NCBI RefSeq assembly: GCF_005885605.1
Contig: NZ_SZVP01000001.1
Location: forward strand, 434,001 to 498,000
Direction: 5' to 3'
Length of the DNA stretch: 64,000 nt
Source: Colwellia ponticola
GTDB taxonomy: Bacteria > Pseudomonadota > Gammaproteobacteria > Enterobacterales > Alteromonadaceae
Positions within the stretch are counted from its first letter, which is position 1. Each line of letters opens with the position of its first letter. This document shows, one piece after another, positions 1-64,000 of the stretch. The notes beneath the pieces were generated by a model, which worked only from the letters and a program-made list of their open reading frames with translations, ran no database searches and was not told the DNA's origin. Both the position numbers and the translations under genes were made by a program.

Positions 1-906
1 GTTAAGGCCAAAGACATTCGCCGCTTTAGGTACTAATGATGTTTCTGTCATACCTGGTACGGTATTTACCTCTAATATTTGCCATTGACCTGCGCTATTA
101 CGCATAATATCAACTCGTCCCCAGCCTTTAGCGCCTGTTGCATTAAACGCCTTAACCGCTAAGGCTTTTACTTCATTTTCATCGTCGTCACTTAAACCAC
201 ATGGGCAATGATACTGAGTGCTGTTTGATTGATACTTTGCTTCGTAGTCATAAAACTCACGTGGCGTTTGCATATGAATCACCGGTAAGGCTTTATCACC
301 TAAAATGGCAACAGTATATTCAGGCCCATCAATCCAAGCTTCAAGTAATACTTGATCATCAAAGCCAAATGCTTCAATTAACGCGTTATGTAATTGTTCA
401 ACGCTTTTTGCTTGCGCCATACCAATACTTGAGCCTTCATTGGCGGGTTTTACCATGACTCGACCACCTAAGTCAGCCAAAATATCAGCTAGTGATAGTT
501 GTTCAAAATCAACTTTATTGACAACAAAAAAAGCTGCCGTTGGTAAGTCACAGGCTTTAAATACCTGCTTACTACGTACCTTATCCATAGACAACGAAGA
601 GCCTAAGACATTTGATCCCGTATAAGGGATATTTGAGTATTCAAGCGCCCCTTGTAAACAGCCATCTTCTCCACCTCGACCATGTAACGCAATAAATACC
701 CGGTCTATATTACTATTTAACAGCTCTGCTAATGGCATGGCTTTGGTGTCAATTAACACCACATTAAAGCCTGCGGCTTGCAACCCCTTAGCAACCGCTT
801 GTCCTGATTTAAGTGACACGTCACGCTCTGCTGAATGTCCACCATAAAGCACAGCAATTTTTTCTTGTTTTAATTTTTTTAAAGCATTAGTTTGTGTGTT
901 AGTCAT
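1..906 (-). CDS. ddl: D-alanine--D-alanine ligase, C-terminus cut by window edge
   Basis: ATP-dependent ligase that joins two D-Ala molecules to give the D-Ala-D-Ala dipeptide used by MurF; cytoplasmic. Reading the minus strand from the ATG at 906 gives an uninterrupted 302-codon frame to the window edge, starting [20 protein letters not shown] and containing the ATP-grasp family stretches [26 protein letters not shown] and PANEGSSIG. The last visible residues ([14 protein letters not shown]) match the substrate-binding region near the C-terminus of Ddl, so only a short tail is missing. The start ATG overlaps the murC TGA stop (ATGA), so translation is probably coupled. It sits between murC and the expected ftsQ, the usual place of ddlB in gammaproteobacteria. 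Confidence 0.95.
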
Positions 907-2483
907 GACTTAGCACCTTGGGTTAAAGCGTCAGTAGCAGGTTGAACTATTTTGTTTGTCGCTGTTTCTGCTGGCGGCTTACTTTGCAATAAACTGTGCT
1001 CAGCTAAGTTACGCGCGACCATACCAATGCTGCCCGCGCCTTGGGTAATAACCATGTCATTGTCTTGTAATTGCGTTGCTAATAATTGTGCTAATTTATC
1101 AACGTCTCCGACATAAATAGGTTCTATTTGACCACGTTGACGAATTGATCGAGCTAAGCTTTTACTGTCTGCTGAGGCAATAGGCGCTTCACCTGCTGCA
1201 TAAACATCCAGTAAAAATAAACAATCTACTTCTGAAAGTACTTCAACAAAATCTTCATATAAATCACGTGTTCGAGAATAACGATGTGGTTGAAAAACCA
1301 TCACCAGACGTTTATCTGGCCAGCCTTGACGCATGGCTAAAATAGTTGCTTTGACTTCACTTGGATGATGACCGTAATCGTCAACTAGCACCATATTACC
1401 CGCGTCGGTTGTTAACGATGCGAGTTGTTCAAAACGTCGACCAATGCCTTCAAATTCAATGAGAGCCTGACAAATGGCTTCATCTTCTACCCCTTCGTCT
1501 TTAGCCACGGCTACCCCTGCTAACGCATTGAGTACATTATGCTGCCCAGGTAAATTAACACTCATATCAAGAGGTGCTTGCCCAGCAACTTCAACGGTAA
1601 AATGACTAACACCACCTTTTTGTTGATAATTAGTTGCTCTTACATCTGCGTCTTTTGAAAAACCATAAGTGATCACTTGACGACTAATACGAGGCAATAA
1701 TTCACGTACGACGGGGTTATCAATACAGACAACCGCTAAACCATAAAAAGGTAAATTGTGTAAGAAGTCGATATAAGTATCTTTCAGCTTTTCAAAGTCA
1801 CCTTGATAGGTTTCCATGTGATCTTCATCGATATTGGTAATAACCGACACCATAGGTTGTAGATGCAAAAATGATGCATCACTTTCATCGGCTTCAGCGA
1901 CTAAATAACGGCTACTACCTAGTCTTGCATTGGTACCGGCACTGTTGAGTAAGCCACCAATAACAAAGGTTGGATCTAATTGTCCTTGCGCAAAAATACT
2001 GGCAATTAAACTGGTGGTGGTGGTTTTACCATGCGTACCTGCAATCGCAATACCATGGCGAAAACGCATTAACTCTGCCAACATTTCTGCTCGTCTCACC
2101 ACGGGGATACGTAATTTTTTTGCTTCGAGCAGCTCAGGATTATCATGTGTAATTGCGGTAGAGACCACAATGACACTGGCCTTAGCCACGTTATCTTTAT
2201 GATGGCCAATGACAATACTTGCTCCTAACGCGGTTAAACGTTTAACCACCTGGTTTTCACCAATATCAGAGCCTGATATTTGATAGCCCTCATTAAGCAA
2301 TACCTCGGCAATCCCCCCCATACCAGCGCCACCTATACCAACAAAGTGAATACGCTTTACCCGGCGCATTTCAGGCACCCGCGTAGCGCTTGAGTTAATC
2401 CCTTTTCTTGAGCCTGTACTTGGCTCTATGCTTACGTCAATGTTATTTTTTGAGCTATTAGTTAAGTTAACTTGCTTAATCAT
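903..2483 (-). CDS. murC: UDP-N-acetylmuramate--L-alanine ligase
   Basis: Adds L-Ala to UDP-MurNAc, the first amino-acid step of the peptidoglycan stem peptide; cytoplasmic, ATP-dependent. 526 residues. The stretch [20 protein letters not shown] (about 40-59) is the Rossmann-like UDP-binding region of MurC, and [11 protein letters not shown] (about 148-158) is the Mur-ligase P-loop. [15 protein letters not shown] and the [12 protein letters not shown] segment are also typical. The protein is longer than E. coli MurC (491) because of about 20 extra N-terminal residues and a polar C-terminal tail of about 25. The long start is supported by an ATGA overlap with the murG stop and a purine-rich AAGAGAAG just upstream. 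Confidence 0.97.
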
Positions 2484-3679
2484 ATCTTCTCTTCATTATT
2501 GCTAAGTGCTGTGTCATTGGCTGCTAAAAGCTGTTGGCACAATGTCGCTACTTTTTTACTCGCATCATTACTCGCTGCACCAAACGAAGCGCTCGCCATA
2601 GTGGCTAAGGTATCTTCTTGGTCGAATAACTCAGTAATTAACGCGGTAACACTTGCGTGATTCAACGTCGACTGTGGCAATAATCGTGCTCCACCAAGGT
2701 TGACGAGAAAAAGTGCATTTTTTGTTTGATGATCATCTACTGCATGTGGCAAAGGTACAAAAATAGCGGGCTTTGCTGCCATAGCTAATTCTGACACGGT
2801 TAAAGCGCCAGCACGACAAATAACAAGATCGGCCCACTGATACGCCGCTGCCATATCAGTAATAAATTCAGTTACTTTGACTTTGTTCGTAACGGAACTA
2901 TGAGTAATAGGAGCATCCGTGGCAATATGGCATTGAGCATAAGCCTCACTGACCTTGTCTTTATTACCTGCACCCGTTTGATGCCAAATGTAAAAGCGTT
3001 CATCGCCACTGGCTAAACTGGCAAAACTGCTCGGCATAACGTTATTTAATACTTGTGCGCCAAGACTGCCGCCAACGACTAATATGTTTTTAGTTCTTTT
3101 ATCATTCTTCACCGACTTAGCTAACAGAGTTTGCTGAGCAATTGAGGCACGCAAAGGGTTACCTACCACTTCTGCTACAATATTACCCGCAAAGGCATTT
3201 GGAAAAGCACAACAGACTTTATTCGCAATACGAGCTAGTAATCGATTACTTAACCCCGCAGCGGCATTTTGCTCATGAACAATTAACGGTATATTACTTA
3301 ACCATGCCGCTAAACCACCAGGAGCACTGGCATATCCCCCCATGCCTAATACTACATCAGGCTGTACCTTTTTTATTACCCGCTTAGCTTGTATTAACGC
3401 TCGTACCAATTTAAAAGGCATGGTTAATATAGCTAATACTTTTTTACCACGCATACCACTGATTTTGATAAAGGAAATATCATAACCGTAATCAGGCACA
3501 ATATTAGCTTCCATACGATCTGCAGTACCTAGCCAATGAATATTCCAGCCTTGTGCTTTAAGTTCATCAGCCACCGCAATACCTGGAAATATATGACCAC
3601 CAGTACCTCCGGCCATCACTAATAATGTTGGTGGTTTATGCTGATAAGCTTGGCTGTTATCTTCTTTGCTGCTGACCAT
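2480..3679 (-). CDS. murG: MurG: UDP-GlcNAc--MurNAc-(pentapeptide)-PP-undecaprenol GlcNAc transferase
   Basis: Peripheral inner-membrane GT-B glycosyltransferase that converts lipid I to lipid II. 399 residues versus about 355 in E. coli. The glycine-rich N-terminal loop [10 protein letters not shown] lies at about 24-33, the [11 protein letters not shown] and [12 protein letters not shown] motifs follow, and the C-terminal UDP-GlcNAc site is seen in [11 protein letters not shown] and [14 protein letters not shown]. About 20 extra residues precede the first beta strand. Its ATG overlaps the ftsW stop by one base (TAATG), which supports this start and tight coupling. Final cytoplasmic-face enzyme before the MurJ flip and FtsW/FtsI polymerisation. 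Confidence 0.97.
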
Positions 3680-5076
3680 TATTTATTATCACTTTCGTTG
3701 GTACTTTCAATACTACTGCTTTTAACAACTGCGTTCTTTGTTCTTTTGGAACTAGTCGCTTGAATACTTTGCAGGCGAATTTCATGATCAATACGTATTA
3801 ACAAGACTAACGCTAACGTCATTACTATCATTGAACTACCACCATAGCTAATCAGTGGCATCGTTAATCCTTTAGTAGGCACAATACCCGCACTGGCCCC
3901 AATGTTAACAGCCGCTTGAAAACACATCCAGATACCAATAGCGTAGGCTAAAAAGCCTTCAAAATACTTTTCTTTGGCTAAGGCATAACGCCCGAGAATA
4001 AGCGCTTTATAAACTAGGGTCATACTAAGTAGTAACACCACACTAATGCCAACAAAGCCAAATTCTTCGGCAAGAACCGCCATAACAAAATCGGTGTGAG
4101 CTTCTGGCAAGTACTCTAGTTTTTGTATGCTGTTACCTAAGCCTTGTCCTAAAAACTCACCACGACCGTAAGCCATTAATGATTGAGTCAGCTGATAGCC
4201 ACTGCCAAAGGGATCTTGCCACGGATCTAAAAAACTGGTTACTCGTCGCCAACGATAAGGTTCAAAATACGCCAGTAGCCCTAACGATGTTGCCCCAACT
4301 AACGCGACGCAAATAAATTGCCATAACTTAGCACCCGCTAAAAACAACAAACCAAATGTGGTAACAAACATGACTATCACAGTCCCTAAATCTGGCTGTA
4401 ATAATAACAAGATGGCCATAACACCAAAGACAATTAATGGTTTGATAAAGCCTCTTATATTTTCCATAACTTGCTCTCGGCGTCGAACGAGGTAAGCAGA
4501 TAAATAACAAAAAAAGAATAATTTCGCCGGCTCTGCAGCTTGTAGTGTAATAGGGCCAAATGAAATCCAGCGAGTTGAGCCGTTTACCGACCGCCCTATT
4601 AGCAATACCGTAATCAGTAAAACAATGGCAAACCCTAATAAGTAACTACTATTCTTATGCCACCACGCCATAGGCACTTGTAAGGCAACCCCGGCAATAG
4701 CAAGGCTTAAACCGATATAAATCCCGTGGCGAATAACAAAGTGAAATGGATTATTAAATAAACGTTCAGCCACAGGTATAGAAGAAGAGGCCACCATAAC
4801 TAAGCCAAGCATATACATGGTTAAACCAAGTACCACAAAGCTTCTATCAAAAACGCTTGCCCCGTATTGATTTGAGCGAGCCATTAAGCGATTAATCCAC
4901 TCTGGCAAAGGCGGTATAGTTACTTGTGTTAAAGTTTTAGCGATTGCCTGTGTTGTCTCTAATGTTGCCGTTCTTGCTAAGGTCATCGTTTTTGCTAAAG
5001 ACATATCTTTTGTGAAGGTGCTACTTTTATCTAAGCTGCTATTTTTTTCTAAGGTGCTACTTTTATCTAACGACAT
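3679..5076 (-). CDS. ftsW: FtsW, SEDS-family septal peptidoglycan glycosyltransferase
   Basis: Multi-pass inner-membrane enzyme that polymerises lipid II at the septum together with FtsI. 465 residues, clearly longer than the usual 380-415. The SEDS core begins near residue 75 and holds about ten hydrophobic segments. Family motifs include QPDLGT, LPEAHTDFVMAVLAEEFG and MPLISYGGSS. The extra length is a cytoplasmic tail of about 60 residues built from a repeating six-residue pattern ([S/T]-[L/F]-x-[K/R]-[S/T]-x). The start has a strong AGGAG five bases upstream of the ATG and overlaps murD by 10 nt, so the tail appears to be translated. A start at Met25 would shorten the tail but lacks that signal. 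Confidence 0.95.
   Translation of the reverse strand: MSLDKSSTLEKNSSLDKSSTFTKDMSLAKTMTLARTATLETTQAIAKTLTQVTIPPLPEWINRLMARSNQYGASVFDRSFVVLGLTMYMLGLVMVASSSIPVAERLFNNPFHFVIRHGIYIGLSLAIAGVALQVPMAWWHKNSSYLLGFAIVLLITVLLIGRSVNGSTRWISFGPITLQAAEPAKLFFFCYLSAYLVRRREQVMENIRGFIKPLIVFGVMAILLLLQPDLGTVIVMFVTTFGLLFLAGAKLWQFICVALVGATSLGLLAYFEPYRWRRVTSFLDPWQDPFGSGYQLTQSLMAYGRGEFLGQGLGNSIQKLEYLPEAHTDFVMAVLAEEFGFVGISVVLLLSMTLVYKALILGRYALAKEKYFEGFLAYAIGIWMCFQAAVNIGASAGIVPTKGLTMPLISYGGSSMIVMTLALVLLIRIDHEIRLQSIQATSSKRTKNAVVKSSSIESTNESDNK
5015..5070. repeat. Two perfect 20-bp direct repeats, 36 bp apart, inside ftsW
   Basis: AAGGTGCTACTTTTATCTAA (plus strand) is found at 5015-5034 and again at 5051-5070. The 36-bp period equals 12 codons, so the repeat keeps frame and encodes the duplicated SLDKSST segments of the FtsW N-terminal tail. 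It looks like a recent in-frame duplication within an older 18-bp (six-residue) repeat. Confidence 0.9.
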
Positions 5077-6512
5077 GACAGCTCCTTAGTATTAATGACA
5101 GCATTACTGGTAACAGCGGCAATAAACTCTTCACCGCGCACCATATAGTTTTTAAACATATCAATGCTCGCACAAGCTGGTGAAAGTAATACCATATCTC
5201 CTGGTTGAGCTATGGCTTTAGCCTGAGCTACTGCAGCAACTAAACTATCAACTTCAATAGCATTACTGACTAAATTAGCGAGTTGAGCACCATCTTTACC
5301 TAAGGTAATTAACTGACTAACTTCATTATTTAACATGATTTTAAGGGGAGAGAAATCAGCGCCTTTACCCTCACCACCGGCAATAAGAATTAACTTTTTA
5401 TTACTATTTTTATTGTTATTTAGCGTTGGTGCTAAGCCTTTAAGCGCGGCGAGTGTCGCGCCAACATTGGTCGCTTTTGAGTCATTAATCCATTGAATTT
5501 CATCATGACTTGCCACGCGTTGACAACGATGTGCTAAACCAGTGAAACCAGCAAGACTTTCGCTCATCGCTGATAACGGCCAACCAGCACTGTAACCAAG
5601 GGCCAATGTTGCCATATAATTAAGCGCATTATGCATACCCGCTAGCGGTAATTCATCAAGTGCAATAAGTGCTTGCTCACCAAACATTAACGTTTGTTTA
5701 TTACCAATAACAGCTAAGCCAAAATGCCCTGGCGCAGGAGTAGTTAAACCAAAAGAAATAACCTTTTGTCCTGCAACCAAGGTGTTAGTGGCTTTATCTT
5801 CTCGGCTAATTACCGCGATGTTCGCTTGAGGATAAATACCTTGTTTAATCGCTTGGTAATTAGCTAAGGTTTTATGCCTATCGAGATGATCATCACTCAA
5901 ATTAAGCACACTGGCAGCAATAGCTTGCATGCTAGTTAATGTTTCGAGTTGAAAACTAGAAAGCTCAACAATAACAAGTTCAGGAGTAAGATTTGCTTGG
6001 CTAATACTCGTATTATTTTGCGCGAGTAAATCAAGAATTGGCTCACCAATATTGCCTGCTAATGCGGCATTAACGCCAAGAGCATCAGCTAAATAAGCGA
6101 GCATTGACACCACTGTCGACTTACCATTTGAACCCGTAACCGCCAACATTTTCATTGGCTTAGGGCTACTATTGTTGACTAAACAAAATAGCTCTATGTC
6201 ACCTATCACGAGACAGCTTTGTGATATAACAGTCGCCAGACCTTCAGCCGCTAAATCGATACCTGGGCTAGCAATAATAATATCAGCACGAGCAATTAAG
6301 TCTTGTTGCCATTGACCAAAAACAAAGACAGCATTGGAATAATCCTTCTGATACTGTTGTTGCTCAGCAGCACTTGTAAACGGCATAGCACGTGAATCAT
6401 TAACAGCTAATGACAAACCTTGCCCATGCAAAAATCGCACGCATGACAACCCCGTCATCCCTGCTCCTAGCACGACAATATTTTTATCTGTAAACGCTGT
6501 TAACCCTGTCAT
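5067..6512 (-). CDS. murD: UDP-N-acetylmuramoyl-L-alanine--D-glutamate ligase
   Basis: Adds D-Glu to UDP-MurNAc-L-Ala in the cytoplasm using ATP. 481 residues from the ATG at 6512. A GTG directly in front (6515) is an equally possible start, with an AGGTGAG-like sequence 9 or 12 nt upstream. Visible motifs: N-terminal nucleotide-fold loop VVLGAGMTGLS, Mur-ligase P-loop AVTGSNGKSTVVSM, HRCQRVASHDEIQWINDSKATN and the late AGGEGKGADF. Slightly longer than E. coli MurD (438). Separated from mraY by about 58 nt, the largest gap among the ligase genes, and overlapping ftsW by 10 nt. Confidence 0.96.
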   Translation of the reverse strand: MTGLTAFTDKNIVVLGAGMTGLSCVRFLHGQGLSLAVNDSRAMPFTSAAEQQQYQKDYSNAVFVFGQWQQDLIARADIIIASPGIDLAAEGLATVISQSCLVIGDIELFCLVNNSSPKPMKMLAVTGSNGKSTVVSMLAYLADALGVNAALAGNIGEPILDLLAQNNTSISQANLTPELVIVELSSFQLETLTSMQAIAASVLNLSDDHLDRHKTLANYQAIKQGIYPQANIAVISREDKATNTLVAGQKVISFGLTTPAPGHFGLAVIGNKQTLMFGEQALIALDELPLAGMHNALNYMATLALGYSAGWPLSAMSESLAGFTGLAHRCQRVASHDEIQWINDSKATNVGATLAALKGLAPTLNNNKNSNKKLILIAGGEGKGADFSPLKIMLNNEVSQLITLGKDGAQLANLVSNAIEVDSLVAAVAQAKAIAQPGDMVLLSPACASIDMFKNYMVRGEEFIAAVTSNAVINTKELSCR

Positions 6513-6570
6513 CACTTCTTTATACTCACCTGTTTGTTAATTTTTTAGCTAATATTTTTATCTACTTTGC

Positions 6571-7653
6571 TTAACGTAACTTTAAGGTCGCTAAACCGAT
6601 CAGTACTAACACGATTGAAATAATCCAGAAGCGGACAATAACCCGCGGTTCTGGCCAGCCTTTTAATTCGTAATGATGATGAATAGGCGCCATACGGAAG
6701 ATACGTTGGCCACGCATTTTATAAGAACCCACCTGTAAAATAACCGACACAGTTTCCATCACAAAAACGCCACCCATAATAAACAACACTAATTCTTGGC
6801 GCACAAGTATCGCAATAACGCCTAACGCCGCCCCTAGGGCCAGCGAGCCAACATCACCCATAAAGACTTGCGCTGGGTAAGTGTTAAACCATAAAAAGCC
6901 CAAGCCCGCGCCAACAATGGCAGTACAGACCACCACTAACTCACTGGTTAAAGCAATATGAGGAATATTCAAATAGCTAGAAAAGTTAACGTTGCCAGTA
7001 ACATAAGCGAATAAAGCAAAAGCACCTGCCACCATAATCGTTGGCACAATCGCTAAACCATCAAGACCATCCGTTAAGTTAACCGCATTTGAGGTACCAA
7101 CAATCACGAAATAACTCATCACCACATAAAATATGCCTATTTGCGGTAATAGCTCTTTCATAAAAGGGATTAATAAAGACGTTTCATTAGGACCTTGAGC
7201 AATAAAGTATAAAAATAATGCCGTACTTAACCCGATAACGGTTTGCCAAAAATACTTCCAACGGGCAATAAGCCCATTGGCATCTTTGCGCACGACCTTA
7301 CGATAATCATCAACAAAACCAATAATGCCAAAACTGACAATAACGAATAACACTACCCAAACATAAATATTACTTAAATTAGCCCACAGTAAAACACTGA
7401 CCACGATAGAGGCGAGTATTAACAACCCCCCCATAGTTGGCGTACCAGATTTTGATAAATGGCTTTGAGGACCGTCGTCTCTTACTGTTTGACCAATTTG
7501 CATTTTTTGTAAATAACGGATCAATTTCGGGCCAAAATATAACGAAATAAACAACGCTGTTAACGTGCTAATAATGGCGCGAAATGTTAAGTAAGAAAAA
7601 ACATTAAACGCTGAATAATATTGAGTTAAATACTCACCTAACCACAATAACAT
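6571..7653 (-). CDS. mraY: Phospho-N-acetylmuramoyl-pentapeptide-transferase
   Basis: Integral membrane enzyme that transfers phospho-MurNAc-pentapeptide from UDP to undecaprenyl phosphate, making lipid I. 360 residues, identical to the E. coli length. Recognisable family motifs: [41 protein letters not shown] and the [14 protein letters not shown] stretch near the C-terminus. About ten hydrophobic segments. The ATG shares one base with the murF stop (TAATG). No anomalies seen. Confidence 0.98.
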
Positions 7654-9236
7654 TAAACGGTACCTTCTTTACGTGCTTGCGCGCTGATTTGACTGTTATT
7701 AACCTGCTCTTCATTAACTTTATTAGTTTTATTTACATTAATAGCCGTTTGACTCACTTGATTTTGTCCTTGTTGGGTATTTATTTGTTTGACCCATTGA
7801 ATGATTGCTAACACAACATGCTCCATATGGGCACTGCGTGATCCTTTTACCAAAATAGCAATATCTTGCTGACTAGCACAGAAGTGTTGCTTAAGTAGCT
7901 TAAATAAATGAGTCATTAAATCAGGGTTTTGCTTAAAGTGCTGACTTTGTTCATTATTGGGGTTGTCTTTAATAAAAGCATCACTAGCACTTTGACTTAA
8001 TACACCCAATGACAATAACGTATTTACTTGTAACTGCTTAGCAAACTCACCTACCTCTTGATGGTAACTACGCGCTTCACTGCCTAGCTCCCCCATATCA
8101 CCTAAAATAAACAGTTTTTTACCAGAATAATTTGCCAATAACTGCGTCGCGGCTTTAGCTGATTCAAGGTTGGCGTTGTAACTATCATCAATAAGTTTGA
8201 TGCGACAGCCGCTTTGTAACTCGGTTAATTGATATAAATTAAGCCGACCTTTTACTGGCTGCATTTGGGCTAAACCTAGCTTAATATCTTTAAGGCTGGC
8301 ACCAAATTCTAGCGCAATACAAGCAGCGGCAACCGCATTAGCAACATTGTGTCTACCTGGTATTGTTAGGGTTATATCGCAATGCCCTTGAGCGCTTTGC
8401 AAGGTAAAACTGGCGCAGCCATTGTCGTCTAACGTAACATTTTCGCTATAGCAATCAGCCGTACTAGCGCAAGAAAAGGTACGTACTTTTTTATCCGTCA
8501 AGCGCCATTGCCACTTATCTGTATGCAATGTGTCTTGGTTGTATATAGCAACACCTTGCTCACCAAGGGCTGAAAATATTTCCCCTTTAGCACGCGCGAC
8601 GCCACATAAATCGCCAAAGCCTTCTAAGTGCGCTGCAGCAATATTATTAATAATGGCCACATCGGGCTTAGCCAGTGCGGTGGTATAGGCTATTTCCCCC
8701 AAGTGATTAGCGCCCATTTCAATAACGGCAAAATCATGACTACTGTCTAAGCGCAGCAAAGTAAGAGGAACGCCAATATCATTATTAAAGTTACCGTTAG
8801 TTGCGAGTACTTTGCCTAAACGAGATAAAATAGCGGCAACCATTTCTTTAACGGTAGTTTTACCACTACTGCCGGTAATACCAACGGTTTTAGGCGCAAG
8901 TTCCTTTTTCACAAAGGCGGCAATATGACCAAGAGCAATACGGGTATCACTGACTATTAATTGTGCAGTGCCGGTTATATCATGTAGTTGATGATCTACA
9001 ATCAGTAATTGACAACCTTGCTCAATCACTTGCTGTGCAAAGCGATGACCATCAAAGTTAGCCCCTTTAAGTGCAAGAAAGGCGGTGACTTTATCGGTAT
9101 TTACAGTAATAGCACGGCTATCGATAACGAGATCATTGATAGTTAAGGCATCAAGACAAGTTGCGCTGTCATCCCCGACAGTAATAAGCTCACCGCCGGT
9201 AATTTTAGCTAACTTAGCGAATGAAAGAGTGATCAT
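7653..9236 (-). CDS. murF: UDP-N-acetylmuramoyl-tripeptide--D-alanyl-D-alanine ligase
   Basis: Adds the D-Ala-D-Ala made by Ddl to UDP-MurNAc-tripeptide; cytoplasmic. 527 residues versus 452 in E. coli. Mur-ligase P-loop [15 protein letters not shown] is near residue 120, followed by [27 protein letters not shown] and the [12 protein letters not shown] and ILGDMGELG segments. The extra length is mostly a C-terminal tail of about 45 residues, low in complexity and rich in Q, N, T, V and K, beyond the end of the family domain. ATGA overlap with the murE stop supports the start. Confidence 0.96.
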
Positions 9237-10912
9237 AAAATGACCTCGTTAGGTAGTGTTATTTTTGACGCTAGATTAACGTGTCTTTGATAAAAATCCT
9301 GTACGACTAAACGCTCGTTATAAGCCAATTTTTGTGTGCCAATAACAACACCATTATCATGCTTTGCCACAATAACGTAATCCTCATGACCTTTGCCTGC
9401 CAACAAGACAATATCGCCAACGTTGGCTTTAGCTAAGGTAGTTAACACCGCTTGCTTTCTATCTAACGTTACCGTAATTTTTTCCGCATCAGGGTGAGTA
9501 AAACCAGCGACAATATCTTGTGCGATTAATTGAGCATTTTCAGTGCGTGGATTGTCGTTAGTTACCACCAAAAAATCAGCATGCTTTTCCGCTGCTTGCG
9601 CCATTAAAGGTCTTTTACCTTTATCTCTATCGCCGCCACAGCCAAAAACAACATAAAGCTCACCTGAACAATGTTGACGACAAGCTTGCAGTGCTTTTTC
9701 TAGTGCATCTGGCGTATGGGCATAATCAACCACAGCAGTAGCTAAACCTTTAGCATTAGTTGCTTCCATTCGACCAGCAATAGCACTTACCTGACCAACC
9801 AAATTGGCAATATCACTCAATGGAACGCCTTGAATAAGCAATACACTGATAGCCGCAAGTAAATTATCAATATTAAAATCACCCAATAATGGGCTAATGA
9901 TATCAACTTCACCTAAATGACTTACCAAGGTAAAAGAAACACCATGACTATGACGGACAATAGCCTTAGCGGTAACAAAATAACGACATGATTGAATAGT
10001 TTCTTCGCGACCATATACCCAAAGTGTTTGTTGCACCGGCCAGTTTTCTAGCCACTTCTTTGCTTGTACATCATCAAAATTTACCACGGCAACTTGGTTA
10101 TTAGCAGCGGTAAAAATTTGTTTTTTAGCAACACCATAACTTGCCATTGAACCGTGATAATCAAGATGATCGCGGCTTAAGTTAGTGAATAAGGCAATAT
10201 CAAATAAATCCGCTTGCACACGTTTTTGTGATAGCGCATGCGATGATACTTCCATTGCCACACAACTAAACTTGCCATCAACAGCATGCTCATCATTAAA
10301 ACGATGCAATAATTGATGTAATTCACACGCTCCTGGAGTCGTGTTTTCAATGGGCTGTAAGCTATCAAGACCACCAGCACCATTGGTACCAATAACTGCA
10401 CAGGGGTTATTATAGGCCGTTAACATTTGTGCTAATAATTGGCTGGTGGTGGTTTTGCCGTTGGTGCCGGTAATCCCTACTATCGTCATATTATTTTGCG
10501 GCGCTTGATAATAACTTTTGGCTAGCGTAAATAGCTGTTGGTTAAGTTGATAAAACTTAACCATAATGATCGCGGCAGCTATAGCTTCGCTTTGTTGACT
10601 CGCTTGCACATTGGGTAACATAACCACATCACCATGCTCGCTGATACTTTCACATTCAGCAATGATGAACTTAGCACCTTGCTCGATAGCTTGATCAATG
10701 TATTGACGACCATCTTTATCATGACCAATAATGGCGCAGAAAATATCACCTTCCACTACAGCTCGACTGTCATTGTGCATATCACCGCAGTAGGCCAATA
10801 AACTAAGATTGTTACTACTATCATTGCTCGCGTCATTGCTAAATGTATTAGCCAAATTTATGCCAAAATGAGTTAAGCATTTAATAATATCTTGGGTAGT
10901 GGGTTTAGGCAT
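9233..10912 (-). CDS. murE: UDP-N-acetylmuramoyl-L-alanyl-D-glutamate--2,6-diaminopimelate ligase
   Basis: Adds meso-diaminopimelate to UDP-MurNAc-L-Ala-D-Glu. 559 residues (E. coli 495). P-loop VGITGTNGKTTTSQ is near residue 145. TTPGACELHQLL, HDYHGSM-like DHLDYHGSM and GRMEATN are typical, and the signature DNPRTEN (about 455) is the motif that selects meso-DAP over lysine, so the cell wall is DAP-type. Extra residues lie before the P-loop. The start has AGGAG seven bases upstream and overlaps the ftsI stop by 8 nt. Confidence 0.97.
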   Translation of the reverse strand: MPKPTTQDIIKCLTHFGINLANTFSNDASNDSSNNLSLLAYCGDMHNDSRAVVEGDIFCAIIGHDKDGRQYIDQAIEQGAKFIIAECESISEHGDVVMLPNVQASQQSEAIAAAIIMVKFYQLNQQLFTLAKSYYQAPQNNMTIVGITGTNGKTTTSQLLAQMLTAYNNPCAVIGTNGAGGLDSLQPIENTTPGACELHQLLHRFNDEHAVDGKFSCVAMEVSSHALSQKRVQADLFDIALFTNLSRDHLDYHGSMASYGVAKKQIFTAANNQVAVVNFDDVQAKKWLENWPVQQTLWVYGREETIQSCRYFVTAKAIVRHSHGVSFTLVSHLGEVDIISPLLGDFNIDNLLAAISVLLIQGVPLSDIANLVGQVSAIAGRMEATNAKGLATAVVDYAHTPDALEKALQACRQHCSGELYVVFGCGGDRDKGKRPLMAQAAEKHADFLVVTNDNPRTENAQLIAQDIVAGFTHPDAEKITVTLDRKQAVLTTLAKANVGDIVLLAGKGHEDYVIVAKHDNGVVIGTQKLAYNERLVVQDFYQRHVNLASKITLPNEVIL

Positions 10913-12680
10913 GATGCGCTCCTAACGCTATTGTGGTCTTAGGATGCTTAGCCTCTATATGCTTATGCGCTGTTTTTGAGCTTTGGGCATCAGGAGCAAT
11001 ATTTAGCACACGAAGTGCGCCTTTCATTACCCGTGAAAATACTGGCGCGGCGACTTCGCCGCCATGATAAAGATCACCACTTGGTTCATTAATGACCACA
11101 ACCACGACAACCTCCGGATTAGAGATAGGAGCAACACCGGCAAATAAGGCAACATAATCATTACCATAGCCACCAGCAACTGCTTTAATTGATGTACCTG
11201 TTTTACCTCCGACACGATAACCGTCAACCTTGGCTTTTGGCACATGCTCATCAACTACCGTTTCGAGCATATTAGTCACAGCAATACTGTTTTTAGCTGA
11301 AAATATTCTTTCTTTATCTTGTGGTAATGTTTTTTCCCCATTAGATTTAACAATGGTTAATCTGCGCTTTATGCCGCCATTAGCCAGCGCCATATAAAAG
11401 CGGGTTAATTGCGCAGGGGTTATAGCAAGTCCAGCTCCCCAAGAGAGTGTTGCTAATTCAAATTGTGACCAACGACTTCTATCATGCATCATACCGGCAC
11501 TTTCGCCGACTAAATTAGTGCCGGTACTATTGGCAAAGCCAGCATCAAAAAACTTAGTTAATAAATAATCTTTAGGAACAGAAAGTGCTAACTTAGTCGT
11601 GCCCATATTCGATGAAGTAGTGAGTATTTCTTCAATAGATAATTTTCCACGGTTAATAGGGTCACTTACTCGACGCCCCCCTAAGCGCATCCAACCTGGG
11701 CTGGTATCAATAATAGAATTAGCCGTGGCAGAGCCAAACTCTAATGCCGTTAACGCGGTGAGTGGCTTCATAGTAGAGCCTGGCTCGTAAATATCAGTAA
11801 TAGCGCGATTTCTAAAACGATGAATAGCGGTATTACGACGATTATTGGGGTTATACGAAGGGCTATTGGTCATGGCCAATATTTCACCGGTATGAATGTC
11901 TGCGACGACGACCGAGCCGGAGGTAGCTTTAAAAGCTTGTACCGCACCTTTTAACTCTTTATAGGCAATGGCTTGAATACGTTGGTCAATACTCAAGGTA
12001 ATATCTTGTGCTTGCTCAGGCTCTTCTACTGAAATAATCTCAATTTTTCGGCCTTTAGCATCTTTTCTAAAGCGTTTAGCGCCACCAGTACCGGTTAATA
12101 CGTCGTCATACATACGCTCAATGCCTTCAATCCCTTTATCATCAACATTGGTGAAACCGATAAGATGAGCACTAATTTCACCCGTAGGATAAAAGCGCTT
12201 TGATTCTTTGCGTAAATGTATACCTGGAATTTTTAATTCTTTGATGTAATTTGCCATCGCTGGCGAAATTTTACGCTCTAAATAAATAAAGCGTTTAGTC
12301 GGCTGATCAATAACGCGCGCAGTCAGTTGTTCTATGTCCTGATCAAGTACATCAGCCAGTGCCTGCCAATGCTTAGTCATTGCAAGGGCGTTATTATCCA
12401 TAATGATTTTAGGATCAGCCCACACCGTTTCAACCGGTACACTAATGGCAAGCTCAGCGCCGTTACGGTCAACAATCGAACCACGTTGCACACTATTCGC
12501 AGCAACACGTAATGAACGTAAATCGCCTTGCTTTTGCAACATTTCAGGTTCAATTATTTGAATATAAGCAGTGCGTGCCATCAGGCTACCATAGATGAGG
12601 GCAATAACAGCCAGCACTAAATAATATCGCCAAGGGGCAGTATTTAGTGGGTTATTATTTTTGGCTGATTTTTTATTCAC
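10905..12680 (-). CDS. ftsI: FtsI / PBP3, septal peptidoglycan transpeptidase
   Basis: Class B penicillin-binding protein that cross-links septal peptidoglycan made by FtsW. 591 residues. A short cytoplasmic tail is followed by one membrane anchor (about 19-40), a pedestal domain beginning around RGSIVDRNG (66-74), and the transpeptidase domain. The active-site triads are visible: STMK (302-305, nucleophile Ser302), SSN (356-358) and KTG (493-495). The C-terminal tail is His/Lys-rich and beyond the usual end of the fold. It lies 21 nt after ftsL and overlaps murE by 8 nt. Confidence 0.97.
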   Translation of the reverse strand: MNKKSAKNNNPLNTAPWRYYLVLAVIALIYGSLMARTAYIQIIEPEMLQKQGDLRSLRVAANSVQRGSIVDRNGAELAISVPVETVWADPKIIMDNNALAMTKHWQALADVLDQDIEQLTARVIDQPTKRFIYLERKISPAMANYIKELKIPGIHLRKESKRFYPTGEISAHLIGFTNVDDKGIEGIERMYDDVLTGTGGAKRFRKDAKGRKIEIISVEEPEQAQDITLSIDQRIQAIAYKELKGAVQAFKATSGSVVVADIHTGEILAMTNSPSYNPNNRRNTAIHRFRNRAITDIYEPGSTMKPLTALTALEFGSATANSIIDTSPGWMRLGGRRVSDPINRGKLSIEEILTTSSNMGTTKLALSVPKDYLLTKFFDAGFANSTGTNLVGESAGMMHDRSRWSQFELATLSWGAGLAITPAQLTRFYMALANGGIKRRLTIVKSNGEKTLPQDKERIFSAKNSIAVTNMLETVVDEHVPKAKVDGYRVGGKTGTSIKAVAGGYGNDYVALFAGVAPISNPEVVVVVVINEPSGDLYHGGEVAAPVFSRVMKGALRVLNIAPDAQSSKTAHKHIEAKHPKTTIALGAHHA

Positions 12681-12701
12681 ACCGCTCTCATTTAAGTTGC
12701 T

Positions 12702-13010
12702 TTATTCTAAGGTTACAATCACTTCCGAATTTGCATTCGGACGTTTCATCTGCAAGAGTCTTTTTGCTTTGCTCTCAATTGCACTGTGTTCAGCCAAACT
12801 ATTTTGTTCTAATAATAAATTGCGCCATTCAATATTCAATTCATCTTTTTTTGTTAACAGTACTTCAAGCTCACTGGTTTTTTGTCGGTTAAGATGGCTG
12901 TAATAAATAACAGAAAACGAAGACAAAACAACAAATAACAATAAAATATAAGTGACGCTATATCGAACAATATCTTGCCAAATATCAAATACTAAGGCGC
13001 GCGCAGCCAT
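12702..13010 (-). CDS. ftsL: Cell division protein FtsL
   Basis: Small bitopic membrane protein of the FtsQLB divisome complex that activates FtsWI. 102 residues: a short cytoplasmic N-terminus, a hydrophobic segment at about 17-36 (SVTYILLLFVVLSSFSVIYY) and a periplasmic helix with heptad-like leucines and the ELNIEWRNLLLEQNSLAEHS stretch characteristic of FtsL. Sequence conservation in this family is low, but size, topology and position between rsmH and ftsI are decisive. It begins 2 nt after the rsmH stop. Confidence 0.93.
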   Translation of the reverse strand: MAARALVFDIWQDIVRYSVTYILLLFVVLSSFSVIYYSHLNRQKTSELEVLLTKKDELNIEWRNLLLEQNSLAEHSAIESKAKRLLQMKRPNANSEVIVTLE

Positions 13011-13012
13011 AA

Positions 13013-13963
13013 CTAATCGATATTTCTTGCTAAGCGCTCAGCAACTCGTAATACCGAACTACGAGAGCGTACATTTTCTTCAACTTCACTTTGACTTGGT
13101 TTTAATCTACGTCCAACCAACGCAAGCTTTTTACCTTTGTTTAATTCTTCCTCACTCACTGGTAAGCCTCTTGGTACTTTTTTACCCTGTGAATATTTTT
13201 TCATAAATTGCTTAACCAAGCGATCTTCAAGAGAGTGAAAACTGATAACAACCAAACGACCACCTTCTGCTAAAACATCAAGTGAGGCAGCCAGTGCTTT
13301 TTCAATTTGCTCAAGTTCACTATTGATATACATGCGAATAGCTTGAAAGCTGCGTGTTGCTGGATGTTTTTTTATTTCTCTTTGTGGTGCTGTAGTTTTA
13401 ATAAGCTTTGCTAATTGACTCGTTCTCGTTAGCGGCGCTTCTTCTCGAGTATCAACAATGGCATTAGCAATGCGCCAAGCATGTTTTTCTTCACCGAAAG
13501 TACGCAGTACCCAGGTGATATCTTCCACATCGGCAACCGCTAACCACTGTGCAGCGGTTTGACCTTTACTGGTATCCATGCGCATATCAAGCGGACCATC
13601 TTTCATAAAGCTAAAGCCTCGTTCAGCTTCATCAAGTTGCGGAGAAGATACCCCAAGATCAAGTAAGATACCGTCAACCTTACCCATTAAGTTATGGGTC
13701 TCAGCAATATCAGCTAAGGCAGCAAAACCTTGATGTTCAATCAAAAAGCGCGGATCATCTTTGAATTTTTCAGCAGCAACAATAGCGCTTGGATCACGAT
13801 CAATGGCAATTAATCGACCGCTATCTGATAACTGACTTAAGATAAGCGCTGAGTGTCCGCCGCGACCAAAAGTACAATCGATAAAGCAGCCATCACCTGT
13901 TATGGCTAAAGCATCAACGGCTTCATTAAGCAGTACGGAGATGTGAGAAGTGTCTAATTCCAT
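13013..13963 (-). CDS. rsmH: 16S rRNA (cytosine(1402)-N4)-methyltransferase RsmH (MraW)
   Basis: SAM-dependent methyltransferase that N4-methylates C1402 in the ribosomal decoding centre. 316 residues, normal length. It opens with [13 protein letters not shown]; the SAM-binding loop is [16 protein letters not shown], followed by [33 protein letters not shown] and the late [16 protein letters not shown] motif. Second gene of the dcw cluster, 63 nt after mraZ. Confidence 0.98.
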
Positions 13964-14026
13964 GTTATATTTTTACAGCCTTGGTTCGCGAAAGTATTAA
14001 TACTTTATAAAGCGTTATGAGGAAAA

Positions 14027-14485
14027 CTAAAGTGATAAGTCGAGTAAGCGCTCTGTTAACTCAATTTCACCCGATTGTATTTTGCTAATGCCCTGCTGCA
14101 TTTGCGCTTGCCATGCCTTGTCTTGCCAAATTTCAAATTTTTTCAATTGACCAACTAACATGACATTTTTTTCTAAACTGGCATGTTGCCTTAAGGGTCC
14201 ATTGATTAATAACCTACCGTTTTTATCCATTTCACAATCACTGGCATTACCTAAAATAACTTGCTGCAGTAAACGCTCTTGCGGGTTCATACTTGATAAA
14301 TTACACAATTTTAATTCAATCTCTTCCCATTCAGGTAGTGGGTAAAGTAATAAACACGGATGTTGAATATCAACCGTACAGATCATTTTTCCTTGGCAAT
14401 CAGTCAATAGCTCTTCACGATACTTAGTCGGTATAGTGATCCTATTTTTACTGTCGAGCGTAATTGCATTAGTGCCTCTAAACAT
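14027..14485 (-). CDS. mraZ: Transcriptional regulator MraZ
   Basis: AbrB-like DNA-binding protein that represses its own dcw promoter. From the ATG at 14485 the product is 152 residues, the same as E. coli MraZ, and starts MFRGTNAITLDSKNRITIP, aligning with the family start. Two MraZ half-domains are visible (DSKNRITIPTKYREEL and later DKNGRLLINGPLRQHA). An in-frame GTG at 14500 would add five residues but has AGG touching it. The AGGGTGA sequence over that GTG is better read as the ribosome-binding site of the 14485 ATG. Three target repeats lie about 170 nt upstream. Confidence 0.95.
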   Translation of the reverse strand: MFRGTNAITLDSKNRITIPTKYREELLTDCQGKMICTVDIQHPCLLLYPLPEWEEIELKLCNLSSMNPQERLLQQVILGNASDCEMDKNGRLLINGPLRQHASLEKNVMLVGQLKKFEIWQDKAWQAQMQQGISKIQSGEIELTERLLDLSL

Positions 14486-14652
14486 ATCTGCTGTTTTCAC
14501 CCTGTTGAACAGTTACTTTAACCGTGAATTTAAACAATGATTCAACCACTAATTTCGCTCAACATTTTCATAAGATTTCACGATGAAAATGCGTGTAATC
14601 ATTGGTGTTATAAGTAAGTAAATAATAAACGATAACAATAGTAGATCTGCTA

Positions 14653-14682
14653 TCACATCCACTTTTCACCACTTTTACCCAC
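14653..14682 (-). promoter_or_regulatory. MraZ box: three 10-bp-spaced repeats
   Basis: On the minus strand the sequence reads GTGGGTAAAA, GTGGTGAAAA, GTGGATGTGA: three GTGG-headed repeats exactly 10 bp apart (plus-strand CCAC at 14659, 14669 and 14679). E. coli MraZ is known to bind TGGG-type direct repeats at 10-bp spacing upstream of its own gene, so this is the expected autoregulatory operator of the dcw cluster. It is about 170 nt from the mraZ start, implying a long leader. No clean -35/-10 pair is obvious beside it. Confidence 0.75.
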
Positions 14683-14902
14683 GTTGCTACAGTTTAGTGA
14701 AAAATGCAACACACTGTCAAGTGAGTACAGCTAAAAACGAACGTGAAGACACTGGCTATAACGCCAGTAAAATTAAGGCTTCTGAGGAAGTAGATGAATT
14801 TGTGGGCTTTTGTGACAAGCAATCCCAAAAATAGTTAAAAAAATAATAATTTAACTAAAATAGTGTCTATTATTAGCGACAGGGGGGGAGACGAGTGATG
14901 TA

Positions 14903-14941
14903 GTAAAGGGCATTTTTATTAACATGAAAAATGCCCTTTAC
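14903..14941. terminator. 15-bp perfect hairpin downstream of the acyl-CoA dehydrogenase gene
   Basis: GTAAAGGGCATTTTT (14903-14917) pairs perfectly with AAAAATGCCCTTTAC (14927-14941) around a 9-nt loop. It lies 86 nt past the acyl-CoA dehydrogenase stop and before the mraZ promoter region, where a terminator insulating dcw from its upstream neighbour is expected. The U/A run sits inside the stem rather than after it, so termination efficiency is uncertain. Nothing else was recognised between 14683 and 15026. Confidence 0.55.
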
Positions 14942-15026
14942 TGGCACTACCTTAATCGAATAAATATTATACGATTAAGTCTTATATCATTAAACTTTTC
15001 GATTAGAGTTATGATTAAATTTTTGA

Positions 15027-16835
15027 TTAAAACAAGTCATCGTTAATAGCAAACAAGCAATCACTACCTGATTTTGCTGAAGCGATTAATGATAATCTAC
15101 GTGGTAATACTCGAGTAAAGAAATAACGCGCAGTATGTACTTTACTTTGATAAAAATCGCTACCACTTTCACCATTGTTTTGCTCTTGTTCTAAAGCAAC
15201 TTTCGCCATTTTAGCCCAAACAAAAGCCATTGCCGTGTAACCAAAGACATGTAAGTAATCATTTGCTGAGGCGCCTAACTCATTAATATCTTGCTCTGAT
15301 TTAATTAATAGGTCAGTCGTTAACTCAGTAAGGTCTGTTAACGTTTGTGCTAAGGGCTCAATAAACTCAACCATCGCGCTATTACCACTATTACTGTCAA
15401 TAAAAGTACTTACTTCATCGGTAAACACTTTTAGCATGGCACCCTTTGAGCCCGCTACTTTACGCATTAATAAATCCATGGCTTGAATACCATTGGTGCC
15501 TTCATATATTTGCGTAATACGTGCATCACGTACCAGTTGTTCTTGACCCCATTCGCGAATATAACCATGTCCACCAAAAACTTGCTGGCCAGTAACGGTA
15601 TTTTCAAAACCTAAGTCGGTAAAAAAGGCTTTAGCAACCGGCGTCATTAAGGCTGCTAATGTTTCACCTTTAACTTGTTCTTCACCTTCACTATAAGTGG
15701 CGTAATCAAGTTGCATAGAGATGTAACTAGATAATGCTCGTGAGCCTTCATTTAATGCTTTCATATTTAACAGCATACGACGGACATCACCATGTACCAT
15801 AATAGAATCAGCTTCTTGATCAGGGTTTTTAACACCATTTGTTTTGCTATCAAGGGCTCTACTTTGTAATCGGTCTTTGGCATATTCTAATGCATTTTGG
15901 TAAGAGCGCACTGCAGCACTTAAGCCTTGGATACCAACACCAATACGCTCAAAGTTCATCATAGTGAACATACAAGCCAAGCCTTTATTTAGGTCACCAA
16001 TTAAGAAGCCTTTCGCTTCATCAAAGTTCATCACACAAGTTGCTGAGGCATGAATCCCCATTTTATGTTCGATAGAACCACAGCTAACGGTGTTACGCTC
16101 ACCTAATGTTTCATCGTCATTGACAAGATATTTAGGCACTAAAAAAAGTGAGATACCGCGAGGACCAGCTGGCGCATCGGGTAATTTAGCTAACACTAAA
16201 TGAACAATATTCTCGGTAAGGTCATGCTCACCACCGGTAATAAATATTTTATTACCGGTAATGTTATAGCTACCATCATCTTGTGGAATAGCTTTGGTAC
16301 GAATAATACCTAAATCAGAGCCTGCATGTGATTCTGTTAAACACATAGAGCCGGCCCAATCACCTGAATACATTCGCGTTAGATAACGCTGCTTTAATTC
16401 CTCACTACCATGTTTTGCTAAAGATAACGCCGCCCCCGCAGTAAGCACAGGGTAAAGTGAAAACGAGATATCAGCACTACATAACATTTCTTCATGCATA
16501 GCCGTTAACATTTTTGGCATCCCCATGCCGCCATAATTAACATCACCGCCAAGTGCAGTCCAACCACCCTGAGCATAAGTAGTAAACGCTTCTTTATAAC
16601 CTGGCGCGGTAGTAACAACACCCTCTTTAAAACTTACACCAATTTCATCGCCTTGACGAGCAATAGGATCAAGCTCTTGCTCGGCAATTTTTGCGCACTC
16701 TTGTAAAATAGCTTGCGCTGTTTCTTTATCAACTTGCTCGGCTAACTTAGGTAATTTTTGCCACATTTTATCAGCATTAAACACCTGATAGAGTAAAAAG
16801 TTCATATCAGTGAGCGGCGCTTTATATTCAGCCAT
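15027..16835 (-). CDS. Acyl-CoA dehydrogenase (about 600-residue, DmdC-like subfamily)
   Basis: FAD-dependent dehydrogenase that introduces an alpha-beta double bond into an acyl-CoA. 602 residues, longer than classical 380-residue enzymes because of a C-terminal acyl-CoA dehydrogenase-like extension. FAD and substrate motifs are CLTESHAGSDLGIIRTKA and KIFITGGEHDLTENIVHLVLA. The catalytic glutamate is in QIYEGTNGIQ (about residue 445), and FGGHGYIREWGQEQLVRDARI is typical. The subfamily includes 3-methylmercaptopropionyl-CoA dehydrogenase (DmdC) of DMSP degradation as well as fatty-acid enzymes; the sequence alone does not settle the substrate. Single gene, transcribed divergently from the next one. 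Confidence 0.9.
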   Translation of the reverse strand: MAEYKAPLTDMNFLLYQVFNADKMWQKLPKLAEQVDKETAQAILQECAKIAEQELDPIARQGDEIGVSFKEGVVTTAPGYKEAFTTYAQGGWTALGGDVNYGGMGMPKMLTAMHEEMLCSADISFSLYPVLTAGAALSLAKHGSEELKQRYLTRMYSGDWAGSMCLTESHAGSDLGIIRTKAIPQDDGSYNITGNKIFITGGEHDLTENIVHLVLAKLPDAPAGPRGISLFLVPKYLVNDDETLGERNTVSCGSIEHKMGIHASATCVMNFDEAKGFLIGDLNKGLACMFTMMNFERIGVGIQGLSAAVRSYQNALEYAKDRLQSRALDSKTNGVKNPDQEADSIMVHGDVRRMLLNMKALNEGSRALSSYISMQLDYATYSEGEEQVKGETLAALMTPVAKAFFTDLGFENTVTGQQVFGGHGYIREWGQEQLVRDARITQIYEGTNGIQAMDLLMRKVAGSKGAMLKVFTDEVSTFIDSNSGNSAMVEFIEPLAQTLTDLTELTTDLLIKSEQDINELGASANDYLHVFGYTAMAFVWAKMAKVALEQEQNNGESGSDFYQSKVHTARYFFTRVLPRRLSLIASAKSGSDCLFAINDDLF

Positions 16836-17081
16836 AATGATTCCCTTTTGAAGTTTGAATTAGGTTTAAGTTACAGTAGATTATAGAGTAACTACTGTGC
16901 GACAAACGCACGATTAAAACAAGTGTTTGAACACAGTGTAAATCATTACTATGTAAAGTGCTATTGATTATTACTACTGATCTACCAGTTGTGGTTTGCT
17001 ATTGTATTTAAAACTGAGTTAACCTATTAGGGTATTAATAAAATTGGCTTACTTGATAAGAAATCATTAGGGAAGATAACT

Positions 17082-18098
17082 ATGATTTTTAATTTATTGA
17101 ACTTGCCCTTAAAAAAACATCAACACTACTACTTTGTGCTTGTAGCTGCTTTATTGTTATTATTGGTTCCCCAAGTGCAGTCACAGCAGTTACGCTTTAA
17201 TAAAACACAAGTGGATCAAGGGTATAACTTTCAATATCAATGGCTCGACCACGGTAATAGCAAACAAGCACTTAATTTCACATTATCTGAAGAAGGCTTA
17301 TTTAATCGTTTTCGCCAGTTTAAAACCTACCAAAGTAGCTACGCACAAAAAACCATTCTTAGGCGTATTAAAAAAGCAATGCAGCAAGAGCCGATATCCG
17401 GTGTACAAATACGCTACAAACAGCATCAGCATCATTTTTTTATCGAAGTGAATGGCATAGATAAAGTGAAGGTAGATCAAGCTTATCAAAGATTAAACGA
17501 ACTCGAGGATGAGATAACGCAGCAGTACTTTAAAGAGACTTATTACCAAGCGTTTACTAATTATGATCAAGTGAGTGGTGTTAAAGTCGATCATGTCAGT
17601 ATTGCTAATCACTCGGTGGAAGATTTAAAGTCCTTAAAATCACTTATTTTAGAGCATGTCTCTATTCAAAATATTCGCCAGGTCAGCAACTATGTATTAG
17701 CTTTTGTGCAGAGTATTCCTTATAGCACTTTAGAATCTCGTCTTACCTCTTCAGGTGCAGGTTTTAATCCGCCATTGCAAGTGCTGTGGGAAAATCAAGG
17801 GGATTGCGATAGTAAAATGACTTTAACCGCTGCTTTATTAAGAGCGTTAATGCCACGTATTAAGATGGCGTTAATTTATATTGATAATCACGCTTTTATT
17901 GGTATTAATATCCCAGCAAAGTCAGGAGAGATAAGCATTATGCATAATAATGTCAGTTACTTATTAGCTGAACCTACCGGACCTGCGTTACTGCCATTAG
18001 GGACACTAGCACCCGAGTCTGAATTAGCGATCAATCAAGGCCATTATATTGCTCAAGATTATCATGAAGTATTATCTGAAAATATAATGGCTAAATAA
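17082..18098 (+). CDS. Exported transglutaminase-like protein, function unknown
   Basis: 338 residues. An N-terminal hydrophobic segment (about 16-34, ending VQSQ) looks like a signal peptide or membrane anchor, so the protein acts outside the cytoplasm. The C-terminal half resembles the transglutaminase/cysteine-protease-like fold: a Cys in NQGDCDSKMTLTAALLRAL (about 241), a His in DNHAFIGI (about 269) and an acidic residue in LLAEPTG are plausible Cys-His-acid residues. Substrate and role are unknown. AGGGAAG lies a few bases before the ATG. Monocistronic, convergent with the peroxidase gene. Confidence 0.7.
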   Translation: MIFNLLNLPLKKHQHYYFVLVAALLLLLVPQVQSQQLRFNKTQVDQGYNFQYQWLDHGNSKQALNFTLSEEGLFNRFRQFKTYQSSYAQKTILRRIKKAMQQEPISGVQIRYKQHQHHFFIEVNGIDKVKVDQAYQRLNELEDEITQQYFKETYYQAFTNYDQVSGVKVDHVSIANHSVEDLKSLKSLILEHVSIQNIRQVSNYVLAFVQSIPYSTLESRLTSSGAGFNPPLQVLWENQGDCDSKMTLTAALLRALMPRIKMALIYIDNHAFIGINIPAKSGEISIMHNNVSYLLAEPTGPALLPLGTLAPESELAINQGHYIAQDYHEVLSENIMAK

Positions 18099-18139
18099 GT
18101 ATAGCCAAATAACGATGACACTGATTATGATTACAGCAG

Positions 18140-19069
18140 CTAATCCTGATCAACCATCTGAGCAAGAAAAGTTAAGCTTGGCGCAAAAAATGCGCTACCT
18201 GTTTCAGCTTCAGTATATTTAAGTAAGTGATCACAGTGGCCATGACCATCGCCATGAATCATACTATTAAGCATTAACTCAAAGGGCTTGGGTGAGTGGC
18301 AATAGGAAACAAAGAATAGTCCTTTGCGTTTCATATCACCATAAGGCATGCTTTGCCTTAAAATTTCAATACTTTTACCTTGTTCATCCTTAAGGCTAGT
18401 ACGTTTAGTATGCGCGGTTAATGCCTTGTCGGCGCTATCAAACTCAATATTATCTAACTTGGTTCGCCCATAAACGTCTTCTTGCTCATGCTCAGCAAGA
18501 GAGTTCCATAACGATAAATTATGTTGATAGCGCTGGGTGTGTAAGTAACTGCCGCCAGCAAATTGTATGTCGTCAGCGTCTTTCACTAAGGCCACTTCAC
18601 GACGATGTAAACCTTTAGGGTTTTCAGTACCATCAACAAAGCCAGTTAAGTCTCTGCCATCTAAAAATCTGAACGCTTGTATTTGCTCTGTTAATTCAAC
18701 ACTATCACCGAGTAGCTGACAGACCTTAGTGCTAACAATATGATTAACATCGGCACGGTCACTGCGAATTTCAATATAAATATCATAACTATTCATTGGC
18801 GCAACTCTGTCATCATTATGCATGGCTGGAAATGGCGCTAACAACGCTGGACGAGCCTGTGGATAAAACTCATCCCAATAAGCTTCACCAATAGCGACAA
18901 CACCGATGAGATTCGCCTCTGAGTATTGATCTGCGTAGTTATCAAAGAGTTTAGGTAAACGAGAGATTGCTGCGCGAATAAAAGCATTTTTGTCATCTAG
19001 GACATTGAATAATAAATAATTACCATGCAAGTTAGGTTCTGCACAAATACCAAATTGTTCTCTAGCCAT
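18140..19069 (-). CDS. DyP-type peroxidase (YfeX-like)
   Basis: Heme peroxidase of the dye-decolorizing family; the E. coli relative YfeX is cytoplasmic and oxidises porphyrinogens. 309 residues, normal for YfeX-type enzymes, with no signal peptide. The GxxDG motif is present as GFVDGTENP with the distal Asp at 146. His220 in TAHTKRTSL aligns with the proximal heme ligand, and LRQSMPYGD plus the late FFVSYCHSP stretch are typical. No encapsulin or partner gene is adjacent. Stand-alone gene. Confidence 0.9.
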   Translation of the reverse strand: MAREQFGICAEPNLHGNYLLFNVLDDKNAFIRAAISRLPKLFDNYADQYSEANLIGVVAIGEAYWDEFYPQARPALLAPFPAMHNDDRVAPMNSYDIYIEIRSDRADVNHIVSTKVCQLLGDSVELTEQIQAFRFLDGRDLTGFVDGTENPKGLHRREVALVKDADDIQFAGGSYLHTQRYQHNLSLWNSLAEHEQEDVYGRTKLDNIEFDSADKALTAHTKRTSLKDEQGKSIEILRQSMPYGDMKRKGLFFVSYCHSPKPFELMLNSMIHGDGHGHCDHLLKYTEAETGSAFFAPSLTFLAQMVDQD

Positions 19070-19208
19070 TTTTGTCCCTATTAACTTATTTCAATGTGAG
19101 AGTTTATATTGAAAACCTATATTATTGGTATTGTACACAATAAATGATCGCATACCATATTCTTACCATCACTTGAGTACGCTATAACTACAGTAATAAT
19201 CGGTAAGC

Positions 19209-20129
19209 TTAATTCACTTTCCATAAGCCTTTATCGTCTCGACACATGAGCTCTTGCAGCGTTTCTTTACCACTACCGAAATGATTATCAAAAGTAACCT
19301 TAATGCATGGTTGCTGATTACGCTTAGTTTCTCTGCCTTTACTGATAGTCCCGCGATGGCCACTTTTAACATTATGCCAAGCCGACGTAGTTTGTTGGTT
19401 ATCATTTAGTAGTAACACGACTTTTTCTTGCATAAGCGCGACATCTTGTGCGGTAAGGTATTTAGCAGAGCGCGAGTTAACATCAACAATGCCCGTTAAA
19501 CCCGCGACAACTTCAAAAGGTAGCGTAATAACACCTTTTAAAAAACCTGAGACTAAACCACTACTCGCTTCTTTACCGATAGTTTTAGCGTCAACCACAG
19601 TATTTTCAATACGTGTTAAATACTGTGGAATATAATCTCTAGATAAGGTTATTTCTTCAAGATAACGAGTCGAATGAGGGCGCCAACGGGCAACTTCTGC
19701 GGTGGTATTATCAGTTGTTTTAACCACAGCATCTATACGCTTTAGTATCGCTGGCATAGAGGTCTGCACTAAGGCAACTTGTTGTTCAATATTGGCAAGT
19801 TGTTGCATTAAAGCCGGTAATTGTTTTGAATACGATTCACTTTCAATAATAACTTGCTGTACGATAGGCAGTGACGCTTCAACCTGTGATAAAATAGCCG
19901 GCGTTTGTTGAGCCACTAAGGCTCTTACCTTAGCAACTTCAAGTCTTACCAAGGCAACTTCATTAACAATACCATCGACTTTCAGCGTCACTGAGTCGAC
20001 TGTTTTTGTGGTGCTGTTAATAACACTTAATAATGCTGGTATCTGTAAGGTAAACTTAAATAATGACAAGGCTAACAACGTAATAGCTAATGCCAATAAG
20101 GTTTGCGAGTAAGAGAATTTTTTTATCAT
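19209..20129 (-). CDS. Membrane-anchored coiled-coil protein with 17-kDa-antigen-like C-terminus
   Basis: Not assigned to a known function. 306 residues. One membrane anchor at about 10-36, then a long helical region (about 38-150) rich in V, A, L, Q and E, likely coiled coil. A small glycine-containing hydrophobic patch (GLVSGFLKGVITLPFEVVAGLTG) follows. The last 60 residues (SAWHNVKSGHRGTI, PCIKVTF, ELMCRDDKGLWKV) recall the small surface-antigen domain of the Rickettsia 17-kDa type, with two cysteines. Gene is 46 nt downstream of the hybrid histidine kinase on the same strand, so it may be co-transcribed and work in the same process. Confidence 0.6.
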   Translation of the reverse strand: MIKKFSYSQTLLALAITLLALSLFKFTLQIPALLSVINSTTKTVDSVTLKVDGIVNEVALVRLEVAKVRALVAQQTPAILSQVEASLPIVQQVIIESESYSKQLPALMQQLANIEQQVALVQTSMPAILKRIDAVVKTTDNTTAEVARWRPHSTRYLEEITLSRDYIPQYLTRIENTVVDAKTIGKEASSGLVSGFLKGVITLPFEVVAGLTGIVDVNSRSAKYLTAQDVALMQEKVVLLLNDNQQTTSAWHNVKSGHRGTISKGRETKRNQQPCIKVTFDNHFGSGKETLQELMCRDDKGLWKVN

Positions 20130-20175
20130 GCGTTTACCTTAAGCTTTTAAGAACAATTTTTTATCACAAACAAGG

Positions 20176-23169
20176 CTATTGCTGTTCAATTAAATTAATT
20201 TCATCTATTAAGCAATGCATCAACTCACTAATTAATAGCTGCGCCGCCTCATCAATTACTGTCGTTTTTTTGATCGCCAATTCTAACTCAGATGCTGCTT
20301 GATTAAGCTCTACAAAACCAAACATTTGCGCCGCCCCTGCTAAACGGTGTGCAAGTGCTGCGACTTTATTGATATCATTATTATCACGATAAAGGATCAA
20401 CTCGCGTTTATCGTTACTAAGGTTAGCTTTAAATTTAGCGACTAGATCACTTAAATCAAGCGCTAATAAGCTTTGTTCAGCTCTAGCAATCAGAGCAGGT
20501 TGTTCTATGTCTTTTTCTATGTCTTTTTTTATACTATTGCTTGCTAGCACAGAGCTCTCTGATTTAAAGTTCTCTAGTTTAGTATGGATCAATGCTGAAT
20601 CGGATGCATCGGCTCTTTCATCACACACTGTACAATGCTTAGCAATGGCAGCAATAAAGGCTGTTCTCTCTATCGGCTTTTTTAAATGGCCAGTGAAACC
20701 TAAGTCTAAATATTTACTCACTTCATGTGACATTGCATTCGCTGTTAACGCATAAATAGGTTGAGTACAACCTAAGTCTCGTAACGTTTGAAAGGCCTCA
20801 ACACCGTCCATTTCTGGCATTTGAATATCTAAAAGCACTAAATCCGGTTGATGTTTTATACATTGCGCTACCGCTTCTTTACCGTTAGTAGCGACAATAG
20901 TGTCTAACCCTAAACGTGTTAATAAGCGCGCAATTAAGCGGCGATTATCACCATGATCTTCTGCTAACAATATCTTACCGTTGAAGAGTTTACCGTCATG
21001 ATTTGCCAATAACCGACTGGGTAAAGGCACTCCGTTATCACAAATATTATGCAAACAAGGTAGACTCAAGCAAAAGCAACTACCATGGCCTAGCTTGCTA
21101 GTGACCGCTATGTTACCAGACATTAATTTTGCTAACTGATTTGACAAGGTTAATCCAAGTCCTGAGCCGCCAAAACGCCTGCTAATGCTATTATCTGCTT
21201 GGGTAAATATTTCAAAAACCTGTGCTAAGTGCGCTTCGCTTAACCCTATACCGGTATCGGTTACGGTAAAAACCAATTCATCATTTAGCCAAGTAATGTT
21301 GAGAGTTACCGAGCCTTTTTCAGTAAATTTAATAGCATTCGCACAAAGGTTTAATAAAATTTGCTTTAAGCGTAGACTATCTATTTCAATAACAAAGGGT
21401 AGCGGCAGTTGATGGGCAATTGTAAATACCAAGTTTTTCTGCTGCGCTTGAGCATTGAAGGTGTCACGTAAGTCTTGAATTAAGTCACTTAAATCTAGTG
21501 GTTGTATTTCCAATTCAAGTTTATTGGCTTCAATACGGCTTAAATCTAAAATATCATTTATTAAGTCTAATAAATGTAAGCTGTTGCCATGAACAACTTC
21601 AATATCTTGGCGAAATTTACTTTTATCAACATCATCATAAATAAGCGCTTCAGCATGACCGATAATAGCCGTAAGTGGTGTGCGTATTTCATGACTCATA
21701 TTAGCCAAGAACTGGCTTTTAACTTGATTCGCTTTTTCTAACTCGTGGGTTAAGGTTTCAAGTTCATGAGTACGCTGCTTAACTCGCCACTCCAACTCTT
21801 TTGTTAACCGCTGTTCTAGGTATCGACGATAAATAAAGAAGACAACAACAAAAATAAAAACTACTGAAAGAATAATAAGATTTCGCTGTTGTTCCGTTTT
21901 AACAGCTTCCAAGGTTTGTAGCTTTCTGCGTTGCTCTAAATCAACTATTTTCTGGCTTAGCTGCTTAGACTCAAACTCTGCTAATTTTTCATTAAGTAAG
22001 TTATTAGCCGCCAGTAGATATTTTTGTCGATAACGCTGTTGCTTGGCTAAGGCTTCAACAAAGTGATGTTGACTGGCACTGACTAGTGCAGATATAGCTA
22101 AATTTTCTGTTAATAGGTCTTGGTAATCATTTTTTTGTGCTACTGCTATTGACTCATTAATATAATGCTCTGCTTCGGCTAAATCGCCAGAGTAAAAATA
22201 CCCTTTTGCTAAACTCTGTAAACTACCCGCATAAGCTTTTTGGTGACCAATCTGTTGACTCATATTCAACGCTTTATTAGCATAAAAAATCGCTTGTTCC
22301 ACGTCTGCAATATTATTATAAACTTCTGATATATTATGCAGTTGTGCAGCGATATCATGTTTATAATCGTGCTGCTGAAAATAAGTTAAGGCCGCTAAAA
22401 TATTTTCTTCTGCTAATTTGAATTGACCTGAATCTTTATAAGCTACCCCTAAAGTAGCCGTGGCCTTAGCGACGCCCAAATTATCATTGAGTTGCTGACG
22501 TTTTAGGATAGTCTCTTTTAGCATGCTTATGGTGCTATCAAAGCGTTTTAAACTAAGGTGTAACACCGCTATATTGTATCTTATATCAACTTTATCTACT
22601 TCATCACCATAAGCTGAATATAAAGGCTCAGCCAGTTTATAATTTACCAAGGCTAAACTTGCTTGCCCTAGCGAGGTATATATTAAGGCTATATTATTTA
22701 ATAGGTTGGCACGTTCAATAGCAAAGTTATTAGCAACAAGATCTTGGTGAGTTTCATAATAATCCAGCGACTGCTGATAAGCGATCAGTGCTGATTTTAA
22801 TTCTCCTTGATAATGACGTAATACACCAAGCAACTTATTAGCTTTGGCGACTAAACCTAAAAAAACATTCGCTGCTGCAATATCTCGCGCTTGTTGTACA
22901 ACCTTAATACCCTCTTCATATTCATGAAGTAAGAACAAGGTTCTCCCTTGTAACAGCAGTATTCTAACTTGACCTGCCCCATCGAAATCACCGACGTTGA
23001 TAAGTTGTGATAATTCAGCTAATGCTTGTGTTTTATCATCGTGTTCACTTATTTGATTAAGTTGTTGTTGTAACGCACTATCATGTGCCCACACCTTATC
23101 GGCAACGACTAAAGTAACCATGGTTAATAAACAAAAGAGTAATATTATTTTTTTTCGTTTTTTAATCAT
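20176..23169 (-). CDS. TPR-sensing hybrid histidine kinase with receiver and Hpt domains
   Basis: 997 residues. Domain order: signal-like hydrophobic N-terminus (about 7-26); a periplasmic-type region of tandem TPR units (about 35-370); a coiled stretch; a membrane segment (about 425-445, LIILSVVFIFVVVFFIY); a HisKA domain with the phospho-acceptor His in ANMSHEIRTPLTAIIGHAEA (about 493); a HATPase with FTVTDTGIGLS and RRFGGSGLGLTLS; a receiver with Asp in DLVLLDIQMPEMDG (about 780); and a C-terminal Hpt domain with His in LAHRLAGAAQMFGF (about 940). All relay modules are in one chain, but no response regulator is adjacent, so the output partner is elsewhere. The ligand of the TPR sensor is unknown. 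Confidence 0.88.
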   Translation of the reverse strand: MIKKRKKIILLFCLLTMVTLVVADKVWAHDSALQQQLNQISEHDDKTQALAELSQLINVGDFDGAGQVRILLLQGRTLFLLHEYEEGIKVVQQARDIAAANVFLGLVAKANKLLGVLRHYQGELKSALIAYQQSLDYYETHQDLVANNFAIERANLLNNIALIYTSLGQASLALVNYKLAEPLYSAYGDEVDKVDIRYNIAVLHLSLKRFDSTISMLKETILKRQQLNDNLGVAKATATLGVAYKDSGQFKLAEENILAALTYFQQHDYKHDIAAQLHNISEVYNNIADVEQAIFYANKALNMSQQIGHQKAYAGSLQSLAKGYFYSGDLAEAEHYINESIAVAQKNDYQDLLTENLAISALVSASQHHFVEALAKQQRYRQKYLLAANNLLNEKLAEFESKQLSQKIVDLEQRRKLQTLEAVKTEQQRNLIILSVVFIFVVVFFIYRRYLEQRLTKELEWRVKQRTHELETLTHELEKANQVKSQFLANMSHEIRTPLTAIIGHAEALIYDDVDKSKFRQDIEVVHGNSLHLLDLINDILDLSRIEANKLELEIQPLDLSDLIQDLRDTFNAQAQQKNLVFTIAHQLPLPFVIEIDSLRLKQILLNLCANAIKFTEKGSVTLNITWLNDELVFTVTDTGIGLSEAHLAQVFEIFTQADNSISRRFGGSGLGLTLSNQLAKLMSGNIAVTSKLGHGSCFCLSLPCLHNICDNGVPLPSRLLANHDGKLFNGKILLAEDHGDNRRLIARLLTRLGLDTIVATNGKEAVAQCIKHQPDLVLLDIQMPEMDGVEAFQTLRDLGCTQPIYALTANAMSHEVSKYLDLGFTGHLKKPIERTAFIAAIAKHCTVCDERADASDSALIHTKLENFKSESSVLASNSIKKDIEKDIEQPALIARAEQSLLALDLSDLVAKFKANLSNDKRELILYRDNNDINKVAALAHRLAGAAQMFGFVELNQAASELELAIKKTTVIDEAAQLLISELMHCLIDEINLIEQQ

Positions 23170-23475
23170 GCGTTAATTAATGTTCTGTTTTACTGAGAGG
23201 TTGTAAACTGCAGTGCTTTACCAACAGTATACAGGGGCATTATTTATAACATTATTTATGATAAATAAACACTTATCGATTAATCTTAGTGTTGTGCTTT
23301 CTCTATGACGTACAAAGAAAGTATTAAGCGGCTGTTTCGTTAGCATGTAAACCTTGTTGATGAAGGATTTAAAAGCCTTATCAATAAAAAGACAAGGTTA
23401 ATCAAGTCGTATAGTAACATCGTTGATTAAACTTGCCTGGAGGTAAACTCAGCGCTATTTATCGAATAACATTCA
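23170..23475. other. Intergenic region between kinase and RND permease genes
   Basis: 306 bases without a gene. It should carry the kinase promoter and the end of the RND transcript. An interrupted inverted repeat is visible: AACCTTG at about 23350 with CAAGGTT at about 23392, plus an inner TTGAT/ATCAA pairing. It could fold into a branched hairpin but has no U-tract, so it is not called a terminator. Confidence 0.4.
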
Positions 23476-26400
23476 TTATTGACTTGTCGGCAACCTTGTA
23501 GTGTTAATCTTATCCGCTTGATGCCGCTGCTTTTTATGGCGAGAAAACAGCGTTTTAATATCTTCAATAATCATATACAAGCTCGGAATTAACACCAAGG
23601 TAACCACAGTAGCGAATAAAACTCCAAAAGATAATGATACCGCCATTGGAATGACGATTAACGCTTGCATACTGGTTTCAAAAAAGACAATAGGCACTAA
23701 GCCGACAAAGGTGGTAATTGATGTCAGCATAATAGCGCGAAAACGTTTAGTACCAGCATGTACTACCGCATATTTTAAGCTTTCACCACGCTTTCTAGCA
23801 TTGTTGACATAATCAACCATTACTAAAGAATCGTTCACCACGACGCCTGCGGCAGCAAGAATACCAAAAATAGAAAAGGTGTTTAAATCCATCCCTAAAA
23901 GTAAATGCCCTAATACTGAACCAATAACACCAAACGGAATAACGATCATAATCATCGCTGCTTGCGAGTAAGATTTTAACGGTATCGCCAATAGTGAAAA
24001 GATAACCATCAGTGAAATAATAAAATCTCTAAATTGCTCACTAGCACTTTCCATTTCTTCTTGAATACGTCCAGTAACCTCACTCTTCACCAAGGGGTAT
24101 TTACGTAACAATTGTGGCACAAAGTTATCGCGTATTTCTTTAGTTACCTCAAAAGGCTCTACTTGATCAGCATCAACACTGGCCCACACATTAATAGTTC
24201 GGTTCCCATTTTCTCGACGAATGCGGGTAACACCATCCGTAAGAATAATTTCAGCCAATTCAGATAAAGGTAACTCAGCACCGTTTGGCGCTTGGATCAT
24301 GACATCATCAACATGACCAACCGAGCTGCGCTCTGCTAGCGGATATCGCACCATGACTTTTATTTCTTCACTATCACGTAAAATACGCTGAGCTTCCAAG
24401 CCATAAAAACTATACCCCACTTGCGAAGCAATATCAGCTAAGGTTAATCCCATTGAGTAAGCTAACGGCTTTAATTCAAACTGAACTTCTTTAGCACTGG
24501 TTTGACGAGAGTCATTAACATCACCAACACCTTTAAGGGTATTAAGCTTGGCTTTGAGTTCTTTCGCCGCCAGTAAAAGCTGCGCATCATTTTGGCTTTC
24601 TAATCGAAAGGCAATATCACCATCATCACGACCACCACCAAATAAATTGTCGCTAATGGTTAGTGATTTAACGCCTGGGTAATTAGGTATCGCTTTTCGC
24701 CATCTATCAGCCAAAGCAAAGGTATCCATAACGCGTAATTCAGGGTCAACGAGTTTAACCATAATCTGGCCTTCAGTACGGCTACGTATCTCCACTTGCA
24801 TATCAGAGATCATTGATTGTCCTTGTACTTCCCTTCCTTGTTCAGTCTTGCCTTGCTCAGCAATAATTTCTGTATCAACTTGATTAATCACCGCTTGAAT
24901 ATTTAACAAGGTATTCAAGGTAGATTTTTCAGAGGCATCAACATTCATTTCAACGGTTATGCGTGGAAAGTCATGAGGGATTTTCGGTTGACCAACAAAG
25001 CGCACTATGCCGCCGCCAAACAGGCCTGCACTAATGAGCATAACACTGATAAAAAACATCAGTACTGCGTAACGATAGTGTAAAAACACCTGTAAATATG
25101 GGCGATAAACGTTTTCAATAAAGCGTTGTAATGATTTATCAATCCAAGCACGGGCCCTGTCTAACGGATTTTTTGGGTTAAATTCTTTAATTTTCATGTT
25201 AACCAGATGCGCTGGCAAAATGAGTTTCGACTCGATTAAAGAGAAAATCAAACAAAAAATAACAACAAAACCAATAGATTTACCAAAGGCTGACTCTGGT
25301 CCATCACCAAGTACAAACGGAATAAATACTGCTATAGTCGTTAACACGCCAAACGTTGCCGGCATAGCAACACGTTTAACCCCTCGAATAACATTGTCGG
25401 TACTGTGACCATGTCGCTCTATTTCTTCATGGGCACTTTCCCCCATGACAATGGCATCATCAACAACAATACCGAGCACTAAAATAAAGGCGAATAAGCT
25501 GGTAATGTTAATGGTGACATTAACAAACTCCATTGGCATAACCAGTAGTGTACCTAAAAAACATACCGGCAGACCCATCATTACCCAAAAGGCCAAACGT
25601 ACTCGTAAAAATAGTGCCAGCATAATAAACACTAAAACCGCACCGCTTTTCATGTTGTCCATCATCATGGTTAAGCGACCCTCAAGGTAGTAGGTCATAT
25701 CAACCCAAGTTTCTAATTTTACCCCTTGTGGTAATTGTGCTGACGTTTCTTCAACAAATTTATTCACGATATCTGCTACATCGGTAATGCTTTGATTATC
25801 GGCCGCACCAATAAATATAGTGATGGAATTTTTACCATTGAATTTAGAGTATTGTAAGCCTTCTTCAAAACCATCAATCACAGTTGCCAGCTCACCAAGT
25901 AGTACCCGAGTACCATCAGCAAGGGTCACCACAGGAATTTGCTCAAACTGGTAACCACGATAAGCTTGGTTTTCTACCCGTAAATTAATATAGCCATTTT
26001 CGGCGCGAATTTGACCTGCCGACATATTACGTGAGTAACCCCGCACGGCATTGGCAACATCGTTAAAGTTTAAGTTATATTCACGTAATTTATCTTTACT
26101 CACTTCAATCGATATTTCATAACTTAAACCGCTATATAATTCAGAAATATTGATCAAGGGTAATTGCTGCACTTCATCGTGTACTTTACGGCCAAGCTCT
26201 TTTAATTCAACATGAGTTAAGTCACCATATAAGCTGATATACATGACTTCTTGGCGAAATTTTTCTCGTTCAATTTTAATGCGTTCCATACCATCAGGAA
26301 AACTTGAAATAGAGTCTATCGCTGACTTAACCTCTTCAAGTACCAATTGCGGATCATAATCTAAATCGACTTCAAACCAACCATTAGAGAAATTACGGTT

Positions 26401-26748
26401 TGAGTAGGTAATAACGCGCTTAAGACCTTGTACGGTTTCAAGTGCTTCCTCTATTTTAATGGTTATGCCTTCTTCAACCTCCTGAGGCGCAGCACCGGGG
26501 TATGGTGCAGTATAAGAGATCCAATTAATCTTCACTTGCGGAAACATTTGTTTATTAATGCTGCTAATCGTTAACCCCCCTCCGACTAAAATGAATATCA
26601 TTAATAAGTTGGCAGCAACACTATTACGTGCAAACCAGGCGATTAAGCCAGTGTGAGTATTAATATCACTATGAGGTTTAGATGCGTTGTCATTCTCATT
26701 GCTTTTAGAGGCACTTGGCTTGTTAGTGACTTGGTCATCAGGGCTCAT
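23476..26748 (-). CDS. RND-family multidrug/solute efflux permease
   Basis: Inner-membrane proton-driven transporter of the HAE1/AcrB type. 1090 residues, expected length. First membrane helix at about 40-60, then a large periplasmic loop beginning MFPQVKINWISYTAPYPGAAPQEVEEGI. The proton-relay aspartate pair sits in LGIVVDDAIVMGES, with a matching second-half region AAAGVVVNDSLVMVDYVNNAR. Both halves of the internal duplication are intact. The substrate cannot be read from sequence. Its ATG overlaps the adaptor stop by one base (TAATG). No outer-membrane channel gene is adjacent, so a TolC-like protein from elsewhere is probably used. Confidence 0.92.
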   Translation of the reverse strand: MSPDDQVTNKPSASKSNENDNASKPHSDINTHTGLIAWFARNSVAANLLMIFILVGGGLTISSINKQMFPQVKINWISYTAPYPGAAPQEVEEGITIKIEEALETVQGLKRVITYSNRNFSNGWFEVDLDYDPQLVLEEVKSAIDSISSFPDGMERIKIEREKFRQEVMYISLYGDLTHVELKELGRKVHDEVQQLPLINISELYSGLSYEISIEVSKDKLREYNLNFNDVANAVRGYSRNMSAGQIRAENGYINLRVENQAYRGYQFEQIPVVTLADGTRVLLGELATVIDGFEEGLQYSKFNGKNSITIFIGAADNQSITDVADIVNKFVEETSAQLPQGVKLETWVDMTYYLEGRLTMMMDNMKSGAVLVFIMLALFLRVRLAFWVMMGLPVCFLGTLLVMPMEFVNVTINITSLFAFILVLGIVVDDAIVMGESAHEEIERHGHSTDNVIRGVKRVAMPATFGVLTTIAVFIPFVLGDGPESAFGKSIGFVVIFCLIFSLIESKLILPAHLVNMKIKEFNPKNPLDRARAWIDKSLQRFIENVYRPYLQVFLHYRYAVLMFFISVMLISAGLFGGGIVRFVGQPKIPHDFPRITVEMNVDASEKSTLNTLLNIQAVINQVDTEIIAEQGKTEQGREVQGQSMISDMQVEIRSRTEGQIMVKLVDPELRVMDTFALADRWRKAIPNYPGVKSLTISDNLFGGGRDDGDIAFRLESQNDAQLLLAAKELKAKLNTLKGVGDVNDSRQTSAKEVQFELKPLAYSMGLTLADIASQVGYSFYGLEAQRILRDSEEIKVMVRYPLAERSSVGHVDDVMIQAPNGAELPLSELAEIILTDGVTRIRRENGNRTINVWASVDADQVEPFEVTKEIRDNFVPQLLRKYPLVKSEVTGRIQEEMESASEQFRDFIISLMVIFSLLAIPLKSYSQAAMIMIVIPFGVIGSVLGHLLLGMDLNTFSIFGILAAAGVVVNDSLVMVDYVNNARKRGESLKYAVVHAGTKRFRAIMLTSITTFVGLVPIVFFETSMQALIVIPMAVSLSFGVLFATVVTLVLIPSLYMIIEDIKTLFSRHKKQRHQADKINTTRLPTSQ

Positions 26749-28067
26749 TATAACTCCCCTGACGCATTATTATTGGCTACTTTGAGTTCATTTTCCTCGC
26801 GGGTTTGGTTTAATTTATTTAACTGTTCTGGCTGACTTAACTCAGTTGCCTGATTTTTTTCTTCAAGTGCTGTTTCGTCATCCGCTAACGCTAACTTCAT
26901 ACCGTCAATAGGGTAATCTAAAGCTGAAATAATTAATCGATCGCCCTGTGCTAAACCATTAGCGACAATAACATTACTGCCTTGCTGACGAATAATATCA
27001 ATAGCAACATAATGTAAGGTTGAATCTTGATCTAAAATAGCGACTTTACCATTAACCACTAAATGCCTAGGTACGATAGTTGCCTGAGCGACATTATTAC
27101 CGACAATTTTCGCGTTAACGTAACTACCAAAACGTAACGGAGTGATATTAGCTTTAACGTTAGCTTTAGTCGTTTCAACAATCGCTGACCTACCAGTATA
27201 GAGCTGATTGGTTTTGTTTTGTAATTGATAGGGGTCATTAAACTCTGCCACTAAGTAACTCATACGACTAGTACTATCAATAACGCCTTCACTGCGTTTT
27301 ATCGTTGCCTGCCACTGGGTAGTTTTACCTGCATAAACACCGACCAGATTCACCTTGGAGTTTATACCTTGATTAACTAAAAACTCTAATTGATTATCGG
27401 CGACGGGCAAACGAACTTCAGCGGTGGCGGTCGCCAATACATGACCAATTTTACTGCCTACAGCGACAAACGATCCTAAGCCAATAGTTCGACTGTCGAT
27501 CATAGCATCGTAGGGAGCTCTAATTTCAGTGCGTTCTAAGTTACGCTCAGCGCGAAGTACTGATGCTTGCGCGGCTTTAACGCGGGCTAGCTCTTGAGCA
27601 AGTTGTGGTTTACGTAAACTTAATTGCGTTGGCGAGGTATCGGTTATTTTCTGCCATTCACTCTCGGCAACTTTCCCTTGTGCCACTTCTTTTTCAAGAT
27701 CCGCTTTTGCTGTTGCCATAGCGGCTTGTGCGTCAATTAACGCAGCATGGTAATCATTAGGGTCAATACGCGCTAACAACTGATCTTTTTTAACAAAACC
27801 ACCTCGAAGAAAAGTGTCACTCAATTCAACAATTTCACCTGTTACTTGCGCAATTAATTCAGTTTCATACTTCGGCGTCACCATGCCATAAGAATTGACC
27901 TCTAATGTCATTGAACCAACAGATATATTACTAACCGCAACAATAGGAGTGTTATCAACTATCGCTTTTTCTGCTGGCGGTTTTTTCATACTAAAAAAAG
28001 CAGCCATGCCTGCAAGGCCAACGACTAAGATGATAATAGGTATAATAATTTGTTTTTTAATAGCCAC
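26748..28067 (-). CDS. RND efflux periplasmic adaptor subunit
   Basis: Membrane-fusion protein linking the RND permease to an outer-membrane channel. 439 residues: N-terminal anchor at about 6-27, barrel-sandwich region (ELIAQVTGEIVELSDTFLRGGFVKKDQLLARIDPNDY), an alpha hairpin (about 110-180), the second half-motif RAPYDAMIDSRTIGLGSFVAVG, a beta-barrel domain and a charged, Q/N-rich C-terminal tail of about 45 residues. First gene of a two-gene operon, divergent from the S1 RNA-binding protein gene. Confidence 0.92.
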   Translation of the reverse strand: MAIKKQIIIPIIILVVGLAGMAAFFSMKKPPAEKAIVDNTPIVAVSNISVGSMTLEVNSYGMVTPKYETELIAQVTGEIVELSDTFLRGGFVKKDQLLARIDPNDYHAALIDAQAAMATAKADLEKEVAQGKVAESEWQKITDTSPTQLSLRKPQLAQELARVKAAQASVLRAERNLERTEIRAPYDAMIDSRTIGLGSFVAVGSKIGHVLATATAEVRLPVADNQLEFLVNQGINSKVNLVGVYAGKTTQWQATIKRSEGVIDSTSRMSYLVAEFNDPYQLQNKTNQLYTGRSAIVETTKANVKANITPLRFGSYVNAKIVGNNVAQATIVPRHLVVNGKVAILDQDSTLHYVAIDIIRQQGSNVIVANGLAQGDRLIISALDYPIDGMKLALADDETALEEKNQATELSQPEQLNKLNQTREENELKVANNNASGEL

Positions 28068-28524
28068 TTTTAATCCTGATCCTTTAAACGTTTTATTTGC
28101 TTGTAAACAAACTTATTTTAATTTTAACTTTAATAGTGCTGGCACTAGTTGAGCGAAAACTCACACTAGAGTAACTATTTTTTCGTTACAAGTATTTACA
28201 AAAATGTAACTTTTTATTAGCTCTACTTATTACAAGATATACGCCAAATAAATAAAACCAGTTCAACACTGTAAAATAAACAAATAAAAACTTAAATAAC
28301 AATAAGATAAAGACAATGATTTCTTATTGCTCAGCTAATAAACTGCTTACTGTTAATCGTTGATTTTTTTAGGTTAGTTTTTTTCACTATTTATTCGTTT
28401 TTATTTTATAAATATTGTTAAAATAACCAGCACTATATTGGTGAATTTTTAAATTGAAACCCGCGACTATATACCAAAGCGATTAATACGTTATAATGGG
28501 GAAAATTTTCCCACGGCCCTTTCC
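28068..28524. other. Divergent promoter region, adaptor / S1-domain protein
   Basis: 457 bases, very AT-rich, no gene found. On the plus strand a perfect -10 hexamer TATAAT lies at 28492-28497, 27 bases before the ATG of the RNA-binding protein gene, with no good -35 at 17 bp. Immediately after it is a 14-bp perfect palindrome, GGGAAAATTTTCCC (28499-28512), placed at the likely transcription start. Nothing recognisable could be assigned to the adaptor promoter on the minus strand. Confidence 0.45.
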
Positions 28525-29379
28525 ATGACAGACTCTCAACATACCCCCCCAGCAACTATTGGTAAATTTAACCAGCTCACTGTAGTGGCGATGCTGGACA
28601 AAGGTGCATACCTTGATGGTGGCGATTTAGGTGAAGTATTATTACCTAAACGTGATCTACCCGAGGCTTGTAAAGTGGGCGATAACGTTAACGTATTTCT
28701 TTACATTGACTCGGCAGAAAGATTAATAGCCACAACAGCAACACCGCTAGCGCAAGTGGGTGAATTTGTTTCTTTAAAAGTGGTACAAGTTAACAAAATT
28801 GGTGCCTTTCTTGATTGGGGTTTACCAAAAGATTTATTAGTACCTTTTAATCAACAACATACCGCAATGGAAGTAGGTAAATACTATTTAGTAAGAGTAT
28901 TTCTTGATCAACTTACCAATCGTATTGCTGCGTCAAGTAAGCTAGATAAGTTTATTGATATTTGGCCCGCACAATATCAACAAGGCGATAAAGTAAGCTT
29001 AATTATTGGTGGTAAAACTGACCTAGGTTATAAAGCTATTGTTAATGATCTACATTGGGGTCTACTTTACGATAATGAGATTTTTCAACACTTAAGAGTC
29101 GGTAAAAGAATTCCGGGCTATATTAAACAAGTGCGTGAAGATGGTCGTTTAGATCTACTGTTAACGCGTGGTAGTAAAAATAAGGTGAATGATTTTTCAG
29201 CTAAATTATTAGCACATATTGCCGACAGAGGCGGTGTTACGTCATTAAATGATAAAAGTGACCCCGAATTGATCCAAAGAACTTTAGGGGTAAGCAAAAA
29301 AACCTTTAAAGCAACGGTAGGTAACTTACTTAAAAATGGCAAAATAGCTATCGTTAAAGAAGGCATCAAGTTAGTGTAA
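28525..29379 (+). CDS. CvfB-like S1-domain RNA-binding protein
   Basis: 284 residues, typical for the CvfB/YitL family. It carries successive S1-like OB folds: about 10-65 (GKFNQLTVVAMLDKGAYLDG), 75-135 (GEFVSLKVVQVNKIGAFLDW) and 150-220 (GDKVSLIIGGKTDLGYKAIV). A winged-helix-like C-terminal segment follows (LNDKSDPELIQRTLGVSKKTFKATVGNLLKNGKI). Members bind RNA; Staphylococcus CvfB influences virulence gene expression, but the role in gammaproteobacteria is not established. Monocistronic, followed by a strong terminator. Confidence 0.88.
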   Translation: MTDSQHTPPATIGKFNQLTVVAMLDKGAYLDGGDLGEVLLPKRDLPEACKVGDNVNVFLYIDSAERLIATTATPLAQVGEFVSLKVVQVNKIGAFLDWGLPKDLLVPFNQQHTAMEVGKYYLVRVFLDQLTNRIAASSKLDKFIDIWPAQYQQGDKVSLIIGGKTDLGYKAIVNDLHWGLLYDNEIFQHLRVGKRIPGYIKQVREDGRLDLLLTRGSKNKVNDFSAKLLAHIADRGGVTSLNDKSDPELIQRTLGVSKKTFKATVGNLLKNGKIAIVKEGIKLV

Positions 29380-29438
29380 AAACTAATGCCATTGCGTTAA
29401 ATAAACGCTTTAGGCAAAATCTTTAGATAAGATATTTG

Positions 29439-29479
29439 CAAAAAAAGAGCTTATAACATAGTTACAAGCTCTTTTTTTG
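29439..29479. terminator. Bidirectional rho-independent terminator
   Basis: CAAAAAAAGAGCTT (29439-29452) pairs perfectly with AAGCTCTTTTTTTG (29466-29479) around a 13-nt loop. It gives a U-rich tail in either direction and sits between the convergent S1-protein and TonB-receptor genes. Confidence 0.9.
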
Positions 29480-29499
29480 TACTTACCGTTTGCTATCGA

Positions 29500-31995
29500 T
29501 TAGAAGCTACCACGAATACCGATACTAAAATTACGTCCTGGCAATGGTGCAACATCTTTCAAAAATGAAGAGTGCACACGTGCATTCTCATTCGTTAAAT
29601 TTTGCCCTTTCACATATAAGGTAAGATCATCACCAATTCCGGCAACGTAATAGTTAAGATGTGCATCAACGAGTGTATAGCCATCAGTATTTGTTTCTAG
29701 CTGTGCAATATCAGTCTGTTCAAAGTAGTGACTGATGCTAAGCTCACTATCATATTTATCGGCTTGATAGTTAATAATAGCGCCAACTCGCATAGGTGGA
29801 ATACGAGGTAAGTTCTCATTACTGTCTTCATTTACTAGCCGTGCACGAATATAATCGGCGATTAAACTGGTTTTAAGTGTCGGTGATAATTGATAAATAA
29901 GTTCAGCCTCCCCCCCATACATTTCAACATCACTTTGTTGGTACACTAAAATAGGCAAGCCGGCGTCACCAGCATCGGCATGCTCATGAGCATCCACAAA
30001 AAATAAGCCGGTATTTTTTTGATAATAATAATCATCAATACGGTTATAGAAAGCACTAAAAACGTAACCAAAATCACCGGTAAACTTTCGTAAGGTTATA
30101 TCGACATTAACCGACGTTTCAACGCTTGGCTCATGTTCAGCTAATTCAACATGAATTGCATCCCCCTCTTGATGAACATCAAACATAGCACCTACTTCAA
30201 AGGTATTTGCTCCTATGTGAGGACCAAATGAAAATAACTCGCCAGCAGAAGGTGCTCGTTGTGACATCGCGATTGACAAGCCAATGTTATGACCTGGCTG
30301 ATAATCCCATACTATGCCCGCTGAAGCACTAAGTGGTGTAAATGATTGTTGCTCAAACGACATTAGCGTTTCATTATGAGCAGTATGTGATGGATCTGTT
30401 GGTAAATCAGTTGCGTGAGCATCTTCAAAGCCAACGAAACTATCGTCAGCAGCTATATTAACATGCTCTACCCTAGCCCCTAATTGAAGTAACACTGGAC
30501 CAAAATGTTTCTCTTCTAACCAAGCAGCAGCAAACATTTCAGAACTAGATGGCGGAGAAAAAGCTTCTTCACCTATGGCTTTAAAGTCTGAAGACTTATA
30601 GTGAAGCGTCCACCCACCTTGCCAGCCAACAGTATTTTGATGAAATAAATCAAGGCGCGCTTCACTGCTTTCATTAGTGAAGACAGTCCCCACTAAGCCC
30701 GACTCAATTTCTTGATGCTGATAATCACTATAAGCAAATTTTGTCGCTATTTTATTAATAAACTGTTGGTCAATATTGTACTCGCCAAGTACTTGCCAGC
30801 GATCTTGTTTCATTTTGGCATAAACACCAGTTGTTTCAACATGACCAGTCGTTAAGTCTGTGGCAAGTTCATCGGTATGTTCTTCTTCGTGATGACTGTG
30901 ACCAGGTATACCATACTCTCGGTTCATAAAACCGTAAGAAAAGCCGATAAAGCCATCTTCAAATAAATAGCTTGAACCTAAGGTTGCACCATTAGCAGTA
31001 CTGGCACTATTGGCTAAGCGATCTTCACTTTCATGAGCTTCCTCCTCATGGCTATCTTCATGTAACTCAGCCTCACCAGCGAGCTTATAATCTTTAGAAT
31101 CACGCCAAAAACCGTCTAAATGAAAAGCGACCTTATCTGTGCCGGTTTGAATATTAACTGACGCCTGCTGCTCATTAGCAACATCGTTATACTGTAACAG
31201 GTAGTCAACTTGATTATCACTATTAGTAGGGACACGTTCATCAACCACATTAACAACACCGCCAATAGCGCCACTACCATAAAAGAGCGTTGCTGGACCA
31301 CGTAATACTTCTATTTGAGTCGCGGTACTAGTTTCAGTGGCTACAACATGATCAGGACCAACACGAGAAACATCACCTACATCTAAACCATTTTGTGTAA
31401 TAAGTACACGCGGGCCATCTAAGCCCCTAATGATTGGGGTACTGGCAACAGGACCGTAATAACTAGAATGTACACCGACTTCATTTTTTAAGGTTTCACC
31501 TAACGTTGCCGCTTGCTTCATTTTCAATTCATCTGCACTAAGTACATTAACAGGCAATGCAGACTCAATGGAAGAAGAGTGTAATGGCGTGGCATAAACA
31601 TCAACAACCTCCATTACGGATGCAGATAACACCACATTAATATCATTAATATCAGCTTCTTCAACAGTAACTTTCAAATGACTATGGCCATATTTTTTGG
31701 CGTTGATGTGTAGTTCAAAAATTCCTTCTTTGACATCGGTAAAACGAAATACCCCTTGACCGTTTGAGCGTACCTTTTGTGAGCCGTTGTCTAATTCAAC
31801 CATGGCATTGGTAATAGGCTGGCCTTGCTTATTTACTACAACACCTGATACTTCCTGCGCTAAAGCATTTGGGCTAACGTATAAGAGAGTACTAAAAAGA
31901 GTAATAATTGTGGGCAGTACTTGAGTACAACCTCTTTTTTTCAACGCTGATTTTACTTGACTATTAATAAGGCTTTTAGTGGTAAATAAATACAT
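29500..31995 (-). CDS. TonB-dependent receptor, histidine-rich, probable zinc (ZnuD-like) uptake
   Basis: Outer-membrane gated channel, 831 residues. Signal peptide ends near ALA-QEV (about 46), then a carboxypeptidase-regulatory-like beta domain (about 48-130), a plug domain (GGLDG-type IIRGLDGPRVLI and the RGPATLFYGSGAIGGVVNVVD motif) and a beta barrel ending in GIRGSF. Loops contain clusters of His and acidic residues (EDSHEEEAHESED, HSHHEEEHTDE, DAHEHADAGD, DPSHTAHNE), a feature of ZnuD-type zinc receptors. Upstream is a small Cys/His protein with a Zur-like site, which supports a metal-uptake role. The exact metal is inferred. Confidence 0.85.
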   Translation of the reverse strand: MYLFTTKSLINSQVKSALKKRGCTQVLPTIITLFSTLLYVSPNALAQEVSGVVVNKQGQPITNAMVELDNGSQKVRSNGQGVFRFTDVKEGIFELHINAKKYGHSHLKVTVEEADINDINVVLSASVMEVVDVYATPLHSSSIESALPVNVLSADELKMKQAATLGETLKNEVGVHSSYYGPVASTPIIRGLDGPRVLITQNGLDVGDVSRVGPDHVVATETSTATQIEVLRGPATLFYGSGAIGGVVNVVDERVPTNSDNQVDYLLQYNDVANEQQASVNIQTGTDKVAFHLDGFWRDSKDYKLAGEAELHEDSHEEEAHESEDRLANSASTANGATLGSSYLFEDGFIGFSYGFMNREYGIPGHSHHEEEHTDELATDLTTGHVETTGVYAKMKQDRWQVLGEYNIDQQFINKIATKFAYSDYQHQEIESGLVGTVFTNESSEARLDLFHQNTVGWQGGWTLHYKSSDFKAIGEEAFSPPSSSEMFAAAWLEEKHFGPVLLQLGARVEHVNIAADDSFVGFEDAHATDLPTDPSHTAHNETLMSFEQQSFTPLSASAGIVWDYQPGHNIGLSIAMSQRAPSAGELFSFGPHIGANTFEVGAMFDVHQEGDAIHVELAEHEPSVETSVNVDITLRKFTGDFGYVFSAFYNRIDDYYYQKNTGLFFVDAHEHADAGDAGLPILVYQQSDVEMYGGEAELIYQLSPTLKTSLIADYIRARLVNEDSNENLPRIPPMRVGAIINYQADKYDSELSISHYFEQTDIAQLETNTDGYTLVDAHLNYYVAGIGDDLTLYVKGQNLTNENARVHSSFLKDVAPLPGRNFSIGIRGSF

Positions 31996-32050
31996 AAACT
32001 GGTTTCCGATAATTTCAATAAATGCAGACTAACCTGCAACTTTACATCTA

Positions 32051-32088
32051 GGAGGATTATTAAGCGAAACGTTGCTTAATAAAGGCTC
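32051..32088. repeat. Imperfect 38-bp inverted repeat between Cys/His gene and TonB receptor
   Basis: TTATTAAGC (32057-32065) pairs with GCTTAATAA (32074-32082) around GAAACGTT, and the outer GGAG (32051-32054) pairs with CTCC (32085-32088). There is no U-run after it on the minus strand. It could be a partial terminator or a processing/stability hairpin setting the ratio of the two gene products. Confidence 0.6.
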
Positions 32089-32165
32089 CCCTCTAAAAAA
32101 TAGATACGAGATAACTTAATCATTAAGCACAGACTTGCTGCACGACTTAAAATAGTATGATTACG

Positions 32166-32501
32166 TTATGAGGAAATATTTACTATGGGTGGAGCTCTTA
32201 ATAGCGGATGCAGGTGTTCAGTGCGAGTAAGCACTGGGTTAATAATAGTAACAGTAGCGACACGACTAACAGCGCCAGTGAAAGGAGCTATAACGGTAGG
32301 GGTGGGTGGTGTATCTAGGCTTTGTTGACATAAATGACAATCATGAGGCTCAACACTAACAGTGATGTCAGCATCAACAGAGACATAATGCTCACTATGA
32401 AAAAATAACGTTGCACAAAAAAGCAAGAGCGTAAAAAAGCTCTGGCGAATATGCTGCCGATTTATTTTATTTAGTTGATAGTGAGATGGGGTAATTTTCA
32501 T
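32166..32501 (-). CDS. Small exported Cys/His protein, possible metal-handling partner of the TonB receptor
   Basis: 111 residues from the ATG at 32501; an ATG at 32540 would add 13. Not a family recognised with certainty. A basic N-terminus is followed by a hydrophobic segment (SFFTLLLFCATLFFHSE), consistent with a signal peptide or anchor, then the motif PHDCHLCQQS and a further HLHPLL near the C-terminus, which look metal-binding. Neither start has a clear Shine-Dalgarno. A promoter-like -35/-10 pair would place transcription start at the 32501 ATG, suggesting a leaderless mRNA. The gene is 170 nt upstream of the TonB receptor on the same strand. Confidence 0.6.
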   Translation of the reverse strand: MKITPSHYQLNKINRQHIRQSFFTLLLFCATLFFHSEHYVSVDADITVSVEPHDCHLCQQSLDTPPTPTVIAPFTGAVSRVATVTIINPVLTRTEHLHPLLRAPPIVNISS

Positions 32502-32504
32502 TTT

Positions 32505-32536
32505 GTGATAATATAACACCTTAAGAGTAAATTCAA
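32505..32536 (-). promoter_or_regulatory. Putative sigma-70 promoter overlapped by a Zur box
   Basis: Plus-strand GTGATAATATAACAC at 32505-32519 has palindromic arms GTGnTA/TAnCAC and closely matches the core of the Zur operator known from E. coli znu genes (GTGATATTATAACAT core, 13 of 15). On the minus strand TTGAAT (32531-32536) and TATTAT (32508-32513) form a -35/-10 pair with exactly 17 bp between them, the -10 lying inside the operator. That is the arrangement expected for repression by zinc-loaded Zur of the downstream Cys/His protein and TonB receptor. Confidence 0.6.
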
Positions 32537-32727
32537 TCATCCTAAGTTATTACTTAACTGACATTGAACTGAGCTTCAGGCTAGGGTGAAGGACATTAAA
32601 GTAAAAAGTGCTTATTAACCAGTAAAGCCCGTCAATTAAAAGTAATAAAAACCTTTTAGTAAACAGTTTACTAAAAGGTTTACTACGCTATACTTAAATT
32701 GTTACCGGCTTATTACAAGGAGACTTT

Positions 32728-34005
32728 ATGAGCACATTTATAGGCCTTACGCTAACTAAAACCTGCCTGAAAACGCTGAAAAAAACAGCCATATTAGTTC
32801 CCTTTATGGTGTTAGCACTACCAAGCTATGCTGAAAGTTTCACCGCTAAAAGAGTAGGTCAAGGCTTCACCGGTTTAACACAAGACTTTACCTCATCGTT
32901 AAGTAACCCAGCCTTATTAACTAAGTTTGATAACGACGATGATGTGTTTGTCTCGTTAAACGTTGGAATTAGCGCTGCTGATCAATATGATGTTATTGAT
33001 ACTGCTGAAGATATTAGTGACAACCTTGATAAATTAGTGACTGATCTTGCTCAAATCAATACACAAAACCAAGCACAAAGTACTGTTAATAATCTTAATC
33101 AGCAAGTCGATAATATTATTGATGATCTAAAAAGTATTGACCAAAAAAACGTAAAAATACGCAATGGCGTTAATTTACAAATTTTAATTCCTAATAAACA
33201 GTTAAGTTTTGGTTTATTCACTAGCCAATATGGCCGCATTGGTGGCTCAGTAGATTACAGTGCTAGTGATGAATTGATACTGGAGCAAGCGGTAGATAAT
33301 TGCGTAAGCGGTACAGGCACTAACCCTTGTGAACTCGATCTCAACAGCCTTAGCTCAGTCTCCTTAGCCGTTGGTTACTCTGTTGCTGAAGTTGGTTTTA
33401 TCGCCGCTTACCCTGCTATTAAAGAGGTTAATTATGACGTAAGTATCGGTACAAAAATAAAATACCAACGTATTGATCTTTTCTATAAAAGAGCTCTAAT
33501 AAGTGATTTTGATGACGATGATTTTGATATTACCAGTGACGAAAATACCACAGATAAAAGTGCTGCCAATGCCGATTTAGGTTTCTATATTGGTTGGGGC
33601 GAAGATCGCCAATGGCATGCGGCTTTAGTCACTAATAACCTAATGAAACAAACCGTGCACCATGTTGAACAAGACATTACTTTTAACTTAGAAACCAGCG
33701 TAACTTTTGGTTTAAGCTATCAAAATAAATGGCTTAGTTTAGCAACAGAAATTGATTTAACTGACAGAGAGCATTTTACTGCTTTAGCGCCATCAAAGTA
33801 TGCGGGTGTGGGCGCTGAATTTCGCTTTTATCAACATATGCAATTTCGTTTAGGCTACCGTACGGACATAAAAGATGTTGATGATGATATTTTTACTGCC
33901 GGTATTGGCATTTCACCCTGGGATGTTTTTGCCATTGATATTGCCGCCTTTACTGGCGGCAACGACACCTTAGGCGCAGCATTACAACTAAGTGTAAAAA
34001 TTTAA
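32728..34005 (+). CDS. TraF-like outer-membrane beta-barrel protein
   Basis: 425 residues with a signal peptide cleaved after ALPSYA (about 35). The mature part begins with the family-like stretch RVGQGFTGLTQDFTSSLSNPALL, has a helical Asn/Gln/Asp-rich insert (about 90-140) and ends with alternating beta strands and a C-terminal strand LQLSVKI, as in outer-membrane barrels. It resembles the family annotated as conjugal transfer protein TraF (TraF_2), widely present on chromosomes of marine gammaproteobacteria; no conjugation genes are nearby, so a role in conjugation is unlikely. AAGGAG precedes the ATG. Confidence 0.75.
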   Translation: MSTFIGLTLTKTCLKTLKKTAILVPFMVLALPSYAESFTAKRVGQGFTGLTQDFTSSLSNPALLTKFDNDDDVFVSLNVGISAADQYDVIDTAEDISDNLDKLVTDLAQINTQNQAQSTVNNLNQQVDNIIDDLKSIDQKNVKIRNGVNLQILIPNKQLSFGLFTSQYGRIGGSVDYSASDELILEQAVDNCVSGTGTNPCELDLNSLSSVSLAVGYSVAEVGFIAAYPAIKEVNYDVSIGTKIKYQRIDLFYKRALISDFDDDDFDITSDENTTDKSAANADLGFYIGWGEDRQWHAALVTNNLMKQTVHHVEQDITFNLETSVTFGLSYQNKWLSLATEIDLTDREHFTALAPSKYAGVGAEFRFYQHMQFRLGYRTDIKDVDDDIFTAGIGISPWDVFAIDIAAFTGGNDTLGAALQLSVKI

Positions 34006-34040
34006 ACGAACGACAATTGATATAGCTGATATAAAAAATA

Positions 34041-34078
34041 AAAAAACCGCGCTTAAAATGTTTAAAGCGCGGTTTTTT
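34041..34078. terminator. Bidirectional rho-independent terminator
   Basis: AAAAAACCGCGCTT (34041-34054) pairs perfectly with AAGCGCGGTTTTTT (34065-34078) around a 10-nt loop. GC-rich core, A-run before and T-run after; it serves both the TraF-like gene and the convergent hydrolase gene. Confidence 0.92.
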
Positions 34079-34155
34079 ATTGTTTATCATTTATTTGCTA
34101 CTGTTAGTGGCTATTACTTAATGATTACTGTTTAGTTGTTATGGTTTAATCAATA

Positions 34156-35289
34156 CTAAATCTCAAAGTAATTACAAAATACCTTATACAGTTCCGTGCC
34201 CTGATTCACACTGGCAGAGGCAAAATGTAAAATAGGAATAACCTGCTGATCAAGTGATATATAATGAAGCGCTTCACCATCACCATAGTTATCCATACGT
34301 AGAATTCGCGCTAACGGCTCGCCAGCAGCTAAAGGCTTTCCAAAGTCTGCAAGGTAATCTATCATACCGCCCATCGGCGAATATAAGGCTTTATAGTCTT
34401 TTAGATAACACGCATATCGCGTCATTTTTTGTGGTTGATATTGCTTATTATCTATAACACCTTTAGCCTGTAAATAAGACAAAATACTCAAAGCATCTTG
34501 CTTCGCCACATCTAAATCTATTTGTTCTTGAGAGCCCAACTCAACGGTAAAGCTTTCCTTTTTAAAAGCTCCTTCGCCCATAGTAAAGTTTCGTCCTGAC
34601 GCTTGGTAGGCTTGCTGTAAGCTCCACCACGGACAAAAGGTTGCCTCATCCATTGCGCCACCAAAATCATTATCAATAAGTATAGTGTGTTCAATATCAA
34701 AATATTGAGCACTCGCTTGTGCATACTCTGGACAATATAAGTGTTTACTAGAAATAGGCCCCGTGTGTAAATCCAAGACAATATCTGCTTGGTGAGCAAG
34801 TCGCTGTAATTGGTAGGCGATACGCTGACCTGTAGTTATTCCCCAAATATTATGCGCTAACTTTTTATCTATCTGAGCAAGTAATAATTGTTGGAACTTA
34901 GTTTGTATCTCTTCAGCACTCGCATCCAAGTTTTGCTCAACAAAAGGCGCAATAATAGCTTGATCAAAGTGATACATTCTATTCCAGTTTTCACCCGTGA
35001 TAGGGTCAAAGCGTCCTAAGGTATACTCACCATTTTTATGATTACAACCAACAGGGTTAGCATAAGGGACTAAGGTAATATTGGCTTGTAAATTACACTG
35101 CTGTAGTAACTCAAGCAATTGAAAAATAACCGCGTTACCTTGTACTTCAGCGCCATGCATATTGGCCTGAATATATACAGTAGGCGCAGCGACATTATTA
35201 TCTGCTGTAAACGCATAAACGGGCACAGTGAGTTTAGCACCACTGGCCATTTCACCAACAAACATCACTTCTTTGGTAAACTTATTCAT
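34156..35289 (-). CDS. Succinylglutamate desuccinylase/aspartoacylase-family zinc hydrolase
   Basis: 377 residues of the M14-like AstE/AspA family, which cleave N-acyl amino acids using one zinc. Zinc ligands are visible in QANMHGAEVQGN (His45, Glu48) and in LDLHTGP (about 172-177); the likely catalytic glutamate is in TVELGSQEQ. The substrate is unknown. It is the last gene of a three-gene set behind a lysine riboswitch, after a DapD-like and a LysA-like gene, so a succinylated or acylated diaminopimelate/lysine-type compound is a reasonable guess. The LysA-like gene ends 43 nt upstream of its start. Confidence 0.82.
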   Translation of the reverse strand: MNKFTKEVMFVGEMASGAKLTVPVYAFTADNNVAAPTVYIQANMHGAEVQGNAVIFQLLELLQQCNLQANITLVPYANPVGCNHKNGEYTLGRFDPITGENWNRMYHFDQAIIAPFVEQNLDASAEEIQTKFQQLLLAQIDKKLAHNIWGITTGQRIAYQLQRLAHQADIVLDLHTGPISSKHLYCPEYAQASAQYFDIEHTILIDNDFGGAMDEATFCPWWSLQQAYQASGRNFTMGEGAFKKESFTVELGSQEQIDLDVAKQDALSILSYLQAKGVIDNKQYQPQKMTRYACYLKDYKALYSPMGGMIDYLADFGKPLAAGEPLARILRMDNYGDGEALHYISLDQQVIPILHFASASVNQGTELYKVFCNYFEI

Positions 35290-35331
35290 TACTATTCCTT
35301 ACAATGTTCAATGCTTCGCAATTTTCACAAG

Positions 35332-36576
35332 CTAGGCCATATAAGATGAGGCAGGTTGCGCCGCTCTCACTTGTGTTAATGTACCATTTTGGTAAACATA
35401 CTCAGCGGCTAATTCATGGCATAAGAAAAACGGCATGCTTTCAGTAAAGCCATAAGCACCACAATAGCCAAACACTAATTTTTCACCAATAGCAGTATCT
35501 TGTGGTAAGGACAAGTGTCCTAATTTATCCAAGCTAGTACATAAAGGGCCATGCAGATCAAAAGATTGCATAGCTTGTTGTTCAGCTGAAAAGTCTTTTC
35601 GTAATATTTGCACAGGAAAAGGTTGGTCGGTGATGGCTGGACGTATTAAATGATTGATACCCGCAGCCAACACTAACTGCTCTTGACCGTAATTAATTTT
35701 TCTATCAACCACAGGCACCACGTAGTAACCACACTCTGCTACAGCAAAACGCCCTAGCTCTAACCATAACTCCTTAACACCTGCTTTTGCTTTGATAATG
35801 GCTAAGTCTTCGATAATTTTAGACCAAGTCAATGCATGACCTTCGCCTACATAATCAATCCCTAAGCCACCACCTAAATCAAGTACCTCAAGTGTCATAC
35901 CAATGCTGCTAGCTAAATCCGTTAACGGCGTGATCATTTGAGACCATAATGAAAACATTTTTTCATTACTGAGCATATTTCCCCATTGAAAAATATGTAA
36001 ACCACAAACATCTAAAGCCGGATAGCTATCTAAATGAATATTCTGCCACTGGGCTACCGATAAGCCAAAAGGGGTTAAACTATTACCACCTAGTGGATTT
36101 TTCTCGCCTTCATCCCATTGCAGTTGCACTCTAAGTAGCACGGTTGGCTTGTTAGTAAGTGTTGGCGTTTCTTGCTCCTGCATCACTTCATTTAACCAAT
36201 TAAGTTGATTAATACTTTCTACCACAAAAGTATTGACGCCTTGCTTAACAAAAGCAGCAAGTTGTTTTTTTGATTTCGCTGGACCAGTATTTAATATGCG
36301 ATTAGGGTTTATACCTTGTGCCAACACTTGGTTTAACTCACCAGTGCTGGCAACATCAAAATTAAAACCTTCGCTATCAAGCGTTTGAATTATTTTAGAC
36401 AGTGGGTTCGCTTTAACAGCAAACCACAATTTAATAACGTCTTGTTGCTGTAAAGTCGCTAAATGGCTTTTAAGTGCATCAAGTTGATAAACATAATAGC
36501 CGTGTTCATCTTCTGGTGACTTATGGGTAAGTAAGGCATGTTCAATACTGGTGTCAAACCAAGTAGATTTAGTCAT
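35332..36576 (-). CDS. LysA-like fold-type III PLP-dependent amino acid decarboxylase
   Basis: 414 residues of the diaminopimelate/ornithine decarboxylase superfamily: alanine-racemase-like barrel plus C-terminal beta domain. The PLP lysine is Lys55 in WFAVKANPL. The phosphate-binding glycine loop is DLGGGLGIDY, the usual EPGR motif is ELGR, and the active-site Cys from the second subunit is in HGPLCTSLDKLG. It is close to LysA, but the altered EPGR motif leaves open another substrate (for example a carboxy-polyamine or modified DAP). Transcribed with the aspartoacylase-like gene and behind the lysine-riboswitch-controlled dapD-like gene. Confidence 0.82.
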   Translation of the reverse strand: MTKSTWFDTSIEHALLTHKSPEDEHGYYVYQLDALKSHLATLQQQDVIKLWFAVKANPLSKIIQTLDSEGFNFDVASTGELNQVLAQGINPNRILNTGPAKSKKQLAAFVKQGVNTFVVESINQLNWLNEVMQEQETPTLTNKPTVLLRVQLQWDEGEKNPLGGNSLTPFGLSVAQWQNIHLDSYPALDVCGLHIFQWGNMLSNEKMFSLWSQMITPLTDLASSIGMTLEVLDLGGGLGIDYVGEGHALTWSKIIEDLAIIKAKAGVKELWLELGRFAVAECGYYVVPVVDRKINYGQEQLVLAAGINHLIRPAITDQPFPVQILRKDFSAEQQAMQSFDLHGPLCTSLDKLGHLSLPQDTAIGEKLVFGYCGAYGFTESMPFFLCHELAAEYVYQNGTLTQVRAAQPASSYMA

Positions 36577-36644
36577 TATGATTATCTTTTATAGTTTTAT
36601 GATGTTGTAAAGGTAGGCTTTATATCAGGGGTTAATAACTATTA

Positions 36645-36680
36645 AGCTGTAAAGCTGTAAAGCTGTAAAGCTGTAAAGCT
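36645..36680. repeat. Tandem repeat of an 8-bp unit (AGCTGTAA), 4.5 copies
   Basis: Four perfect copies of AGCTGTAA are followed by AGCT. The array lies about 70 bases upstream of the LysA-like gene start, in the 201-base gap after the dapD-like gene. A repeat of this kind can change copy number by slippage and so alter promoter or leader spacing. Confidence 0.95.
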
Positions 36681-36777
36681 CAAGTTAAAAGATAAAGCAC
36701 GGAGTTGATGGCTATCAATGAGTACTTTTGACAAATAAATTGAGCGTTACAGCAACGAGGTTATTAGCCCCTAACTA

Positions 36778-37527
36778 TTATCTTAAAATTGATTCTAATT
36801 CTAGTGAAGCATCACTTTTCTCATCGCGATATTTAACGATAAGTGCACAGGCCATACTTAACCCTTGTGCTTCTGCCCACTCACCTTTAACTGGGCGGGT
36901 ACCAGGTACTACAACAGCACGTTCTGGAATTTCTGCGCCTTTTTCACGCATCACTTGATTGACACAATCATAAACAGGTACTGATTTAGACAGTGTTACG
37001 CCCGGTGCTAATACAGCGCCTTTTTTAACGACTATGCCTTCAACAATAACAACACCTGCACTTAAAAAGGCGTCGTCTTCAATAATTACTGGGCTTGCAC
37101 CAACCGGCTCTAATACGCCACCAATTTGAACAGCCGCTGACACATGGACATTTTTACCTACTTGAGCACACGATCCAATTAAAGCATGGCTATCAACCAT
37201 AGTGCCGCTATCAACAAAAGCACCTACATTAATATAAGCTGGCGGCATAATAATAACGCCTTTAGCAACGTAAGCACCTGCACGTACTGATGAGCCACCA
37301 GGGACTAAGCGAACACCATCTTCTGCTGAAAATTGACGAGCAGGTAGGTTATGCTTATCAACAAAGCCTTGATAGTTACCCTCAAAAGCAATATTTTCGC
37401 CCGCTTTAAAAGCAGCTAAAATACCTTGCTTTACTTCGATATTGGCATGCCAGTTACCGGCATCATCTTGGTTTGCCGCTCGTAAACTACCTGATTCTAA
37501 CTGCGCTAATACATCTTGCCAATTCAT
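36778..37527 (-). CDS. dapD: Tetrahydrodipicolinate N-succinyltransferase (DapD-like)
   Basis: Succinyl-CoA-dependent enzyme of the succinylase route to meso-DAP and lysine. 249 residues, shorter than the 274-residue E. coli-type DapD, with a shortened N-terminal helical domain. The left-handed beta-helix is plain: YINVGAFVDSGTMVDSHALIG, SCAQVGKNVHVSAAVQIGGVLEP and IIEDDAFLSAGVVIVEGIVV. Differences from the classical protein (VDSHALIG for VDTWATVG, a rewritten C-terminal part) suggest a divergent or second DapD. GGAG lies seven bases before the ATG. A lysine riboswitch occupies its leader, giving strong contextual support for a lysine-pathway role. Confidence 0.85.
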   Translation of the reverse strand: MNWQDVLAQLESGSLRAANQDDAGNWHANIEVKQGILAAFKAGENIAFEGNYQGFVDKHNLPARQFSAEDGVRLVPGGSSVRAGAYVAKGVIIMPPAYINVGAFVDSGTMVDSHALIGSCAQVGKNVHVSAAVQIGGVLEPVGASPVIIEDDAFLSAGVVIVEGIVVKKGAVLAPGVTLSKSVPVYDCVNQVMREKGAEIPERAVVVPGTRPVKGEWAEAQGLSMACALIVKYRDEKSDASLELESILR

Positions 37528-37696
37528 TTATTACTCCGCTTATTCTGATAAAAATTCGATAAAAAATGTGTATAAAGCTTTATTAACAGGCATATAAACA
37601 CCGTCAAGAAAATTAAATACATGAGAGAGAAGGTACTGGACGTTAACAATGAAGAGCGAAATACCAGAGCAACAAGCATTAGGCTAATTATGCAAA

Positions 37697-37944
37697 GACC
37701 AGAAGCTCCCCACTTAAATAACCCATAGGGTTATTGAATCAAGTGACAGTTGTCGGGATTCAGCCCACTATTTTATTTATTGATTAAACAAAATAAACAA
37801 CCGATAAGCGACTAATCAAATAGTCGATTACCTCGGCGTTAATCCCCCTCATTAACATCTACAGATTTTGAACTCTGTTTTTTTCTTCTTAAAAATACAA
37901 GAAAAAACGATGATAATTACCTGGTTAACGCTCCTCTTCTGGCC
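37697..37944 (-). ncRNA. Lysine riboswitch (L-box) aptamer
   Basis: Read on the minus strand from 37944. The P1 stem GGCCAGAAG (37944-37936) pairs with CTTCTGGTC (37705-37697), closing the element. Conserved L-box blocks follow in the right order: AGAGGAGCG directly after P1, GAGGGG and ACGCCGAGG in the middle, ATCGG, GGGCTGAATCCCGACAA, then CTGTCACTT facing AAGTGGGGAGC around an ATAACCC/GGGTTAT hairpin, as in the CTGTCA...GGAGGGC block of known lysine riboswitches. It controls the downstream dapD-like gene (ATG 169 nt past P1). The expression platform was not resolved: no strong intrinsic terminator is visible in 37528-37696. Confidence 0.85.
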
Positions 37945-38156
37945 CTATTAAAATTTAGCAGTGATTAACTAGTCATATCGATGTAGCCATGACATAACTG
38001 CACTGACTAAATGTGAATTAGGGACGGGCAGTATTTAAGCATTTTTTTTGCTTAGGTACAATTATCTTACAAAAAATTAACGCTATTCCCTTATATTTAT
38101 TTACCGTAGAATATAACTATTATTATTTTCCTACTTATTATCTTATTTGTTGCCTT

Positions 38157-39224
38157 ATGTCTTTGTCTAATCCCAGCCAAGTTTTATTACGTAATAGTGA
38201 ATTACTCGTTGCCAAATTACCTTTATTAGTTAACTTACCTGAAGATGGTTTTATTGATGCTTATATAGATCTTCATAAGCCAGATAAGATCAGTTGTTTT
38301 AACAACAACTTTATTGATTACCAGGCAATAACCACCAAGCACTGTAGTACTTCTACGGATAATATTGTGCAAACAACATTCGCCAGTACCTACCAAACAA
38401 CCACATGTCATGATGTCGTCATTATCGCCTTCCCAAAAAGCAAAGCTGAGCTTAACTTTACCCTAGCTATGCTTGCACATTGTATAGACGAGACAACCAA
38501 AATATTACTGGTGGGTGAAAAGAAAGGCGGTATTCAGTCTGCGGTAAAGTTAACTCAGCATACTTTATCGTGCTGCCAAAAAGTTGATGCTGCCAGACAC
38601 TGCATGTTGTTTGCCGGTTTATTCAAGCCAGAAAAATTATCGGCTGTTTTTGACTTACAAGCATGGTTTACAAAATACCAAATTACCGTTGACGGGGTCA
38701 CACTCACCATTGCATCACTACCGGGTGTTTTTAGCCAACAAAAGCTTGATGTAGGCACTGAATTATTACTCGCTAATTTACCATCAAGTATCACTGGAAA
38801 AGTATTAGACTTTGGCTGTGGCGCAGGTGTTATTAGCTGTTTTATTGGCAAAAAATTTAATGATGTTCAATTATCATTACTTGACGTTAGTGCCTTAGCA
38901 TTAACGTCAGCACAAGAAAGTTTAGCGTTAAACAGTTTGTCGGGGCAGGTATTTGCTTCAAATAGCTTATCTGATGTTAACGAAAAATATCAATACGTTG
39001 TTTCAAACCCTCCCTTTCATCAAGGGGTAAAAACACATTATCAAGCCAGCGAAAGCTTTTTAATGGGCATAAAGGATAAATTAAATAAAAAAGGCTGCAT
39101 AACCATAGTAGCTAATAGCTTTTTGCGTTATCAAGATATTATGCAAGCGCATATTGGTTATACTCAAGTGATAATAAAAGACAAAGGTTTTACTATTTAC
39201 CAAGCCCAGTTATCATCAAAGTAA
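38157..39224 (+). CDS. rsmC: 16S rRNA (guanine(1207)-N2)-methyltransferase RsmC
   Basis: SAM-dependent methyltransferase acting on G1207 of 16S rRNA. 355 residues, about the E. coli length (343). It has the duplicated architecture of RsmC: a degenerate N-terminal methyltransferase-like domain (1-165) and an active C-terminal domain with SAM loop VLDFGCGAGVISC (about 219-231) and the N2-guanine catalytic motif NPPFHQG (about 286). No clear Shine-Dalgarno. Fifteen to 24 nt separate it from the histidine kinase gene, so the two may be co-transcribed. Confidence 0.9.
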   Translation: MSLSNPSQVLLRNSELLVAKLPLLVNLPEDGFIDAYIDLHKPDKISCFNNNFIDYQAITTKHCSTSTDNIVQTTFASTYQTTTCHDVVIIAFPKSKAELNFTLAMLAHCIDETTKILLVGEKKGGIQSAVKLTQHTLSCCQKVDAARHCMLFAGLFKPEKLSAVFDLQAWFTKYQITVDGVTLTIASLPGVFSQQKLDVGTELLLANLPSSITGKVLDFGCGAGVISCFIGKKFNDVQLSLLDVSALALTSAQESLALNSLSGQVFASNSLSDVNEKYQYVVSNPPFHQGVKTHYQASESFLMGIKDKLNKKGCITIVANSFLRYQDIMQAHIGYTQVIIKDKGFTIYQAQLSSK

Positions 39225-39248
39225 TCTCTGACTATTTCATTGAGTACC

Positions 39249-40889
39249 ATGACACAAAAAACCAGCACCATGTCATTACATCGCCTGTTAACGCTAAGCC
39301 TTTTAGCGTTAAACTCTCTAATATTACTTACTGCCTCAGTCAGTATTATTAATATGGTCGATGAAAAAAACAATGCAAATATTATCAGTGAAACTCATAC
39401 TTGGGCCAATGTCTTAGCAAAAAACAGCCGTCATTTTATCAACAGTAGTGACGCTAATAATCAACATAAATTAAAAAATGAACTTAGAAAATCAATTACC
39501 ACTGGGCTAATTAATCGTGTCCATATTTATCGCTTGAATGAGGATGGCGCGATTGAATATTTCAGTAGCTATAATAAAAATCATACCTTTCCAGCTATTG
39601 GCGATAAAATCGGAAAAATATCGCAATTACGTACCGTCCACTTCGAAGAAGATTATATTGAGCTTATTGTCGAAATTACTGATGATGAGCGACTACTAGG
39701 TTACTTATTCATTCAATCTAGTTTGCTTGAAAAGCAGGCTTTTATTAAGCAATTAATCTATATTGCGCTGGCTTTCTTGCTCTTTACTAACCTAGTTGTC
39801 TTCGCGGTTTCAACATGGTTATTTAATAAAATCACTCAACCTATGGCTACGTTAATTGATGACGTAGAACAAATATCTCAAAGTAAAAATTATCAGCTAG
39901 AGTTAGCAAGTCAGCCTTATAAAGAGCTCGATATTCTCGCTAAAAACATTAATATTTTATTACGTCGTACCCATAAATACATTGATAAGATAATAGATGA
40001 ACAGCAATATTCTGTCTTTCAAAAGCAAGCCTTAGAACATAGGCTAAATACACGAACAGAGGCATTAAAAGAATCTAATCAAGAGTTACTTTCAACCCTA
40101 GAAAAATTACATGAATTTCAAGGGCAACTAGTTGAAACTGAAAAAATGGCATCGTTAGGTGATATGGTTGCCGGCATAGCACATGAAATCAATACACCTA
40201 TTGGTTTAGGGGTTACTGCGTCAAGCCTATTAGCAGATAGGTTACACGAGATTAAATTTGCCTTTGAAAATAAAACATTGAAATCAAGTCAGTTAAAAAA
40301 GTTTTTAATGGATGGTGATGAAAATGCGTTAATAATACTTAGAAACCTCGAGCGCGCAGCAAATTTAATATCAAGCTTTAAAAAAGTAGCGGTTGATCAA
40401 TCAAGCGCCGAATCACGTACCTTTAATGTCAATACCTTAATCAATGAAGTGCTATTAACACTCTCAACAAAAATAAGAACAGCCAAAATTGATATTTTGA
40501 TAAACTGCCCTGACGCCTTGTATATCAACAGTAAGCCTGGTGCGATAAATCAAATATTGATCAACCTGATCCTTAACTCAATTCACCATGCCTTTGATGG
40601 GATAGATAATGGTAAAGTTACCATTACTATCGCTATATTAGCTGGTCAATTACATATTAATTATAAGGATAATGGTACAGGTATTGAGGAGTCTATGCGC
40701 TCGAAGATTTTCGAGCCTTTTACAACCACCAAACGAGGCAGCGGCGGTAGCGGTTTAGGCATGCATTTAGTCTATAATTTAGTCACGCAAGCACTCGATG
40801 GCTATATTACTGTTGAAGAAGCACCGACTCATGGCGTAAGCTTTGATATTACTTTTCCAGTAGCAATACCTGCTACTGAAGAAAAATAA
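39249..40889 (+). CDS. Membrane sensor histidine kinase
   Basis: About 546 residues from the ATG at 39249; a TTG at 39240 and an ATG at 39270 are alternatives and none has a clear Shine-Dalgarno. Two membrane segments (about 15-38 and 170-195) flank a periplasmic sensor region of about 130 residues. A HAMP-like linker, a coiled coil, and a HisKA/HATPase core of the HPK4 type follow (phospho-His in VAGIAHEINTPIG; N box NLILNSIHHAFDG; G boxes KDNGTGIEE and GSGGSGLGMHLV). There is no receiver or Hpt domain. arcA lies 144 nt downstream and an Hpt gene just beyond, but pairing is unproven. Confidence 0.87.
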   Translation: MTQKTSTMSLHRLLTLSLLALNSLILLTASVSIINMVDEKNNANIISETHTWANVLAKNSRHFINSSDANNQHKLKNELRKSITTGLINRVHIYRLNEDGAIEYFSSYNKNHTFPAIGDKIGKISQLRTVHFEEDYIELIVEITDDERLLGYLFIQSSLLEKQAFIKQLIYIALAFLLFTNLVVFAVSTWLFNKITQPMATLIDDVEQISQSKNYQLELASQPYKELDILAKNINILLRRTHKYIDKIIDEQQYSVFQKQALEHRLNTRTEALKESNQELLSTLEKLHEFQGQLVETEKMASLGDMVAGIAHEINTPIGLGVTASSLLADRLHEIKFAFENKTLKSSQLKKFLMDGDENALIILRNLERAANLISSFKKVAVDQSSAESRTFNVNTLINEVLLTLSTKIRTAKIDILINCPDALYINSKPGAINQILINLILNSIHHAFDGIDNGKVTITIAILAGQLHINYKDNGTGIEESMRSKIFEPFTTTKRGSGGSGLGMHLVYNLVTQALDGYITVEEAPTHGVSFDITFPVAIPATEEK

Positions 40890-40941
40890 TAACCTTCAAT
40901 AATTATTTTTTATTGCCTATTAACTAAAAATAACTAAAATA

Positions 40942-40981
40942 GTTAAATAATTGTAAATATATTGCGTATATCATTTACAAT
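40942..40981. promoter_or_regulatory. Candidate operator upstream of arcA
   Basis: ATTGTAAAT (40950-40958) and ATTTACAAT (40973-40981) form a perfect inverted repeat with 14 bases between. Overlapping it, GTTAAATAATTGTAA (40942-40956) agrees at 12 of 15 positions with the ArcA box consensus GTTAATTAAATGTTA, suggesting autoregulation. The region is AT-rich, so chance matching is a real possibility. Confidence 0.3.
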
Positions 40982-41033
40982 AACGACATCATAATAATCG
41001 TAATACTCATTTAAATCGTAGGTACACCAGAAT

Positions 41034-41735
41034 ATGCAGACTTATCAAATTTTAGTTGTTGAAGATGAAGACGTAACACGCTTTAACTTACGTAATTTAT
41101 TTGAAGCCGAAGGTTATATTGTTCATGAAGCAATTGATGGCAATAGCATGGCTGAACAACTAAGAAAAAACACCATCAACTTGATTATTATGGATATCAA
41201 TTTACCGGGTAAAAATGGCTTATTGCTAGCTCGCGAGTTAACCGCGAATAAAGACATGGGCTTAATTTTTCTTACTGGTCGAGATAGTGATATTGATAAG
41301 GTATTAGGACTAGAAATAGGTGCAGATGACTATTTAACTAAGCCATTTAATCCTCGAGAGTTAACCATTAGGGCGCGCAATATATTAAGTCGCATTGGTC
41401 AAAAAACTACAGTGCTAGGTCAAAGTATAATAACCTTTAATCAATGGACTCTCGATAATAATGCTCGTCAAATGACAAGCCCTATGGGTGAAGTTATTGC
41501 TATTCCTCGCGGCGAATATCGCGCATTAAGCTTACTAATACAAAATGCGGGTAAAATAATATCTCGCCAAGACCTTATTAAAGAAATGACCGGTAGAGAG
41601 TTACGCGCTAATGACCGTACTGTAGATGTAACAATTAGGCGTTTACGTAAACACTTTGAGTCAAGCCCAAGCACGCCTGAGCTTATTAATACTATTCATG
41701 GTGAAGGCTATCGTTTCGTTGGCGTTTTAGACTGA
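41034..41735 (+). CDS. arcA: Aerobic respiration control response regulator ArcA
   Basis: OmpR-family response regulator that governs the switch between aerobic and anaerobic metabolism. 233 residues against 238 in E. coli. The receiver domain (1-120) has phospho-acceptor Asp54 in [19 protein letters not shown], nearly identical to E. coli ArcA, along with FLTGRD and [21 protein letters not shown]. The winged-helix domain ends [23 protein letters not shown] and [11 protein letters not shown], again ArcA-specific. The gene is convergent with a free-standing Hpt gene; no ArcB-type tripartite kinase is present in the window. Confidence 0.95.
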
Positions 41736-41787
41736 TACCAAACCAATTAATTTGCCTAAGTTAATCTCATTAACACAATAAAACTGA

Positions 41788-41827
41788 GGATAAGCGCTCT
41801 TTAAATGCACTATTTACAGGCTTATCC
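41788..41827. terminator. Possible hairpin between convergent arcA and hptA
   Basis: GGATAAGC (41788-41795) and GCTTATCC (41820-41827) are perfectly complementary across 24 bases. The loop is long and there is no U-run, so this is only a weak terminator candidate. Confidence 0.3.
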
Positions 41828-41864
41828 TAAGATTTACAAGCTATCACTATTATCCAAACTCAGC

Positions 41865-42221
41865 CTACTTATTTTCTAGCCAAGTTTTAAAAGCAAGTAT
41901 TGCTTGCTCATTCGATATAATCACCTCATTTAACAGCTGCGTTTTTTTCTCTTTTGACGCTTCAGTTTTTTCTAATAATTGTAATTGTCCATGCAATTGA
42001 CGCATACCAACACTGGCTGTTGCACCTTTCATTTTATGACAATGTGCTTGCCACTGAGCTGATGAATCATTAAGCAGCGCATTTTCAATATCGTTAAGGT
42101 ATATTTCAACTTGCTGACAATATAAAGTAAACATCTGCTCAACAATATGCTTACCTAAGCTCTCTATATAACTGTCAAGTAACACCAAATCTAAGTCACT
42201 ATTTACTTGCTTGGTTCCCAC
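41865..42221 (-). CDS. hptA: Free-standing histidine phosphotransfer (Hpt) protein, HptA-like
   Basis: 118 residues, essentially one four-helix Hpt domain. The phosphorylatable His62 is in HCHKMKGATASVG, with the HxxKG core. No kinase or receiver domain. In Shewanella a separate HptA passes phosphate from the kinase ArcS to ArcA because an ArcB-type Hpt domain is missing. The position of this gene directly opposite arcA makes the same role likely here, though inferred from context. Confidence 0.75.
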   Translation of the reverse strand: MGTKQVNSDLDLVLLDSYIESLGKHIVEQMFTLYCQQVEIYLNDIENALLNDSSAQWQAHCHKMKGATASVGMRQLHGQLQLLEKTEASKEKKTQLLNEVIISNEQAILAFKTWLENK

Positions 42222-42473
42222 AGCGCCACCTTTTCTATACGTAATAATATATCTATATTAGCCTAGTAATAAAAAACAGACAAACCTATTGAAAATTATA
42301 AAGAAAAAACTTTATATTTATATTTTTTCACTTATAGAGCAACAACAGTAATGATTACCATTAAAAAATAAGCTAGAATATGCGCCCTTAGATCTATTCT
42401 TCGTATTACTCTAGGTATTATTCCAGAAATCAACGGAGATTAGTTAATAACTATCGTTTAAAGTGGAGTCGAA

Positions 42474-43400
42474 ATGACGACATCAATGCCAGATATCGCC
42501 AATCATACAACAGCTCAAACCGAAGGTACGCTTGACTGGGTCGGCATGAGTAACATTGAAATGCCTATCATGGTCGCCTCAAAGGGCCAAAGCGAACGCA
42601 TGGTGTCTGCTCATGTTGATGCCTTTGTTAACTTAAAAGAAGCACAAGCTAAAGGCATTCATATGTCACGCCTTTACTTACTTATCGACGAGTTATCTAC
42701 CAGTAATGTCCTTAACTATCAAAGCTTAGTAACTTTACTTGATGGCTTTATTAGTAGCCACCAAGAGTTAAGTGACCAAGCTAAAGTACAATTTAGTTTT
42801 GATTATCATTTACGTAGAAAATCATTAATTAGTGGTAAAGAAGGCTGGAAAGCCTACCCAGTTATTATTACGGGTAACCTTAACCAAGGTAAACTCACTA
42901 TTGAGTTAACCCTTGATGTTCCGTATTCATCAACTTGTCCGTGCTCTGCAGCACTTGCTAGACAATTAATACAGAAAGCTTTTAATGATAAGTTTGCTCA
43001 GCAAAATGAATTAGCCTTAACTGATGTTCATGATTGGCTTGGTACCACTGAAGGTATTGTCGCAACACCACATTCTCAACGGTCAGTGGCCGAAGTAAAA
43101 GTGAAGCTAAATGCTGATGTTAGTGATTTTCCAATTACTGAATTAGTTGACCTTATCGAGAACTCGTTAAAAACGCCAGTACAGGCTGCAGTTAAACGTG
43201 AAGATGAACAAGAATTTGCTCGTTTAAATGGTCAAAACTTAATGTTCTGTGAAGACGCTGCTCGTCGTTTACAACATAGTATGAACTTAACAAATCAATT
43301 CGATGACTTCTGGTTACGCATAAATCATTTAGAGTCTCTTCATGCTCATGATGCGGTCAGTGTTACCACAAAAGGTATCGAAGGCGGTTATCAACCTTAA
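42474..43400 (+). CDS. folE2: GTP cyclohydrolase FolE2 (type IB)
   Basis: Converts GTP to 7,8-dihydroneopterin triphosphate, first step of folate and queuosine-type synthesis. FolE2 enzymes can work with metals other than zinc. 308 residues, family length. Visible motifs: [12 protein letters not shown] near the N-terminus, [10 protein letters not shown], the Cys residues in [13 protein letters not shown] (155 and 157; the first is the likely metal-binding Cys), and [17 protein letters not shown] precedes the ATG. Single gene followed by a terminator. No convincing Zur box was found upstream. Confidence 0.95.
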
Positions 43401-43415
43401 GCGATAACGTCGACA

Positions 43416-43431
43416 TTATGTCATGACATAA
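43416..43431. repeat. 16-bp perfect palindrome after folE2
   Basis: TTATGTCATGACATAA is perfectly self-complementary and lies 15 bases past the folE2 stop, ahead of the terminator. It could be a protein-binding site or part of the 3-prime structure of the folE2 mRNA. Confidence 0.6.
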
Positions 43432-43436
43432 AATAC

Positions 43437-43469
43437 AAAAGCCAATAGTTAATCACTATTGGCTTTTTT
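43437..43469 (+). terminator. Rho-independent terminator of folE2
   Basis: AAAAGCCAATAGT (43437-43449) pairs perfectly with ACTATTGGCTTTT (43455-43467) around a 5-nt loop, followed by further T residues. Confidence 0.92.
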
Positions 43470-43571
43470 GTTTTATCGGTATTGAAAATTATCAACTATC
43501 ACCACGTAAATACCACGACAACACTACACAAAGATCACTATTACTAGTGACATATAGGCGATATATATAAA

Positions 43572-43600
43572 TTGACCTTTAACCAATAACTAAGTAATGT
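43572..43600 (+). promoter_or_regulatory. Possible gltB promoter
   Basis: TTGACC (43572-43577, five of six to the -35 consensus) is followed after 17 bases by a weak -10, TAATGT (43595-43600). It would start transcription about 30 bases before the leader-peptide ATG. Confidence 0.35.
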
Positions 43601-43634
43601 TAACGATCGACTTACTTAAATAAGAGGAGTATTT

Positions 43635-43679
43635 ATGCGTTTTTTTCATACTTTTATTCTTCTTTATTGGTCTTATTAG
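43635..43679 (+). CDS. Possible 14-codon leader peptide upstream of gltB
   Basis: ATG at 43635 opens a 14-codon frame, MRFFHTFILLYWSY, ending TAG at 43677-43679. A very strong ribosome-binding site, AGAGGAG, lies six bases upstream, better than that of many genes here. Six of fourteen residues are aromatic (F, F, F, Y, W, Y). It ends 24 bases before gltB, whose own AGGAG site lies in that gap. This looks like a regulatory leader peptide or translational-coupling device, but no attenuator hairpin was identified in the short gap. Confidence 0.45.
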   Translation: MRFFHTFILLYWSY

Positions 43680-43703
43680 TAAGTGATTACCTAGGAGAAA
43701 AAA

Positions 43704-46700
43704 ATGCAGCTTTATGATCATAGCGTGGAAAAAGACAACTGTGGTTTTGGTTTAATCGCTCACCAACAAGGTGAAGCGAGTCATAAGTTAATCAAAACCG
43801 CTATTTCCGCTTTAGATCGCATGCAACATCGTGGCGGCATCGCTAGCGATGGTAAAACAGGTGATGGCTGTGGCTTGTTATTACAAAAACCAGATAGTTT
43901 TTTTCGCGCTATCGCCACTGATAATAACTGGAAGCTAGGTAAAAAATATGCGATAGGCATGATTTTCCTCAGCCCTGATCCTATTGAAGCGGCCCTGTCT
44001 AAAAAAATATTAGCAGAAGAGTTAACCAATGAGTGCTTAACATTAATTGGTTGGCGCAGCGTACCTATTGACACCTCCGTGTTAGGTGACATAGCGTTAG
44101 GTAATTTACCATCCATAGAACAAGTTTTTGTTGATGCACCGCCAGGTTGGAGAAACCTAGAACTAGAGCGCCGCTTATATATGGCGCGTCGTCGTACTGA
44201 AAAACGTATTACTGACGAAAAGTTTTATATCGCCAGTTTGTCGTGTTTAGTGACAATCTACAAAGGTTTGATGATGCCGGTAGATTTACCTAACTTTTAT
44301 CTAGATTTAGCTGATATTCGCATGCAAAGTGCTATTTGTGTCTTCCATCAGCGCTTTTCAACCAACACTTCTCCACAGTGGCATTTAGCACAACCCTTTC
44401 GTTATTTGGCGCACAACGGTGAAATCAACACCATTAACGCTAATCGTCAATGGAGCCGAGCAAGAACCCACTGTTTTAAATCGCCCTTATTACCTGACTT
44501 ACAAGATGCTGCGCCTTTTGTCAGCCAAACAGGCTCTGACTCTTCTTCTTTAGATAACATGCTTGAGCTACTATTAGCAGGTGGTATGGATTTATACCGT
44601 GCCATGCGCTTATTAATACCACCAGCATGGCAAAACAGTGCGTTAATGGACGATGATTTACGTGCCTTTTATGAGTTTAACTCCATGCATATGGAGCCTT
44701 GGGACGGACCTGCTGGTGTAGTCATGACTAACGGTCGTCATGTCGCCTGTAACCTTGACAGAAACGGTTTACGCCCTGCCCGTTATGTTATCACCCGAGA
44801 CGGTTTTATTACCTTGGCCTCAGAAGTGGGTATTTGGAATTATGGCGAAGATGAGGTGATAAAAAAAGGTCGCGTTGGCCCTGGTGAAATGCTGGCTATT
44901 GATACCTACACCGGTAATATTTCACATTCAACTGACATTGATAACGATTTAAAAGAGCGCCACCCTTACCGAGAATGGCTCAACAATAATATTCGTCGCT
45001 TGATCCCTTTTGATGAGCTTGAAGCTAACTGTATTGGTCAACGTGCATTTACTGATAAAGACATGAATCAATATCATAAAATGTTTAATTATAGTTATGA
45101 AGAAATACAACAAGTCATTAAAACGTTGGCCGAAAACGCTCAAGAGGCGACGGGCTCTATGGGCGATGATACCCCTATGGCGGTATTATCAAATCAAACA
45201 CGCACGCTATATGATTATTTCCGTCAACAGTTTGCACAAGTCACTAACCCGCCAATAGATCCACTACGAGAGCGATACGTGATGTCATTAGACACCTGTA
45301 TTGGTCGCGAGCATAACGTCTTTAACGAAACCTCTGGTCACGCTGATCGCATGGTCTTTTCAACCCCAGTGCTCATGTATACCGGTTTAAAACAGTTACG
45401 TGAGTTAGAGCCAGCCCATTATCGCTCTGACACGTTAACACTAAGCTTTACTATTGAAGAAGGGCTAGAGGCAGCGGTAATACGCTTATGTGATCAAGCC
45501 GAAACTCTTGTTCGTGATAACAATACCGTTATCTTAATATTATCTGATAGAGATATTCAACCCGGTCTACTGGTTATGCCTGCAGCAATGGCGGTAGGTG
45601 CAGTACAAAAACGCCTTGTGGATCAAAAACTACGTTGTGATTCAAATATTATTGTCGAAACTGGCTCAGTGCGCGACTCTCATCAATATGCGGTATTACT
45701 GGGTTTAGGTGCTACCGCTATTTACCCCTATTTGGCTTTTGAAACCATTGAACAATTGGTTGAGCAAGGTCATATTACGTTATCTGCTCGTGACGCTACG
45801 GTTAATTACCGAGAAGGCATTAACAAAGGTTTATTGAAAATACTCTCTAAAATGGGTATTTCAACCATTGCCAGTTACCGCTGCGCGGGTTTATTTGAAG
45901 TGATTGGTTTAAATGAAGATATTATGGCACTGTGTTTTAGCGACTTACCAAGTCGCATTAAAGGTGCTGACTTTAGTGATATTGAACAAGATGCCATTAA
46001 CCTAGCCCGTAAAGCATTTTTACCACACCAAAAAGTTAACCACGGTGGCTTATTAAAGTATGTTCACGGTGGTGAGTACCATACGTTTAATCCTAACGTG
46101 GTTAATTACTTACAACGCGCCGTGCAAAAAGGTGATTATAACGATTACCGCATTTTTGCCGATGAAGTTAATAACCGCCCTATTGCTACCCTACGTGATT
46201 TATTAGCACTTAAGACTGACTGTGACCCTATTGCTCTTGAGCAAGTTGAGTCTGAAGGTGATATGTTCAAACGTTTTGACAGTGCTGCCATGTCAATTGG
46301 TGCGCTTAGCCCAGAAGCCCATGAAGCCCTTGCTATTGCCATGAACCGTTTAGGTGGTTTTTCAAACTCAGGTGAAGGTGGTGAAGATGAACGTCGTTTT
46401 GGTACTGTTAAAAACTCTCGTATCAAGCAAGTCGCTTCCGGACGTTTTGGTGTAACACCACACTACCTAGTAAATGCCGACATATTACAAATTAAAATAG
46501 CGCAAGGAGCAAAACCTGGTGAAGGCGGTCAATTACCGGGTGATAAGGTCTCGCCCTTAATTGCTAAACTGCGTTATTCAGTGCCCGGCGTTACCTTAAT
46601 TTCACCACCCCCACATCATGATATTTATTCTATTGAAGATTTAGCCCAGCTTATTTTTGATTTAAAGCAAGTGAATCCCAAAGCGTTAGTGTCTGTTAAA

Positions 46701-48164
46701 TTAGTTTCTGGTCCAGGTGTTGGTACTATTGCTTCAGGTGTAGCAAAAGCCTATGCCGATTTTATTACCATTGCAGGTTACGACGGTGGTACCGCAGCTA
46801 GCCCCCTAACCTCAGTAAAATATGCTGGCTGTCCTTGGGAGATGGGCTTAGCTGAAGCACATCAGTCTTTGGTCACTAATGGATTACGACATAAAGTACG
46901 CTTACAAGTTGATGGTGGTTTAAAAACCGGGCTTGATATTGTTAAGGCGGCTATTTTAGGTGCCGAAAGCTTTGGCTTTGGTACTGCACCTATGGTTGCC
47001 TTAGGTTGTAAATTTTTACGTATTTGTCATTTAAATAACTGTGCTACCGGTGTGGCCACACAAGATGAAGTGTTACGCGAGCAATTCTTTAAAGGCTTGC
47101 CTGAGCAAGTGATGAATTACTTTAAATTTATTGCCCGTGATGTGCGTGAGATATTAGCAAGTGTTGGCGTAGCAAGCTTAACTGACATTATTGGTAGAAC
47201 TGATTTATTAGAACAAATTGCTGGCGTTACCGCTAAGCAAAATAAGCTTGATTTATCCCCCATCATTGCACCTGTTGTTGCCGACGAAAATACCGCGTTG
47301 TATCAAACACAAGCAAATGAAGCCTTTGATCATGGTCAGTTAAATCAGAAAATTTTAGCCGCTGTTAGTCATTCAGTAATACACAGTAAAGGCGGTGAAT
47401 ATCGCTTTGCTATTCAAAATACCGATCGCTCTGTTGGCGCCAGTTTATCAGGAGAAATTGCTCGTCATCATGGTAACCAAGGTATGGCCGCAGCGCCTAT
47501 TACTCTATACTTTTCAGGTACGGCTGGGCAAAGCTTTGGTGTTTGGAATGCTGGCGGTCTCCAGCTAATTTTAACCGGTGACGCCAACGATTATGTCGGT
47601 AAAGGCATGGCTGGTGGTAAACTTACTATCAAAGCCCCCTTAGGTGTCGATTACACTAGCCATGAAACAATGATCATGGGTAACACTTGTTTATATGGCG
47701 CCACTGGCGGTAAATTATTTGCTGCGGGTCGTGCCGGTGAGCGTTTTGCGGTGCGTAACTCTGGCTGTCATGCGGTAGTTGAAGGTACCGGTGATCATGC
47801 CTGTGAATATATGACCGCTGGTATCGTGACCATACTCGGTGATATTGGTGTCAACTTTGGCGCTGGTATGACCGGCGGCTTCGCTTATGTATTAGATGAA
47901 GCGGATGACTTAACCATTCGCCTGAACAAAACGTCTATTGAGATGCTGGCAATTAAAGACTTAACTATTCACCAAGAACATTTACGCGGTATTATTGCTC
48001 AACACCTTGAAGAGACAGGTAGTTTACGTGCTCAAGAAATCCTACACAATTTCGATAACTATGCGCCTTTGTTTAAATTAATTAAACCAATCACAACCGA
48101 TGTTCACACCTTATTAGGCCATCGCAGTCGTTCAAGTGCTGAGCTGCGTGTACAAGCACAATAA
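43704..48164 (+). CDS. gltB: Glutamate synthase (NADPH) large subunit
   Basis: Catalyses 2-oxoglutarate plus glutamine to two glutamates with GltD; flavoprotein and iron-sulfur enzyme. 1486 residues, full length. The N-terminal Ntn-type glutaminase begins at Cys13 in DNCGFGLIA, so a 12-residue propeptide is probably removed. A central domain and the FMN-binding synthase domain follow (MSIGALSPEAHEALAIAMNR, GEGGEDERRFG, KPGEGGQLPG, PPPHHDIYSIEDLAQLI). The 3Fe-4S cysteines are in GCKFLRICHLNNCATG (C-x5-C-x4-C). The C-terminal GXGXG beta-helix (GNTCLYGATGGKLFAAGRAG) is present. First gene of gltBD. Confidence 0.97.
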   Translation: MQLYDHSVEKDNCGFGLIAHQQGEASHKLIKTAISALDRMQHRGGIASDGKTGDGCGLLLQKPDSFFRAIATDNNWKLGKKYAIGMIFLSPDPIEAALSKKILAEELTNECLTLIGWRSVPIDTSVLGDIALGNLPSIEQVFVDAPPGWRNLELERRLYMARRRTEKRITDEKFYIASLSCLVTIYKGLMMPVDLPNFYLDLADIRMQSAICVFHQRFSTNTSPQWHLAQPFRYLAHNGEINTINANRQWSRARTHCFKSPLLPDLQDAAPFVSQTGSDSSSLDNMLELLLAGGMDLYRAMRLLIPPAWQNSALMDDDLRAFYEFNSMHMEPWDGPAGVVMTNGRHVACNLDRNGLRPARYVITRDGFITLASEVGIWNYGEDEVIKKGRVGPGEMLAIDTYTGNISHSTDIDNDLKERHPYREWLNNNIRRLIPFDELEANCIGQRAFTDKDMNQYHKMFNYSYEEIQQVIKTLAENAQEATGSMGDDTPMAVLSNQTRTLYDYFRQQFAQVTNPPIDPLRERYVMSLDTCIGREHNVFNETSGHADRMVFSTPVLMYTGLKQLRELEPAHYRSDTLTLSFTIEEGLEAAVIRLCDQAETLVRDNNTVILILSDRDIQPGLLVMPAAMAVGAVQKRLVDQKLRCDSNIIVETGSVRDSHQYAVLLGLGATAIYPYLAFETIEQLVEQGHITLSARDATVNYREGINKGLLKILSKMGISTIASYRCAGLFEVIGLNEDIMALCFSDLPSRIKGADFSDIEQDAINLARKAFLPHQKVNHGGLLKYVHGGEYHTFNPNVVNYLQRAVQKGDYNDYRIFADEVNNRPIATLRDLLALKTDCDPIALEQVESEGDMFKRFDSAAMSIGALSPEAHEALAIAMNRLGGFSNSGEGGEDERRFGTVKNSRIKQVASGRFGVTPHYLVNADILQIKIAQGAKPGEGGQLPGDKVSPLIAKLRYSVPGVTLISPPPHHDIYSIEDLAQLIFDLKQVNPKALVSVKLVSGPGVGTIASGVAKAYADFITIAGYDGGTAASPLTSVKYAGCPWEMGLAEAHQSLVTNGLRHKVRLQVDGGLKTGLDIVKAAILGAESFGFGTAPMVALGCKFLRICHLNNCATGVATQDEVLREQFFKGLPEQVMNYFKFIARDVREILASVGVASLTDIIGRTDLLEQIAGVTAKQNKLDLSPIIAPVVADENTALYQTQANEAFDHGQLNQKILAAVSHSVIHSKGGEYRFAIQNTDRSVGASLSGEIARHHGNQGMAAAPITLYFSGTAGQSFGVWNAGGLQLILTGDANDYVGKGMAGGKLTIKAPLGVDYTSHETMIMGNTCLYGATGGKLFAAGRAGERFAVRNSGCHAVVEGTGDHACEYMTAGIVTILGDIGVNFGAGMTGGFAYVLDEADDLTIRLNKTSIEMLAIKDLTIHQEHLRGIIAQHLEETGSLRAQEILHNFDNYAPLFKLIKPITTDVHTLLGHRSRSSAELRVQAQ

Positions 48165-48177
48165 TTGATAAAGGTAA

Positions 48178-49626
<1,449 letters not shown>

Positions 49627-49806
49627 CATCGCTATAGCTCACACCCGTCCGTTTCAAGCTCATAGCAGACATTGACAGTTTCATCATAGACATCTGTGAG
49701 TCAGTGACTTTACTAAATTAGTATTTTATCGATTAAATCAGGTATTGCGAAAGCCCAATAAAGTAGCCAAGTTCACTCAACTACTACACTTTTTAGAATT
49801 TCTCTG

Positions 49807-49845
49807 TTCATAGACATCCCTTGTAGTTAAAAGGGTGCCTATGAA
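49807..49845. terminator. Imperfect hairpin between gltD and tyrS
   Basis: TTCATAG (49807-49813) pairs with CTATGAA (49839-49845), with an inner CCCTT/AAGGG pairing and one mismatch and one bulge between. It lies about 40 nt past the tyrS stop. There is no U-tract on either strand, so its role as a terminator for the convergent gltD and tyrS genes is uncertain. Confidence 0.35.
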
Positions 49846-49882
49846 TCACACGCATAAACTGGTTCACCGTGTTGATCGAAGT

Positions 49883-51193
49883 TTAATTAGAGACTTTTTT
49901 AATTAAACAAACGTTCTTTTTACCCCGTTGAATAAACCAATATTGGTCATACAGCGGCAAGCTCATTAGAGAACTATCTCCTTTGATCTTTTCACCATTT
50001 ACGCTTATAGCGTTGTTACCTATTAATTCTCGGGCTATGCGCTTAGATTTGGCTAAACCTGATTCAATCAACAACTCAACTAAACCATTGCCGACACTTT
50101 GTATGTTTGGTACGCCATCGAGTTCTAATTGTTTGAGTTCACTCAAAGTCAGTTGCTGCACATCACCACTAAATAGCGCTTGTGTAATACGCTCAGCACT
50201 CTCTAAGCCACTTTCTCCATGAACAAAGCGTGTCATTTGTTTTGCCAGTATGCGTTGAGCTTTTGGCTTGCCTAGGTTTGTTTTGTCTTGCGCTTCAATA
50301 TAAGAAATTTTGTCGCAATCCAAGAAAGTGTAGTAACGTAGAAAGTTATAAACATCCACGTCTTCCGTGGATAACCAGAACTGGTAAAAGGCATAAGGGG
50401 ACGTCTTACTTGGATCAAGCCAAACAGCACCACCTTCTGTTTTACCAAATTTAGTCCCATCAGATTTAGTGATTAGAGGCAGCGTCATACCAAACACTTG
50501 TTCACCGTTTTGGCGACGCGTAAGATCGATGCCGCTAACGATGTTGCCCCACTGATCATTTCCACCGATTTGTAAGCGGCAATTATATTGACGATTAAGC
50601 TCGGAAAAGTCGTAAGATTGCAGCAGAGAATAACTGAATTCAGTAAAAGAGATACCTTGCTCTGGACGCTGCAAACGCTGTTTTACCGACTCACGGTTGA
50701 TCATCGAATTAACAGAGAAATGCTTACCTACGTCGCGGAAAAAGTCGATCACATTGATTTTCTTCACCCAATCGGCATTGTTAACTATGGTCATTTGCTT
50801 GCTCTCATTACTGCTCATCAATGATTGGATCTGATTTGAGAGTTCTTGTACCCAACCTAATACGGTTTCCTCTGAGTTTAGATTTCGCTCGGCAGCTTTA
50901 AAACTAGGGTCGCCAATCATACCTGTCGCTCCCCCAACCAATGCTATGGCCTGATGCCCCATATCCTGAAAACGCTTAAGCATAATGAGAGGAACAAGGT
51001 GACCAACATGTAAACTGCCAGCTGTTGGATCGAAACCGCAGTATAGCGTTTGTGGCTCTGATAGCAGCTGCCCAACTTGCTCTACATTACTCATCTGTGC
51101 AATCAAATTACGTGCTTGTAAATCTTGAAGTAGTGTCATCATCTTATCCAAATACATCATAATTGTATTGAGATTAAGGCGAAATGCTTCCAT
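49883..51193 (-). CDS. tyrS: Tyrosyl-tRNA synthetase
   Basis: Class I aminoacyl-tRNA synthetase charging tRNA-Tyr. Motifs: tyrosine pocket [20 protein letters not shown] (HIGH-type HVGH), [16 protein letters not shown]-type [13 protein letters not shown], and a C-terminal S4 domain ([29 protein letters not shown]). 436 residues from the ATG at 51193, which has AGGGA eight bases upstream. The family-typical N-terminus starts at the paired ATGs at 51142/51139 ([16 protein letters not shown]), with GGAT just upstream, so the true protein may be about 419 residues. It lies 27 nt after a LuxR-type regulator gene on the same strand. Confidence 0.95.
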
Positions 51194-51220
51194 TAACTAT
51201 ATCCCTATAGGGACAGTTCA

Positions 51221-52027
51221 CTATCTTAAGTGCGTGATAAGGTGGTTGAGAAATAGTTGAAACACCTCACTTAATGATGCCACATTCAGTTGCGTATAAA
51301 TGCGTTTTCTATGATTTTTCACTGTACCTTCAGTAATGTTAAGCTGATTAGCTATTTTCTTAGAATCAAACCCTTGAACGATTAACCTAGCAATTTCTTG
51401 CTCTCTCTTGGTCAGTATTTCTTTTCCAAAAGTCGCCAATGCGTATTTGATAAACTCTCCCATTGAATCTGAATAATCTATTAAATTGTCTACTGACTCG
51501 GAGAAGTTTAATTCGGTTGACTTCCAATGCTGCTGACACAGTGACTGGATGATGCTGAAGTAGGGTTTAAGTTCATTTACTTGCTGCTTTGAAAAGTAGT
51601 TGCCTTCTGATGTATAGCCAAAACAGAGCATAACCCAACGCTCAGTCTCAATTTTTATCAGCATGCTTAGTTCGTCAATCCAACCTGTTTTTTCATAAAA
51701 TTTTTTACAGTATGCTTTATAATCTAGGTCTTTCTTCACTACGTCTACCAACCTAAATACGCCTTGCTGCTTGTTAGTATTTAATTGTTGATAGAATGGG
51801 TCATGTTGAAACGATGCTGTTAGGTAACTCTGAAATAACAAACCACGATAATTTTTAATAGAATCATAGAGGTATATAGGTCGACCACCTTCTCTACAGC
51901 CCAAAATAACAGCACAATCAAAACTAAAAACCGAACTAATTAGGCCCATTAATTTCGGGGTGAAACTTGGAGAATTAAGGGCAGAAATAACGGTTGAAAT
52001 TTGAGAGTTAAAAGTATCGTTTGGCAT
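51221..52027 (-). CDS. LuxR-family transcriptional regulator
   Basis: 268 residues. The C-terminal DNA-binding domain (about 200-262) is clear: LTKREQEIARLIVQGFDSKKIANQLNITEGTVKNHRKRIYTQLNV is the LuxR/FixJ helix-turn-helix pattern (too long to be a chance match). The N-terminal 190 residues are not recognised; they do not show the acyl-homoserine-lactone pocket signature and have no receiver aspartate, so the signal is unknown. Probably co-transcribed with tyrS (27 nt downstream), which is an unusual pairing. Confidence 0.85.
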   Translation of the reverse strand: MPNDTFNSQISTVISALNSPSFTPKLMGLISSVFSFDCAVILGCREGGRPIYLYDSIKNYRGLLFQSYLTASFQHDPFYQQLNTNKQQGVFRLVDVVKKDLDYKAYCKKFYEKTGWIDELSMLIKIETERWVMLCFGYTSEGNYFSKQQVNELKPYFSIIQSLCQQHWKSTELNFSESVDNLIDYSDSMGEFIKYALATFGKEILTKREQEIARLIVQGFDSKKIANQLNITEGTVKNHRKRIYTQLNVASLSEVFQLFLNHLITHLR

Positions 52028-52274
52028 TTAATAATGTCTCGGATGTAGTGGATTAGCTTATTTGGCAGCATCGTTAGATGTTATAGGTATGAGGACATGC
52101 AAGTCAAATTGGCAAGTTCAAAAACAGGTTCAAGCTCTTGCTGACTCATTTTGAGGCATAAACGAGTTAATAGTAACATCCGCTTTGCTGGCATAGAAAA
52201 CATTCAAGTTGAGGAACAATGAGCATTAATAACTCTCCTGCAAGCTAAATAGTATAAAGTATCCTTATACATGC

Positions 52275-52280
52275 TATAAT
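52275..52280 (+). promoter_or_regulatory. Extended -10 promoter of the S4-domain gene
   Basis: TGCTATAAT (52272-52280) is a perfect TATAAT with a TGn extension, 38 bases before the ATG. No -35 is evident at 17 bp, as is common for extended -10 promoters. A small inverted repeat, GTATAA / TTATAC, lies just upstream (about 52252-52270). Confidence 0.5.
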
Positions 52281-52318
52281 TTAGCAATATTATTATTTAA
52301 AATTATTAGGCGTATTTC

Positions 52319-52636
52319 ATGTCTGAACACTCAATTATTGACATTTGTGTTGAACCTATAGAACTTTGTAAATTACTCAAAATAGCCAATATGGTTAGCG
52401 GTGTCGGCGAAGCTAAAACCATGATCAGTGAAGGTAATGTTTTAGTAAATAATGACGTTGTTGTTCAAAAGCGTAAAAAAATTCGAAACGGCGATATTGT
52501 CGAATATAACGGTAAAATTATTCAAGTCGCTTATAACCCCAGCAAAAAATCAGCCGAATTTATCAATACAGTCGTTTTAGCGAGTAAAAAAGAACAAAGG
52601 AAAAAAAGAGCTAAAAGCAAAGCACGGGTTATTTAA
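52319..52636 (+). CDS. S4-domain RNA-binding protein (YbcJ-like)
   Basis: 105 residues. The central part (about 11-75) matches the E. coli YbcJ-type S4 domain: ELCKLLKIANMVSGVGEAKTMI, EGNVLVNNDVVVQKRKKIRNGD and VEYNGKIIQVAY. YbcJ is structurally an RNA-binding S4 fold of unknown target. The tail of about 25 residues is strongly basic (KKEQRKKRAKSKAR), favouring nucleic-acid binding. Single gene with its own extended -10 promoter. Confidence 0.85.
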   Translation: MSEHSIIDICVEPIELCKLLKIANMVSGVGEAKTMISEGNVLVNNDVVVQKRKKIRNGDIVEYNGKIIQVAYNPSKKSAEFINTVVLASKKEQRKKRAKSKARVI

Positions 52637-52767
52637 TCAGCACACTCATGGCTTTACTAGCAAGACAAATAAACTTGTCCATATTGATAGTTCAGTTAAT
52701 TCATCTTTGTGTTTTTTTGAGAGTTCAGTAAAATAGTTAGTCTTTAATAGTTTTGTGAAGGTTAGTG

Positions 52768-52998
52768 ATGAAACGCGTTGTTTTATATATTTCAGATAAA
52801 TGCCCCCATTGTCGTGAAGCTCAAAAATACTTGGATGATAATGGCATTAAATACCGGTTAACCAATGCAAAAATGCAGCGCGGCAGAAAAGAGCTTGACG
52901 CTATAGGCGCTCGTTCTGTACCAGCCCTTAAAATTGGCAATGAAATAATGATTGGCTGGAATCTAAAGAAATTTCAGACACTCTATGCCGCAGATTAA
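52768..52998 (+). CDS. Glutaredoxin-like protein
   Basis: 76 residues from the ATG at 52768 with AAGG six bases upstream; a GTG one codon earlier is an alternative. Thioredoxin-fold layout of a glutaredoxin: active-site CPHC (residues 12-15) after strand VVLYISDK, and the cis-proline SVPALKIG near 50. Conserved MIGW replaces the usual GG-D motif, so glutathione use is not certain. No adjacent partner gene. Confidence 0.8.
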   Translation: MKRVVLYISDKCPHCREAQKYLDDNGIKYRLTNAKMQRGRKELDAIGARSVPALKIGNEIMIGWNLKKFQTLYAAD

Positions 52999-53057
52999 AA
53001 AACACAATGATCTTATTAGATAACAGAGTAACTTTGGTGGCTAACTCGCCAGTCGAA

Positions 53058-53085
53058 GAGATAATCAATCAGGATTGATTATCTC
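53058..53085. repeat. Perfect inverted repeat in the leader of the DEAD-box helicase gene
   Basis: GAGATAATCAAT (53058-53069) pairs perfectly with ATTGATTATCTC (53074-53085) around a CAGG tetraloop. It lies 60 nt past the glutaredoxin gene and about 140 nt before the helicase start. There is no U-tract, so it may be an mRNA-stability or regulatory hairpin rather than a terminator. Confidence 0.65.
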
Positions 53086-53226
53086 AAACCTTCTATAAAC
53101 TTACTACCTGCAAGCTAGTTGTCCTTAATATCAACTAGCTGTTATTCCCTCTTAAACATATTAAAGTATTCTGTTATAGCACTCTGTTATAATAGTAAGC
53201 TATTAATTAACGTATACCGAGCCAGT

Positions 53227-54453
53227 ATGTCAGAATTTACAGCATTTTCACTTTTAGAATCCATTATTGACCGCGTTAGTCTTAAAGGCTATAAACAGCC
53301 GACACCGATCCAAAAAGCATGTATCCCAGTGCTTATTAATGGCAGTGATCTTCTTGGTATAGCGCAAACGGGAACAGGAAAAACTGCCGCCTTTTCATTG
53401 CCTATTATCAATAAGTTTGGACGCAATAAAATTGAGATTAAAGCCAAGAGTACACGTGCGCTGATATTAACACCCACTCGAGAGCTTGCCTCGCAAATAA
53501 TGCAAAACGTTGATGACTACGCTCATGGTTTAGGACTCAACACTAAGGTCGTTTATGGTGGTGTAGGAAGACAAGCGCAGGTTGACGCTATCGCACAGGG
53601 GCTTGATATTTTAGTGGCCACCCCTGGCAGGTTATTAGATTTAATTGAAACCGGCGATATAAACGTTAAGGCGTTAGAAGTCTTTGTCTTAGATGAAGCA
53701 GATACCATGCTTGATATGGGCTTTTTTAACGATGTGCAAAACATTATAGCTAAACTGCCAAAGAGCCGACAAACGCTATTGTTTTCAGCGACTATGCCAG
53801 CTGAAATAGAGGTACTTGCAGAAGCTATATTAACAGACCCTAAAAAAGTTCAAATTACAGCAGAAACGGTCACTATCGATTTGGTTAACCAAAGTGTTTA
53901 CCAGCTTGAAAAATCAAATAAAGTAGCTGTGCTCTTTAATATTCTGCAAAAAACTGAACATGAGAAAGTGCTCATCTTTTGTAAAACAAAGTATGGCGCT
54001 GACATCATTGTTAAGGCACTAGAACAAGCATCAATAACAACCGCTAGCCTGCACAGTGGTAAAACCCAAGCGGTTAGGGAGCAAGCGTTACAAAACTTTA
54101 AAGAGGGTAATTTAAGAGTATTAGTGGCCACTGATGTTGCTGCGCGTGGTATTGATGTTGATAATATTAGCTTAGTGATTAACTACAACCTTCCTGAAGA
54201 TCCAAGAAACTACATACACCGAATAGGACGCACTGCGCGTGCTGGTAAAAGTGGTATGGCCATTTCATTTGCGGTAGAAAATGATATCAGGCAATTAACG
54301 AATATTGAAAATAGCATAGGGCAAGTTATTCCTGTTGTTACCGAGCAGCCTTTTCATAAAGAGTTTGCAAAAACGTCTAAAGAAGTCACAAAAAAGAAAC
54401 AAATAAAAAAGCCAAACAGAAAAACAAATGGCTCAAGAAGAAAACGGAAATAA
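53227..54453 (+). CDS. DEAD-box ATP-dependent RNA helicase (RhlE-like)
   Basis: RNA helicase probably acting in ribosome assembly or RNA turnover. 408 residues from the ATG at 53227, which puts the start just before the Q-motif as in the family; an upstream in-frame ATG at 53119 would add 36 unrelated residues. Motifs in order: FSLLESI and GYKQPTPIQ (Q), AQTGTGKT (I), PTRELASQI (Ia), TPGRLLD (Ib), DEAD in LDEADTMLDMGF (II), SATMP (III), LVATDVAARGID (V) and HRIGRTAR (VI). A short basic tail (KKKQIKKPNRKTNGSRRKRK) follows. Such helicases are often cold-induced. Confidence 0.92.
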   Translation: MSEFTAFSLLESIIDRVSLKGYKQPTPIQKACIPVLINGSDLLGIAQTGTGKTAAFSLPIINKFGRNKIEIKAKSTRALILTPTRELASQIMQNVDDYAHGLGLNTKVVYGGVGRQAQVDAIAQGLDILVATPGRLLDLIETGDINVKALEVFVLDEADTMLDMGFFNDVQNIIAKLPKSRQTLLFSATMPAEIEVLAEAILTDPKKVQITAETVTIDLVNQSVYQLEKSNKVAVLFNILQKTEHEKVLIFCKTKYGADIIVKALEQASITTASLHSGKTQAVREQALQNFKEGNLRVLVATDVAARGIDVDNISLVINYNLPEDPRNYIHRIGRTARAGKSGMAISFAVENDIRQLTNIENSIGQVIPVVTEQPFHKEFAKTSKEVTKKKQIKKPNRKTNGSRRKRK

Positions 54454-54753
54454 AAACAGGCATAAATTAGCCAAGTAAAAACTTTCAGCTAGACAAGTAA
54501 TATCGCCTCATCTATCCATGTGTTAGGTGATATTTGTTCGACCAATGTTTATGCGTATAAGGTCATAAATAGTCGCTATTGGCTGCTCTTTATTGATGAG
54601 CAACAGCGAACTTATGTTGGTATAGCCCTTGGCAGTTATACCTTCTCAATTTATAACAATCACCCAGATAGTCATTGTATTTTGCAATCGAACACTATTT
54701 ACTTCGCCCAACTGAAGTGTCTATCACAACGATTTAAAAACAGGATAATACAC
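54454..54753. other. Intergenic region upstream of the porin gene
   Basis: 300 bases. An open frame runs into the porin from 54520, but its first 78 residues do not resemble porins and precede a perfect signal peptide, so this is treated as leader DNA. No promoter, terminator or repeat was clear. Confidence 0.5.
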
Positions 54754-55953
54754 ATGAAAATCTTATCAATAGCGATGGCTACCATTGCGTTAGCTTTATC
54801 GTCTTTCATAACCAATGCTTCAGAATCGACTGAATTAGCGGAGTTAAAAAGAGAGCTTACACAAATCAAAGAACAATTGGCTAAAGACAGTGCTGCCAAA
54901 GAAGCCTCAATTAAAGTAGGTGGCGCGGTGCGCTTTCAATATACCATTAATGATTATAAAGACGGTGATAAAGATCGCGGTGGGGATTTTGATTTTGATG
55001 TTTTCCGTTTAGATTTTAACGGCACTGTTGGCGATATCATATTATCAGCTCAATATCGCTGGTATCAATATATGGATGCGATACACCATGCTTACGTTGC
55101 TTATCAATTTGATGAAAACCTGCAAGGGCAAGTCGGTATAACACAAGTCCCCTTTGGTAACTTAACTTATAACTCAAACAGCTTCTTTTTTAGTACTAAT
55201 TTCTACGTCGGGCTAGAAGATGATTACGATGCGGGTTTATCTTTCATTGGTGATTATGACAAACATGATATCCGTATAGCCTTCTTCAAAACCGATGAAA
55301 TGGGTGGTATAGATGGCTTTGTTGGTAATAAAAACGATCGCTATTCTTACGATATTGTCGGTACAAGAAAAGCAGGGGAAGATTTATATGATACCCCGCA
55401 ACAAGGACTTGCTGATGATAGTACCTTTAACCTGCGTTATGCCTACAAATTTGATAATTTTGAAGTAGGTGCCTCATTATTATCAGGTGATATTGAAGGT
55501 GAAGAGGGTAATGCGGGAGAGCATAATGCTTACGCACTGCATACTAAAGGCAACATAGATAATTTTGGTTTCATGTTTCAATATACTGATTATGAATATG
55601 ATTTAGATGATAAGTCTGATTTTGTCACTGTAGGTGCTTATGCTTTTTACGATACGATTCCAGCTTCAGCTAAAATTTATAACCTAAACCTATCCTATTC
55701 TGTACCGGTAGAATTTGGTCCCATTACCAACTTAAAATTTTATAACGACTATAGTTTAATGACCGATAAATCAGGTGGCTTAAAGGAAGATACCCTGATG
55801 AATGTCACAGGTGTCATGGTAACATCGGGTAATTTATATACTCTAATTGATTATGCCATGGGAAAAAATCAACCTTTTATTGGTGGCAGCCTCGCAGGTG
55901 ATAGTGATGAAATCAATAATCGTTTAAATATTAATTTTGGTTATTATTTTTAA
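54754..55953 (+). CDS. Outer-membrane porin
   Basis: 399 residues from the ATG at 54754, with AGGA nine bases upstream and a textbook signal peptide (MKILSIAMATIALALSSF, cleavage near NAS). The mature protein starts with a short coiled coil (ELAELKRELTQIKEQLAKD), typical of trimeric porins, then alternating beta strands beginning IKVGGAVRFQYTIN and ending with the aromatic C-terminal strand NINFGYYF recognised by the BAM machinery. It resembles the OprO/OprP-like porin group, but the substrate cannot be told. Confidence 0.85.
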   Translation: MKILSIAMATIALALSSFITNASESTELAELKRELTQIKEQLAKDSAAKEASIKVGGAVRFQYTINDYKDGDKDRGGDFDFDVFRLDFNGTVGDIILSAQYRWYQYMDAIHHAYVAYQFDENLQGQVGITQVPFGNLTYNSNSFFFSTNFYVGLEDDYDAGLSFIGDYDKHDIRIAFFKTDEMGGIDGFVGNKNDRYSYDIVGTRKAGEDLYDTPQQGLADDSTFNLRYAYKFDNFEVGASLLSGDIEGEEGNAGEHNAYALHTKGNIDNFGFMFQYTDYEYDLDDKSDFVTVGAYAFYDTIPASAKIYNLNLSYSVPVEFGPITNLKFYNDYSLMTDKSGGLKEDTLMNVTGVMVTSGNLYTLIDYAMGKNQPFIGGSLAGDSDEINNRLNINFGYYF

Positions 55954-56194
55954 CGACCAGTTTAAGATGCTCTATGTCGATTTCACAAAGGCAATACCAA
56001 AATAAACTCGTGTGATAACTATAAATACCTGTCCATTTCTTTTACAATAAATATCTATCGTTTATCACTTTACGATAAAAAAAATAAATAACCTTACAAA
56101 GCAAAAACTTAAAACTAAAAAAAATAAATAAATATCTGGTATAAAATTTGCTCTATAATTTACAATGTGTTCTCTATGTTACTTAGGAAATTTA

Positions 56195-57130
56195 ATGAAA
56201 AATTTCACCTTTGTTAAAAATTTATTAATCACAATATCTTTACTGTCTGTTGGCCTATTTGCTAATGCTAGTGACTTTAAGGTAGATGGTTGCTTGGGCT
56301 GCGGTAATGATAACTACACCGTTGGTTTTAATGTTGAGTTTGATATCAATGGAACACCTGCAAATGGTTTTTTATATTTAGGTGAGACTCAAGGCAGTCA
56401 ATATATGTACTTTGAAATGCCCTTAGAGTTTGTTGATACTGCCTACGGAGATGAAGCGCTCGCTCATGGTTGGGCAAACAAAAAAGATCCTAGTAAAATA
56501 AGACCTTTTGACAAAATTATAGGTAGTGACCGATTAATTGGATTTAAATTCCCCAACAGTGGCAATGAAGTTAAAGTGGATATTGATGTTTTAGCTTGTA
56601 CTGAAGCATGCATACAAAGTAAAAAAGCATATAAAGACAGTGATAATACCTATCAATCATCGGGGTACCAAAATACCGGTGGAAAGTCTAAATCAGATGG
56701 CGATGATTATAATAATAATGCTGATGATATTTTTGCTCAACAAGATGGTAAAGCACAAATTAAAACAACAATGGATTATAACGTTGGCTTAGAAGGATTT
56801 AACTCTTTAAATTCAGGTGCTACTGGAGCTGACGCAGGAAAATGGTTATACCATTATGGTTTTGAATTTGAATTTAAAACTAAAGTTTTTGGTGATGATA
56901 TTGCCAACTTAACTAAAGATACATTGGCTAATTATTTAGTTCTTGGTGATTCTCATGCATCTAGTGGCAAAGAAGTAGATTCGCCAGATACTCATATTAC
57001 TGGGCGATGTGATCCTGATTGCTTAACAACAACAACAATAACGACGACAAGTATACCAGAACCAACCTCATGGGCTATATTTGCCCTTGGCATTGTTGGT
57101 TTGTCATTGTCTCGACGCCAACGTAATTAA
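56195..57130 (+). CDS. PEP-CTERM-sorted exported protein
   Basis: 311 residues from the ATG at 56195 (AGGA eight bases upstream). N-terminal signal peptide at 1-25 (LLITISLLSVGLFANA). The middle has no recognised domain; it contains paired cysteines (GCLGCGND, ACTEACIQ, RCDPDC) and acidic Asn-rich stretches. A Thr-rich linker leads to the sorting tail: the motif PEPTSW, a hydrophobic helix (AIFALGIVGLSL) and a terminal SRRQRN. This is the PEP-CTERM signal handled by an exosortase, none of which is in the window. The adjacent PrsT-like gene fits the same system. Confidence 0.85.
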   Translation: MKNFTFVKNLLITISLLSVGLFANASDFKVDGCLGCGNDNYTVGFNVEFDINGTPANGFLYLGETQGSQYMYFEMPLEFVDTAYGDEALAHGWANKKDPSKIRPFDKIIGSDRLIGFKFPNSGNEVKVDIDVLACTEACIQSKKAYKDSDNTYQSSGYQNTGGKSKSDGDDYNNNADDIFAQQDGKAQIKTTMDYNVGLEGFNSLNSGATGADAGKWLYHYGFEFEFKTKVFGDDIANLTKDTLANYLVLGDSHASSGKEVDSPDTHITGRCDPDCLTTTTITTTSIPEPTSWAIFALGIVGLSLSRRQRN

Positions 57131-57162
57131 AGTAAATTTATTCATCAGTATTTAAATTCATT

Positions 57163-57192
57163 AAAAAGCACTGCAATTAGCAGTGCTTTTTT
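57163..57192 (+). terminator. Rho-independent terminator after the PEP-CTERM gene
   Basis: AAAAAGCACTGC (57163-57174) pairs perfectly with GCAGTGCTTTTT (57180-57191) around AATTA, followed by T. It separates the PEP-CTERM gene from the prsT-like gene, which starts 45 nt later. Confidence 0.92.
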
Positions 57193-57236
57193 ATATGCTC
57201 TACCCTACCGTATCTATTTCACCATAAAGGTTTTTT

Positions 57237-60065
57237 ATGAAAATAAATTGCTCACGCTATTTTTCCTTTCTCTCTATATTATTTTTTATCGTTTTTTCTC
57301 TAACCGTTAGGAGTACAGAGCAAACAATTGATCAATCCCAAGCAAATGAGCATTATGAAAAGTCCTTAATTAGTTTTGAAGAGCAAGACTATCGGGCAAC
57401 AATGATCCACTTAAAAAACACCTTTAAAAGTCAGACTGATCACCTAGCTGGTCGTATTCTATACGCCAAGGTATTACTCGCCCATGATAATGGCGCTGCA
57501 GCAGCAGTACAGCTAGATTATGCTAATGAATTAGGAGCTGATTTAGAGCTTATTAGGCCACTACAAGCTAAAGCGTTATTGTTCCAGCAAAAATTTAAAG
57601 CTGCATTAGCGCTAACATTACCCGGTAAAAATAGTACGAGTCTTGAAGTTGAGCTTGCCTATTTACGTGGTCAAGCGTTTCTCGGTCTAAAAAAGTTTGC
57701 CTTTGCAGAAGAAAGCTTTGACCGAGCATTAAAATTATCGCCACGCCATAACCTGGCTAATTTAGGTAAAGCGCAGGTTTTTCTTGCTCGTAAACAGTTT
57801 ATATTCGCAGAGCAATATACCGATAAAGCACTTCAGGGCTATAACGTCCCAGAGCGTGCTAGAATGATCCGTGCCAAACTCTATTTAATTGCAGGAAATG
57901 CCGACGCTGCCCTAAAGCAGTTAACTACAGCAATAGAGCTTAACCCTGACTATTTAGCTGCTCGTATGGTAAAAGCTGAAGTATTATTATCTAAAGGCGA
58001 CATTGAGCTTGCTAAAGAAGATATTGACTATATTCTTGATAGAGCCCCCAAAGAGCCACAAACAAATTACCTTAGTGTGGTCGCTTCATCTAAAAAAGCT
58101 AATCCTGAAGATATTGAAGATACCTTGTCTAATATTTTAGCAACCTTAAGTGCATTACCCGACAATATTAAACAAGAAAACCCACAATACCTCTATTTAG
58201 CTGGTTACATTTTATATAAGAAAAATCGTTTAGTTGAAGCAAGTGGTTACTTTACTCAATACCTAAGCATAGTAAATGATTACCGTGCTTTAGTGATGCT
58301 GGCTGAAATTGAAATTATTCAACAGGAATTTATAAGTGCTAGAAACTTATTAACAAAAGCCAACCGTCACTTTCCAAACAATGAAACTATATTAAATTTG
58401 CTTGCAAGCAGCTTGATGAACTTAAAACAATATGAAGATGCGCAACGCTACTTTATTGAATTATTGCAAATTGATCCTAGTAACACAGACGTAGTATTGC
58501 AGTTAGCAAACTGCTTTATTGCTCAACAAAACTATAATGCTGCCATAGAGTTGTTATTAAAAATAGAAAAAGCCTTTCCTCATATGGTACCTGCTTTATT
58601 AGCATTAAATAGCAGTTTTAATAATAATAAACAATTTAATCAGGCCAGTATTCGAAGCCAAAAATTAGTAGAAATTGCGCCAGGTAATGCCTATTTTAAT
58701 TTTTTACATGGAAAAAATTTAGTCAACAATAAACAGTTCTCAGATGCAAAATATTCATTTAATCAAGCCATAATATTATCAACTGAAAATATTGAAGCAA
58801 AAATTGCTTTAGCTGAGCTATTAGTTATGCAAGGTAACATAACCGAAGCAAAGAATAGCTTAGAAAAGCTACTGAGTCAGCATCCTAATAATATTGCCAT
58901 TATGAAGTCATTCGCTGCATTACATTATTCAATTGAAGATTATAACAATAGTGCGCTTTGGTTAGAAAAGGTTTTAGCAGAAGATAAAGAAGATATAGAC
59001 GCGTTAGTTTCTTTAGAGCAGGTCTACCGAAAAACTGGACAGTTAGACAAAATACAACTAAAACTAGAGACTTTTCTTGCCACAAAATCGAGTGGAAAAT
59101 TACATGAGTTACTTGGGGGAATTTATTTAGTTCAACGTAAATATGTTCAGGCCATAGATGAATATGAACGTTATGTGGCTGTAGCTACAAACAAAGGCTA
59201 CGCTTTGTCAGTATTGGCCAACGCACAGATAACAGCTAAAGATACCACGGGTGCCATTTCGTCACTAAAAAAAGCATTAGCTTGGGATGATGAAGTGGTT
59301 ACTACTCATATTTTATTAACTAAATTATTAATGGCTAGCGGTAAGGTAGAAGAAGCGACTCAACAAATTAATGTTATTCGTTCAAAAGATAAGAGTGGCT
59401 CTATTGCTGACCTATTAGAAGGTGATTTATTATTTAAACAGAAAAAATATGGTGAAGCTGTACCTTTTTACCAAAGAGCACTAAGCATTAACCCTTCAAC
59501 AGGAAGCGTACTGTCTTTGTATAGAACATATAAAAAGTTAAATGAACTTAACAAAGCGGAACAGCTATTAAAAAGTCAACTTGATAAAACCAAGCCAGTA
59601 GATTTAAAGTTTGTGATTGCACTAGCAGATATTTATCAGTTGCAAAAACAATATGAAAAAGCAACTAACCTTTATCATAATGCATTGCAAAGTTACCCAA
59701 ACTCCCCTGCTTTGCTAAATAATATTGCTAACAACCTAATTGAGCAAGGTGACGTTAAACAAGCCATTACTTTTGCTGAACGCGCTCTAGCAATAGCTCC
59801 AAGTAATGTCACGATACTTGATACTGTGGCATGGGGACAAATGAATATAGCTAATTATGAGGAGGCTCTAACGTATTTGCGTAAAGCATTGGCAATAGAT
59901 GCAAACAACAACTCAGTTAAGTATCATTTGGCTATAGTATTAGATAAACAAGGAAGACGAAAAGCAGCACAACATTATTTAATTCAAGTTGTTGAAAGCC
60001 CGTTTCCTTTTAAGAATAAAGCACAGGCGAAGGAGTTATTGGATACTTGGCTAGCGAATAATTAA
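57237..60065 (+). CDS. prsT: PEP-CTERM system TPR-repeat protein PrsT
   Basis: 942 residues, nearly all tandem TPR units (about 20 helical pairs), matching the size and layout of the PrsT family that accompanies exosortase/PEP-CTERM loci. N-terminal hydrophobic segment at about 9-26 (FLSILFFIVFSLTV) is a signal peptide or anchor. Family members are often lipoproteins, but there is no lipobox cysteine after this segment; the only early Cys is at position 5. Typical TPR lines are visible, such as AEESFDRALKLSPRHNLANLGKAQ and the final EEALTYLRKALAIDANNNSV. Likely a scaffold in exopolysaccharide/protein export. Its own promoter must lie in the 45 nt after the terminator, or readthrough supplies it. 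Confidence 0.85.
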   Translation: MKINCSRYFSFLSILFFIVFSLTVRSTEQTIDQSQANEHYEKSLISFEEQDYRATMIHLKNTFKSQTDHLAGRILYAKVLLAHDNGAAAAVQLDYANELGADLELIRPLQAKALLFQQKFKAALALTLPGKNSTSLEVELAYLRGQAFLGLKKFAFAEESFDRALKLSPRHNLANLGKAQVFLARKQFIFAEQYTDKALQGYNVPERARMIRAKLYLIAGNADAALKQLTTAIELNPDYLAARMVKAEVLLSKGDIELAKEDIDYILDRAPKEPQTNYLSVVASSKKANPEDIEDTLSNILATLSALPDNIKQENPQYLYLAGYILYKKNRLVEASGYFTQYLSIVNDYRALVMLAEIEIIQQEFISARNLLTKANRHFPNNETILNLLASSLMNLKQYEDAQRYFIELLQIDPSNTDVVLQLANCFIAQQNYNAAIELLLKIEKAFPHMVPALLALNSSFNNNKQFNQASIRSQKLVEIAPGNAYFNFLHGKNLVNNKQFSDAKYSFNQAIILSTENIEAKIALAELLVMQGNITEAKNSLEKLLSQHPNNIAIMKSFAALHYSIEDYNNSALWLEKVLAEDKEDIDALVSLEQVYRKTGQLDKIQLKLETFLATKSSGKLHELLGGIYLVQRKYVQAIDEYERYVAVATNKGYALSVLANAQITAKDTTGAISSLKKALAWDDEVVTTHILLTKLLMASGKVEEATQQINVIRSKDKSGSIADLLEGDLLFKQKKYGEAVPFYQRALSINPSTGSVLSLYRTYKKLNELNKAEQLLKSQLDKTKPVDLKFVIALADIYQLQKQYEKATNLYHNALQSYPNSPALLNNIANNLIEQGDVKQAITFAERALAIAPSNVTILDTVAWGQMNIANYEEALTYLRKALAIDANNNSVKYHLAIVLDKQGRRKAAQHYLIQVVESPFPFKNKAQAKELLDTWLANN

Positions 60066-60145
60066 AATGATATCTTGCTACATCGATATAACATCTTCAG
60101 TGTAACTCTATATATCAACAGAGTTCGGCTGCGAATAATATGCTT

Positions 60146-60187
60146 ATTAGTAGTGGTTAAGGTTACCAGCCCCTAACCGCTACTAAT
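60146..60187. terminator. Putative bidirectional terminator between prsT and folA
   Basis: ATTAGTAGTGGTTA (60146-60159) pairs with TAACCGCTACTAAT (60174-60187), 14 pairs with one G-U, around a 14-nt loop. It lies between convergent genes. The T-run on the plus side is short. Confidence 0.5.
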
Positions 60188-60196
60188 AGATAGATT

Positions 60197-60724
60197 TTAG
60201 CCTACGTTACGCTCATAAATACAAAAATCTAATGAATAATTATTATTTTCATCGGCTGCACGTAGCTCACTACTGACCAGTGACCAATTCTCATTTTGGT
60301 AAGCAGGGAATTGAGTATCGCCCTCAATAGTCGCATCAATTTTAGTAACATACAGACGATCTGCTTTAGGTAAGCAATGAGCATAAATAGCGCCACCGCC
60401 AATCACCATAATCTCGTCCACTGCAGGTTCACCATTTGAACCATCAACTAACGCCAATGCTTGTTCAACTGAAGTCACTATATCTACGCTATCAGCGCCT
60501 TTTCCTTGTGGTAGGTATTTTTCATCACGAGAGATGACAATATTACGTCGACCCGGTAATGCTCGGCCTATCGATTCATAGGTTTTACGCCCCATAATTA
60601 CAGGCTTACCTAAGGTTACTTTTTTAAAATAAGCGAGATCAGCAGGCAAATGCCACGGCATAGTATTGTCTTTACCAATTATATTATTGTTCGCAGTAGC
60701 GACTATCATCGATAAAATGGTCAT
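60197..60724 (-). CDS. folA: Dihydrofolate reductase
   Basis: NADPH-dependent reduction of dihydrofolate to tetrahydrofolate; cytoplasmic. 175 residues, slightly longer than E. coli (159). Visible: N-terminal strand SMIVATANNNIIGKDN, the MPWHLPADLAYFK segment with Trp24 and the catalytic Asp29, VIMGRKTYESIGRALPGRRNIV, and the glycine pair IMVIGGGAIYAHCLP for NADPH. Single gene on the minus strand, 146 nt after the obgE stop region; no folate riboswitch or other control element was recognised. Confidence 0.96.
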   Translation of the reverse strand: MTILSMIVATANNNIIGKDNTMPWHLPADLAYFKKVTLGKPVIMGRKTYESIGRALPGRRNIVISRDEKYLPQGKGADSVDIVTSVEQALALVDGSNGEPAVDEIMVIGGGAIYAHCLPKADRLYVTKIDATIEGDTQFPAYQNENWSLVSSELRAADENNNYSLDFCIYERNVG

Positions 60725-60814
60725 TAAATAAGTCTCAAAATTATTGTGTCTATTTCTTCACTAAAGGCTGAGTAAAAGCAAAGTAAAAAACTGATAAAAA
60801 AGTAAAATAAAGCA

Positions 60815-60853
60815 TAAAAAAAAGCACTAGCTCATAAAAATGAACAAGTGCTT
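60815..60853 (-). terminator. Rho-independent terminator of obgE
   Basis: On the minus strand AAGCACTTGTTCAT and ATGAGCTAGTGCTT (60853-60840 with 60835-60822) form a 14-bp stem with one mismatch and one G-U around TTTT, followed by eight or more T residues (60823-60815). Confidence 0.85.
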
Positions 60854-60870
60854 AGTCTTAATAGATCATG

Positions 60871-62040
<1,170 letters not shown>

Positions 62041-62140
62041 TCAATAACCCTAATATGGTCGTTCTTGTGCAATTTTCACTAGTATAAACTATTTTTGACT
62101 GACTCGATAACATAGCTAAAAAAATCGTCAAAAAAAAACT

Positions 62141-62172
62141 AAAAAAAAACCTCGCTAGGAAGCGAGGTTTTT
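62141..62172 (-). terminator. Rho-independent terminator of rplU-rpmA
   Basis: AAAAACCTCGCT (62145-62156) pairs perfectly with AGCGAGGTTTTT (62161-62172) around a 4-nt loop. On the minus strand it is followed by a T-run of about nine. It lies 18 nt past the rpmA stop and would limit readthrough into obgE. Confidence 0.93.
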
Positions 62173-62189
62173 ATAAGTCACAGTATTAA

Positions 62190-62447
62190 TTAGTCAGCGA
62201 TAATGCTAACGAACTTACGACTTTTTGGACCTTTAACTTCAAATTGTACTTTACCATCAGATAAAGCAAATAAAGTGTGATCTTTACCGATACCCATGTT
62301 GTTACCAGCATGGAAACGAGTACCACGTTGACGAACAATGATGTTACCAGCTAAAACAGATTCGCCACCGAAGCGCTTAACACCTAGGCGTTTTGCTTCT
62401 GAATCGCGACCATTTCGTGTACTACCTGCAGCTTTCTTATGTGCCAT
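62190..62447 (-). CDS. rpmA: 50S ribosomal protein L27
   Basis: 85 residues, exactly the family length. It starts [20 protein letters not shown], the conserved N-terminal extension that reaches the peptidyl-transferase centre, with [20 protein letters not shown] and [17 protein letters not shown] following. Fifteen nt after rplU, same transcript. GGAGC upstream of the ATG. Confidence 0.99.
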
Positions 62448-62462
62448 GTCAAAATGCTCCTA

Positions 62463-62774
62463 TTAGCCGTTAATACCAGTAATTTTCACTTCAGTGAACC
62501 ATTGACGATGGCCCGCTTGTTTACGTGAATGCTTACGACGTTTAAATTTAACAATGGTCACTTTGTCAGCGCGAGCTTGATTAACAACCTCAGCAACAAC
62601 TTTACCACCAGCAACGTAAGGCGCGCCTACATTGATGTTATCGCCATTAGCGATCATTAAAACGTTATCAAATTCTACTGTTGCGCCTACTTCAAGCTCA
62701 AGCTTTTCTAGACGAACTGTTTGTCCTTCGGTTACACGATGCTGTTTACCACCGCTTTGGAATACCGCGTACAT
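62463..62774 (-). CDS. rplU: 50S ribosomal protein L21
   Basis: 103 residues from the ATG at 62774, the same length as E. coli L21, beginning [22 protein letters not shown] sits five bases before this ATG, so the in-frame start seven codons upstream is rejected. [26 protein letters not shown] is the basic C-terminal signature. It heads the rplU-rpmA transcript and is divergent from ispB, as in many gammaproteobacteria. Confidence 0.98.
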
Positions 62775-63057
62775 AGCTACTCCGTACTGCGTCATATATT
62801 TGTGACGCTAATTTTATAAAATATAGGGCGCGAATTCTACGTGAAGAACATAATAAGGGCAAGTCTTAAAGTGATCATTTATTAACTTTATTATTGTTTT
62901 ATGCTTTTACATTATTTTTCATCTAAGAATGGCAACAAAGCCACTAGAAAACTACTTTTGCATAAAATTTAGTGTAAACTTTAGAGTTCATAACTAACTG
63001 AATACTTTTGATTAGCCATTAATCAAATAGCGAACAAAATAGCGAACTAAAAGTGGT

Positions 63058-64000
63058 ATGGGCAATAAAGTAAATATTAAAGCAATACAAGCATTAGCGC
63101 AGGATGATATGACCGCAGTAAATGATCTTATTTACGATCAATTACAATCCGATGTTGCACTAATTAATCAACTTGGTATCTATATTGTTAACGCAGGCGG
63201 TAAACGCATGCGACCTATGTTAACAGTGCTTGCTGCCAGAGCGCTTAACTATCAAGGTGAAAAACATTGGGAAATAGCCGCTATTATTGAGTTTATTCAT
63301 ACGGCCACCCTGTTACATGATGATGTTGTCGATGAGTCCAACATGCGTCGCGGCAGAGAAACCGCGAACGCACTCTTTGGTAATAGTGCTAGTGTTTTGG
63401 TCGGTGATTTTCTTTATACCCGATCTTTTCAAATGATGACTAAATTAGGCAATATGCGCATTATGGATATTTTATCTGATGCCACTAATATTGTTGCCGA
63501 AGGTGAAGTATTACAGTTAATGAACTGTAATGACGCGAGCACCACTGAAGAAAGCTATATGCAGGTCATTTATTGTAAAACAGCTAAGTTATTTGAAGCC
63601 GCAACACGCCTCGCAGCGATAGTGTCTGATCAGGATGAAAAAACTGAACAAGCCATGGCCGATTACGGTAAATACCTTGGTACTGCATTCCAGTTAGTTG
63701 ATGACATTATGGATTACACTGCGGATGCTAAAGGCATGGGTAAAAATGTTGGTGATGATCTTGCTGAAGGCAAGCCGACCTTACCGTTGCTTTATGCAAT
63801 GAAGCATGGCAATAGCGCTCAACAGCAGTTAATTAAAGAAGCCATTGAATTAGGTAATGGTATGGATAACCTTGAATTAATTCTAGCCGCTATGGAAGAA
63901 ACAGGGGCATTACGTTATACCCAAAAAATAGCAGAGATAGAAGCAGATAAAGCGATAAAATCATTGGATGTTATTGCTGATAGCGAGCAAAAACAAGCAC
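63058..64000 (+). CDS. ispB: Octaprenyl diphosphate synthase, C-terminus cut by window edge
   Basis: Makes the octaprenyl side chain of quinones from farnesyl diphosphate and IPP. Starting at the ATG at 63058, 314 codons are visible without a stop and align with E. coli IspB (323) almost to the end, so only a few residues are missing. Motifs: GGKRMRPML, first aspartate-rich motif LLHDDVVDE, GNSASVLVGDFLYTRSFQMM, GEVLQLMN, and second aspartate motif FQLVDDIMDYT followed by GKNVGDDLAEGKPTLPLL. Divergent from rplU. The ribosome-binding site is weak (AAGTGG). Confidence 0.96.
   Translation, partial: MGNKVNIKAIQALAQDDMTAVNDLIYDQLQSDVALINQLGIYIVNAGGKRMRPMLTVLAARALNYQGEKHWEIAAIIEFIHTATLLHDDVVDESNMRRGRETANALFGNSASVLVGDFLYTRSFQMMTKLGNMRIMDILSDATNIVAEGEVLQLMNCNDASTTEESYMQVIYCKTAKLFEAATRLAAIVSDQDEKTEQAMADYGKYLGTAFQLVDDIMDYTADAKGMGKNVGDDLAEGKPTLPLLYAMKHGNSAQQQLIKEAIELGNGMDNLELILAAMEETGALRYTQKIAEIEADKAIKSLDVIADSEQKQA

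Follow-up and report, generated by a model that had tools for sequence, protein, structure and literature searches.

The closest described relatives of the system considered here are the lysine riboswitches (L-box, Rfam family RF00168), the fold-III PLP decarboxylases and the AstE/aspartoacylase deacylases. The riboswitch ahead of lysC in E. coli is gammaproteobacterial and acts on ribosome access (PMC5584792). A lysine riboswitch preceding dapD has also been reported for Colwellia psychrerythraea, and for Pseudoalteromonas one that heads dapA-dapD-lysA-hypothetical-hypothetical (PMC5584792); the link between riboswitch and dapD in Colwellia is thus already in print. In the accessible part of that report dapD and lysA are handled as ordinary pathway genes, and neither a duplicate set nor a changed LysA is mentioned. 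A K-turn in the P2 arm is common in lysine riboswitches and is not defining; the T. maritima riboswitch is an exception which lacks the K-turn and bends another way (PMC4316175). Among the decarboxylases, the diaminopimelate decarboxylase (DAPDC) of T. maritima recognises the distal amine of its substrate through Glu315 and the distal carboxylate through Arg249 and Arg285. Its E315T variant has lost most DAP activity and mainly uses 2-aminopimelate, which has no distal amine (PMC8277567). SbnH, FigC and BtrK take L-amino acids in citryl- or carrier-bound form as substrates for decarboxylation (PMC7857480). Bacteria with meso-DAP in their walls face a conflict, in that lysine should repress lysine synthesis yet the wall needs meso-DAP.

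We analysed a 64,000-nucleotide stretch of the Colwellia ponticola genome (the window), in which, unlike the E. coli case, a lysine riboswitch heads the genes dapD2-lysA2-astE2. The operon is very probably the same as, or a sister arrangement of, the published Colwellia and Pseudoalteromonas ones (PMC5584792).

A lysine riboswitch with a rebuilt P2 arm

The aptamer and its parts are as follows.

37695..37946, minus strand: lysine riboswitch aptamer (RF00168), from the full cmscan model and covariation on 12 leaders
37936..37942, minus strand: P1 5′ strand CCAGAAG, partner 37705-37699, invariant in 12/12
37699..37705, minus strand: P1 3′ strand CTTCTGG, pairing with the P1 5′ strand
37882..37907, minus strand: extra A+T-rich hairpin of the P2 arm (three-way junction), from the predicted fold
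37861..37878, minus strand: end hairpin of P2, with a loop (TTCAAA) able to pair with that of P3, from loop complementarity
37815..37820, minus strand: P3 loop TTTGAT, kissing partner of the P2 loop, kept in 12/12

Positions 37946-37695 of the minus strand match RF00168 over the whole model (1-182 of 182) with 67.3 bits and E 2e-15 (cmscan, Rfam). The gathering score of the family is 30, and RF00168 is the sole Rfam family above threshold in the whole 64 kb. The initial annotation had called a lysine riboswitch at 37697..37944 and named this covariance model as the check; the call is borne out, its coordinates are correct to within 2 bases and the L-box blocks it quoted are all found on the minus strand. 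The aptamer has the five-helix junction, closed P1 and conserved core of the L-box family, with which it shares the full model, the P1-P5 layout, the core blocks, the P2-P3 kissing loops and the lysine genes downstream. Twelve leaders were aligned, the window and 11 relatives with the riboswitch directly before dapD2. With a fold taken from one member (L063), and thus biased towards it, 98.2% of 1148 cells are paired and 11 pairs are altered on both sides; none of 500 shuffles scored as high on any of five measures. The window's score lies near the bottom of the range of its relatives (60-120 bits), which is what a chance match has in its favour, but the E value, the covariation and the conserved position ahead of the same gene set refute chance for practical purposes. 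The riboswitch is real and of a known kind, with a P2 arm specific to its lineage. Judged by sequence, the RNA presumably binds L-lysine and alters expression.

P1 (CCAGAAG/CTTCTGG) can be lengthened by a few more pairs. It is invariant in all 12 leaders, so a compensatory-change test on P1 is uninformative within this set. The P2 arm had been described as long and A+T-rich, correctly: 92 nt separate the AGAGG-GC and GCCGA blocks. We compared 38 lysine aptamer matches, a few of them duplicated from one genome. A single hairpin is predicted in 25 of these collected aptamers, whose arm is 61-64 nt long; the window and 12 others (Colwellia and one Litorilituus) have two such hairpins and an arm of 78-98 nt. 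A single-hairpin arm (locus L016) has, judged by eye, a K-turn-like three-base bulge followed by GA/GA. For the window and the 12 other aptamers a three-way junction is predicted at the place of this bulge, and the helix of the extra hairpin carries 2 pairs altered on both sides among the 12 leaders. The P2 loop reads ATCAAA in 11/12 leaders and TTCAAA in the window; it is complementary to the P3 loop at 6 bases in the 11, and at 5/6 in the window. Replacement of the K-turn is known in principle, since the T. maritima riboswitch lacks one (PMC4316175). The RNA would be a natural case in which the P2 arm has been rebuilt as a three-way junction with the loop-loop contact retained.

We also note two relatives with an enlarged P4 arm upstream of dapD2 (L051:5396-5826 and L052:5338-5824). 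They have about 200 (L051) and 250 (L052) extra nt relative to the window, falling between the ATCGG and CTGTCA blocks, and their Rfam matches (55.1 and 48.8 bits) stop inside the extra sequence.

Leader and mode of control

The elements around the aptamer are as follows.

38033..38061, minus strand: putative promoter-like site TTGTAC-17-TTAAAT upstream of the aptamer
37651..37657, minus strand: GCTCTTC, complementary to the P1 5′ strand, a candidate P1 competitor, invariant in 12/12
37626..37632, minus strand: anti-Shine-Dalgarno (anti-SD) position, CTCCGC in most relatives and an imperfect CTTCTCT in the window, from alignment and folding
37534..37539, minus strand: Shine-Dalgarno (SD) sequence GCGGAG of dapD2, from the leader alignment

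In the window the promoter-like site begins 116 nt ahead of GGGCCAGAAG; in 7/11 relatives this distance is 85-86 nt. The pattern has no match at that place in the remaining 4, and a consensus promoter scan did not list the site. From 37697 to the dapD2 start at 37527 there are 169 nt, as the initial annotation stated. Control over this distance had been called unusual there; the spacer carries conserved elements in the 12 aligned leaders and so looks like an expression platform rather than an odd gap. Besides the GCTCTTC, the spacer of all 12 has a GCCC, which reads GTCC in the window and can pair with a GGGC preceding P1. Both elements hardly vary and therefore yield no covariation. The SD is GCGGAG in 11/12 leaders and GTGGAG in one. 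The helix formed by SD and anti-SD is paired in 84.5% of cells and has a single two-sided change, in L056, and the combined structure of P1 with this helix does not stand above shuffles, 70/500 of which reach the observed values. Partition-function folding leaves the SD largely paired in most leaders whether P1 or its competitor is forced. The window's two forced states differ in how far the SD is unpaired (0.21 vs 0.50), and L056 shows a smaller difference; folding gave no clear switch in most of the 12 leaders.

A simple scan lists no terminator on the minus strand between aptamer and dapD2, in agreement with the earlier reading. Since no terminator is listed and a conserved anti-SD lies opposite the dapD2 ribosome site, repression of translation, with the anti-SD covering that site, is likely; the switching step itself is conjectural. 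The suggestion that control acts on translation is thus probable; that this would be unusual does not stand, as the E. coli lysC riboswitch is described as acting in this way (PMC5584792).

A second set of lysine genes

36778..37527, minus strand: dapD2, short tetrahydrodipicolinate N-acyl(succinyl)transferase, 249 aa (NF008808)
35332..36576, minus strand: lysA2, fold-III PLP decarboxylase, proposed N-acyl-diaminopimelate decarboxylase, 414 aa (profiles, Thr347)
34156..35289, minus strand: astE2, AstE/AspA-family deacylase, 377 aa (PF24827)

DapD2 scores 299.7 bits against NF008808, above the cut-off of 204, and misses the longer TIGR00965 model (193 vs a cut-off of 375). A preference for succinyl-CoA over acetyl-CoA is putative and comes from the model name. 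AstE2 is a member of PF24827 (99.3 against a cut-off of 25) and lies outside the DapE family (TIGR01246). Its solved relatives 3lwu and 3fmc (415 and 407 bits) carry generic or putative names. The HGAE, DLHTGP and T-x-E motifs are present in 96/106 AstE2-type frames. AstE2 thus resembles the AstE/aspartoacylase family in score and, for most frames, in motifs; it differs in that its genes stand under lysine riboswitches with lysC or lysA2, and its substrate is putative. The initial annotation had linked the three-gene cluster to lysine, which stands, but the account was incomplete: the third gene, unnamed there, is this deacylase.

Standard LysA (485 bits, cut-off 298), DapD (467 bits, cut-off 375) and DapE (527 bits, cut-off 362) are encoded elsewhere in the same genome; the DapE search gave two matches, each on another contig. 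Because the standard dapD, dapE and lysA lie elsewhere, the dapD2-lysA2-astE2 operon is a second, auxiliary lysine set. As in E. coli, lysC too is preceded by a lysine riboswitch in this genome. It is the only other one (85.5 bits), and this lysC encodes a lysine-sensitive aspartokinase (NF006570, 630 bits, above 455).

LysA2 differs from canonical LysA

By the tests applied here, the gene described as lysA-like does not encode a LysA. LysA2 scores 178.0 bits with TIGR01048, under its cut-off of 297.9, and a Thr replaces the Glu that binds the amine. It reaches 181 bits with the exosortase-associated decarboxylase model (cut-off 478) and is under every NCBIfam cut-off. A profile of 16 LysA2 sequences run against the PDB scored SbnH at 188, BtrK at 161 and the best DAPDC at 154 bits; a single LysA2 sequence gave SbnH 114, the DAPDC 4xg1 102 and BtrK 97 bits. 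The standard LysA of the same genome finds DAPDCs first (484 bits), followed by BtrK (132) and SbnH (87). The group comprising SbnH (6knh), BtrK (2j66) and FigC (7kh2) consists of decarboxylases of acylated amino acids, and SbnH and BtrK, the top profile scores, have CTxxD instead of CE and an FLxH end motif in common with LysA2. Unlike them, LysA2 retains the RPA-motif arginine of DAPDCs; in aligned SbnH an arginine sits one place earlier, and BtrK is without the motif. In a 29-row tree LysA2 groups with BtrK and the exosortase-type decarboxylases (96/92), a grouping which joins long branches and in which BtrK represents SbnH, FigC and BtrK.

We collected 68 distinct LysA2 sequences, one of them cut before sites 312-347; they were separated from canonical LysA by score alone and not by site 347. 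At this site Thr is found in 67/67 LysA2 with letters there and Glu in 41/41 canonical LysA. Site 316 is Thr in LysA2 vs Tyr in canonical LysA. Both groups retain the two distal-carboxylate arginines (in LysA2, Arg312 in 67/67 and Arg276 in 68/68). By motif alignment Thr347 corresponds to T. maritima position 315, and both arginines likewise have their T. maritima equivalents. An AlphaFold model of LysA2 (mean pLDDT 84.6) gave a tie in fold comparison, with Z of 37.8 for DAPDC, 37.3 for SbnH and 37.1 for BtrK. The expected substrate thus has a distal carboxylate and lacks the free distal amine; as the operon also encodes a deacylase and an acyltransferase that would block exactly this amine, N-acyl-DAP is the candidate.

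Distribution and variants of the locus

Genome contigs were scanned for DapD2 and the best 80 loci taken, of which 61 are gammaproteobacterial and 19 from Bacteroidota. LysA2 follows DapD2 in 61/61 of the former (two cut by a contig end), and AstE2 comes next in 59/61, both exceptions stopping at a contig edge. Upstream of dapD2 in these 61 loci we find dapA (36), lysC-dapA (7) or neither (18); lysC and dapA labels were verified on examples with NCBIfam, and dapB was named by eye. A riboswitch is present in 9/9 dapA-type and 2/2 lysC-type loci tested. Among the 18 loci with neither gene it lies directly before dapD2 in 15/17 tested (6 of the 15 by pattern and alignment only; the 18th locus is L108), with no riboswitch upstream of dapD2 in L062 and L065. 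None was seen in L017, L018 and L020-L025, where the upstream sequence (<=1.5 kb) falls short of the lysC-type riboswitch position, nor in L013, L027 and L229, a longer stretch of the genome of L027. We note that L013, L062 and L065 show neither riboswitch nor dapA upstream and retain dapD2-lysA2. The window arrangement is best read as a shortened riboswitch-lysC-dapA-dapD2-lysA2-astE2.

In the Bacteroidota loci, mostly from Balneolaceae, lysC-dapB-dapA directly precedes DapD2 in 14/19. The available flanks contain no LysA2 or AstE2, and there was no riboswitch in the 2 loci tested. DapD2 of these loci (L096-L121) is 70-74% identical to that of the window, so transfer between the phyla is likely.

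DapD2-type matches at >=70% identity occur in 16 of 295 genomes of the order and AstE2 (E <=1e-40) in 48. LysA2 (E <=1e-42) was found in 4 of 369 genomes of the class, the window's own and three of family f76. The latter genomes are 2.0-2.1 Mb in size, and have the order riboswitch-lysC-dapB-dapA-dapD2-lysA2, with no AstE2 in the stretch in any of the three. A TIGR01246 DapE was found in 0/3 and a CE-type LysA in 3/3. An aspartate-type aminotransferase gene, under the cut-offs of its models, lies beside the operon in L235 and L237, and asd adjoins it in L236. A second lysine riboswitch was observed in L235 (470-649), where this aminotransferase gene begins.

AstE2 also has a distribution of its own. 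The order riboswitch-lysC-astE2, with no DapD2 or LysA2 there, was found in 5/5 examined loci of genus g19 (family f6), which we take to be Shewanella, and in L224; 18 genomes of this genus are among the 48 with AstE2. In L217 (G072) astE2 stands alone beside an RsmC-like methyltransferase gene that also flanks the window operon. Eight further astE2 loci (41-50% identity) have no lysine gene nearby, and the riboswitch was absent at 7/7 tested. All 15 searched genomes with AstE2 and without the trio have standard LysA and DapE.

LysA above cut-off is present in 28/29 trio or Bacteroidota genomes searched and missing in MAG G096; two of the 29 are duplicates of other entries. DapE is above cut-off in 35/42 genomes searched; the 7 others are G029 and 6 Bacteroidota. 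MAG G029 (92% complete, 5% contaminated) has dapB-dapD2-lysA2-astE2 at L229:1002-4857; searches of it found neither a standard DapD nor a standard DapE.

A possible route to lysine around meso-DAP

The reading we favour overall, with a probability of about one half, is a riboswitch-controlled operon whose LysA2 and AstE2 bypass meso-DAP. DapD2 would succinylate tetrahydrodipicolinate, and an aminotransferase would produce N-succinyl-L,L-diaminopimelate. LysA2 would then decarboxylate the free-amine end of this compound to N2-succinyl-L-lysine, from which AstE2 would strip the succinyl group to give L-lysine; the acyl group and the stereochemistry in this scheme are putative. Such a branch would bypass DapE, DapF, LysA and meso-DAP. 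When lysine is plentiful, the riboswitch would lower the auxiliary, lysine-dedicated operon, most likely via the anti-SD over the dapD2 ribosome site, and lysine could shut the branch without starving cell-wall synthesis of meso-DAP. For the broader proposition, a bacterial lysine route which avoids meso-DAP, is under riboswitch control and has its repression insulated from peptidoglycan synthesis, we would offer a shade less than even odds. The bypass is favoured because LysA2 has Thr in place of the amine-binding Glu and keeps the distal-carboxylate arginines, because profile and tree set it beside SbnH or BtrK, because the set of relatives begins with dapA or with lysC and dapA, and because LysA2 follows DapD2 in 61/61 trio loci and in the 3 f76 genomes. 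It is weakened because AstE2 occurs without LysA2, and LysA2 without a nearby AstE2 (3 f76 genomes), and because 28/29 genomes keep a LysA above cut-off; no complete genome shows LysA2 working alone. The long branches of the tree, the single-sequence ranking of 4xg1 above BtrK, the tie in fold comparison and the shuffle result for the SD/anti-SD structure also count against it.

The same observations bear on a possible though less probable explanation, namely that the three proteins are isozymes, regulated by lysine, within the ordinary succinylase pathway. DapD2 would be a second DapD, AstE2 a non-homologous second succinyl-DAP desuccinylase and LysA2 a divergent meso-DAP decarboxylase, and the riboswitch would merely add a lysine-responsive portion of flux. 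The tie in fold comparison, which fails to separate LysA2 from DAPDCs, agrees with this. So does the pairing of astE2 with lysC under a lysine riboswitch, with no DapD2 or LysA2 there, in genomes that retain standard LysA and DapE; this pairing ties AstE2 independently to the lysine regulon, and a DapE-like role fits equally. G029, in which no standard DapD or DapE was found, likewise fits AstE2 as a substitute for DapE. Against isozymes stands LysA2 itself, which by profile is closer to SbnH and BtrK than to DAPDC and has Thr347 in 67/67 against Glu in 41/41 canonical LysA; with this substitution the T. maritima enzyme loses most activity on DAP (PMC8277567). That LysA2 groups with decarboxylases of secondary metabolism could instead suggest that the operon makes something else (an osmolyte, a siderophore part or a modified lysine) with lysine only as precursor. 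This is improbable given that in relatives a lysine riboswitch heads the set, whose first genes are dapA, lysC-dapA or lysC-dapB-dapA. We regard as slightly more improbable still that LysA2 decarboxylates free L,L-DAP at its L-centre after desuccinylation by AstE2, skipping DapF only. The use of L-amino acid derivatives by SbnH, FigC and BtrK (PMC7857480) and the presence of AstE2 in the operon would suit such a reaction, but L,L-DAP keeps a free distal amine and LysA2 has lost the Glu for that amine.

Were the meso-DAP bypass correct, a lysine-repressed branch leaving the pathway before meso-DAP would ease the conflict between lysine repression and the needs of the wall. LysA2 would represent a new enzyme activity (N-acyl-DAP decarboxylase), and some of the genes labelled lysA in databases would be mislabelled. 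Such an activity was not found in print in the literature searched, covered in part by title and the start of the abstract. The searches returned nothing joining succinyl-L-lysine, diaminopimelate and decarboxylase, and nothing joining succinylglutamate desuccinylase, lysine biosynthesis and riboswitch.

Two minor observations concern other elements. A c-di-GMP-I riboswitch (76.3 bits) is present at L216:450-537. In the window, a sensor kinase, ArcA (NF008378, 379 bits, cut-off 334) and a small Hpt-like protein adjoin one another at 39240-42221, a trio which presumably resembles an ArcS/HptA/ArcA-like system.
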